A DNA stretch of 40,947 nucleotides, taken from the NCBI GenBank assembly GCA_003550565.1, contig PUKQ01000159.1, forward strand, positions 1 to 40,947, in the 5' to 3' direction. Positions 1-40,947 of this stretch are shown here, piece after piece; the stretch's first letter is position 1, and every line of letters starts with the position of its first letter. The position numbers and the translations under genes are program-made. The stretch comes from Syntrophomonadaceae bacterium. GTDB lineage: Bacteria > Bacillota > Dethiobacteria > DTU022 > PWGO01. The notes under the pieces were generated by a model. That model saw only the letters and a program-made list of their open reading frames with translations. It did no database searches and had not been told where the DNA came from.

Positions 1-2741
<2,741 letters not shown>

Positions 2742-2800
2742 ATTTTCTTTAGTAGTAATTAACATTAGAGAGAATATATAAATAAGAGTGGAATATATAA

Positions 2801-3688
2801 ATGGAAATTATTAATTCTTTTTTTTACAGCAAGGGGACGAAATGTGCCGGGTGGTTGTATATGCCCCAAGCTAGTTCTCTGCCGCCGCCGGTAGTGGTTA
2901 TGGCTCATGGATTTGGCGCTGAAAGTAGTTTTAAGTTACCTGCATTTGCAGAAAAGTTTGTCCAAAAAGGTATGGCAGTGTTCCTTTTTGATTACCGTAA
3001 CTTTGGGAGCAGCGAAGGTGAGCCCCGAAACCTGGTAAGCCCATCCAGGCACGTTCGGTATTGGTTGGCTGCCGTGGAGCATGTGCGAACTCTGGAAGAG
3101 GTCGATGCCGACCGAATAGCCCTTTGGGGCACTTCCTTTAGTGGTGGGCATGTTTTGGTGGTGGCGGCAATAGACAAAGGAATTTCGGCGGTTGTTTCTC
3201 AGATTCCCTTTGTGGATGGCATTGCAGCGCTTTTCTCCTATTCTCCCGGCTATATTTTTAAGGCCACTGCCAATGGACTTAGGGATCTTTTAAGCAGTAT
3301 AATCTTTAAAAAAAGGCATTACGTGAAAATAGTGGGTGAACCGAGATCATTTGCTGTTCTAAACACTCCCGAGTCACTGCCCGGTTATATGGGAATAGTC
3401 CCGGAAGAAACTTCCTGGCAAAACAGGTGCCCGGCTAAAGCTTTGCTTGAAATTCCCGCCTATCGCCCCGCGAAGTATGCCCCCCGCATCAATTGCCCGG
3501 TATTAGTAGTTTATGGTGAGAAAGATTCACTTATTGCCGCCGGGGATGTGCGGAAAACCGTTCAGCGCATAAAAGATGTAAAGGAAGCCCCTTTGCCCAC
3601 AGGGCATTTCGATATATATTACAGTGAAATGTTCACAAAAGTGGCGGAAATAGAAGCTGAATTTTTACAGGAAGAATTACAAACATAA
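2801..3688 (+). CDS. Alpha/beta hydrolase
   Basis: VVMAHGFGAE, FDYRNFGSSEGEPRN, nucleophile elbow GTSFSGG, late LVVYGEKDSLI and GHFDIY for Asp/His. Confidence 0.85.
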   Translation: MEIINSFFYSKGTKCAGWLYMPQASSLPPPVVVMAHGFGAESSFKLPAFAEKFVQKGMAVFLFDYRNFGSSEGEPRNLVSPSRHVRYWLAAVEHVRTLEEVDADRIALWGTSFSGGHVLVVAAIDKGISAVVSQIPFVDGIAALFSYSPGYIFKATANGLRDLLSSIIFKKRHYVKIVGEPRSFAVLNTPESLPGYMGIVPEETSWQNRCPAKALLEIPAYRPAKYAPRINCPVLVVYGEKDSLIAAGDVRKTVQRIKDVKEAPLPTGHFDIYYSEMFTKVAEIEAEFLQEELQT

Positions 3689-3725
3689 TTGACGAGGACA
3701 TGTACCTGAGAAAGGGGAGTAAAAG

Positions 3726-4541
3726 ATGCTTAATAAAAGGGAGCATTTTTTTGAGAGCAAAGTAGCAGTAATAACAGGTGCCAGTTCCGGCATTGGTAAA
3801 GCTTTGGCCTTTGATTTGACGGAATCGGGATGCAAAGTAGTGATGGTGGCCCGGCATAGGAAGAATTTAGAAGAGATAGCCGCAGAAATGTATACGGAAA
3901 AAACGATGGTTTTGCCTGCTGATGTCACCGATTATACCGAGGTCTCTTCCATGGTAGATCAAGTAATAAAGGAATGGGGAAGAATTGACATATTAATAAA
4001 CTGTGCCGGCACTTTCAAAGCGGGAGGCTTGGTTTCTCTTCCATTGGAAACCATGCATGAAACCATGGAAGTAAATTATAAGGGAACGGTGAATTGCGTT
4101 AAAGCGTCTTTGCCTTATATGGTGGAACAAGGCAGTGGATCTATCGTATTGCTTTCTTCGCTTGCCGGTAGATTGGCTTTTCCGGGATGTTCTGCTTATG
4201 GGGCTTCTAAATTTGCCCTCTATGGTTTTGCCAATATAGTGAGGCCGGAATTAAAAAAACATGGTATTCACATGATGGCCGTATATCCGTCTTTTGTAGA
4301 CTCCCCCCTGGTAGAAGGGCATATAGAAAGGGTTAAAAAATCGTTTTTTTTCCGCATCAGCCGTGATTTTTCGCCGCAAAAAGTTTCCCGAGCCATCATG
4401 AAAGGACTGATCAAAAAGAAAAGGGAAATGGTGCTACCTCCCACGCTCGGCTGGGCCGCGGCGATTTACGGATTATGCCCCCGCCCGGTTGAATATTTTA
4501 TAGGTAAATTTCATGGGGGTTGGCCGGATCCACTGGAATAA
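3726..4541 (+). CDS. SDR family oxidoreductase
   Basis: TGASSGIGKA Rossmann motif, INCAG, SGSIVLLSSLAG, YGASK catalytic Tyr/Lys. Confidence 0.92.
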   Translation: MLNKREHFFESKVAVITGASSGIGKALAFDLTESGCKVVMVARHRKNLEEIAAEMYTEKTMVLPADVTDYTEVSSMVDQVIKEWGRIDILINCAGTFKAGGLVSLPLETMHETMEVNYKGTVNCVKASLPYMVEQGSGSIVLLSSLAGRLAFPGCSAYGASKFALYGFANIVRPELKKHGIHMMAVYPSFVDSPLVEGHIERVKKSFFFRISRDFSPQKVSRAIMKGLIKKKREMVLPPTLGWAAAIYGLCPRPVEYFIGKFHGGWPDPLE

Positions 4542-4686
4542 AAGTTTTTTTCGGAAGTGATATTTCTGTCTTTCATGTTTATCTTTATTTCTTTCTAAAT
4601 CTTTATAAGATAATTTAAAACACTTTTGCCCTATAATTTTTTAGGGAAAGGTAGTCTGTTTTTGCATAATTACTTAATGAGTGAAC

Positions 4687-4720
4687 TCCTGTTTTTATTT
4701 ATAAGTTAATAAAAGCAGGA
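4687..4720. promoter_or_regulatory. 13-bp stem hairpin upstream of HAD gene
   Basis: TCCTGTTTTTATT-tataagtt-AATAAAAGCAGGA, one G-U pair; not followed by a T-run. Confidence 0.45.
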
Positions 4721-4796
4721 AATCGGAAAACGCTCATAGAATGATAAACTATTAACTAGATAACACAAATACAAATGTGGAGATATAATTATAATT

Positions 4797-5477
4797 ATGA
4801 TAAAAGCAGTATTGTTTGATCTAGATGGGACTCTTATAGATACATTGCACTTGTATTTGCAAACATATTTTAAAACCATGGAGCACTTTCCTGATGTAGA
4901 ATTACTTGATATGAAGCAAATAGAGGCGTTGAAGCCTACTTCGGAATACCGGGCCCTGGAAAAATTGGTGGGCGAAGAATTGGCAGAAAAAGCATTTAAT
5001 ATTTTTTTAGATAATTATAGTCAATTGCACGCGGAATTATTTCAAGGAGCTTTTCCCGGGGTTATTTCCATGCTGGAAATACTACGGGAAAAGGGTTTTT
5101 TGCTGGGTATAGTAACCGGTAAGAGTAGACCTGCCTGGGAGATTACCAGCGCTCAAGTAAATTTGGGTGAATTTGATGTGGTGATAACCGATAATGAGGT
5201 GATCCACCCCAAGCCTCATCCTGATGGGTTGGTTGAAGCCATGCGATTACTGGGAATACCTCTGACAGAAGCGCAGAAAGTGGTTTATGTGGGTGATTCT
5301 ATAAGCGATCTGCTTGCGGCAAGGGAAGCAGGAGTTAAATTTGCGGCGGCGGTATGGTCTTACTGGGTTAAAACCCATGAATTTTTATCATGGTTGGAAA
5401 ATGAAAGAGAAAATTTTGCCATTTTGGAAGTTTCGGCTGATTTGATTGATTATCTTGATAACGAACCGGTTAGCTAA
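4797..5477 (+). CDS. HAD-superfamily hydrolase (PpaX/Gph-like)
   Basis: LFDLDGTLIDT motif I, GIVTGKSR motif II, KPHPDG and YVGDSISDLLAAREAG. Confidence 0.9.
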   Translation: MIKAVLFDLDGTLIDTLHLYLQTYFKTMEHFPDVELLDMKQIEALKPTSEYRALEKLVGEELAEKAFNIFLDNYSQLHAELFQGAFPGVISMLEILREKGFLLGIVTGKSRPAWEITSAQVNLGEFDVVITDNEVIHPKPHPDGLVEAMRLLGIPLTEAQKVVYVGDSISDLLAAREAGVKFAAAVWSYWVKTHEFLSWLENERENFAILEVSADLIDYLDNEPVS

Positions 5478-5514
5478 TTAATTAGATTTTTAAATAAAAA
5501 GGGGAGGCAATTTT

Positions 5515-5958
5515 ATGAAGGAAAATGGTAATTCCGCTGCTTTTACAAAAGAGAAAGAAAAAGAAGAAAAGGGGATAAAAAAGCTAAATTTAAGAGAACG
5601 TGATGCAAGTCTGCTTTGTTATGTTTTGGGTTGGGTTAGCGGTCTATTTTTCCTGTTTATGGAGAAGGAAAATAAATTAATTCGTTTCCATGCCATGCAG
5701 TCGGTTATGACTTTTGGGCTTATTACCATAATATTTCTGGTTTTTGCGGGTATAGATTGGATCATTGTTTTAACCCAGGCCTGGGAATTACCCGGTTTTT
5801 TCGTACTTTTGGATATAATTGATATTATAATTACACTTCTATATTTTGTTACTTTTATTCTCTGGGTGCTTTTAATGTATAAGAGCTACCAGGGGGATAA
5901 AGTTAAACTACCCGTGATTGGCGATGCCGCTGAGGAAAGGATTGAAGATTTAACCTAA
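5515..5958 (+). CDS. DUF4870-like membrane protein
   Basis: LCYVLGWVSGLFFLFMEKENKLIRFHAMQSVM pattern plus hydrophobic helices; SD ggggagg. Confidence 0.75.
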   Translation: MKENGNSAAFTKEKEKEEKGIKKLNLRERDASLLCYVLGWVSGLFFLFMEKENKLIRFHAMQSVMTFGLITIIFLVFAGIDWIIVLTQAWELPGFFVLLDIIDIIITLLYFVTFILWVLLMYKSYQGDKVKLPVIGDAAEERIEDLT

Positions 5959-6068
5959 ACATTTGAAGGAGGTTTTTTTGCCGTTTACTCGAGTATAAAA
6001 AAATATCCTTAAATAAGCACGTAATTATCTAATTATAGGAGCATAATTGAGATAATAAAGGAGGAACC

Positions 6069-7031
6069 ATGAATACTAACTATCACCATGTATTTAATGG
6101 AGCAGGATGGATAATGGTATTGAAGCAGTCCCATGACCCGGAAAGGCATAATCCTGAACTGAAGCCCATAGGTATTATACCGGGATATGGAATGAGTGCT
6201 TATATTTTTAGCTATCATCCCTGGGATGTTTCTATGGAAGAGTATTTAGTGAAGCAAGGTTTTGAAGTTTGGTCAATTAATTTTCGCAATCAGGGCGATT
6301 CACGCTGTAATGGAGGTTGCATAGAGTACACTATAGAGGATATTGTATATAATGATTTAAAAGTGGCGGTTGATCATATTTTAGAGATGACCAAAAGCCA
6401 AAGGGATAAAGTTGATCTTATCGGGGGCTCCCTGGGGGGTGCTTATGCATATTTATATGCCGCCTTAATTAATCCTGATAAGGTGGGAGCACTGGTAGGA
6501 ATTGGAGCTCCTTTCAAAATGGTTAATGTTCACCCGGCATTTGTAATGGTAACTTACTGGCCTAAACTTTTGAAACAGGTAAAATTGAACCATACACGTC
6601 AATTGGCTAGATTAGCATTGCCGCTGGTATTAAGAATGCCCCGTTTAATTTCTATATATTTGCATCCCGAAATAGTTGATACCAAGGATCCGGAATCGCT
6701 TTTAAAAGCAATAGAAAATCCTAACTGTCTTCTCAATTACCAGCTTGCTTACTGGGTGAAAAATGAGGAATTATTTATAGAGGGTAAAAGCTTTACCAGT
6801 TTAATGCAAAAGGTGAGCAACCCTATATTGTGTGTTCTTTCCAATGCGGATGGCATTGTTTCCAGAGAAAATGCCCTGGCTGTGCTTGATGCTGCTTCCA
6901 GTGAGGTAAAAGATTATTTTGTCGCCGGAGATGAAAACATTAAGATGGCTCATGCTGATCTCTTTGTTTCCGACTATTGCAAACAAATGGTTTTCGAACC
7001 CATGACAAATTGGCTGTTGCAGCAAAACTAA
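6069..7031 (+). CDS. Alpha/beta hydrolase (PhaC-related fold with Ser nucleophile)
   Basis: IPGYGMSAYIF, GFEVWSINFRNQGDS, GGSLGGAYAYL elbow, late Asp (SNADGIVS) and His (AHADLF); SD aaaggagg. Confidence 0.8.
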   Translation: MNTNYHHVFNGAGWIMVLKQSHDPERHNPELKPIGIIPGYGMSAYIFSYHPWDVSMEEYLVKQGFEVWSINFRNQGDSRCNGGCIEYTIEDIVYNDLKVAVDHILEMTKSQRDKVDLIGGSLGGAYAYLYAALINPDKVGALVGIGAPFKMVNVHPAFVMVTYWPKLLKQVKLNHTRQLARLALPLVLRMPRLISIYLHPEIVDTKDPESLLKAIENPNCLLNYQLAYWVKNEELFIEGKSFTSLMQKVSNPILCVLSNADGIVSRENALAVLDAASSEVKDYFVAGDENIKMAHADLFVSDYCKQMVFEPMTNWLLQQN

Positions 7032-7044
7032 GTTAGGGGTGGCT

Positions 7045-8064
7045 TTACTTTTCGAAAATATCCCGGCACTCTTGCAGCATTTCCCGTATGGGAAGCTTAT
7101 AAGGGCACTTTTCTTCGCATTCGCCGCAGTTTTTACAAGCTGAAGCTTTAATTTCTTGGGAATCATAACGGTCTTGAGCCCATTCATAAAGTTTATATCG
7201 CTTCCAGTAGCCGAGCATTAAAAAGCAAAAAGTAATGTTAATGCCTTCCGGACAGGGAAGACAGTATTCACAGCGGCGGCAAAAGCGAGTGCCCAGTTTT
7301 TGTGCTTCTTTCAGCAGATTTTCCTTTTCTTCTTTTGTCGGTGGAGGCATTTCTGCGGCCCTGGTATTTTTTAATACTTCTTCTTCTTTTTGCATGCCCG
7401 GGATAATAGTGGAAACGGGGTAGCTCAGCAGGTCTCTAACCGCCGTCTCGTTATTGCTTAAAGCCCCTCCACAAAGAGGCTTCATAATAATGGTTCCCAC
7501 TTCCATCTTTTGAGCCAAAGGCAAAAGTTCTTCCATAGCTTCCGGTTCCACTACATTAAAAGGAAATTGGACGGTATCAAAGCTTTCTCTTTGCAGGGCT
7601 TGAACCGCTATTTCAGGATTATGTGAAGTTATGCCGATATACCTTACTTTACCTTCTTTTTGGGCTTCTTTTAGAGCTTTTACACAGTCATTTTCGAAAA
7701 TCAGGTTTAATTCCTCTGAATTACTGACGTTGTGCAGTTGATAAAGGTCTATAAAGTCTGTTTGTAAATTATTCAAGCTTTCATCAATATTTTTTTTAAC
7801 CCTTTCGTAGCTGCGGATGCGTACCTTTGTGGCTAAAATAATATTTTCCCTGGGAATTCCGGCAAGCGCTTTCCCTATTTTGATTTCACTATCTGTATAG
7901 CTGCGGGCGGAATCGAAAAAATTAATGCCTTGTTCATAAGCTTTTTTTACCACAGAAACTGCTTCCGAAAGTGACAGGCGTTGGATAGGAATCCCTCCAA
8001 ATCCCACTGCCGATACTTTAAGGCCTGTTTTGCCGAGTTTCCTGAACTGCATGCTGCGAATCAC
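7045..8064 (-). CDS. Aldo/keto reductase with C-terminal 4Fe-4S domain
   Basis: FRKLGKTGLKVSAVGFGG, FDSARSYTDSE, DLYQLHNV; C-terminal CRRCEYCLPC and CKNCGECEEKCPY. Start may be the Met at 8052. Confidence 0.9.
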   Translation of the reverse strand: MIRSMQFRKLGKTGLKVSAVGFGGIPIQRLSLSEAVSVVKKAYEQGINFFDSARSYTDSEIKIGKALAGIPRENIILATKVRIRSYERVKKNIDESLNNLQTDFIDLYQLHNVSNSEELNLIFENDCVKALKEAQKEGKVRYIGITSHNPEIAVQALQRESFDTVQFPFNVVEPEAMEELLPLAQKMEVGTIIMKPLCGGALSNNETAVRDLLSYPVSTIIPGMQKEEEVLKNTRAAEMPPPTKEEKENLLKEAQKLGTRFCRRCEYCLPCPEGINITFCFLMLGYWKRYKLYEWAQDRYDSQEIKASACKNCGECEEKCPYKLPIREMLQECRDIFEK

Positions 8065-8443
8065 TCCTTCACCCTGTTCATGGCTTCGTTTTTGTTGCCG
8101 CCTGTTCCCCTGTGAAACTTAAGGGTTATATTTGCCTTACTTTATAATATTACGATTAAGAGTTCCTCTAATCCTTCTTGTTTTGAGTATTATCTCGAAG
8201 GATAGTGCTTGCAGTGTTATTATAAATAAAAGGGATGTTTTATTCCTTGAAGAATTTAATAAACACTGGAAAATGAAAATTTAGATATTTGTTTCGGAAA
8301 GTAAGCGCCATATAAGCTTTTAAGAACAGCTAAAACCCGGGACACCCTATATTTGCTGAAGCGATTTTGGGGAAAAGATAAATATTTATGAAGGCAGAAT
8401 TCTCTTGTTGCCGGTGCAAGGAAGAAAGGAGGAAACTTTTTTA

Positions 8444-9628
8444 ATGATTTTGAATGATATTAGAGTGCTCGACCTCACCAAGGTGCTTGCCGGGCCTTTT
8501 TGTGCTATGCAATTGGCTGATTTTGGCGCGGAAGTGATTAAAGTAGAAAATCCTCATACGGGAGGAGATGATTCCAGGCAATTTGGCCCTCATAGCAATG
8601 ATACCAGCGTTTACTTCATGAGTATAAACCGTAATAAAAAAAGTATTGCCCTTGACCTGAAATCTTCTGCCGGGCAGCAATTATTTAAAGATCTTGTGTG
8701 TGAGGCGGATGTAGTGATGGAAAATTTTCGCGCGGGGGTGATGGATGATTTGGGATTGGGTTATGAAGAGTTAAAAAAAATAAATCCGGGTATTGTTTAT
8801 GCTTCTTCTTCGGGATTCGGACACAGTGGCCCTTATCGGGATCGTCCGGCTTACGATGCTGTTATTCAGGGAATGGGCGGTATTATGAGTGTAACCGGTG
8901 AAAAAGGGGGGAGTCCTACCAGGGTGGGAGTTTCTATAGGGGATCTTGCTGCAGGGCTTTATCTGGCCTATGGGATTGTCCTGGCCCTTTTACATCGGCA
9001 AAAGACCGGCGAAGGACAGAAAGTTGATGTAGCCATGCTTGATTGCCAGGTTGCTCTGCTGGAAAATCATATTTCCCGTTACTTGACTGCTGGAGAGGTT
9101 CCTGAGCCCATCGGAAACCGACATCCTTCCCTGGCCCCGTTTGGTTCTTTTCGAACGTGTGACGGTTATATAATAATTGCGGCAGGTAATGATGGGCTTT
9201 GGAAGGAGCTTTGCCGGGTTCTCGGTTGTCCGGGATGGGCTGAAGATCCACGTTTTGCCACTAATTCGTTAAGAGTAGAAAATTACAGCGCATTAGAGGA
9301 GATCCTGGAGCAAAGGCTAATGGAAAAGACCGGCAGGGAGTGGATAGATATATTAGTAAAATCTGGCATCCCGTGTGGCCCTATCAATAGCATTCCCGAT
9401 CTGGTTAAAGATCCTCAGGTGCAAGCGCGGGACATGATTGTAGAGATTGAGAATCCTAATGGCGGTCAGGTTAGTGTTTCCGGCGTGCCGGTTAAATTAT
9501 CGCATACACCCGGTGATATTACTAAAACTGCTCCTTCCCTGGGAGAAGATACTTATGAGGTTTTGCAAACTTTGCTGGGTTTATCTGACAAAGAAATTAA
9601 TCGTTTGAAAGAAGAGGGAATTGTTTAA
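8444..9628 (+). CDS. CoA transferase family III (CaiB/BaiF)
   Basis: RVLDLTKVLAGPFCAMQLADFGAEVIKVE, GxGDDSR-type loop, NRNKKSIALDLK, RPAYDAVIQGMGGIMSVTG (conserved Asp). ATG at 8444 follows aggaagaaaggaggaaac; track start 8405 is an unlikely TTG. Confidence 0.93.
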   Translation: MILNDIRVLDLTKVLAGPFCAMQLADFGAEVIKVENPHTGGDDSRQFGPHSNDTSVYFMSINRNKKSIALDLKSSAGQQLFKDLVCEADVVMENFRAGVMDDLGLGYEELKKINPGIVYASSSGFGHSGPYRDRPAYDAVIQGMGGIMSVTGEKGGSPTRVGVSIGDLAAGLYLAYGIVLALLHRQKTGEGQKVDVAMLDCQVALLENHISRYLTAGEVPEPIGNRHPSLAPFGSFRTCDGYIIIAAGNDGLWKELCRVLGCPGWAEDPRFATNSLRVENYSALEEILEQRLMEKTGREWIDILVKSGIPCGPINSIPDLVKDPQVQARDMIVEIENPNGGQVSVSGVPVKLSHTPGDITKTAPSLGEDTYEVLQTLLGLSDKEINRLKEEGIV

Positions 9629-9734
9629 GGCGCAACAGAAGTGTAAAAAAAGCCTTCCATAAAATTAAGATAAATAAATTCATTTTTAGATTATTTATCC
9701 GGGGGAATACTGTTAATTGTGGTAATTTTCCTGC

Positions 9735-9740
9735 TATAAT
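9735..9740 (+). promoter_or_regulatory. Possible extended -10 promoter
   Basis: TGCTATAAT; no strong -35, consistent only with an extended -10. Confidence 0.3.
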
Positions 9741-9866
9741 GTATTTAGCATTTTAATGAAGAACATTCTGGTTTTGTTTATAGAGTAAAGGCAATTTAGA
9801 TTAAATGTTTTTTTAGAGGCAGACCTATTATGCTTGGGGTTAGTTTTCTCAAATGAGGTGAAGACT

Positions 9867-10742
9867 GTGCAGGAAGTTTATTTAGAGACAAAACCTGTGG
9901 CGGTGAAGGCATTTTTTGAGCCTCGGGAAGATTTACAAACAAGAATGGGAGTTTATCAAGGGATTAGCTACTGTGATGCGGTAAGAAGAGCGGCGCAAGA
10001 TGAAGAATTACTTGTTTTAGCTGATTCCATATTAACTTGCCAGTGGTCTCCGGTGGTATTGGGTTTAAAAAAACCGGCAAATAATTTTGAAAAAAGGTTA
10101 GCTCCCCGTATGGAAGGAGTTTGGGGATATTACCTTTCTTCACTGCTGTCTTTTTCTAAAAGAGGCCTGGAACCTGATATCGTAATTATAAGGGGGAGTC
10201 CGCAACTATTAAGGCTTATTCTTTCTCGGATAGGATGGCATAATAGTGCCCTGAATTTAGCCGGAGAACTGGACAAAAGTGCTCTGGGGATTCTCGGTAA
10301 CCATCGTTTTACTTTGAAATCTACCTTAACCATAAACTTCAACAAATTATTTTATTTCCTCAGCAAGAAAGAATGGTGGATGAAGTTTACCGAGTCCATA
10401 TTTCGTTATCCTTTTGCCTGTAATGTTTTTGATCGAATTATTAACGCTTTCATGGCCGATATGTCTATTTGCCGCAATTCTACCGTTATTCCTTACCAAA
10501 CAGGCCTTGTTAATGTTTCTCACTTTTGCGCCGGGGGTATTGGATGGGGTTTAAACCGGCCCGATTATATGACTTCAGGGTTTCCTTACTCTTTGTTCAA
10601 TGTTCTTAGGGAGCAAAATACTGTAAAGTGGCAGGTCAGCAGAAAAGAAATTTTTGAGAGGCCATTGATGCCGGAAAGAAGTATTGGTTGTCGTTTAGAA
10701 TGCTGTTGTGATCATTCTGAAACCGGGAAAAATAAGAAATAG
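9867..10742 (+). CDS. DUF169-family protein
   Basis: ETKPVAVKAFFE, GISYCDAVRRAAQDEELLVLADSILTCQWSPVVLGL, LEPDIVIIRGSPQLLRLIL resemble DUF169. GTG start at 9867 after TGAGGTGA. Confidence 0.6.
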   Translation: MQEVYLETKPVAVKAFFEPREDLQTRMGVYQGISYCDAVRRAAQDEELLVLADSILTCQWSPVVLGLKKPANNFEKRLAPRMEGVWGYYLSSLLSFSKRGLEPDIVIIRGSPQLLRLILSRIGWHNSALNLAGELDKSALGILGNHRFTLKSTLTINFNKLFYFLSKKEWWMKFTESIFRYPFACNVFDRIINAFMADMSICRNSTVIPYQTGLVNVSHFCAGGIGWGLNRPDYMTSGFPYSLFNVLREQNTVKWQVSRKEIFERPLMPERSIGCRLECCCDHSETGKNKK

Positions 10743-10757
10743 AAAGGAAAAACCCCA

Positions 10758-11969
10758 ATGGCAAATAGTAATAAAAAAGGCGGTATCAGGCTGGAAGACA
10801 TGTTTGCTTCGGAGAAATGCGATTATTGTGGGGAATGCCTGGCAAAATGTGATTGGATTAAATGTAACGCAGAAGAAGGAAGCGATTTTATTGTTCGCCT
10901 GGTAAAGGGGGAGCATGTTCCGGAAGTAATGAATGTATGTACGAACTGCATGAATTGTGACAGTTACTGCCCTCAGGGTGCTCGACCTTACAACCTTATT
11001 ATTTATCGCTGGTATGAGCGTTATCAAAGAGAAGGAATACCGCCCGTTTTTAAAAGAGCGCTCCCCTTTCACGGTGAGGTAAATGTATGGTCTAAATTGG
11101 AGAAGTGGCTGAGCCGGAGAGAACGCAAAAATTTGCATAGATGGAAAAATACTTCCGGTGCTGAAGAAATGCTTTTCCTGGGTTGTAATCAGCATTATGA
11201 TCCTTATATTGTGGATTCCCGATTATTTGCCGGAATCCCCGTTTTCAGTGATCGCAGTTATTGTTGCGGTGAGCCTGCTTTCCGATTGGGGCTTTTAGAT
11301 GAGGCCCGGCGGTGTGCCATCAACCTACAGGAAAAGCTTAAAGGCTTGGGTGTGAAACGTCTCCTGGTTTTTTGCCCCGCATGCTACAATACACTTACTA
11401 ATCTTATTCCCAATTCTTTCGGTATTAATTATGAAGTAGAGCTTGTGCCGATAGTTTCATGGCTAAAAGAACGTTTGGAAGGTGGATCTATTCCTATCAA
11501 AAAATCACTTAATGTGAGCGTGAGTATACAGGACAGTTGCCATGGCAGCAGTTTGGGAAAAGAATATTTACAGGAAACCAGAGATGTGCTGACTATGATT
11601 GGTGCTTCTGTCAAGGAGATGGAGCATAGTTGGGAAAATATGCGTTGCTGTGGTTTAGGCTATGCCGCTACCCGTTACAGTTTAGTGGATGTGGTTTTCA
11701 AAGGAGTAAAACGATTGCGGGAAACCGGGCAGACAGGATCTGAATTAACAACTACCTATTGCAATGGCTGCTATTTTACCATGAATATGATGCGCATGCT
11801 TTCTCCCGGCTCACCACCCGTATATCACTTTGTAGAGCTCATCCAAATGGCCATGGGGGAAAAACCGGTGCGAAAGATTAACAGCCGCCGGTATGCTATT
11901 GTGCTTGCTGCCTTAGAAGCGGTTAAATTTGAGTTGTTAAAGCCGGGAAAGAAAAAAATCGAGGTATAG
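10758..11969 (+). CDS. (Fe-S)-binding protein with CCG domains (HdrD/GlpC/GlcF-like)
   Basis: Two ferredoxin motifs (CDYCGECLAKC, CTNCMNCDSYCPQ) and CCG elements (YCCGEP, FCPACYN, DSCHGSS, RCCGLG, YCNGCY). Confidence 0.85.
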   Translation: MANSNKKGGIRLEDMFASEKCDYCGECLAKCDWIKCNAEEGSDFIVRLVKGEHVPEVMNVCTNCMNCDSYCPQGARPYNLIIYRWYERYQREGIPPVFKRALPFHGEVNVWSKLEKWLSRRERKNLHRWKNTSGAEEMLFLGCNQHYDPYIVDSRLFAGIPVFSDRSYCCGEPAFRLGLLDEARRCAINLQEKLKGLGVKRLLVFCPACYNTLTNLIPNSFGINYEVELVPIVSWLKERLEGGSIPIKKSLNVSVSIQDSCHGSSLGKEYLQETRDVLTMIGASVKEMEHSWENMRCCGLGYAATRYSLVDVVFKGVKRLRETGQTGSELTTTYCNGCYFTMNMMRMLSPGSPPVYHFVELIQMAMGEKPVRKINSRRYAIVLAALEAVKFELLKPGKKKIEV

Positions 11970-12059
11970 GGGGAAGGGGTTATACAAAGAGTGTGTTCCT
12001 GATGTGAAAATAGGAAAGCAAGTAAAATTATACGCGGGTGCTAAAGGAGTGAATAGAAA

Positions 12060-12848
12060 ATGAGTGAAGGCAAAATAACGGTAGAGGTAGAGGGTCATGT
12101 TTTATTGATAGGGATAAAGAGGACAGATAAATTAAATGCTTTTGATGTAGAAATGTACCGGGACCTTGCTCGGGCCTACGGAAAGCTTCACCATACTCGA
12201 GATTTACGGTGTGGTTTGCTTTTTGCCCATGGGGAACATTTTACTGCCGGTTTGGAACTTATAAAGTGGGCGGGCAGTTTTGGAGAAGGGAATTTTCCGG
12301 AGCTCCCGGAAGGCTCCATAGATCCCATGGGCCTGGATGAAGACAACAGGCTGGCAAAACCCATGGTAATGGCAGCTCAGGGGATATGCTTTACCATTGG
12401 TTTAGAGCTTTTATTGGCTACAGATGTGCGTGTGGCTGCTAAAGATGTGCGTTTTGGTCAGATTGAGGTCAAGAGAGGGATATATCCGGTAGGAGGGGCT
12501 ACTGTCCGCTTGTTTGAGGAGGTGGGATGGGGAAACGCCATGCGTTATTTATTGACTGGCGATGAAATTCATGCCGAAGAAGCTCTCCGCCTGGGGCTTG
12601 TCCAGGAAATAACCGAGCCCGGCGAACAATACGGAAGAGCGCTGGAACTAGCAAATAGAATAGCGAAACAGGCTCCCCTTGCCGTGCAAACTTCTTTGCT
12701 GTCGGCACGAAGAGCCAGGGTAGATGGAACCAGAAAGGCTATATCGAGACTTCTTCCCGATCTCATGCCTATAATGCAAAGCCAGGACGCGCTTGAGGGC
12801 TTGCAATCTTTTAAAGAAAGGAGAGAGGCAGATTTTAAAGGAGAGTAA
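12060..12848 (+). CDS. Enoyl-CoA hydratase/isomerase (crotonase) family
   Basis: KLNAFDVEM, FTAGLEL, TIGLELLLATDVRVAAKDVRFGQIEVKRGIYPVGGATVRL; two Glu 20 residues apart match the hydratase pair. Confidence 0.9.
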   Translation: MSEGKITVEVEGHVLLIGIKRTDKLNAFDVEMYRDLARAYGKLHHTRDLRCGLLFAHGEHFTAGLELIKWAGSFGEGNFPELPEGSIDPMGLDEDNRLAKPMVMAAQGICFTIGLELLLATDVRVAAKDVRFGQIEVKRGIYPVGGATVRLFEEVGWGNAMRYLLTGDEIHAEEALRLGLVQEITEPGEQYGRALELANRIAKQAPLAVQTSLLSARRARVDGTRKAISRLLPDLMPIMQSQDALEGLQSFKERREADFKGE

Positions 12849-13214
12849 TTATCCAGGCTACTTCATCAATATTCCTATGTGATAGTTAAAGCTCTACTTT
12901 TGATTGGCACTTAAATTAGGCCACGATACTTTCTCTGTTAAAATACTATTTTTATCTGTTTTATTAGTTTTAACTTAAGCATGCGGCCAAAAGTGGTGGA
13001 AAACTTTTCCCCTGTTGTCATGTATTTTTGCTTTTATTTTATGCATGAAATTTTGCCATAAATTTGAATGTTTATATATATTTTCTTATTTTGGGAAGGA
13101 ATAAGTAAGTGCCCTATAGAAATAAAAACTTAAAGGCATTAAGGATCCTTCAAAAGCTGCTATATATACGGAGGACAAGAATAACCAAATAAATGAGGAG
13201 GGATTAAAAAGAAG

Positions 13215-14375
13215 ATGAATAAAGTAGCTATAGTGGGGATAGGTTATACTAGTTTCAGATCTACATCGCAGGACGTATCTTACAGGGAAATGATCTTTGA
13301 AGCTGCCAAAAAATGTTATGAAGATGCAGGTGGGGTTCACCCTCAAAGCATCGATGCATTTGTAGCTTCTTCGGAAGATTTCATGGAAGGGGTCAGTATT
13401 GCGGACGAGTATGTGCCCGATCAGCTGGGAGCTGTTCTCAAACCGGTACAGAGCATAGCGGGGGATAGTATGCAGGGTATTGCCTCTGCTATGATGCAAA
13501 TTCAAACCGGAGAAATGGACCTGGTTGCTGCTTCAGCATTTTCCAAAGCTTCGAATGTTTTGAATCCCAACAACGTGGTTTCTTATGCTTGTGATCCAAT
13601 CTATGTGAGGCCCCTGGACGAAAACCCAAATATTATTGCCGGTATGGAAATGAACCGTTATCTTTATGAAACCGGAACAACAAGGGAACAATGCGCGGAA
13701 GTAGTAGTGAAAAATAAATATAACGGTTTATTCAACCCATCGGCAGTTTATGGGGCCAAGATAGAATTGGAAGATGTGCTTTATGCCCATGAAATTTTTT
13801 CGCCTTTGAGTGAATTGGATGTAAGTCAGGATGCTGACGGAGCTATTGTTTTACTTTTGGCTTCGGAAAATAAAGCCCATAAATATACCCAAAACCCTAT
13901 TTGGATAAAAGGTATGGGTTGGGCTACGGACACGCCGAACCTCGATTATCGGGAAAAGGGCTGGGGAGATGCGTTTTATGCTACCCTTGCTGCCCAGAAA
14001 GCTTATAGTATGGCCGGTATTAATGCTCCCTATAAAGAGATTGATTTTGCTGAAATTGACGATACTTTTTCCTATAAAGAACTCCAACACATAGAAGCGC
14101 TGAATATTTGTGGGCGCGGAGAAGCCGGAAGCTTGTTTAAACAGGGATTCTTCAGCAAAGAAGGTGAGTTTCCGGTTAATGTTTCCGGTGGAAACCTGGG
14201 TGTAGGTTATCTTCATGAAGCTAACGGATTGCAAAAGTTTATGGAAGTAGTCCTGCAGTTGAGGGGTGAAGCAGGCAAACGGCAGTTAAATAAGGTAAAA
14301 ACAGGATTAGCTTTTGCCTGGCGTGGAATTCCTACTGCAACGGGAATTGTCGCTGTTTTAAGCAATGACGGGTAG
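13215..14375 (+). CDS. Thiolase-fold protein (SCP-x/Ltp2-like), predicted non-thiolytic
   Basis: VAIVGIGYTSF, EAAKKCYEDAG, SGGNLGVG, QLRGEAGKRQ. Cys-motif position reads IAGDSMQG and GHP position reads GYLH. Confidence 0.85.
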   Translation: MNKVAIVGIGYTSFRSTSQDVSYREMIFEAAKKCYEDAGGVHPQSIDAFVASSEDFMEGVSIADEYVPDQLGAVLKPVQSIAGDSMQGIASAMMQIQTGEMDLVAASAFSKASNVLNPNNVVSYACDPIYVRPLDENPNIIAGMEMNRYLYETGTTREQCAEVVVKNKYNGLFNPSAVYGAKIELEDVLYAHEIFSPLSELDVSQDADGAIVLLLASENKAHKYTQNPIWIKGMGWATDTPNLDYREKGWGDAFYATLAAQKAYSMAGINAPYKEIDFAEIDDTFSYKELQHIEALNICGRGEAGSLFKQGFFSKEGEFPVNVSGGNLGVGYLHEANGLQKFMEVVLQLRGEAGKRQLNKVKTGLAFAWRGIPTATGIVAVLSNDG

Positions 14376-14434
14376 AGTATTTATCAAATATTTTAGCTTT
14401 TTATCCAATCAAATAAAACGGAGGGTTGTGTATC

Positions 14435-15592
14435 ATGAGAAAAGTTGGTGTAATAGGGGCGGGAATGACCAATTTCGTCCGAAGAGCTCAGGAAACACCG
14501 AAAGAGTTGTCCTACGAAGCTACAAAGGCTGCCCTGGATAGTTGTGAGATGAACTTGGAAGATATAGAATGTGTGGCGCACGGTACTGCACCGGACGCTT
14601 TTGACGGAATTCACCAAAAAGGGGAATACCTTGCTGACGGTAGCGGCGGTTGGAATAAACCAACTATGCGTGTTTTTGTTGGCGGCGCTACCGGGGTTCA
14701 TGCTCTTATTCATGGCTGGTATCATGTTGCTTCCGGCATGTTTGACACCTGCCTGGTGGTCTGTGAAGAGAAAATGTCCAGTGCCATGCCGCATGCTCAG
14801 GGTTTTTTCCTTACCATTTTCGATCATACCACGGAAAGGGCATTGGAGCCTACTTTGCTCTGGATTTTTGCCATGGAAATGAACAGGTATATGCAGCGCT
14901 ATGGCTATACCAAAGAAGACATGGCGCGGGTTGCTGTTAAGAATAAAAACCAGGGTAGAAAACACCCCGCTTCCCAATTTAAGGAAGAAGTTACCCTGGA
15001 AGAAGTTTTAAATTCGGAAGTTATGGCTTACCCGGTGAGCAGGCTTGATGTAAGCCCTGTTTCTGACGGAGCTGCGGCGGTGGTGCTGGCTGCAGAAAAC
15101 GTGGCCCGGCAGGTAACAGAACAACCGGTATGGATAGAAGGAGTAGGATGGTGCCTGGATACCGCTTACTGGGCTACCAAAGACTTATCATATCCGCGTT
15201 ATCTGGAAAAGGCTTCGAAGATGGCTTATGATATGGCGGGCATTACCGAACCCGCTAAACAAATTAATATTGCGGAGCCTTACGATCCTTTCGATTATAA
15301 AGCTTTGCATCACATGGAAGGCCTTCAATTGTCACCGCGGGGCAAAACAGTGGAGTTGCTGAAAGACGGACATTTTGATCAAGATGGCAACCTTCCTATG
15401 TGTCCTTCAGGAGGCCTCCTGGGTGTAGGTAATCCCATTGCCGCTGCCGGTACTATGAAGGTTTGTGAGCTTTTCTGGCAGTTAAGGGGAGAAGCAGGCG
15501 AAAGGCAAGTTCCCGGAAATCCGAAATATGGTGTGTGTCAAGCTTGGGGAGATTTGATGCAGGTTAGTTCGGTAGCCGTAATGGGTGTTTAA
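14435..15592 (+). CDS. Thiolase-fold protein (SCP-x/Ltp2-like), second paralogue, predicted non-canonical
   Basis: VGVIGAGMTNF, YEATKAALDSC, SGGLLGVGNPIAAAG, QLRGEAGERQ. Cys-motif position reads VGGATG. ATG at 14435 fits the ggagg better than GTG at 14426. Confidence 0.85.
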   Translation: MRKVGVIGAGMTNFVRRAQETPKELSYEATKAALDSCEMNLEDIECVAHGTAPDAFDGIHQKGEYLADGSGGWNKPTMRVFVGGATGVHALIHGWYHVASGMFDTCLVVCEEKMSSAMPHAQGFFLTIFDHTTERALEPTLLWIFAMEMNRYMQRYGYTKEDMARVAVKNKNQGRKHPASQFKEEVTLEEVLNSEVMAYPVSRLDVSPVSDGAAAVVLAAENVARQVTEQPVWIEGVGWCLDTAYWATKDLSYPRYLEKASKMAYDMAGITEPAKQINIAEPYDPFDYKALHHMEGLQLSPRGKTVELLKDGHFDQDGNLPMCPSGGLLGVGNPIAAAGTMKVCELFWQLRGEAGERQVPGNPKYGVCQAWGDLMQVSSVAVMGV

Positions 15593-15642
15593 TTATATTT
15601 TATTATGGCAAATATTTTAAACAGGAAGGTGGAGAAAGACTG

Positions 15643-16158
15643 ATGGAGCATACTAATTTTATCAGAGGCGGTACAGCCTTATCGGCTAAAGATGTAGAGC
15701 AAAATAAGGCGTTTTCGGTAGAAGATGAGCTGGCATGTAGATATGCCTGGGATACAGGAGTAGGTGTTGGAAGATATCTTGAAGAACTTAAGGAAGGTAA
15801 TATTATCGGTAAAAAATGCCGCAAATGTCACCGGATTATGCTGCCCGCGCGTCTCTTTTGTGAATTATGCTTTCGGCCTACCGATGAATGGGTATACGTT
15901 AAAGACACCGGAGTGGTGAACACTTTTTCCATTTGCCAGGTCAATTGGGATGCCAGCCGGGTTGAGCCCGGGGAAAAACCTCATTTGCCCGCAGTTATTG
16001 AGATAGATGGTGCTTCGAAGGGTATGGGGATTTTGCATCGTTTAGGTGAAGTGGATCCGAAAGATATCAAAATTGGTATGAAAGTAAAAGCAGTTTGGAA
16101 GCCTAAAAGACAGCGGATAGGCTCTATAACCGATATTAATTATTTCAAACCTTACTAA
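15643..16158 (+). CDS. Zn-ribbon/OB-fold DUF35 protein
   Basis: CRKCHRIMLPARLFCELC zinc ribbon, DTGVVNTFSI, IGMKVKAVWKPKRQRIGSITDI OB region. Confidence 0.88.
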   Translation: MEHTNFIRGGTALSAKDVEQNKAFSVEDELACRYAWDTGVGVGRYLEELKEGNIIGKKCRKCHRIMLPARLFCELCFRPTDEWVYVKDTGVVNTFSICQVNWDASRVEPGEKPHLPAVIEIDGASKGMGILHRLGEVDPKDIKIGMKVKAVWKPKRQRIGSITDINYFKPY

Positions 16159-16176
16159 AGAGGGAGGATTATTTAA

Positions 16177-16674
16177 ATGGCTATACTGGAAAGAATAACT
16201 AAAAACGTAAATAATAAGTACTGGGACTCCGGCGAAAATAATTTTCCCAAAACAGACCGTTTTCCCGTGAAAAACCGTTATACTGCAGGGATGGCCGGGC
16301 AAAAGTTTTTGGAAGGAATAAAGGAAGAGGCTAAAATTTACGGAACCAGGTGTGAAAAATGTAATGTTACTTTTGTGCCGGGAAAATTGTATTGTGAAAG
16401 ATGTTTTGAACGCCTTTCTGATAGCTGGGTGGAAGTGGGCAATTCCGGCACCGTCCATACTTTCACTGTAGCCTGGGTAGAAAAGGACGGAAGTGCCAAA
16501 AAGAAACCTTCCATTATTGCTGCTATTAAGATTGCCGATGGATTTATTTTACACCGGTTGGAAAATTGTGCACCGGAAGAGGTAAAAATCGGCATGGAAG
16601 TAAAGGCCAAATTTAAACCCAAAAATCAGCGCAAAGGCCATCTCATGGATATTTCCGGTTTTCATCCGGCATAA
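16177..16674 (+). CDS. Zn-ribbon/OB-fold DUF35 protein, paralogue
   Basis: CEKCNVTFVPGKLYCERC, NSGTVHTFTV, IGMEVKAKFKPKNQRKGHLMDI. Confidence 0.88.
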   Translation: MAILERITKNVNNKYWDSGENNFPKTDRFPVKNRYTAGMAGQKFLEGIKEEAKIYGTRCEKCNVTFVPGKLYCERCFERLSDSWVEVGNSGTVHTFTVAWVEKDGSAKKKPSIIAAIKIADGFILHRLENCAPEEVKIGMEVKAKFKPKNQRKGHLMDISGFHPA

Positions 16675-16753
16675 ATGAAATGCCAACCGGTTCTTTTTAT
16701 AGAAGAGGGAATATTGTCAGTATATAATAAAAGAATTTTCTCCTGAGATTGCC

Positions 16754-16798
16754 TAAATTAGCGGTGGGAAGAAAATTCTTACCGCTAATTTATATTTT
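16754..16798 (+). terminator. Long hairpin after DUF35 genes, probable terminator or attenuator
   Basis: TAAATTAGCGGTGGGAA-gaaaa-TTCTTACCGCTAATTTA, 17-bp stem with two G-U pairs, then tatttt. Confidence 0.6.
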
Positions 16799-16829
16799 AG
16801 GGGCTTTTCTTACGAGAAAGGGGAATATA

Positions 16830-17822
16830 ATGTACACTGGTTTTGTGATAGCTGTATTATTAATGATATTTCTTGTTTTCTTCATAAATAAAATGAGTAT
16901 GCAAAGAGCAGGCAAAATCAGGGCAGAAGAAGAAATTGAAAACATGCATTTTGCAAAACTTTCCCCTTTCGGGATAGTAAAAAATCTTTCTATTCTCCCC
17001 CTGGTAGATTATTATGCAGAGAGGGATGACTTAAAAACCGAACCGGGAGTTTCTTTCCTGATCAAGGCTGACAATACTACCATACTTATGGATGTTGGGC
17101 GGAACATGAAATCCGAACATCCTTCCCCTTTGTTAACAAATATGGAGTTATTAGGCGTAAAAATTGAAGACATAGATATCCTGTTTTTTAGCCATCTGCA
17201 TCTGGATCACGTGGGTGGGATGGAAGAACAAAAACAACGCACTTTTAGTATTTCCAATGGAGAGGTAAAATTAGGAGAGATACCTGCTTATGCCCCTGCA
17301 GATTTAGCACCTTCATCCTGGAATTCGGGGCCGAAGGTTAATGTGATCAAGGAGCCCACCGTGTTAGAACCCGGCATAGCAAGTATAGGAGCTCATCCCC
17401 GCTATTTATTTATGATGGGTTACACCCTGGAGCACAGCCTGGCAATTAATGTAAAGGGAAAGGGTATTGTTTTGATTGTAGGTTGTGGGCATCAAAAAGT
17501 GGAAAGAATAATAGAAAGAACCAGAGAAATATTCGATGAGCCTATATATGGTATAATCGGAGGCTTGCATTATCCAATTTATGGAGGCAGGCTCATGAAA
17601 GGGCCCTTTGATCTGCAGTATTTAACCGCTTCCGATACCCCCCCCTGGGATGGTCTAAAGGAAGAAGACGTAAAAAATGCCCTGGAAACAATAAAACAAG
17701 TAAATCCCCAAATAATTGCGCTATCTCCTCATGACAGTTCTGACTGGGCTCTTGAACATTTCAGGCAAGCTTTCCAAGAAAAATACATTGATATTAAGGT
17801 AGGCAAGGAAATTATCATTTAA
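16830..17822 (+). CDS. MBL-fold metallohydrolase with N-terminal TM segment
   Basis: FFSHLHLDHVGGMEE (HxHxDH), VGCGHQKVE, GGLHYP. ATG at 16830 after gaaaggggaatata; track start 16749 lies in the hairpin. Confidence 0.85.
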   Translation: MYTGFVIAVLLMIFLVFFINKMSMQRAGKIRAEEEIENMHFAKLSPFGIVKNLSILPLVDYYAERDDLKTEPGVSFLIKADNTTILMDVGRNMKSEHPSPLLTNMELLGVKIEDIDILFFSHLHLDHVGGMEEQKQRTFSISNGEVKLGEIPAYAPADLAPSSWNSGPKVNVIKEPTVLEPGIASIGAHPRYLFMMGYTLEHSLAINVKGKGIVLIVGCGHQKVERIIERTREIFDEPIYGIIGGLHYPIYGGRLMKGPFDLQYLTASDTPPWDGLKEEDVKNALETIKQVNPQIIALSPHDSSDWALEHFRQAFQEKYIDIKVGKEIII

Positions 17823-17827
17823 AGGTG

Positions 17828-18025
17828 CTAGCGATATTTAACACCCACGTTAGCCAACTCTTCCACAATATATTGGATGCATGGTTTGTCTCCTATCGGT
17901 AACATTTCTTTAGGTTGCGTTTTGGTTAACGGCAACATCCGAGTTCCCAAGCCGGCTGCGGGGATAACCGCTTTTTTTATCAAAAATATCTTCCTTTCTG
18001 TTTTAGTTTGTTTTTTTATAAGCAT
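17828..18025 (-). pseudogene. galU: galU (UTP-glucose-1-phosphate uridylyltransferase) 5' fragment
   Basis: [49 protein letters not shown] then stop; only the N-terminal part of GalU is present. Confidence 0.8.
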
Positions 18026-18321
18026 AAGTTCTGTTTGGTTGCGGTTAATTCCTGCATTAGGTTTTAAGAGGTAGTCGATGTCCGCTCCAAGGTTGACGTG
18101 AATATGGTGATAATTTGGGACAATTGCCTCGGTTGAGTTTCACTTAAGAAGGTTTCGGGGGACATGAAAGCGAAATATAACTATACAAGCCTAAAAGAAT
18201 ACATGTTCGAGTATAAAAATATGCAACAATTTCAGGTAAAAAAACAAAAATGGGCTGGCTCTTGATATTATTATATAATAGTAAAAAGAAAAAGAACCAT
18301 AATGTATAGGAGTTAGAGTAA

Positions 18322-18957
18322 ATGTTGCAAGCAGTAATTTTTGATTTCGACGGAACTCTGGCTGATACAAAAGATGTTTTGGCTAGTGCTTACCCTAAAT
18401 TAGCGGAAAAACACGGTTATGAGGTTCTTTCCATGGATGAACTGGAAAAACTGAAGCATTATCCTCTGCATGAGCGAATTAAAAAATTGGGAGTTCCCCT
18501 TTACAAAATACCGGTCCTTATTAGAGAAGGCAGGGAGATGGTGGGAGAACATATGGCTACTTGTTCTTATTATGCAGGAGTGCCTGATATGGTCCATGCG
18601 CTTGCCGAAAAAGATTTGTTTTTGGGGATCATATCTTCCAATTCTGAAAGTAATATTAGGAAATTTTTAGATGCCCACAACTTGAATTTATTTCATGATA
18701 TAGATAACACTCACGGTTTATTTGGTAAATACAGGGTAATGAGAAGATTTTTAAAAAAGCACGGTTTTAGCCCCGAGGAAGTGATTTATGTAGGAGATGA
18801 ATTAAGAGATATAGAGAATTGCAAAAAAGTCTTTATAAAGGTAATTGCCGCAACCTGGGGATATGACGGTTATGATTTGCTAAAACAAAGTGAACCGGAT
18901 TATATGGCCAATGAACCCGAAGAGATACTGCCTATAATTGAAGAATTGCTGGTCTAA
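18322..18957 (+). CDS. HAD-superfamily hydrolase
   Basis: VIFDFDGTLADTKD, GIISSNSESN, YVGDELRDIENCKK. Confidence 0.88.
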   Translation: MLQAVIFDFDGTLADTKDVLASAYPKLAEKHGYEVLSMDELEKLKHYPLHERIKKLGVPLYKIPVLIREGREMVGEHMATCSYYAGVPDMVHALAEKDLFLGIISSNSESNIRKFLDAHNLNLFHDIDNTHGLFGKYRVMRRFLKKHGFSPEEVIYVGDELRDIENCKKVFIKVIAATWGYDGYDLLKQSEPDYMANEPEEILPIIEELLV

Positions 18958-19217
18958 TAGGCTTTTAAAGTGTTTTTTGTGTAATCTAATGAGAGAAAAA
19001 GGGCATATAATATATCAAAACCTATTGCGGAGAATTTTTGCAGGAAGAGATAAATTGGTATAGAATAATAAGGGCAATATATTATTAAACAGCTGATTTA
19101 AGTTGTTAATGCGAAAAGTTTGTTTCATGATTTTTCTTTATAAGTAGGGCTACCCTAAAGACTTCATTATTATTGACCTGAAAAATTTTAAAATCTTGTT
19201 ATGAGAGGGGGTTAATT

Positions 19218-19457
19218 ATGGAAAAATCAGAAATTAGAGAAGCTATTATGGAGAAATTTAAAAAAATGGGAGCCAAACCCAAGCAATCTTTAGATGTTCA
19301 GTGGTATTCAAGTTTTTTAAATGGAATGAATGCGGAAGATAAGCAGTTAGCTCAAGAAGCAATCAAAGAACTTGAAGAAGAAGGTTTAATAAAAAAACAA
19401 GCTATGCTTAGTGCAGAAACAATAGTATTAACCGAAAAAGGCTATGAAAATTTATAG
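19218..19457 (+). CDS. Small hypothetical protein, possible winged-helix-like
   Basis: SD gagaggggg; 79 aa ending in a short wing-like LSAETIVLTEKGYENL. Confidence 0.6.
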   Translation: MEKSEIREAIMEKFKKMGAKPKQSLDVQWYSSFLNGMNAEDKQLAQEAIKELEEEGLIKKQAMLSAETIVLTEKGYENL

Positions 19458-19532
19458 TAATAAAGGTGAAGATTTTATTTTGTTTGTTCTTTGCTTTCAT
19501 AATTTTTCTTAACCCTTATAAGGCACGTAAAA

Positions 19533-19660
19533 GGCACGGGGACGGTTCTTTTGCCTTGCGGCCTTCGTTTGCTACGGGACGCTCGAAACGTCCACTTGCC
19601 TTACGAGGCAAAAGAACCGTCCCCATACCTTGCGAGGCAAAAGAACCGTCCCCATGCCTT
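19533..19660. repeat. REP/MITE-like palindromic element, one forward and two inverted arms
   Basis: GGGGACGGTTCTTTTGCC at 19538-19555; its reverse complement GGCAAAAGAACCGTCCCC at 19607-19624 and 19636-19653; inner hairpin GGACG-ctcgaaa-CGTCC at 19577-19593. Confidence 0.85.
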
Positions 19661-19728
19661 GTGGTGAGTTTATAATAATAAGCACACAGAAATTATATTT
19701 AAAGTTTTAAGATTTAAAGGAGGAAATA

Positions 19729-20565
19729 ATGGATTTACAAAACAAGCGGGTGATAATAACAGGTGCTGCCAGTGGCATTGGCTTCCGCATGGCCAGAATA
19801 TTTGCCGAAAGTGGTTCGGAGGTGATTCTTTCAGATATAGATGAAGATAAATTAAATAATACTGTGAAAGCATTAGAGAATATAGGCCCACCTATCTACT
19901 CTTACATAGTGGATGTAGCGAATCAAGTTGAGGTTCAAGAAATGGCTGATGACGTTCTAAAAAATGTGGGCCATGTAGATATTTTAATAAACAATGCAGG
20001 AATTGGGTATAGCGGTGAAATTGTAGAGACTTCCCTTGAAACCTGGAAAAAATTAATGGATGTTAATTTTTGGGGCGCCTTATATCATATTTATGCTTTT
20101 TTACCTGCTATGGTTGAGGCAAAAAGTGGACATATCGTGAATATATCTTCCGGTCAAGCATTTTTCCGTTTGCCAACATGGGGGCCATATGCAACTACAA
20201 AGCTTGCTTTAGGTGGAATCTCCGAATTAATGCAGTTTGAATTTAAGAAGTTTAATATTAAAGTAACTACTGTTTATCCTTTCATGATAAATACCGGTTT
20301 TTATGATGAAGTGGAAGGAGAAACCTGGGGAGCGAAGATGTCCATGCGTCTTTTGCCCTATTATTCCATGTCTCCTGAAAGTGTTGCCAATAGAATAGTG
20401 AAAGCAATAAAAAAAGAAAAACCGGTGGAAATGATAACAATTATAAATAATCTTGGCTCTGTGAGCCGGGCAATTTCTCCTCTTTCGAACATAGTTAGCG
20501 TTACTTCCTTATACTTTTTGGGTAAAGATCCGCAAGATTTGAAAAATGATATGGAAAGATTTTAG
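19729..20565 (+). CDS. SDR family oxidoreductase
   Basis: ITGAASGIGFRMA, INNAGIGYSGE, HIVNISSGQ, YATTK. Confidence 0.92.
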   Translation: MDLQNKRVIITGAASGIGFRMARIFAESGSEVILSDIDEDKLNNTVKALENIGPPIYSYIVDVANQVEVQEMADDVLKNVGHVDILINNAGIGYSGEIVETSLETWKKLMDVNFWGALYHIYAFLPAMVEAKSGHIVNISSGQAFFRLPTWGPYATTKLALGGISELMQFEFKKFNIKVTTVYPFMINTGFYDEVEGETWGAKMSMRLLPYYSMSPESVANRIVKAIKKEKPVEMITIINNLGSVSRAISPLSNIVSVTSLYFLGKDPQDLKNDMERF

Positions 20566-20638
20566 AATTAAAATGTATTGGGTGTTAAATTAGCTACTAA
20601 CATTATTTTATGCTGAAGAAAGGAAGGATTAAATAATA

Positions 20639-21142
20639 ATGGGAAGGATAGACGACTTGCAAAATATGATTAAGGAACGCCGCGTTGGTTTTCAAATAGA
20701 AGAACTTATGAGCGGTGAACATGAATTTGAAACAGGCATGGGACCACAGGGGAAGTACCCCTTTGAATTTAAGGTAAAGTGGGGTCCTAAAAATGTTTCC
20801 GCATGGCTTAATCCCAAAAGTGAAGAATTTTTAACCCAGCCACTTTGGGGGATTGTAACCGCAGGTGGGTTATGTTATGATGCGCCTTGCGAAGGCACTC
20901 TTGAAATTGCTTATTTCAGCGAGCGAAAGATTCGATATACTTTTGATTTTGAAGCGTATGCCAAGGAATATCATTTTGTTGGAGAAAAAGTAAATATTTT
21001 ACCGTGGAACCTTCCGGTTTCACATACTACCTGCTTCGGGACCCTAACTGAAAAAGATACCGGGAAATTGGTATCACGGTCTGTAACTTACTTCAAGTGG
21101 TGGACGGTTCCATTTTTTATAGCGAGTTTTCGCCTGGCATAA
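20639..21142 (+). CDS. Hypothetical protein
   Basis: Complete ORF with SD (aggaagg), co-directional between SDR and rubredoxin-like gene; no family recognised. Confidence 0.7.
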   Translation: MGRIDDLQNMIKERRVGFQIEELMSGEHEFETGMGPQGKYPFEFKVKWGPKNVSAWLNPKSEEFLTQPLWGIVTAGGLCYDAPCEGTLEIAYFSERKIRYTFDFEAYAKEYHFVGEKVNILPWNLPVSHTTCFGTLTEKDTGKLVSRSVTYFKWWTVPFFIASFRLA

Positions 21143-21270
21143 AAAGTTCGGTGAATTAGTCGGAGGAAGAAAGTTTCAAAGTTCACCTGTTCAATCTAGT
21201 TTAATGTTTCCAAAAGACAAGTATGAGGAATGAAATAAGAAGTTAAAAAAAAGGAAGGGGACTGATAAAA

Positions 21271-21633
21271 ATGAAAATGTGGCGTTGTGAAGTTTGTGGT
21301 TATTTGCACGAAGGAGAAGAGCCCCCTGATATTTGCCCAAAGTGTGGAGCTCCGAAAGAAAAATTTGAATTACTTGATGATGAAGAGACCCAAATGATGA
21401 AGGATGCTTTACTTACAAAGGAGAAATACAAGCAGGTATTGGAGAGGTTAGAAGAAATAAACCGCTTAGCTGAAGAAGGAGTTGCTCTTGATTTAGATGA
21501 TGGCTGCAATAAAATATTTAATAAAACCAGGGATGATATTTCTGAGATTCATAAAATGATTAAAGAAGAGTTAGAAAATCATGCTCAAGAATGTATCTGG
21601 GTAAAAGTGGCAAGTGACGGGGAATTGCCCTAA
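21271..21633 (+). CDS. Rubredoxin-like domain protein with helical C-terminus
   Basis: WRCEVCGYLHEGEEPPDICPKCGAPKEKFELL. Confidence 0.85.
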   Translation: MKMWRCEVCGYLHEGEEPPDICPKCGAPKEKFELLDDEETQMMKDALLTKEKYKQVLERLEEINRLAEEGVALDLDDGCNKIFNKTRDDISEIHKMIKEELENHAQECIWVKVASDGELP

Positions 21634-21791
21634 TTTGCTTCCCATGGTACATCTCATAATGCATATTTGATGGTTGATTAAAGAATAAGGTAGATACCGT
21701 GAAAAGTTTCTTGTCCTCAGATATGCTTATGCGCATTAGTGAAGTGCTGGTAAGACAAGAAGGAGAACAACCGGAAACAAGTTTATAATGA

Positions 21792-21828
21792 GAAGTCGGA
21801 ATGATTGAGAGGCATTTCCGATGACTTC
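21792..21828 (+). other. Intergenic hairpin, possible structured RNA segment
   Basis: GAAGTCGGAA ... TTCCGA(tga)CTTC, 10 bp with 3-nt bulge. Confidence 0.35.
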
Positions 21829-21861
21829 AGGTAATTAGTTTATTTTAATATGATGATAGGT

Positions 21862-21899
21862 AAAAACGGCACTCAAGTTAATAGGGGTGTCGTTTTTTT
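21862..21899 (+). terminator. Rho-independent terminator
   Basis: AAAAACGGCACTC-aagttaatag-GGGTGTCGTTTTTTT, 13-bp stem with two G-U pairs and T7. Confidence 0.8.
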
Positions 21900-22026
21900 G
21901 ATTAAAATTTAGAGAAAAAGTTTTCGATATGTTACTATATTAAAAAAATGTAATTTTTTATTAGTAATTATTTAACGAAAGAAACAATATAAGAAAAGTT
22001 TAAGTAACGGGAAAGGCGGCAGGAAA

Positions 22027-23127
22027 ATGGACCTGGGAAACATAGTCGAGGGGTTTGTTTTTGAAGGAGAATTTTCTGGGGCAGAAAAATATAATTTTGG
22101 ACATATAAATGAAACTTATATTATTTATTTTACTAAAAAAGGGAAAAGGGAAAAGCAACGTTATATACTGCAAAAAATCAACCATAATGTGTTTAAAAAT
22201 CCTGAACAAGTAATGGAAAATATTGAGAAAGTAATCCGTCACCTGCAGGATAAAATAATTGAAAATGGTGGTGATCTAAAACGCGAGACGCTGAATATAA
22301 TTCCTTCTGTGGACGGCAAATGCTTTTATCGATGTCCCCGGGATAATTTCTGGCGCGCTTATGAATATATCGAGGGTAGTCGCTCTTATCAAATAGTAGA
22401 ATCTCCTTATCACTTTTACAGTGCGGGGAAAACAATAGGTAAATTTCAAAAACTACTCCATGATTTCCCTCCGTCAGCTCTTTATGACACTATACCCGGA
22501 TTTCATGATACCCGGAAACGCTACGAAGATTTTTTAGAAGCGGTTAACAAAGATTTGTTAGATCGGGCTCAAAAAGTGCACGGAGAAATTGATTTTGTTA
22601 AACACAGGGAAGATAAGGTTTCGCTGCTGGTCAATATGCTCCGGGAGGGCAAACTGCCGCTAAGGGTAATACACAATGATACCAAATTTAACAATGTGCT
22701 TATAGATGATCAGACGGGAGAGGGAGTTTGCCTGGTAGATTTGGATACAGTTATGCCCGGCCTTTCTCTTTATGATTTTGGTGATGCTATACGTTATGGC
22801 ACCAACCTGGCTGGAGAAGATGAGCATGACCTATCAAAGGTTAATATGGATTTAATGCTTTATGAGCAATTTTGCCGGGGATACCTGGAGACTACCGGAG
22901 ATATACTTACTGAAGATGAAGTGAAACTATTGCCGTTTGCAGCCTGGTTAATAACCTTGGAGTGTGGCATGCGTTTTCTTACCGATTACTTAAACGGAGA
23001 TGTTTACTTCAAAGTTTCGCGAGAAGGCCAAAACTGTCAACGGGCTCGCACTCAATTTAAATTGGTATGGGATATGGAATCCAAATATGAGCTTATGAAA
23101 AACATAATAGAAAAATACAGGAAATAA
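22027..23127 (+). CDS. Phosphotransferase (APH/choline-kinase fold, NahK-like)
   Basis: YILQKINHNVFKNPE, LPLRVIHNDTKFNNVLID, VCLVDLDTVMPG, YDFGDAIR. Confidence 0.8.
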   Translation: MDLGNIVEGFVFEGEFSGAEKYNFGHINETYIIYFTKKGKREKQRYILQKINHNVFKNPEQVMENIEKVIRHLQDKIIENGGDLKRETLNIIPSVDGKCFYRCPRDNFWRAYEYIEGSRSYQIVESPYHFYSAGKTIGKFQKLLHDFPPSALYDTIPGFHDTRKRYEDFLEAVNKDLLDRAQKVHGEIDFVKHREDKVSLLVNMLREGKLPLRVIHNDTKFNNVLIDDQTGEGVCLVDLDTVMPGLSLYDFGDAIRYGTNLAGEDEHDLSKVNMDLMLYEQFCRGYLETTGDILTEDEVKLLPFAAWLITLECGMRFLTDYLNGDVYFKVSREGQNCQRARTQFKLVWDMESKYELMKNIIEKYRK

Positions 23128-23148
23128 TGCAAAAAAATTATAGAAAAG

Positions 23149-23757
23149 TTAAAATGCCATGACAGGCTTTGAATGACCGTGTTTTAAGGCATATATTAAA
23201 TCAGAGAGGTTAGATACAGGTACAGAAAACTCGGTATAACAGCGGCCTATTTCTTCGATGCGATGGGCATCGCTGCCCCCGATTCCCGGAAGATTCATTT
23301 CTTCAGCTAATTCCAGGGCATTTTTGTTTTCTCCATTACGGTTGCCCCCATTGTATACTTCAATAGCCGTTAGCCCTAACATGTTTTTAACCGCCCTGCC
23401 GCCATAACCAAGCCCAAAACGATAGGGGTGAGCGCAAATAACCACTCCGCCAATTTCGTTAACTTTATTTATCAGATCTTGAGCGTTATAAAGAGCCTGG
23501 GAATAAATGTTCCAGCGACCGATGTCTTCACTGAATACCAGATAATGCCCGTTCAAAGTAGGAACTTCGGCTCCGGCAAACACGCGAAGGTTATACTTGG
23601 AAGCCAGAGACAAGAAAACTTCTGTTTTATGATAAGAATTGTGTTCAGTAATAGCAATGCCGTCTAATCCAATTTTTTGAGCGTGTTCTAAAACTTCTTC
23701 CGGTGAACCTGAGGCATCGAATGAGTGATTGGTATGCACATGTAAATCAATTTTCAA
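23149..23757 (-). CDS. PHP-domain metal-dependent phosphoesterase
   Basis: MKIDLHVHTNHSFDASGSPEEV, GIAITEHNS, VVICAHPYR, GSDAHRIEEIG. Confidence 0.88.
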   Translation of the reverse strand: MKIDLHVHTNHSFDASGSPEEVLEHAQKIGLDGIAITEHNSYHKTEVFLSLASKYNLRVFAGAEVPTLNGHYLVFSEDIGRWNIYSQALYNAQDLINKVNEIGGVVICAHPYRFGLGYGGRAVKNMLGLTAIEVYNGGNRNGENKNALELAEEMNLPGIGGSDAHRIEEIGRCYTEFSVPVSNLSDLIYALKHGHSKPVMAF

Positions 23758-23850
23758 GTCTATTGCTCCTTCAAAAATGCTTGTCTATTAGTTATTACTT
23801 TATAATTAATTATCCTATACTATTGTATGCCTTTAATGCAAATTTGTGAA

Positions 23851-23882
23851 GCTAAAAAAATATATTTTATCAAATATATTTT
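23851..23882 (-). terminator. AT-only hairpin downstream of ABC-F gene
   Basis: Minus strand AAAATATATTT-gata-AAATATATTTT, 11-bp perfect stem leading into a T-run. Confidence 0.4.
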
Positions 23883-23894
23883 GCTCAATAAATT

Positions 23895-25883
23895 TTATTC
23901 CAGTCCTATAGTTTCTTCTGGGGGCATATTCTCTAATGACTCGGCTATTTCCTCCCATTCTTCGTACATGTTTTTAATTATTTGCTGACAAGCTTCCAGT
24001 TCTTCATTCATTTTCCTGATTTTTTGAAAGTCATCGTAATTTTGAGGATCAGCTAATTTTTGTTCCAGCATTGATTTGTTTTCTTCTTCTTGCTCTATAT
24101 CTTTTTCCAGGCGATGAAGATTTTGGCTGAGTATGCGTTTTTGTCTTCTTAATTCAATTATTTCCTGGCGCTTTTTCTTTTCTTTTTCTCTTAGTTCCCG
24201 GTGCCATTTTTTAGTTTCCTTTTTTTGAGCCCGGGAGTTTGAAGCTTTCCCTTCTTCCGGCTTTACGTCGGGTAGATTCTTTTCTTTCATTGCCAGATAT
24301 TCTTCATATGTGGTTTGGCGGTACAGATTTACTTCTTTATTCTTTATTTCCAGGATGCAATTAGCCAGGCGGGAGATAAGAAAACGGTCGTGAGAAACTA
24401 TCAGCAATGTTCCCGGATATCCTTCCAGCGATTGTTCCAACTGCTCCCTGTTGCCGATATCCAGAAAATTGGTGGGCTCATCCATAATAAGAAAATTGCT
24501 GTCGGTAAGAGTTGCTTTGGCTAAGGCCAGGCGGCTTTTCTCTCCGCTGCTTAAGTCACTTGCCTGGCGGAAAACGTCTTCTTTGGTAAATAGATATCTA
24601 CCAAGGTATTTGCGGGCTTCGGATTCTGTCATATCTGAATATTCCATAATGTTTTCCAGAACAGAGCATTTGAGATTAAGCCCCCTGTGTTCCTGATCAT
24701 AATAGACGGTTTTAACACTGGGGCCCAATTTAATTGTGCCTTTATCGGGCAATTCTTCGGATATAACCAGTCGTAAAAAGGTGGTTTTCCCTGCTCCGTT
24801 AGGGCCGATTACGGCTGCCCGGTCGCCCCAGAAGAGTTTGAAGGTTGCGTCATTAAAAATTGTTGTCGGGCCATATGATTTAGCGACCCCATTACATGAG
24901 AGCATGATGTTGCTGCCCCGCCCCGTATAGTCAAATCTAGGTTTCATGTTCTTGGAAGAAGGCAACTCTTCTACAGGATTAATCTTTTCCAGCTTCTTTT
25001 GGCGGCTTTGAGCTCTTTTAATTTCAACGGAGGAAGCGTTTTGAATAAATTCCAGGTCTTTTTGCATTTCTTGATGTTGTTTCTTCTGGGATCGTTCTGT
25101 GGTTAAATCCTCCAGATCTTTTTGGTTTTTAAAAGCGGAATAATTACCCTTATAGCATTTAATTTTATATTTTTCTAACAGAGCGATCTTGCTGGCTATG
25201 CGGTTTAAAAAGTATCGATCATGAGAAACCACTAAGAGAGTGCCTTCCCAATTATCCAAATATTTTTCCAGCCACTCCATGGTTTCCACATCAAGGTTGT
25301 TGGTGGGCTCATCCAGCAGTAGCAGATCATAATCTTGAAGTAAAATAGAGGCGAGTTGAGCCCTGGTTTTTTCTCCCCCGCTAAATTCTGACATTTTGCG
25401 AGCCATATCTTGTGAGGAAAACCGCATGCCTTCAGCTACTTCATTCATGTGTTGTTCCAGGTTGTATCCCTCCCTGGCTTCATACTTCAAAGAGAGGGAA
25501 CCGTATTCTTCCATTAACCTTTCCAGCCGAGATTTATCGTTTTGGATGTGGGGGGAAGCCATTTCTTTTTCCAAAGTTTTTAGTCGCTCTCTTATAGCAA
25601 AGAGATCGCCGAGTGATTCCTGTAAAAACTCTTTTAAAGTGGTGTGAGGTTGAATGTGCGGTTTTTGAGTAAGGTAACCTATTTTTAAATCCCTGGCCCG
25701 GGAAACTTGGCCTTCGTCAACTGCTTCTTCTCCGGTAATGATTTTTAAAATAGTAGTTTTGCCGGCTCCATTGTCTCCTACAAGGCCGATTTTTTCTTTA
25801 GGGTGGATCTGCATAGAGGCCCCGGACAATATTAGTTCTTCGCCGTATGATTTATAAATATTGTGGAGATCAATTAAAGCCAT
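23895..25883 (-). CDS. ABC-F family ATP-binding protein (YdiF/Uup-like)
   Basis: Two Walker A (GDNGAGKTT, GPNGAGKTT), two signature motifs (FSGGEK, LSSGEK), LLLDEPTNNLD and LIMDEPTNFLD, C-terminal coiled coil. Confidence 0.95.
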   Translation of the reverse strand: MALIDLHNIYKSYGEELILSGASMQIHPKEKIGLVGDNGAGKTTILKIITGEEAVDEGQVSRARDLKIGYLTQKPHIQPHTTLKEFLQESLGDLFAIRERLKTLEKEMASPHIQNDKSRLERLMEEYGSLSLKYEAREGYNLEQHMNEVAEGMRFSSQDMARKMSEFSGGEKTRAQLASILLQDYDLLLLDEPTNNLDVETMEWLEKYLDNWEGTLLVVSHDRYFLNRIASKIALLEKYKIKCYKGNYSAFKNQKDLEDLTTERSQKKQHQEMQKDLEFIQNASSVEIKRAQSRQKKLEKINPVEELPSSKNMKPRFDYTGRGSNIMLSCNGVAKSYGPTTIFNDATFKLFWGDRAAVIGPNGAGKTTFLRLVISEELPDKGTIKLGPSVKTVYYDQEHRGLNLKCSVLENIMEYSDMTESEARKYLGRYLFTKEDVFRQASDLSSGEKSRLALAKATLTDSNFLIMDEPTNFLDIGNREQLEQSLEGYPGTLLIVSHDRFLISRLANCILEIKNKEVNLYRQTTYEEYLAMKEKNLPDVKPEEGKASNSRAQKKETKKWHRELREKEKKKRQEIIELRRQKRILSQNLHRLEKDIEQEEENKSMLEQKLADPQNYDDFQKIRKMNEELEACQQIIKNMYEEWEEIAESLENMPPEETIGLE

Positions 25884-26020
25884 TTCTATTTTAACCCTCC
25901 AAAGCGGGAAAACTAATCTTTCACACCCTCATTTTAACTAAACAACAAAAAAATTAAAAGCTTTCTTTGATTGAAGAGGCCTTCTTTTATTATAAAAAGG
26001 ATTATAATTACTCCATACAG

Positions 26021-26100
26021 AATAAAAAAGGTGTCAGGCCTCGACATTGACACAACGATAAATAAAAAAGGTGTCGGTCCTTGACATTGACACAACGATA
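26021..26100. repeat. Two tandem 40-bp repeat units
   Basis: AATAAAAAAGGTGTC(A/G)G(G/T)CCT(C/T)GACATTGACACAACGATA, 37/40 identical. Confidence 0.9.
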
Positions 26101-26271
26101 AAGGGGATATAAAGATACCGATCCTCTATGTCGTAAAGATTGTGAGCATAATTATTTGCTCGCTATAACTATTATATAATATAGGGAAAAAAGGTAAAAA
26201 AAGTTTGAGAAATATCAAAAGAGCTGATTGAGCATAAAGATAACAAATATTATTTATAAGGAGGTTCATTT

Positions 26272-27027
26272 ATGGTAAAGATGATTGATTTAAGTGATAC
26301 TATGGAAAACGGCACCGTGGAACCATTACCACACGAAATTGATTATGTACCTCATGAACAAGGGGCAGAGCAGGCAGCAGCTTTGTTTGACTTGGAAGTC
26401 GATGATTTTCCGGAAGGTAAGGCTTGGGCCATGGAGTGGGTAAAATTAGGCACTCACTCCGGGACTCACCTCGATGCGCCCTATCATTACGGCCCGGAAT
26501 CGGAGGGGCAAAAGGCTAAAACCATTGATGAAATCCCTTTGGAGTGGTGCTTTAGTGACGGGGTTGTTTTGGATTTTAGCCATTATCAAGCAGGAGAATT
26601 AATTACCGCACAGGCTGTCCGGGAGGCTTTAAAGAAAATAGATTATACTTTGAAAGAAAGAGATATTGTTTTGATAAGGACAGATGTTTGGAAAAGGTTT
26701 GGTGAGCCCGGTTATCAGGATTTACATCCCGGTATGAGCGAGGAGGCGACTTTATGGCTTGTTGATCAGGGCATAAAGGTTATGGGTATTGACGCATGGG
26801 GATGGGATCGTCCGTTTAGTGTAATGGCTCAAGAATATAAAGAGGGAGAAAAAGGAAAACTCTGGGCAGCTCATTTTGCCGGCAAAAAAAAGGAATATTG
26901 CCATATTGAAAAATTGACCAACCTTGATAAGCTCCCGCCTTTTGGTTTCAAAGTGTCCTGCTTTCCAGTGAAAATAAAAGATGCCAGCGCCGGTTGGACC
27001 AGGGTAGTGGCAATTTTTGAAGATTAA
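26272..27027 (+). CDS. Cyclase family protein (KynB/isatin-hydrolase-like)
   Basis: GTHSGTHLDAPYH (HxGTHxDxPxH), VLIRTDVWKRFG; SD aaggaggt. Confidence 0.88.
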   Translation: MVKMIDLSDTMENGTVEPLPHEIDYVPHEQGAEQAAALFDLEVDDFPEGKAWAMEWVKLGTHSGTHLDAPYHYGPESEGQKAKTIDEIPLEWCFSDGVVLDFSHYQAGELITAQAVREALKKIDYTLKERDIVLIRTDVWKRFGEPGYQDLHPGMSEEATLWLVDQGIKVMGIDAWGWDRPFSVMAQEYKEGEKGKLWAAHFAGKKKEYCHIEKLTNLDKLPPFGFKVSCFPVKIKDASAGWTRVVAIFED

Positions 27028-27078
27028 GTTAATCAAGAAAAGCCATTCTTTATTTTTATTTCAGTCACTAGTTGTTTA

Positions 27079-27121
27079 TGTCAATGTCAAGGCCTGACAC
27101 CTTTAGAAGACACCTTTAGAA
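27079..27121. repeat. Inverted copy of the 26021 repeat core plus 13-bp tandem duplication
   Basis: TGTCAATGTCAAGGCCTGACACCTTT (27079-27104) is the reverse complement of the 26021 core with about one mismatch; GACACCTTTAGAA occurs twice at 27096-27121. Confidence 0.85.
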
Positions 27122-27263
27122 GGGGTAGATTTGTGATTTGGAGGGCAGGAATAATATTTTTTTCATCGAATAAAATCAATTATGCAGATCATGCTTTGCG
27201 AATTTGAAGAAAGTATTGTGGCACGCCAATTCTTCCGATAAACATGAATGGGGAGTGAGAGAT

Positions 27264-28679
27264 ATGAGATACAAAGTAGCCATTATTGGAGCAGGTCCGG
27301 GTGGGGCTGTTTTAGCCAGGGAACTGGCTCAGAAAGACATTGATGTTACCATTTATGAGAAGGGTTCCTATGAAGAATTGGGACACGACTGGTCGGATGC
27401 TGTAGAACGTGTAGCCCTAAAATGGGCAGGTTTGAATATGCCCGAGCTTGTGGGAAATGAATGGCATGGGGATTTGGTAAAAGAAACTCCAGACAGTGAA
27501 GGGGTTTTTGAAAAGCATGCTATACCCCGGCTTAAGCTGCATTCCCCGGGCTATAACAGTGTTAAAGATATTGAATTTAAAATGATTACTACCGATCGCC
27601 GCGTGCTGGGGCAGATGCTTGTGAAGCAGGCGGAAGAAGCCGGCGTACAAATTAAATATGGGTATGAAGGTTTAGGCCTTCTCTACCGTGAAACCGGCAC
27701 TAATGGCCCCGATGGGGTGGAAGTGTATGGGGTTAGCGTTAAGAATCTTGAAAATGACCTTCGGGAAGAAATAACAGCTGATATGGTGATAGAATCTTCC
27801 GGTTTTCACTCTGTTTTGCGCAGGAGCCTTCCTGCTTATACAGGCCTGGCTTTTATGTTTAAAGACAACGAGTTTGGTTTTGTTAACCGGGAAGTAAGGG
27901 AGCGGGATCCGGAAAAGGCTCGAGTTGACATAATCCCTGACCATTATCGCTATGGTTTTCATGGAGGTTACCAATGGTCTCACATTCATAACGCGGAAAG
28001 GATTGATGTGGGCGCGGGAGTTAAAAATGTTCCGGGAAAACCGGACCCCAAGGATCTAATAGAAGAGTTTATTGCCAAACATCCTTCTATCAAGAGTGAG
28101 AAGTTACGTGGCGGCAGGGGACTTTGTATTGTAGGCCCTCCCCTTTTCAATTTTGTAACCAACGGCTTTGTAATTATTGGCGATGCGGCATCAACTTCAG
28201 TGCCTACTACGGGATGCGGAGCCGGTTCGGCTGTTTTAGTGGGGCTTTGGGCTGCAGAGGTTATCTCAGAAGCGGCAGAAGAAGGCAGGAATGATATGGT
28301 AAAGCTTTGGGATATTAATAAGAAATTTTACCTGGATAATGATCGGGGAGCATCGTTTGCGGCTCTTTCTGCTTTGCGCAATGCTTTGCAGACTCTTGAT
28401 CATGACTACTTAGATTTCCTTTTCCGTCAGGACATCATGAGTGCAGACATCCTGGAAGAAGCGGTAAACGGGGTTTTCCTGCCACCGGCGGTTGAAACTA
28501 AAGCTAAGTCTTTATGGCGGGGTATTACCAAACCTTCTATCCTTGCCAAACTCAACGAGGCCACCGGGAGAGGAAGCAAAATATATAGTCATTACCGTAA
28601 CTATCCTCCCTATTGGGATCCTTCAATTTTTGCCAGGTGGCAGGCAGAAGCGAAAGAGCTTTTGCAAGCTGACAGGTGA
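27264..28679 (+). CDS. FAD-dependent oxidoreductase, geranylgeranyl-reductase-like
   Basis: YKVAIIGAGPGGAVLARELA, DRRVLGQMLVKQAEEAGVQIKYG, GFVIIGDAASTSVPTTGCGAGSAVLVG. ATG at 27264 follows gggagtgaga. Confidence 0.85.
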   Translation: MRYKVAIIGAGPGGAVLARELAQKDIDVTIYEKGSYEELGHDWSDAVERVALKWAGLNMPELVGNEWHGDLVKETPDSEGVFEKHAIPRLKLHSPGYNSVKDIEFKMITTDRRVLGQMLVKQAEEAGVQIKYGYEGLGLLYRETGTNGPDGVEVYGVSVKNLENDLREEITADMVIESSGFHSVLRRSLPAYTGLAFMFKDNEFGFVNREVRERDPEKARVDIIPDHYRYGFHGGYQWSHIHNAERIDVGAGVKNVPGKPDPKDLIEEFIAKHPSIKSEKLRGGRGLCIVGPPLFNFVTNGFVIIGDAASTSVPTTGCGAGSAVLVGLWAAEVISEAAEEGRNDMVKLWDINKKFYLDNDRGASFAALSALRNALQTLDHDYLDFLFRQDIMSADILEEAVNGVFLPPAVETKAKSLWRGITKPSILAKLNEATGRGSKIYSHYRNYPPYWDPSIFARWQAEAKELLQADR

Positions 28680-28683
28680 GAAA

Positions 28684-28728
28684 ATAATCTTCATAAATAC
28701 AAAAGAGTCGTGAGCAATTGAAGATTAT
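28684..28728. terminator. Possible hairpin between convergent genes
   Basis: ATAATCTTCA ... TGAAGATTAT, 10-bp perfect inverted repeat; no T-run. Confidence 0.3.
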
Positions 28729-28791
28729 ATTTACATGGATTATTCTCCAAAAATGTGTTAACTTCACCTATATATTCATTTCCCGGGTTTG

Positions 28792-30183
28792 CTAAGAATC
28801 ACGCCGGGGTATGATTTTTGCCACACACTCTATATGGCTGGTGTGGGGGAACATATCTACGGGCTGGATTTCTTGGACGAGAAAATCTTCTTCTTGCGTG
28901 AGATAATTCAAATCACGGGCCAAAGTGGCGGGATTGCATGATACATAGATAAAGCGGGAAGGTTGAAGGCGACCAATGTTTTGCAGTAGTTTTTGCTCAC
29001 ATCCTTTGCGGGGCGGATCTACGATTACTACTTCGGGGTTGCTGTTATTCCCTTCAAAAAGGTTTAGAATGTCTTCCGCTTTGCCGACGTGAAATTCCGT
29101 GTTTTCAACATTATTTTGGGCTGCGTTGATACGAGCATCTTCTACGGCACTGTTAACGGATTCCACGCCTATGACTTTCCCGGCTTTGTTGCTCAGGTAA
29201 ATTGAAATGGCTCCCATACCGCAGTAGAGGTCTAATACTGTTTCTGTTCCTTTTAAGTTTGCATAATTGGAGATAACGCTATAAAGGGATTCGGTTTGGG
29301 GAGGATTGACTTGAAAGAAGGATTTTGGGGAAATTTTAAAGGAGTAGCCTCCGATAGATTCTGTTAAATGAGCTTTTCCCCAAAGAATTTTATTTCTATT
29401 TCCCAATATCACGTTTCCCTCAGCAGGATTAATATTTTGCACTATTCCGGAAAGTTCTTTTAAGTGCCTGCGTAATTTACGAATGAGGCTTTCCTGGTGT
29501 GGAAGGGGAGAAGAATTTGGGGTTACGAGCACAAGTACTACTTCAGTAGTAGCCAGGGAAGATCTGGCCATAATATGCCGGATAACACCGCTTTTATTTT
29601 TTTCATCGTAAGCCGGAATTAGTAATTCTTGCAAGGCAGAGCGAGTTTTAGCAATTGCCCGGTTATTGGCGGAATGTTGAATGAAGCAATTATCCAGGTC
29701 TACAATATTGTGGCTGCGTTTTTCATAAAACCCCACATTGAGGGTATTCCCTTTTTGACGTACCGGCACCTGGGCTTTGTTACGATAATACCAGGGGTAT
29801 TCCATGCCCAGGGTAGGTAAAATGTGGGTGGTGATTCCCCCGATTCTTTCCACTGCATCTTTTACCAACTGCTGTTTATAACGCAGTTGAGCATCATAGC
29901 TTATGTGCTGAATCTGGCATCCTCCGCAGCGGGGATAATATTTGCATGGAGGTGAAACACGATCTGGCGAATGCTGCATAATACTTTGATAGAGAGCGCG
30001 GGCATGGTTTTTTTGGAGAGATATTATACGGGCGGATACTACATCGCCGGGAACCGTATCAGGCACAAAAACGGTAAAATTGTTTATGCGGCCCACGCCA
30101 GCTCCCTCATGACTAAGCCCTTCAATTTTCAATTCAACTTGCTGGTTTTTGGAAACCGGTGGCTTTCTTTTTTGCATATACAT
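28792..30183 (-). CDS. rlmD: 23S rRNA (uracil-C5)-methyltransferase, RlmD/RumA family
   Basis: TRAM-like N-terminus, CKYYPRCGGCQIQHISYDAQLRYK Fe-S motif, VLDLYCGMGAISIYL, IVDPPRKGC, YVSCNPATLARDL. Confidence 0.93.
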   Translation of the reverse strand: MYMQKRKPPVSKNQQVELKIEGLSHEGAGVGRINNFTVFVPDTVPGDVVSARIISLQKNHARALYQSIMQHSPDRVSPPCKYYPRCGGCQIQHISYDAQLRYKQQLVKDAVERIGGITTHILPTLGMEYPWYYRNKAQVPVRQKGNTLNVGFYEKRSHNIVDLDNCFIQHSANNRAIAKTRSALQELLIPAYDEKNKSGVIRHIMARSSLATTEVVLVLVTPNSSPLPHQESLIRKLRRHLKELSGIVQNINPAEGNVILGNRNKILWGKAHLTESIGGYSFKISPKSFFQVNPPQTESLYSVISNYANLKGTETVLDLYCGMGAISIYLSNKAGKVIGVESVNSAVEDARINAAQNNVENTEFHVGKAEDILNLFEGNNSNPEVVIVDPPRKGCEQKLLQNIGRLQPSRFIYVSCNPATLARDLNYLTQEEDFLVQEIQPVDMFPHTSHIECVAKIIPRRDS

Positions 30184-30343
30184 CAGTATATCATAAAAAA
30201 GTTTTCCTTTTTAGAAGAAAGATTGAATACAATGTGTCAGCAGTATGCAAGGTTGGCAAAGGTAAGGTCAAAAGGGAGGAGAATGACTATGATTTAAAGA
30301 AGGTTCAATGCCATAAGTATTTTTTATAGGAGGTGAACTAACA

Positions 30344-30556
30344 ATGGAAAAAGTGACCCTGTATGTGAAAGACGGCTGTCCTTATTGTGCTAAGCTCATA
30401 GATGAACTTAAAGAAAAAGGAGTAGACTATGAAGAAAAAAACGTTTCTCAAAGCAAAAAAGCTTTACAGGAAGCAAAGGAAAAATATAATGCAAAAAAAG
30501 TGCCCGTATTGGTTGAGGGATCAAAAGTAACAGTAGGCTATAAAGGACAAGGCTGA
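30344..30556 (+). CDS. Glutaredoxin-like protein, Cys relative of the Uxx-star family
   Basis: VTLYVKDGCPYCAKLIDEL, KKVPVLVEGSKVTVGYKG; SD aggaggtg. Confidence 0.8.
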   Translation: MEKVTLYVKDGCPYCAKLIDELKEKGVDYEEKNVSQSKKALQEAKEKYNAKKVPVLVEGSKVTVGYKGQG

Positions 30557-30644
30557 GGCATCTAAAAAGGGTGAACCGTGAGTTCATTAGGACAGGAAAA
30601 ACTTTATAAGCCTAAATTGGCAGCGTGAGTTATAATTTCCTATG

Positions 30645-30674
30645 GGCCACTCCCCGGACTAACAGGGAGCGGCC
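30645..30674. terminator. GC-rich hairpin between convergent genes
   Basis: GGCCaCTCCC-cggactaaca-GGGAGcGGCC; weak T-run. Confidence 0.45.
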
Positions 30675-30695
30675 GACTTTAAAAATTGTTTCTAC

Positions 30696-31673
30696 TTAAT
30701 TGGCTTTTTGGGGGAGGCCATTAATCATATCCCTGATGCTTTCCCGTAAAGTGCCGCATTTGTAACCGAGTTCTTTTTGAGCTTTGCTGCTGCTATAGCT
30801 GGCGTTATCAAATATAGTCTGCAGGGAATATGTGGTGAAGTAGGGAGGTGCTTTACTAAAACGACTAAGTAATTGAGCAATATGTGCTCCGAACAGAGCC
30901 AGTCTTTTGGGGATGGTGATATGAGGAGATTTTACTCCGGCTTCTTCTTGGACTATTTGAAAAATTTCCACCAAATTTTTATTTTCTCCGGCCAGTATAT
31001 ATATTTGACCCGTGTGCCCCTTTTGAGCGGTGAGAATTAATCCTTCTGCTACATCACGCACATCGACAAAATCAAAAGCGCCTTCTACTAAAAAGTGAAG
31101 TTTTTTTCGGGTGAAGTCTTTTATAGCTCTTCCCATCTCTGAACCTGCATAGTCATGGGGACCAATTATACCGGTGGGGCAGACAATAACGGCATCTAAC
31201 CCTTTGTCTACTACTTTAAGGACTTCTATGGTACCTCTGGCTTTAGTTTGGTCATAAACTCCCGCCGGATTATTCGGTTCTAAAGGGGTGGATTCGTCCA
31301 TTGTAATGCCATGCGGTTCTCGTTTAAGAGCATGGACAGAACTTGTATGTATCATGCGGCGAACACCGGCTTTTAGAGCGGCTTCCGCTACATTTCGACT
31401 GCCTTCCACGTTAACTTTTTCCATGAGGTCTTCTTTGCCGGGAAAAATGGAGATGACTCCGGCCAGATGATATACCAGTTGCACATCTTTCATGGCATTA
31501 TCCAGCGATGCGGGATCGCAAACATTTCCTTCCACGCATTCTACCCCCATGTTGTGAAGAAAATCACATTTTTCTCCCGGTAGAACCATGGCCCTTACTT
31601 TTTCACCATAGTTTAAAAGTTTGCGGGTCAAAACATTGCCCAAATGACCTGAAGCTCCGGTAACCAAAATCAT
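30696..31673 (-). CDS. NAD-dependent epimerase/dehydratase family (extended SDR, dihydroflavonol-reductase-like)
   Basis: ILVTGASGHLGNVLTRKLL, VYHLAGVIS, VYDQTKARG (YxxxK), VVCPTGIIGPHD. Confidence 0.9.
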   Translation of the reverse strand: MILVTGASGHLGNVLTRKLLNYGEKVRAMVLPGEKCDFLHNMGVECVEGNVCDPASLDNAMKDVQLVYHLAGVISIFPGKEDLMEKVNVEGSRNVAEAALKAGVRRMIHTSSVHALKREPHGITMDESTPLEPNNPAGVYDQTKARGTIEVLKVVDKGLDAVIVCPTGIIGPHDYAGSEMGRAIKDFTRKKLHFLVEGAFDFVDVRDVAEGLILTAQKGHTGQIYILAGENKNLVEIFQIVQEEAGVKSPHITIPKRLALFGAHIAQLLSRFSKAPPYFTTYSLQTIFDNASYSSSKAQKELGYKCGTLRESIRDMINGLPQKAN

Positions 31674-31676
31674 AAC

Positions 31677-32282
31677 TCATCCCTCCTGGTTTTGTTTTAG
31701 TCCCTCTAAAAGAAATTTTATGCTATCGGCAGCGGCTTTTTCCCAATGGGCACCTTTGGGGTCCATTAAACCTTGTAAAAACATTCCGCTTGCCAGGGAA
31801 AGAATGGCTTGGGCAGCCGAATCCGGATCTACGGGCTTAAGTGTTCCTTCTTCTATTCCTTGCTCTATTAGCCGGGTAAATAAATGTCTGTATTTGCGAT
31901 AGGGTTGAATAGTGTTCTGACGAATATTTTCATCACGGCTTGCTCTAATCCATAATTCCAAAAAAAGTGGTTTTTCTACGTTTTCTGATTGAAGTGCCGC
32001 CTGGAGCATTCCAGTCATATTCATTAAAGTTTCAGGTACAGGAGTTGCGTCCATGGCTATGTTTTCCAGGGATTTTTCCATTTCTGAGAGCCAGTTATTG
32101 ATTAATTCCAGAAAAACAGCTTCTTTGCTCTGAAAGTGGTAGTAAAAGGCTCCCTTGCTTACACCGGCTTCTTCGCATATTAAAGCCACTCCTGTACCAT
32201 CGTAACCTTTTAAAGCAAAGCAATGTGTGGCTGCACTTAAAATACTGTTTCGGGTTTCTTGGCGGCGCTGTTCATTTTTCAA
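31677..32282 (-). CDS. TetR/AcrR family transcriptional regulator
   Basis: RNSILSAATHCFALKGYDGTGVALICEEAGVSKGAFYYHFQSKEAVFLELI. A TTG at 32282 with GAGGA SD is a better start than ATG at 32330. Confidence 0.85.
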   Translation of the reverse strand: MKNEQRRQETRNSILSAATHCFALKGYDGTGVALICEEAGVSKGAFYYHFQSKEAVFLELINNWLSEMEKSLENIAMDATPVPETLMNMTGMLQAALQSENVEKPLFLELWIRASRDENIRQNTIQPYRKYRHLFTRLIEQGIEEGTLKPVDPDSAAQAILSLASGMFLQGLMDPKGAHWEKAAADSIKFLLEGLKQNQEG

Positions 32283-32317
32283 CGAATCATTCCTCACTGA
32301 AGAATCAAATTTTAAAA

Positions 32318-32327
32318 ACCGACTGGT
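32318..32327. promoter_or_regulatory. Candidate TetR-family operator
   Basis: aaaACCGACTGGTcat, imperfect palindrome just upstream of the revised TetR start. Confidence 0.4.
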
Positions 32328-32505
32328 CATTTTGTTTTATTATAAAATGCTTTTTCACCTTTGTCAAGAATATTAAACGGAATAATTTTTAAAAATTTAT
32401 AATTTATTCTGTTAGTGAAAAGCAGGCATACTTTTAATTAAAGGGAATGGGAGGATTATGTAGAAAATTTAACATAAACAATTAAAGAAAGGAATGATTC
32501 ATATT

Positions 32506-34212
32506 ATGCCTGCGGATATTAATTGGAAAGATAAGATTCCGGAATGGTGGGAAAAGGCGGTTTTTTACCAGGTTTACCCACGTAGTTATATGGATAGTAA
32601 CGGAGATGGCATTGGCGATATTAAAGGCATCATTGACAAGCTTGATTATTTAAATGATGGGACGCCCAACTCGCTGGGGATAGATGCAATTTGGTTCAGT
32701 CCTTTTTTTAAGAGCCCCCATTATGATTTTGGTTATGATATTTCTGATTTTTGCGATATAGATCCTTGCTATGGCACTCTTGAAGATTTTGATCGTTTAG
32801 TGGAGGAAGCTCACCGGCGAAACATCCGGATTATGCTCGATCTGGTAGTAAATCATACCTCTATTGAACATCCATGGTTTCAGGAGTCCCGGTCTTCTCG
32901 CGATAATCCCATGCGGGACTGGTATATTTGGCAGGATGGAGTAGGACCTCGGCGCAGGCCCCCTAATAATTGGAAAAATAATTTTTTTGGCTCAGCCTGG
33001 GAATGGGATGAACATACGGAGCAGTATTATCTGCATTCGTTTTTGAAAGAACAGGCTGACCTTAATTGGTTTAATCCGGAAGTAAAGAGGGCTGTTTTTG
33101 ATGTACTGCGATTTTGGTTTGACCGGGGTGCCGATGGCTTTCGCCTGGATGTAGCTCATCATTATTGTAAAGACAAGCAACTGCGGAACAACCCTATTTT
33201 CTTTTTAAAAGATGATGTGCCGGATAAAATGCCTTCTTATGATCGCTTACCGGCGATGAACCTTTTTTATTATTTTTGTTTGCCGGAGTTTCAAGTTCCC
33301 AAGTATACCAAGCACCAACCGGAAACTCACCGGATATTAAAAGAAATGCGGCAACTTATGGATTCTTATCCGGAGAAGACAAGTGTGGGAGAAGTAATAA
33401 GTGAAGATCCTCGTACCACGGCATCTTATTATGGTGATAATGACGAACTGCATATGAACTTTTATTTCGATTTGATGTTTTGCAAATGGAAGGCCGGCGC
33501 TTTTAAGCGGTGCGTAGATAGATGGGAGAGCATTATTCCTGAGGGCGCAAGGCCTGCATATGCTTTAAGTAACCATGATCAAGCCCGGGCCTTTAGCAGG
33601 TATGATCAAGGAGCACATGGTGATTGGCGGGCCCGGCTTATGGCACTCCTGCTTTTAACCTTGAGAGGTACTCCTTTTATCTATTACGGTGAGGAAATAG
33701 GTATGAAAGAAGCTCAAATTCCCCGCCATCGGCTTCAGGATCCTCTGGGGAAAAAATGGTACCCGTTCTATCCCGGTCGAGATGGGGCAAGAACACCAAT
33801 GCAATGGGAGTATCGTTCGGGAGCAGGTTTCACTACGGAGGAGCCTTGGCTGCCTATAGGACCTGAGCTGGATTCACGAAACGTGGCAAAGCAAGAGAAG
33901 GATCCTCATTCTTTATTAAATTTATATAAGAGGTTAATTTGGCTCCGTAAGGATTTGCCGGCGCTGCAAATCGGTAATTACCGCAGCCTTGAAAAAGGTG
34001 TGCCTTATAATTGCTATCTTTATTTGCGCGAACTTGATGAAGAAAGGCTCCTGGTGGCTTTAAATTTTTCTTATCTAAAAAAGATTATAAACCTGACTCG
34101 CGAAGATAGACCTTGCGAAGTTCTTATTTCTACTGATCCCCGGCGTCAAGAGAAGGCCGTGGGTAAGGATTTTGAATTAGCTCCCGGTGAAGGGTGTTTG
34201 CTCAAACTATAA
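32506..34212 (+). CDS. Glycoside hydrolase family 13 (alpha-glucosidase/oligo-1,6-glucosidase-like)
   Basis: WWEKAVFYQVYPRSYMDSNGDGIGDIKGI, LDLVVNHTS, GFRLDVAHH, VGEVISEDP, LSNHDQAR. ATG at 32506 has usable SD spacing; ATG at 32494 abuts the SD. Confidence 0.93.
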   Translation: MPADINWKDKIPEWWEKAVFYQVYPRSYMDSNGDGIGDIKGIIDKLDYLNDGTPNSLGIDAIWFSPFFKSPHYDFGYDISDFCDIDPCYGTLEDFDRLVEEAHRRNIRIMLDLVVNHTSIEHPWFQESRSSRDNPMRDWYIWQDGVGPRRRPPNNWKNNFFGSAWEWDEHTEQYYLHSFLKEQADLNWFNPEVKRAVFDVLRFWFDRGADGFRLDVAHHYCKDKQLRNNPIFFLKDDVPDKMPSYDRLPAMNLFYYFCLPEFQVPKYTKHQPETHRILKEMRQLMDSYPEKTSVGEVISEDPRTTASYYGDNDELHMNFYFDLMFCKWKAGAFKRCVDRWESIIPEGARPAYALSNHDQARAFSRYDQGAHGDWRARLMALLLLTLRGTPFIYYGEEIGMKEAQIPRHRLQDPLGKKWYPFYPGRDGARTPMQWEYRSGAGFTTEEPWLPIGPELDSRNVAKQEKDPHSLLNLYKRLIWLRKDLPALQIGNYRSLEKGVPYNCYLYLRELDEERLLVALNFSYLKKIINLTREDRPCEVLISTDPRRQEKAVGKDFELAPGEGCLLKL

Positions 34213-34316
34213 AAATTCAGAAAGGCTGTATAAGAGAACTTTTTATGCAAAAAAAATGATTGGTTAAGCAAAGTATGAGGGTTATTAATGATGAGGAAGG
34301 AAAAAGCCCAAGCATC

Positions 34317-34346
34317 TTGTTTTTTTAATAAATATAATGATATAAT
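34317..34346 (+). promoter_or_regulatory. Predicted sigma-A promoter for hom
   Basis: TTGTTT, 18-bp spacer, TATAAT (34341-34346). Confidence 0.5.
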
Positions 34347-34379
34347 GAGCAAAATTATTGAAGGAGAAGCAGTAAAATC

Positions 34380-35687
34380 ATGAAATCACAAAAAGTAGGT
34401 ATCGGGTTGCTGGGAATGGGAACAGTAGGTGGAGGAGTAGCTTCCCTGCTTCAAATAAATGAAGAATCTATTCAAGAAAAAGCGGGGGCTGAACTGCAAT
34501 TAAAGAAAATTTTGGTGCGTGATTCTGCAAAATCCAGGCGGGTCGAACTTCCGGCGGCTTTGTTTACAAGTGAGGCTACCGATATACTGGAAAATCCGGA
34601 AATTGATTTGATAGTAGAGCTCATGGGAGGAGTTGAGCCTGCCCGGGAGTACCTGGAAAAGGCTTTGAAAAGCGGGAAATATGTTGTTACTGCTAATAAA
34701 GACTTAATGGCGCGATACGGAACCGATCTTTTAGAGTTGGCACGTCAAAGCGGAGGCGCTATTTTTTTTGAAGGTAGTGTGGGGGGTGGCATACCGTTAG
34801 TACGTCCTTTAAAACATTGCCTGGCAGCTAACCGCATTGATCGCATTATGGGAATAATTAACGGAACTACCAATTATATATTGAGCCGTATGAGTTTAGA
34901 GGGTATAGAATTTCAAGATGCTCTTTTGGAAGCCCAGGAAAAAGGATTTGCCGAGGCTGATTCTTCGAATGATCTGGAAGGATGGGATGCCGCATACAAA
35001 CTGGTAGTTCTCTCCAGACTGGCCTTTGGTTGTTCTGCCGGCATGGAAGATGTATATGTGCGAGGTATTAACAACGTTACTGCCCAGGATCTTATGCATG
35101 CCGAGAAGTTGGGATATACGATTAAACTATTGGCCGTGGGTGAACGGGTGGACGGATTTATTTCTCTCCGGGTTTTCCCGGCTCTTTTACCCTTAAAACA
35201 CCCCCTTGCTTCCGTCTATAATGAATTTAATGCTCTCTTTGTAGAAGGGAATGCAGTAGGGGAAGTAATGTTTTACGGTAAGGGAGCGGGTGCAATGCCC
35301 ACAGCAAGTGCTGTTGTTTCTGATATCATTGATGCTTCACGTTGTTTGAGTTATAAAATAGAAGATGGGTTAATGGAGGTTCCCTTGAAGGACATACCGG
35401 TAATCTCCGGAGAAAAAATGGTTTCCAGTTTTTATTTGAGGCTGCAGGCCGAAGACAGGCCAGGTGTTTTTGCGTCTTTAGCCAATGCTTTTGGAGATGA
35501 AGATGTAAGCCTGGACATGATTTTGCAGGATCGCAGTGAAAAAGGCATAGCTGAGATCGTCCTGGTTACCCATGATGTGCGGGAAGCTAATTATTTCCGG
35601 GCATTGCAAAATATAAAAGAAATGCCATCTATTAGGCAGATAAATGGGGTATTTAGGGTCTTTGGCAAGAACAAAGAAAGTCTTTAG
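34380..35687 (+). CDS. hom: Homoserine dehydrogenase with C-terminal ACT domain
   Basis: GLLGMGTVGGGVASLL, YVVTANKDLMA, GGGIPLVRPLKHCLAANRIDRIMGIINGTTNYIL, EAQEKGFAEADSSNDLEGWDAAYKL, ACT-like RPGVFASLANAFGDEDVSL. Confidence 0.96.
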   Translation: MKSQKVGIGLLGMGTVGGGVASLLQINEESIQEKAGAELQLKKILVRDSAKSRRVELPAALFTSEATDILENPEIDLIVELMGGVEPAREYLEKALKSGKYVVTANKDLMARYGTDLLELARQSGGAIFFEGSVGGGIPLVRPLKHCLAANRIDRIMGIINGTTNYILSRMSLEGIEFQDALLEAQEKGFAEADSSNDLEGWDAAYKLVVLSRLAFGCSAGMEDVYVRGINNVTAQDLMHAEKLGYTIKLLAVGERVDGFISLRVFPALLPLKHPLASVYNEFNALFVEGNAVGEVMFYGKGAGAMPTASAVVSDIIDASRCLSYKIEDGLMEVPLKDIPVISGEKMVSSFYLRLQAEDRPGVFASLANAFGDEDVSLDMILQDRSEKGIAEIVLVTHDVREANYFRALQNIKEMPSIRQINGVFRVFGKNKESL

Positions 35688-35744
35688 TTTGGGGTTAATT
35701 TCTAGAAATTTTTAGTTAAAACTTGATGATTGAAGGTGATTTTA

Positions 35745-36989
35745 GTGGAGGTCTCGCCTTCGTCTTTTCGTCCTACCTGGACAGAAATAGATCTTGATGC
35801 CATAGTACACAATATTCAAGAATTTCGCCGTCTGCTTTCAGATGAAGTGAAAATCATGTTTGTTTTGAAGGCGGATGCTTATGGGCATGGGGCTATGGAA
35901 GTAGCTGAGGCTGCTGAAAAAGGAGGCGTAGATTCCTTTGCGGTGGCTTTTTTGGAAGAAGGGATAGAATTACGACTGGCAGGCATAAAAAAACCTATTT
36001 TGCTTATGGGCACTACTCCCCCCAACCAGGTTCCGCAAGTTTTGGATTACAAACTAACGCAAACAATTATTTCCCGGGAAATTGCAGAGGCGATTTCTGC
36101 CGAAGCCAGCAGGCGTGAAATGGAAGTCCCCGTGCATGTTAAAGTTGACACGGGAATGGGGCGGGTTGGTGTGCTACCCGAAGAAGCGGTTTCTTTTATT
36201 CATGATATTGCATCCCTTCCCGGCATAAAAATAGAAGGGATCCTGACGCATCTTGCCTCGGCGGATGAAGAAGATCTCACTTATGTTCGTGAACAGGTAA
36301 AAACTTTTGATAAAGTAGTCGAGGCCTGTGAAAAATCAGGCATGCACATACCCCAGGTGCATGCGGCAAACAGTGCGGGAGCTATCAATGTTCCCGAAGC
36401 CCGTTATAACCTGGTCCGGTTAGGCATATCCTTGTACGGGCAATATCCGTCTGAAAACATTAAAAGTGATTGCAAGGAATCAGGCAGGGTGAAACTGCAG
36501 CCTGCTCTTTCATTTAAAACCCGGGTAGGGTTTTTAAAAGAGGTGCCCCCCGGAACTTGCATTAGTTATGGCAGTACTTTCAAAACCTCCCGGGAATCAT
36601 TGATTGCCACGATCCCTGTAGGATATGCTGACGGTTTAAACCGGTTATTGTCGAGCCGGGGGCAGGTTTTGGTGAAGGGCAGGCGAGCGCCTATTGTAGG
36701 AAGGGTTTGCATGGATTATAGTATGGTTGATGTTACCGATATTGAAGGCGTGGAAGTAGGAGATGAAGTTGTAATCTACGGCAAGCAAAAAGGGGAAGAA
36801 ATTACCGTAGATGAAGTGGCGGACCTTTTAAGCACAATTTCTTATGAACTGCTTTGTGCGGTGGATAAACGTGTATGCCGTTTTTATATTCGGGAAGGAG
36901 AGGTGGTGGCCTTTCGCAACTTGCTTAGTAGAAGTTGTATAAGCGGCAACCTGGACAAAATATCAATGGGGAAAAACTATCCGGTTTAA
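35745..36989 (+). CDS. alr: Alanine racemase
   Basis: RPTWTEIDLDAIVHNIQEFR, FVLKADAYGHGAMEVA (PLP Lys), HVKVDTGMGRVG, IPVGYADGLNR, GRVCMDYSMVDVT. GTG at 35745 after GAAGGTGAT; track start 35730 is TTG. Confidence 0.95.
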   Translation: MEVSPSSFRPTWTEIDLDAIVHNIQEFRRLLSDEVKIMFVLKADAYGHGAMEVAEAAEKGGVDSFAVAFLEEGIELRLAGIKKPILLMGTTPPNQVPQVLDYKLTQTIISREIAEAISAEASRREMEVPVHVKVDTGMGRVGVLPEEAVSFIHDIASLPGIKIEGILTHLASADEEDLTYVREQVKTFDKVVEACEKSGMHIPQVHAANSAGAINVPEARYNLVRLGISLYGQYPSENIKSDCKESGRVKLQPALSFKTRVGFLKEVPPGTCISYGSTFKTSRESLIATIPVGYADGLNRLLSSRGQVLVKGRRAPIVGRVCMDYSMVDVTDIEGVEVGDEVVIYGKQKGEEITVDEVADLLSTISYELLCAVDKRVCRFYIREGEVVAFRNLLSRSCISGNLDKISMGKNYPV

Positions 36990-37189
36990 TTATTTTGCAG
37001 CGCAAACATGATAAATTTATTTTTCACTTCAGAAGCTTAAGAAGTTGCCAACTGACTTTGATTTTATTAAGCAAGCGGGCTTTTTACCTTAATCACTCAT
37101 TCTAATAAAAATTTCCTCAAAATGTTAAAAAGAAATAAAGGTAAAGGTAATAATTTATTGAATTATTTAAAAAAAGGGAGCGTGATGAA

Positions 37190-37615
37190 ATGGAAAAGGT
37201 AGAGTTTGCGGATGGGGCTGAAGAAACAGCTTTGTGTGTCATGCTCGGAGATATTATTAAAGGCAACTTGGAGAAAAGTACTCGAAAAAATTTATTTTTT
37301 AATTTATTAAAAGGGGACATTTTTATAGAGATATATGATGTGGAAATCGAGCTCATGATGTCTTTTCGCAGAGGAAAACTTATTATATACGATTGGAAAG
37401 CACGGAGGCCTCAAATTACCATCCGTACTGATTCATCAACTTTGTTGGATTTATCCAATTTGCAGGTTAAATATGGTATTCCCTATTTTTTTGATGACAT
37501 GGGAAAAGCGACCATGCAGAAGTTTTTCCAAGGGCAGCTAAAAATAAAAGGGGGGATTTTTTATTTGCCAAAGTTAATTAAGTTAACTAATATTTTATCG
37601 GTTGCGGATAGATAG
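37190..37615 (+). CDS. SCP2 sterol-binding-like protein (divergent)
   Basis: C-terminal GKATMQKFFQGQLKIKGGIFYLPKLIKLTNIL resembles the SCP2 tail. Confidence 0.55.
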   Translation: MEKVEFADGAEETALCVMLGDIIKGNLEKSTRKNLFFNLLKGDIFIEIYDVEIELMMSFRRGKLIIYDWKARRPQITIRTDSSTLLDLSNLQVKYGIPYFFDDMGKATMQKFFQGQLKIKGGIFYLPKLIKLTNILSVADR

Positions 37616-37721
37616 AATTGGCGTATGATTCTGGTGGGGAAAGGATCTTATTCCTTTTGTTAGTGGTTAGTGTTTAATTAATGAAATATATTGCATCATA
37701 AGCCTAAAAAAGAAAAGGAGA

Positions 37722-38294
37722 ATGTGCAAAATGTCATTATCTTATGGAACCGACGAATGGGAAAAGGAATATCAAAAATTAGCAGAAGAAAGGTTAGCAT
37801 CTCAGCCTAAACCTTACATCATGGGAACGCCTGAATGGGTGGCCACTTTTGAAAAAAAGATTAAAGCGGATGATAAATATAAAAAATTAGCTAAAAAATG
37901 GGAAGGGTCTGTAGTTATACACATATTAGCCAAACCTGATCTGGGCCTTGAGGAAGATCTTTACCTCTACCTGGACCTTTGGCACGGTGACTGCCGTTTT
38001 GTGAGGCTGGTTCCCCGGGAAGTTGGGGTAAAGGGAAATTATGTTTTGACTGGAGAATTTGAAAGGTGGAAATCTGTCATGAAAGGAGATTTGGATCCAA
38101 TTAAGGGATTGATGCAAGGCAAGATAAAATTAAAAGGATCACTTACCACTATGGTTCGTTACGTAAAAGCAGCAAGCCGATTGGTAAGTATCGCCACTGA
38201 AATAGATACCAAGTTTCCCGATGAACTTGATGCAGAAGAGTTGGAGGAATTTAAAAATTGGCTTCGGGAAATAAGGCCAAAATATGGAATTTGA
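37722..38294 (+). CDS. SCP2 sterol-binding-like protein
   Basis: TGEFERWKSVMKGDLDPIKGLMQGKIKLKGSLTTMVRYVKAASRLV; SD aaaggag. Confidence 0.65.
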   Translation: MCKMSLSYGTDEWEKEYQKLAEERLASQPKPYIMGTPEWVATFEKKIKADDKYKKLAKKWEGSVVIHILAKPDLGLEEDLYLYLDLWHGDCRFVRLVPREVGVKGNYVLTGEFERWKSVMKGDLDPIKGLMQGKIKLKGSLTTMVRYVKAASRLVSIATEIDTKFPDELDAEELEEFKNWLREIRPKYGI

Positions 38295-38370
38295 TCACTG
38301 CCGTTGAAACATTATTCATAATTTATTTGAAGCAATTATGTCCTTAATGTACGTAAAGGGAGAACAGTGG

Positions 38371-39534
38371 ATGTTTTATGATGATACTTTGTCTTTTGAT
38401 TATTACAATCCCACTAGATTAGTATTTGGAAATAAAGCCATTCAAGATACAGGGGCGGAAATTGATAGTCTGGGAGGAAAGCGGGTTCTAATTGTAACGG
38501 ACAAAGGGGTAAGGGAAGCCGGATTGACAGATCCTGTTGAAAAGGCTTTGGGTAATAGGTGCGTGGGCATTTATGATGGTTGTATACAAGATTCGGGTGT
38601 TCATATTGTTGATGAAGGGGCGGCAATTGCCAGGGAAAAAGAGGTTGATGCCCTGGTAAGTGTAGGTGGCGGCAGTGTTATTGATACAGCTAAGTGTATG
38701 GCTGTTCTTATTACCGAAGGTGGAAAATTGGATGATTATGAAGGATTTCAGCTTTTAGATAGGCTTCAGGCACCCCATGTGGCTATTCCCACTACCGCGG
38801 GAACGGGGAGTGAAGCTACATATGTAGCTATAGTTAAGGATTGGGAACATAGCGTTAAAAAAATGATTGTTGACTCTAATATTATTCCGCGCGTAGCCAT
38901 ACTGGATCCGATGATGACGGTTAATCTCCCTCCGGATCTTACTGCAACCACCGGTATGGATGCTTTTACCCATGGAGTGGAAGCAATTCACTCTCTTCAG
39001 GCGGCGCCGATTTCTGATGCTATGGCTCTTCACGCTATTCGCTTAATAAAAAAGAATCTGCCGGATTGCGTCAATAACGGTAAAGATGTTGGGTCACGCG
39101 GTCAGCAGTTGATTGCTTCTTATATGGCCGGGGTGGCATTCGGAAATGCCCAGGTGGGGCTGGTGCATGCTCTGGCACACTCTCTGGGAGCTCTTTTCGG
39201 AATTCCGCATGGCAAGGCCAACAGTATTGTTCTGCCTCACGTAATGAAGTTTAATCTTGATAAATGTCCCGAAAAGTATGCCCTTATTGCCGAGGCTTTG
39301 GGCCTTGAAATCGCTAATATGAGCAGTATGGAAGCCGCTAGGTTAGCAGTGGAGGATATACAAGAGATGACAAAATCACTGGGTATCCCTCAAACTCTGC
39401 GGGAGTGTGAGGTTCCGCGGGATAAATTGGAAGAAGTAGCATTGCAATCTCTCTCTGACGGTTCTATCGTTTACAACCCTAAATTTGCTATGGATATAGA
39501 TTTGGTGCTTCCAGTGCTTGAAGAAGCTTGGTAA
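38371..39534 (+). CDS. Iron-containing alcohol dehydrogenase
   Basis: NPTRLVFGNKAI, VSVGGGSVIDTAKCMA, PTTAGTGSEAT, GMDAFTHGVEA, GLVHALAHSLGALFGIPHGKANSIVLPHVM. ATG at 38371 has SD agggaga. Confidence 0.95.
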   Translation: MFYDDTLSFDYYNPTRLVFGNKAIQDTGAEIDSLGGKRVLIVTDKGVREAGLTDPVEKALGNRCVGIYDGCIQDSGVHIVDEGAAIAREKEVDALVSVGGGSVIDTAKCMAVLITEGGKLDDYEGFQLLDRLQAPHVAIPTTAGTGSEATYVAIVKDWEHSVKKMIVDSNIIPRVAILDPMMTVNLPPDLTATTGMDAFTHGVEAIHSLQAAPISDAMALHAIRLIKKNLPDCVNNGKDVGSRGQQLIASYMAGVAFGNAQVGLVHALAHSLGALFGIPHGKANSIVLPHVMKFNLDKCPEKYALIAEALGLEIANMSSMEAARLAVEDIQEMTKSLGIPQTLRECEVPRDKLEEVALQSLSDGSIVYNPKFAMDIDLVLPVLEEAW

Positions 39535-39637
39535 GCAAAGAATAATCCCATTAGTCCCTATCGGGTATTATTAATAGCCCGCATGGAAATTTCCTGTATT
39601 ATATTTCATTTCATCCAAAAATCTTTCGACATATTTT

Positions 39638-39682
39638 TGCATTATTTTTCGGGGAAACCCCGTTGCCTCAAAAAATAATGCA
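39638..39682. other. Nested inverted-repeat structure
   Basis: Outer stem TGCATTATTTTT/AAAAATAATGCA enclosing CGGGG-aaa-CCCCG. Confidence 0.7.
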
Positions 39683-39732
39683 CTCGAAATAGGTTTCGTT
39701 GCTTCAAAAAGAAATGTACTCATAAAATGTTT
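39661..39732. repeat. Two degenerate 36-bp tandem units
   Basis: CGTTGCCTCAAAAAATAATGCACTCGAAATAGGTTT and CGTTGCTTCAAAAAGAAATGTACTCATAAAATGTTT, 28/36 identical. Confidence 0.7.
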
Positions 39733-39743
39733 TTACTTCAAAC

Positions 39744-39772
39744 TTGACAAACAATGTTTATGATAGTAAACT
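39744..39772 (+). promoter_or_regulatory. Predicted promoter for metY-like gene
   Basis: TTGACA, 17-bp spacer, TAAACT. Confidence 0.45.
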
Positions 39773-39785
39773 TATTGTTAAAATC

Positions 39786-39802
39786 CCTATTAAAATAATA
39801 GG
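39786..39802. promoter_or_regulatory. Candidate operator palindrome downstream of promoter
   Basis: CCTATT-aaaat-AATAGG. Confidence 0.45.
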
Positions 39803-39834
39803 AATAATAGTCAATTATTGTTTTTCCCAAATAA

Positions 39835-40947
<1,113 letters not shown>

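Follow-up and report, generated by a model that had tools for sequence, protein, structure and literature searches.

A conserved thiolase-like/DUF35 gene block from a Syntrophomonadaceae bacterium as a probable CoA-dependent retro-aldolase of the Ltp3/Ltp4 kind

Introduction

When sterols, isoprenoids and related compounds are broken down anaerobically, the cleavage of beta-branched or ring-bearing acyl-CoAs without O2 is known to be a bottleneck. A stretch of 40,947 nucleotides from a Syntrophomonadaceae bacterium (contig PUKQ01000159.1, assembly GCA_003550565.1; hereafter the window) carries a run of eight co-directional genes, among them two for thiolase-fold proteins that lack the nucleophilic Cys, and it raises the question of whether these genes form one pathway for such chemistry and which of them would break the carbon-carbon bond. 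A sequence-only reading had taken all eight as a single cluster for an undescribed route of CoA activation, hydration and retro-aldol cleavage.

Results and discussion

Gene content of the run

Pfam matches bore out the eight identities given by that reading, all on the + strand. The run opens with a CaiB-type class III CoA-transferase gene (8444-9628; CoA-transferase III, 474.6 bits), with its ATG at 8444 in an open reading frame that begins at a TTG at 8405, followed by genes for a DUF169 protein (9834-10742; 55.5 bits), a CCG Fe-S protein (10758-11969; 41.7 bits) and ECH, an EchA19-like crotonase of the PRK06563 subfamily (12060-12848; Pfam ECH, 115 bits; PRK06563, 352 bits, cut-off 261). 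Next lie the genes for two Cys-less thiolase-like proteins, the beta-type THL1 (13215-14375; Thiolase_C_1, 95 bits; PRK06066, 468 bits), which holds the Ltp4-like position in the pair, and the alpha-type THL2 (14426-15592, with a further in-frame ATG at 14435; Thiolase_C_1, 95 bits; PRK06065, 605 bits, cut-off 455). Two DUF35 genes complete the run, OB1 (15643-16158; OB_ChsH2_C, 47 bits, plus zf-ChsH2) and OB2 (16177-16674; OB_ChsH2_C, 52.5 bits, with a weak zf-ChsH2 match). The hairpin reported 3' of OB2 (16754-16792, + strand) has a perfect 17-bp stem, a T-rich tail and a fold z of -4.3, resembling a terminator, and the two reported gaps, of 205 nt (9629-9833) and, between ECH and THL1, of 366 nt (12849-13214), are both real. 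In a consensus scan for promoters and terminators, taken as a whole, sites were no more numerous than in shuffled sequence (22 versus 23.3 and 12 versus 11.7), so the scan gives no guide to the transcript structure.

A conserved block of four genes

The run of eight is a composite, and its conserved unit is THL1-THL2-OB1-OB2 only (13215-16674). Synteny, which the sequence-only reading had named as its check, thus held for part of the run: the eight-gene block is not conserved, but the order of these four genes was kept in 66 of 66 complete loci from about nine phyla, with mostly tiny intergenic gaps (medians of 14, 15 and 6 nt). Most carriers are MAGs from anaerobic-type lineages. Upstream of the block, 12 order-level relatives have an acyl-CoA dehydrogenase gene or unrelated genes. 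The acyl-CoA dehydrogenase is a recurring partner of the block, found near it in 27 of 80 loci and directly adjacent in 17; other neighbors include CoA-transferase pairs (8 loci), a crotonase (5) and methylmalonyl-CoA mutase (5), and one complete genome combines dehydrogenase, THL1-THL2-OB1-OB2, a ligase and a CoA-transferase pair in a single run. We considered the neighboring CoA-transferase pair as IpdA/IpdB; NCBIfam gives a weak subfamily match only, and we treat the two genes as a CoA-transferase pair of family I (PF01144). The Sulfolobus control genome matched PRK06065, and a literature search combining DUF35, thiolase and Chloroflexi returned no papers.

Catalytic and supporting subunits

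At the thiolase catalytic positions, THL2 has G87 (codon 14684-14686) for the Cys, Y286 (15281-15283), within a YDPF loop, for the HDxF His, and N336 (15431-15433) for the GHP His, and therefore lacks every residue expected of a Cys-dependent thiolase (nucleophilic Cys, HDxF/HExF and GHP His). This G/Y/N signature was present in 81 of 81 THL2 orthologues and in 16 of 16 further alpha-type rows; the same columns read C/H/H in all 14 Cys-thiolases and G/Y/Y in Ltp2-type proteins. Alignment to Ltp2 (6OK1) and SCP2-thiolase equates Y286 with Ltp2 Y294 and N336 with Ltp2 Y344, placing Tyr286 on the proven aldolase base of both Ltp2 (Tyr294) and Sal (Tyr302), and the THL2 Gly falls on the Gly of Sal that stands in for Cys (PMC12329534). 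An AF2 run on ten close sequences (pLDDT 33) was discarded in favor of a diverse alignment, with plasmid-record proteins left out, which gave a thiolase fold at pLDDT 92. The best structural matches of this model were DUF35-partnered true thiolases (TM 0.93 to 6ET9), compared with 0.85 for Sal and 0.82 for Ltp2, and the nearest PDB sequences are likewise DUF35-partnered Cys-thiolases. THL2 is likely the catalytic (alpha) subunit.

THL1 carries D84 at the thiolase Cys position and DDTF instead of HDxF, and has no GHP His, so that both proteins of the pair lack the GHP His as well as, in agreement with the sequence-only reading, the nucleophilic Cys. Around the Cys column THL1 shows Asp/Glu, the His set is missing, and the catalytic columns are not conserved across the 72 orthologues, which points to a probable role as a degenerate (beta) partner, either non-catalytic or setting specificity. 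A composite active site, pairing the Tyr294 equivalent of THL2 with THL1 Y332 as the equivalent of Tyr344, fitted ten close orthologues and was then dropped, because this position is Tyr in only 15 of the 72. OB1 and OB2 each combine an OB fold with a zinc ribbon (C-x2-C-x10-C-x2-C; C59, C62, C73 and C76 in both), as in DUF35 proteins of the ChsH2 C-terminal type, and the four Cys were kept in 76 of 78 OB1 and 70 of 72 OB2 orthologues.

Phylogenetically, alpha and beta proteins form well-supported sister clades (98/95 and 99/96 for beta), apart from Cys-thiolases and Ltp2, and both are split into matching module types. Ltp2-like rows have their own branch (100/99), with THL2 outside it. The tree places Ltp2 with the Cys-thiolases and not with alpha/beta, and aldolase activity would therefore have been gained more than once or lost.

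Relationship to known systems

The Ltp3/Ltp4-Rv3521 type shares with the window adjacent Cys-less thiolase-like genes from the two sister clades, with two DUF35 domains alongside. The loci of Tsukamurella and S. clavuligerus pair an alpha protein of the G/Y/N clade with a beta protein of the degenerate clade, and an EchA19-like hydratase lies nearby, as here; an actinobacterial steroid gene set with EchA19 and FadA5-type genes includes a pair of these clades and a two-domain DUF35 protein. The actinobacterial alpha/beta and double-DUF35 genes are ordered as Rv3521-ltp4-ltp3 in M. tuberculosis (PMC6429209). In actinobacteria the EchA19 hydratase adjoins ltp4/ltp3, and on Rhodococcus pLP1 an alpha/beta pair follows two dehydrogenases and two MaoC hydratases. 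Genetic work is cited as identifying ltp3 and ltp4 as aldol lyases that act on sterol side chains branched at C24 (PMC6593523); in M. neoaurum WIII, 4-HBC was still formed from phytosterols after deletion of ltp3 or ltp4 (PMC10398937). Because this alpha/beta/DUF35 architecture is already that of the ltp3/ltp4 locus, "undescribed" was too strong a word for the pathway.

The window pair nevertheless differs from the Ltp3/Ltp4 type, with about 30% identity and YDPF in place of YVPF. It constitutes a separate subclade, as THL2 scores 237 against PRK08313 (alpha; cut-off 514) and THL1 106 against PRK07937 (beta; cut-off 419), compared with 734 and 593 for the Tsukamurella pair, while exceeding the PRK06065 cut-off and falling just under that of PRK06066. 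It also has two separate, zinc-bearing DUF35 genes, whereas Tsukamurella has one fused protein with a zinc ribbon in one half only, and no steroid gene set surrounds the window pair.

Other systems share fewer features. Ltp2-ChsH2 (6OK1) has the thiolase fold, a DUF35 partner, Gly for Cys and Tyr at the HDxF His, but belongs to a separate clade, lacks a beta-type partner and has Tyr344 where THL2 has Asn336, so that only the first residue of its Tyr294/Tyr344 pair is present in THL2. The bile-acid aldolase Sal-Shy (9MYR) shares the Gly, the Tyr base and an amide residue (Gln352, Asn336 in THL2), but the second residue of its Tyr302/Cys304 pair is an invariant Pro288 in THL2, and the zinc site of Shy is C3H1 rather than the C4 of OB1 and OB2. 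The archaeal acetoacetyl-CoA thiolase/DUF35/HMG-CoA synthase complex (6ESQ, 6ET9) offers the closest fold and a DUF35 partner, but has a C/H/H site and no beta-type partner, and the window run has no HMG-CoA synthase gene. BbsAB, the benzoylsuccinyl-CoA thiolase of anaerobic degradation (7PXP), also joins a thiolase fold to a DUF35-type subunit, yet is C/H/H and lies within the Cys-thiolase clade (THL2 reaches 144 bits with the BbsB model, whose cut-off is 750). Desulfotomaculum acetone-activation clusters, with a DUF35 gene and acetyl-CoA acetyltransferases, were set aside as a different gene set.

Proposed reaction and alternative readings

From the gene order, phylogeny, residue pattern, fold and neighbors observed above, we infer the stoichiometry, reaction, residue roles and substrate class of a complex: THL1-THL2-OB1-OB2 is probably a heteromeric CoA-dependent retro-aldolase, forming an anaerobe clade of its own within the Ltp3/Ltp4 kind. 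It would consist of two thiolase-fold proteins, THL2 (alpha) paired with THL1 (beta), and two DUF35 subunits, and would receive 3-hydroxyacyl-CoA from an acyl-CoA dehydrogenase and a hydratase. Tyr286 may remove the beta-hydroxyl proton, after which the C-C bond would break; the acyl-CoA enolate would sit near Gly86-Gly87 and Asn336 and be protonated by a further residue, yielding a ketone or aldehyde and a shorter acyl-CoA. THL1, its catalytic set lost, could shape or support the alpha subunit, and the DUF35 subunits could clamp the two thiolase-fold proteins and give the pocket its shape, in the manner of Ltp2/ChsH2 and Sal/Shy. Such a route would suit beta-branched or ring-bearing acyl-CoAs, in which the tertiary alcohol cannot be oxidized to a 3-ketoacyl-CoA. 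Several observations speak against this reading: THL2 has neither the proton donor of Ltp2 (Asn336 for Tyr344) nor that of Sal (Pro288 for Cys304), the tree would have aldolase activity gained repeatedly or lost, the closest folds are those of true thiolases, and M. neoaurum WIII still formed 4-HBC without ltp3 or ltp4. The complex, now annotated as "thiolase domain-containing protein" and "OB-fold protein", would be a candidate for the anaerobic cleavage step, and the same model predicts a single heteromer in which Ltp3 is the catalytic half and Ltp4 the supporting one.

More tentatively, the block may represent an ancient four-subunit CoA aldolase, ranging from Firmicutes and Chloroflexi to an alpha relative in Sulfolobus, that uses Gly/Tyr/Asn and another acid, unlike Ltp2 and Sal; it could provide anaerobes with a general retro-aldol exit for cyclic or beta-branched acyl-CoAs, and of this ancient system Ltp3/Ltp4 would be a specialized offshoot.

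The same complex might instead run in the aldol direction, condensing an acyl-CoA enolate with a carbonyl compound in biosynthesis. This would be consistent with about 12-14 Chloroflexi loci in which the block lies beside housekeeping genes (FabD, a FabG-like SDR, Asp23, NusB, TatA/TatC and a GTPase-like protein), and with the high conservation of THL2 (median identity 73%, 63 loci), which resembles core metabolism more than a niche catabolic trait. We nevertheless consider condensation unlikely, as the chemically meaningful neighbors are catabolic (acyl-CoA dehydrogenase, hydratase, CoA ligase, CoA-transferase and methylmalonyl-CoA mutase) and the actinobacterial relatives belong to steroid catabolism.

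It also seems unlikely that the complex catalyzes a different thiolase-fold reaction that needs no Cys, such as a malonyl-type decarboxylation, or serves as a non-catalytic scaffold binding acyl-CoA. The thiolase-like TbSLP weakly decarboxylates malonyl-CoA, and THL2 has none of the proven acid/base pairs in full; however, CtSal, in which Gly and Tyr are arranged in the same way, acts as an aldolase and does not decarboxylate malonyl-CoA (PMC12329534 for both enzymes), and the invariance of the active-site motif in all 81 THL2 sequences points to catalysis.

The remaining four genes of the run

A single dedicated eight-gene cluster, in which CaiB would activate, ECH hydrate and THL/DUF35 cleave the substrate while DUF169 and CCG handle electrons, is a still less probable reading, despite the shared direction of the eight genes, the EchA19-like character of ECH and the presence, in some plasmid loci, of CaiB-type genes close to thiolase-like genes of the alpha/beta or other types. 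The two gaps split the run, all eight genes were together at no other locus examined, and CaiB, DUF169, CCG and ECH do not accompany the THL-OB block even within the same order of bacteria. In the relatives' loci CaiB is missing from this position, DUF169-CCG forms a separate pair that recurs away from the block (G046:C196 and G052:C6), and ECH orthologues (63-72% identity) are unlinked to it. ECH has both catalytic Glu, as had been noted (in the GLE and FGQIE motifs, by alignment with solved crotonases), and scores 240.7 bits against the EchA19 model, below its cut-off of 400. It is a possible hydratase for the complex, linked to the block at this locus only; three distant loci have a more distant crotonase immediately upstream of the block, and two more have one nearby.

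That THL1 and THL2 are still Claisen-type thiolases with another nucleophile is very improbable, for although DUF35-partnered Cys-thiolases are closest to them in fold and PDB sequence, the Cys, HDxF His and GHP His are all replaced in 81 of 81 THL2 sequences, and the Cys column, being Gly, offers no substitute nucleophile. The hydration and aldolytic cleavage envisaged by the sequence-only reading are thus plausible: classical Cys thiolysis is excluded, and the relatives and active-site pattern point to aldolysis. Its argument from a run without 3-hydroxyacyl-CoA dehydrogenase is weak, because the genome has at least three strong PF02737 matches to this enzyme outside the run, along with 18 acyl-CoA dehydrogenase matches.

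Conserved four-gene unit

The sequence-only reading had joined eight genes into one activate-hydrate-retro-aldol CoA pathway. Its open reading frames and families are real and all co-directional: from position 8444 of the forward strand they encode a CaiB-type CoA-transferase (8444-9628), a DUF169 protein (9834-10742), a CCG Fe-S protein (10758-11969), a crotonase (ECH; 12060-12848), two Cys-less thiolase-fold proteins of beta and alpha type (THL1, 13215-14375; THL2, 14426-15592) and two DUF35 proteins (OB1, 15643-16158; OB2, 16177-16674), with a perfect 17-bp hairpin and T-rich tail (16754-16792) 3' of OB2. The observation was real, but the boundaries of the cluster were drawn wrongly: the conserved unit is THL1-THL2-OB1-OB2 only. 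It represents a distinct and widespread subclade, hitherto uncharacterised, within a known kind of complex.

Among 60 relatives searched, THL2 orthologues of 79-85% identity were found in 12 order-level genomes besides the window's own (G000), plus one edge fragment. Same-order relatives are mostly 'Syntrophomonadaceae' MAGs, many sediment-derived, with one Dethiobacter MAG. Wherever the contig extended that far, THL1 preceded THL2 and OB1 and OB2 followed it; the gene 5' of THL1 was usually an acyl-CoA dehydrogenase of ~380 residues, and CaiB, DUF169, CCG and ECH were never found upstream of THL1 in these 12 genomes. The genome collection held 174 stretches encoding a relative, the best 80 of which came, by phylum as in record titles, from Bacillota, Chloroflexota, Deltaproteobacteria/Thermodesulfobacteriota, Planctomycetota, Acidobacteriota, Armatimonadota, Elusimicrobiota, Bdellovibrio-type and WOR-3 genomes. 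Gene order was identical in 66/66 loci that held all four genes (median intergenic gaps 14, 15 and 6 nt), and genes were missing mostly at contig ends (exceptions L073, L125 and L126). Loci were chosen by THL2 similarity, which accounts for part of the THL2 conservation but not for the linkage of THL2 to THL1, OB1 and OB2. Among the four genes, pairwise distances were correlated (rho 0.54-0.76 in 63 loci, permutations at most 0.21), for which shared species history can suffice by itself. The unit is uncommon in Firmicutes, since THL2 occurred in only 5/300 genomes of a wider phylum sample.

The window is contig C227 of G000, a 2.65-Mb draft genome (96.5% complete, 6.4% contaminated). Contigs C202 (L032, 1-7000; two alpha/beta modules in tandem) and C6 (L033) of this genome carry further alpha/beta thiolase-like and DUF35 modules, alongside acyl-CoA dehydrogenase and AMP-forming ligase genes on both contigs. 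The called TTG start of a metallo-beta-lactamase-fold ORF (16749-17822) falls within the terminator-like hairpin; an ATG near 16830, preceded by purine-rich sequence, is more likely to be the true start.

CaiB, DUF169, CCG and ECH are neighbours outside the unit. DUF169 and CCG (9834-11969) make up a conserved adjacent pair of their own, which recurs in two genomes (G046:C196:1736-3180 and G052:C6:30236-32087), unlinked to the block or to thiolase-like genes, and ECH orthologues in relatives (63-72% identity) are located away from the block. Distant crotonases lie immediately 5' of the block at three loci (L080, L100 and L112) and nearby in L079 and L093, so that a hydratase is a plausible, though not a constant, partner. 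One short contig (L151, G034:C126:503-3972) carries three tandem CCG-type genes.

Active site, phylogeny and putative role

Alignment of THL2 with SCP2-thiolase and Ltp2 (6OK1, whose printed numbering reproduces Y294DHF and Y344) placed Gly87 at the position of the thiolase nucleophilic Cys, Tyr286 (YDPF) at that of the HDxF His and Asn336 at that of the GHP His. All three are invariant in 81 orthologues, as are D60, H63, E114, E115, H123, Y291, H295 and H296, with K292 in the 97% conservation set. Within the collected set, Cys-thiolases had the signature C/H/H (14/14), Ltp2-type proteins G/Y/Y, and THL2 with all 16 further alpha-type sequences G/Y/N. THL1 retains D283 (72/72 orthologues) and D282 (68/72), with Tyr at position Y332 in only 15/72. 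As active-site residues are kept in THL2 and THL1 has no conserved catalytic set, THL2 would be the catalytic subunit and THL1 its partner.

In maximum-likelihood trees, one of 58 and one of 51 sequences, alpha, beta, Cys-thiolases and Ltp2-type aldolases each occupy a supported branch of their own; the second tree makes alpha and beta sisters. Alpha and beta divide into matching module types, as expected for a pair duplicating as one unit. The predicted THL2 structure has a thiolase fold (pLDDT 92; TM 0.93 to a DUF35-partnered thiolase). Tyr286 may act as base, with Asn336 and the Gly loop holding the enolate, another residue serving as acid, and THL1 and the DUF35 proteins in support; the reaction would be retro-aldol cleavage of a 3-hydroxyacyl-CoA. 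The proposed chemistry is plausible and better supported than from sequence alone; the eight-gene pathway is not supported.

The neighbours of the block fit a catabolic route, since among the best 80 of 174 loci 27 had a dehydrogenase nearby, 8 a CoA-transferase pair, 5 a crotonase and 5 a methylmalonyl-CoA mutase, and since the complete genome G148 (L134, C1:1200500-1220400) has a single run of dehydrogenase-THL1-THL2-OB1-OB2-AMP ligase-CoA-transferase pair. Beta-branched substrates would be favored, because aldolytic cleavage is the natural choice for a fully substituted beta-carbon, following the established logic of steroid side-chain degradation. A biosynthetic role is a less likely alternative, with which the housekeeping setting of 12 to 14 Chloroflexi loci (L092, L094, L102, L104 and others) is compatible; these blocks adjoin FabD, a FabG-like SDR, Asp23, NusB, TatA/TatC and a GTPase-like protein of ~440 residues.

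Comparison with steroid and plasmid loci

Tsukamurella plasmid 4 encodes, in order, an F420-dependent oxidoreductase, EchA19 (428 bits, cut-off 400), a ligase, a two-DUF35-domain protein (309 residues), beta (359 aa), alpha (390 aa), a P450 and a steroid 3-ketoacyl-CoA thiolase, corresponding to fadD19-echA19-Rv3521-ltp4-ltp3 of M. tuberculosis (PMC6429209). Read from gene order, beta would be Ltp4-like and alpha Ltp3-like. A passage in PMC6593523, citing Wilbrink 2012, describes ltp3 and ltp4 as aldol lyases required for C24-branched side chains; published counter-evidence is that M. neoaurum WIII with ltp3 or ltp4 deleted still forms 4-HBC from phytosterols (PMC10398937). The Rv3521-type double-DUF35 protein (L141:9042-9971) has zinc-ribbon Cys in its second half only, having lost them from the first, unlike OB1 and OB2 of the window.

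A 'hypothetical protein' of Rhodococcus pLP1 (L132:7084-7998) resembles a beta thiolase-like subunit that has been shortened and has diverged strongly; it is encoded next to an alpha, and the igr-like operon also has DUF35, two dehydrogenase, two MaoC and CaiB genes. In a single run on Novosphingobium ES2-1 plasmid p3 (L138:7577-13684), a Cys-thiolase and an Ltp2-type (G/Y/Y) protein are each accompanied by a DUF35 gene, and two crotonase genes and one hypothetical gene lie between these two sets.

Follow-up and report, generated by a model that had tools for sequence, protein, structure and literature searches.

The 40,947-nucleotide window studied here, one entire contig (C227) from a 2.65 Mb MAG of a Syntrophomonadaceae bacterium, raises the question of what two tandem thiolase-fold proteins might do when both lack the thiolase cysteine and histidine. 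An initial, sequence-only reading had proposed that they, along with a DUF35 partner, could be an anaerobic Firmicute counterpart of the steroid side-chain retro-aldolase Ltp2-ChsH2. The genes concerned are as follows:

8405-9628, + strand: class III (CaiB-type) CoA-transferase; its position suggests a possible role in acid activation
9834-11969, + strand: DUF169 protein and Fe-S/CCG protein, flanked by the CoA-transferase and hydratase genes; electron transfer is possible
12060-12848, + strand: enoyl-CoA hydratase/isomerase (crotonase, PRK06563), closely upstream of P1; a candidate pathway member by position only
13215-14375, + strand: P1, thiolase-fold protein of 386 aa; Ala82 for the Cys and Tyr332 for the GHP His; predicted noncatalytic or accessory half (A-type)
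14435-15592, + strand: P2, thiolase-fold protein; Gly84 (in GG-x-TG), Asn333 for the GHP His, and Tyr283 (in EPYDPF); predicted catalytic half (B-type)
15643-16158, + strand: D1, DUF35 protein; zinc ribbon (Cys59/62/73/76) and OB fold; always adjoins P2
16177-16674, + strand: D2, second DUF35 protein; zinc-ribbon cysteines retained; evolves faster than D1

The expected DUF35 partner is indeed present, in the form of two genes, giving a unit of four. Both D1 and D2 combine the DUF35 zinc ribbon, with its four cysteines conserved, and an OB fold beside a thiolase-fold gene. The start of P2 is likelier to be the ATG at 14435 than the TTG at 14426, with a Shine-Dalgarno-like GGAGGG run about 10 bases upstream of the ATG.

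Two thiolase-fold proteins without the catalytic cysteine and histidine

Profiles, sequence similarity to solved thiolases, and predicted structure all identify P1 and P2 as full-length thiolase-fold proteins. Pfam Thiolase_C_1 matches P1 at 4e-27 and P2 at 5e-27, and the AlphaFold2 models (pLDDT of 90.3 and 85.8, respectively) superimpose on solved thiolases with TM scores of ~0.8-0.93, although none of the nearest solved structures exceeds ~30% identity to either protein. The best structural match of P1 is a solved DUF35-bridged thiolase that differs in having the catalytic Cys and His. P2 passes the NCBIfam model PRK06065 (605 bits versus a cutoff of 455), whereas P1 falls short of its nearest, PRK06066 (468 bits versus a cutoff of 516); both models bear the label “thiolase domain-containing protein,” a name without a function.

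In a 51-row alignment including Ltp2, thiolases, and other solved structures, the nucleophile-Cys column is occupied by Ala82 in P1 and Gly84 in P2 and the GHP-His column by Tyr332 and Asn333, such that a Cys/His pair is placed in neither active site, just as had been read from the sequence. Three family members encoded elsewhere in the same genome (contigs C102, C81, and C35) retain the Cys, the HDxx motif, and GHP, which argues that the alignment is sound. Contigs C202 and C6 of this genome carry further Cys-less tandems, each accompanied by DUF35 genes; taken together with the intact members, these indicate that the loss is a trait of a paired subfamily rather than an alignment or sequencing error. 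The residues at the two columns thus bear out the view that neither protein is fit for Cys-based thiolysis, and we regard this as near certain from the sequences. Thiolase activity through a different cysteine is hardly credible: P2 Cys110 (75/81 orthologues) and P1 Cys160 (70/74) are well conserved, but both are distant from the nucleophile loop in sequence, and the His partner is missing. In MAGs, the genes of this unit will nevertheless probably be labeled acetyl-CoA acetyltransferase or thiolase and added to the tally of beta-oxidation genes, even though their sequences rule out Cys-based thiolysis.

A conserved four-gene cassette and its neighbors

A P2-profile scan of 85,462 species genomes recovered 254 relatives, of which the best 80 were retained. 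Among these best 80, P1 lies directly 5' of P2 in 75 loci, that is, wherever the contig is long enough, while D1 follows P2 in 77 and D2 in 73; the order P1-P2-D1-D2 is constant in all loci with enough contig, and the gaps fall at contig ends. The four products are very likely to form a hetero-complex, as we predict from the genes. The hosts among the best 80 relatives include Bacillota MAGs (Syntrophomonadaceae, Dethiobacter, and Symbiobacterium) but also those of Chloroflexota, Deltaproteobacteria, Planctomycetota, Acidobacteria, Armatimonadetes, WOR-3, and others. Hence, the notion of a specifically Firmicute system gives way to that of a cassette found in many phyla. Its closest relatives in this set come from Syntrophomonadaceae and Dethiobacter MAGs (P2 identity of 79-86%), and its distribution within the phylum is patchy, given that 7 of 399 sampled same-phylum genomes reach E 1e-70 or better. 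The conservation of the four proteins as a unit across many uncultured and mostly anaerobic lineages points to a widespread step in acyl-CoA metabolism.

The neighborhood was surveyed in the 41 loci, from the same best 80 of 254 relatives, with at least 3 kb on both sides of the cassette. An acyl-CoA dehydrogenase (ACAD) occurs within 5 kb in 21 of them; within the same distance are the methylmalonyl-CoA mutase large subunit (six loci) and CoA-transferase subunits A (six) and B (four). In one closed genome, the genes form a single run, ACAD-P1-P2-D1-D2-acyl-CoA ligase-CoA-transferase A/B, with the ligase named from its sequence by eye. Across phyla, in the best 80 relatives, no hydratase recurs consistently in the cassette operon, nor does a Cys-bearing thiolase belong to the cassette. 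A gene resembling cyclic 2,3-diphosphoglycerate synthetase (by eye) lies closely upstream of the cassette in locus L107 (7238-8722) and in 11 other loci, several of them from Chloroflexota.

In the window itself, the crotonase could be a source of 3-hydroxyacyl-CoA; the two Glu residues expected of a hydratase are presumably present, judging by eye. At 37722-39534, an SCP2-domain gene is followed by an iron alcohol dehydrogenase, and the same pair of genes is found beside the C6 cassette (L026, 11979-13746), the two dehydrogenases being 38% identical; the dehydrogenase could handle an aldehyde product. The MBL-fold hydrolase 3' of D2 (16749-17822) was considered as a pathway member and rejected, there being no match at E 1e-3 between it and the MBL gene that follows DUF35 on a Simplicispira plasmid. 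Two further observations concern the DUF169 protein, which occupies 9834-10742 and is flanked by the CoA-transferase and the Fe-S/CCG protein, and a 167-aa ORF at 20639-21142, downstream of an SDR gene, without a Pfam or NCBIfam match.

Parallels to this arrangement are offered by loci of the Ltp2 type. The one on the Sphingopyxis plasmid pRW412a (L111) has the order CaiB, hydratase, DUF35, and aldolase, and the release of propionyl-CoA via a retro-aldolase has been reported for the ibuprofen pathway encoded there (PMC9195938). The Rhodococcus locus reads CaiB, MaoC, MaoC, DUF35, and Ltp2. By analogy, the similar gene order of the window would support a route in which an acid is activated and its chain is cut.

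Residue conservation and comparison with retro-aldolases

The two thiolase-fold proteins differ in conservation. In each of 75 loci compared, P2 is closer to its window counterpart than P1 is (mean identity of 71% versus 56%), and the same holds for D1 relative to D2 in 68 of 68. Position 84 of P2 is Gly and position 333 is Asn in 81/81 orthologues, with Tyr283 equally invariant (81/81); also unvarying in this set are Gly83, Thr86, Gly87, the rest of EPYDPF (281-286), Tyr288, Lys289, His292, His293, and the remainder of GVGNPI (330-335). When the own-genome paralogues at 31-36% identity are added, a few dozen of the 385 P2 positions remain invariant, including Gly83, Gly84, Tyr283, and Asn333. 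In P1, by contrast, position 82 drifts among Thr, Pro, Ala, Gly, and Ser, with Cys in 1 of the 72 rows that have a letter there, and position 332 in 76 sequences is His (34), Tyr (17), Asn (9), Leu (4), Asp (3), Ser (3), or another residue. P1 is nonetheless not decaying: all 76 of its sequences share Glu280, Asp283, Lys288, and Arg246. These patterns suggest that P2 is likely the working half, and we infer that P2 and D1 make up the catalytic half of the complex and P1 and D2 the supporting half.

This bears directly on the active-site Tyr that had been taken as the Ltp2-like mark of the pair. The P1 segment GYLHEANG does align with AYIHGMNG of Ltp2, which places Tyr332 at the position of Ltp2 Tyr344 and could suggest that P1 is the aldolase. 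We consider this very unlikely: given its variability among orthologues, Tyr332 is probably incidental, the position of the base Tyr is Asp282 in P1, and the Gly-Gly loop is absent. The equivalent of the base is instead Tyr283, which sits in P2. The earlier suggestion that the His-to-Asn paralogue P2 is either catalytic or structural can accordingly be narrowed, since the invariant Tyr283 and the Gly-Gly loop of the Sal/Ltp2 type favor a catalytic over a structural role.

The closest mechanistic analogues are the characterized aldolases themselves. Ltp2 uses Tyr294 (YDHF) as the base and Tyr344 as the acid (PMC12329534), positions that we verified by counting in the 6ok1 sequence; in Sal, base and acid are Tyr302 (YDCY) and Cys304, and Cys304 mutants are dead (PMC12329534). 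Sal Gly89, in the place of the thiolase Cys, contacts the hydroxyl through its backbone (PMC12329534). In P2, Gly84 occupies the column of Sal Gly89, and Tyr283 that of both Sal Tyr302 and Ltp2 Tyr294; Pro285 falls on Sal Cys304 and Ltp2 His296, while Asn333 falls on Sal Gln352 and Ltp2 Tyr344. Thus, two features of the aldolases, Gly84 and Tyr283, are found in P2 and the third is not: both known general acids (Sal Cys304 and Ltp2 Tyr344) are replaced, by the invariant Pro285 and Asn333.

At the level of the complexes, the Sal-Shy bile-acid side-chain aldolase (PDB 9myr; PMC12329534) resembles P2 in its thiolase fold, its DUF35 partner (Shy), the Gly for Cys in the GG loop, and the base Tyr in YDxx. 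It differs in belonging to a separate clade, in having a Sal dimer at its center with a copy of one and the same DUF35 protein on either side, and in the residues equivalent to Pro285 and Asn333. The steroid aldolase Ltp2-ChsH2 (PDB 6ok1) likewise shares the absence of the Cys, the GG loop, the base Tyr, and a DUF35 partner but has YDHF rather than YDPF, His296 and Tyr344 at the two acid-site positions, only one kind of thiolase-fold subunit, and a different phylogenetic position. The pairing itself has a closer parallel in the PhlABC Friedel-Crafts acylase (PDB 5m3k), where two thiolase-superfamily proteins, one of them inactive, associate with DUF35 (PMC2954200); there, however, PhlC is described as the active member and the DUF35 protein is single, whereas P1 and P2 both lack the Cys. 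Finally, the benzoylsuccinyl-CoA thiolase BbsAB (PDB 7pxp) is a thiolase-fold enzyme with a DUF35 partner (PMC12329534) and a 132-bit match to P2, but its BbsB subunit retains the Cys, HDAF, and GHP. Searches of open-licence literature for the cassette itself yielded only studies of Ltp2, Sal, Phl, archaeal DUF35, and similar systems.

PhlA, the inactive member of PhlABC, also raises the possibility that neither thiolase-fold protein is an enzyme and that the complex binds CoA as a scaffold or carrier serving adjacent acyl-CoA enzymes. The lack of both Cys and His in P1 and P2 would agree with this, as would the Cys-less partner of an active thiolase known from PhlABC (PMC2954200). However, the polar site of P2 is constant across many phyla and in the 31-36% identical paralogues, and the cassette provides no Cys-bearing thiolase to partner, making a pure scaffold unlikely.

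The proposed reaction and the ancestry of the cassette

Taking these findings together, we propose that P1-P2-D1-D2 is a hetero-oligomeric, Cys-less acyl-CoA C-C lyase in which P2 catalyzes the retro-aldol cleavage of a 3-hydroxyacyl-CoA, a reading to which we assign a probability of roughly one-half. A P1-P2 heterodimer would be clamped by the two DUF35 subunits, with the working site in P2. Since P2 has no Cys, neither an acyl-enzyme nor thiolysis would be involved. Instead, Tyr283 would take the proton of the beta-hydroxyl group while the Gly83-Gly84 loop, in place of the Cys, would hold the oxyanion, and the alpha-beta C-C bond would be cut to yield acetyl- or propionyl-CoA and an aldehyde or ketone. 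With Asn333 standing where Ltp2 has its catalytic-acid Tyr and Sal has Gln, the enolate would have to receive its proton from Tyr283 itself, a bound water, or another residue. P1, the faster-evolving partner, would shape the channel for CoA or the substrate. Such a system could allow its hosts to shorten chains that are not oxidizable to a beta-keto acid, for instance those with a branched or tertiary beta-carbon.

The constant cassette order, the invariant P2 site, its residue matches to Sal and Ltp2, the ACAD and CoA-transferase neighbors, and the similar Ltp2-type loci speak for retro-aldol cleavage, while the absence of both known acids, the placement of P2 outside the Ltp2/Sal clade, and the lack of a fixed hydratase speak against it. 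An alternative that we hold to be less probable is another Cys-independent reaction of a CoA thioester (synthetic aldol addition, decarboxylation, hydration, or hydrolysis) at the same Tyr/Gly-Gly/Asn site. It would account for an invariant site without the known aldolase acid and for an operon that often has an acyl-CoA dehydrogenase but no hydratase; moreover, TbSLP, with its related YDCF site, shows weak malonyl-CoA decarboxylation only (PMC12329534). Against it, Gly at the Cys site combined with a base Tyr has been described, among characterized members, for retro-aldolases (PMC12329534), and the neighboring CoA-transferases, ligase, ACAD, and methylmalonyl-CoA mutase look catabolic.

The cassette varies the thiolase-fold/DUF35 theme without belonging to the Ltp2 or Sal families. 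In a maximum-likelihood tree of the 51 rows, a branch with support of 100/99 divides the canonical thiolases with Ltp2, Sal, and 4u4e (22 rows) from the paired Cys-less proteins, P1 and P2 included, and P1 and P2 each fall in a supported group; an origin of P2 within the Ltp2/Sal clade is accordingly not supported. Hence, the proposed kinship with Ltp2-ChsH2 survives as mechanistic analogy, shared with Sal, and not as common clade membership, and nothing that we found points to steroids. In this unrooted tree, a further branch (98/92) splits the canonical-type rows from all the others, which would allow a single loss of the Cys at the base of the noncanonical rows if the root lies among canonical thiolases. 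A smaller tree, if rooted on canonical thiolases, would permit a sister relationship between Ltp2 and the Cys-less set. The trees leave the ancestry undecided, being unrooted and, in the smaller one, having Ltp2 on a long branch.

The Gly-Tyr-Asn set of P2 is shared by the B-type paralogues of C202, C6, and a Simplicispira plasmid (L115), making it a recurring third version of the site. We tentatively suggest, with somewhat less confidence than for retro-aldol cleavage as such, that it represents a third active-site arrangement by which the thiolase fold supports CoA-dependent C-C bond chemistry. The heterodimer would be obligate and joined by two DUF35 proteins, and its site would combine a base Tyr, an Asn, and an oxyanion loop of Gly-Gly while having neither the Ltp2 nor the Sal acid; spread through anaerobic bacteria, it would perform the cleaving step of an acid-degradation route. 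P2 also provides a natural comparison with Ltp2 and Sal regarding the residue that protonates the enolate.

Several of these related sets have contexts of their own. On contig C202, the Cys-less pair and its DUF35 genes span 2-6809 (L025). On C6, they occupy 6600-9926 (L026), preceded by a fatty-acyl ligase, a BKACE-like beta-keto-acid cleavage enzyme, and, directly upstream, an acyl-CoA dehydrogenase. The Simplicispira suum plasmid (L115, 2508-11748) combines in one cluster an A/B-type Cys-less pair, DUF35, an Ltp2-like protein, a second DUF35, a canonical-looking thiolase, SDRs, and an iron alcohol dehydrogenase. A Halococcus plasmid (L113, 5001-6170) encodes a DUF35-linked thiolase-fold protein with Gly for Cys that keeps HDAF and GHP; like ST0096 (PDB 4yzo), it has lost the Cys while retaining the GHP His, and it is a separate kind of Cys loss.
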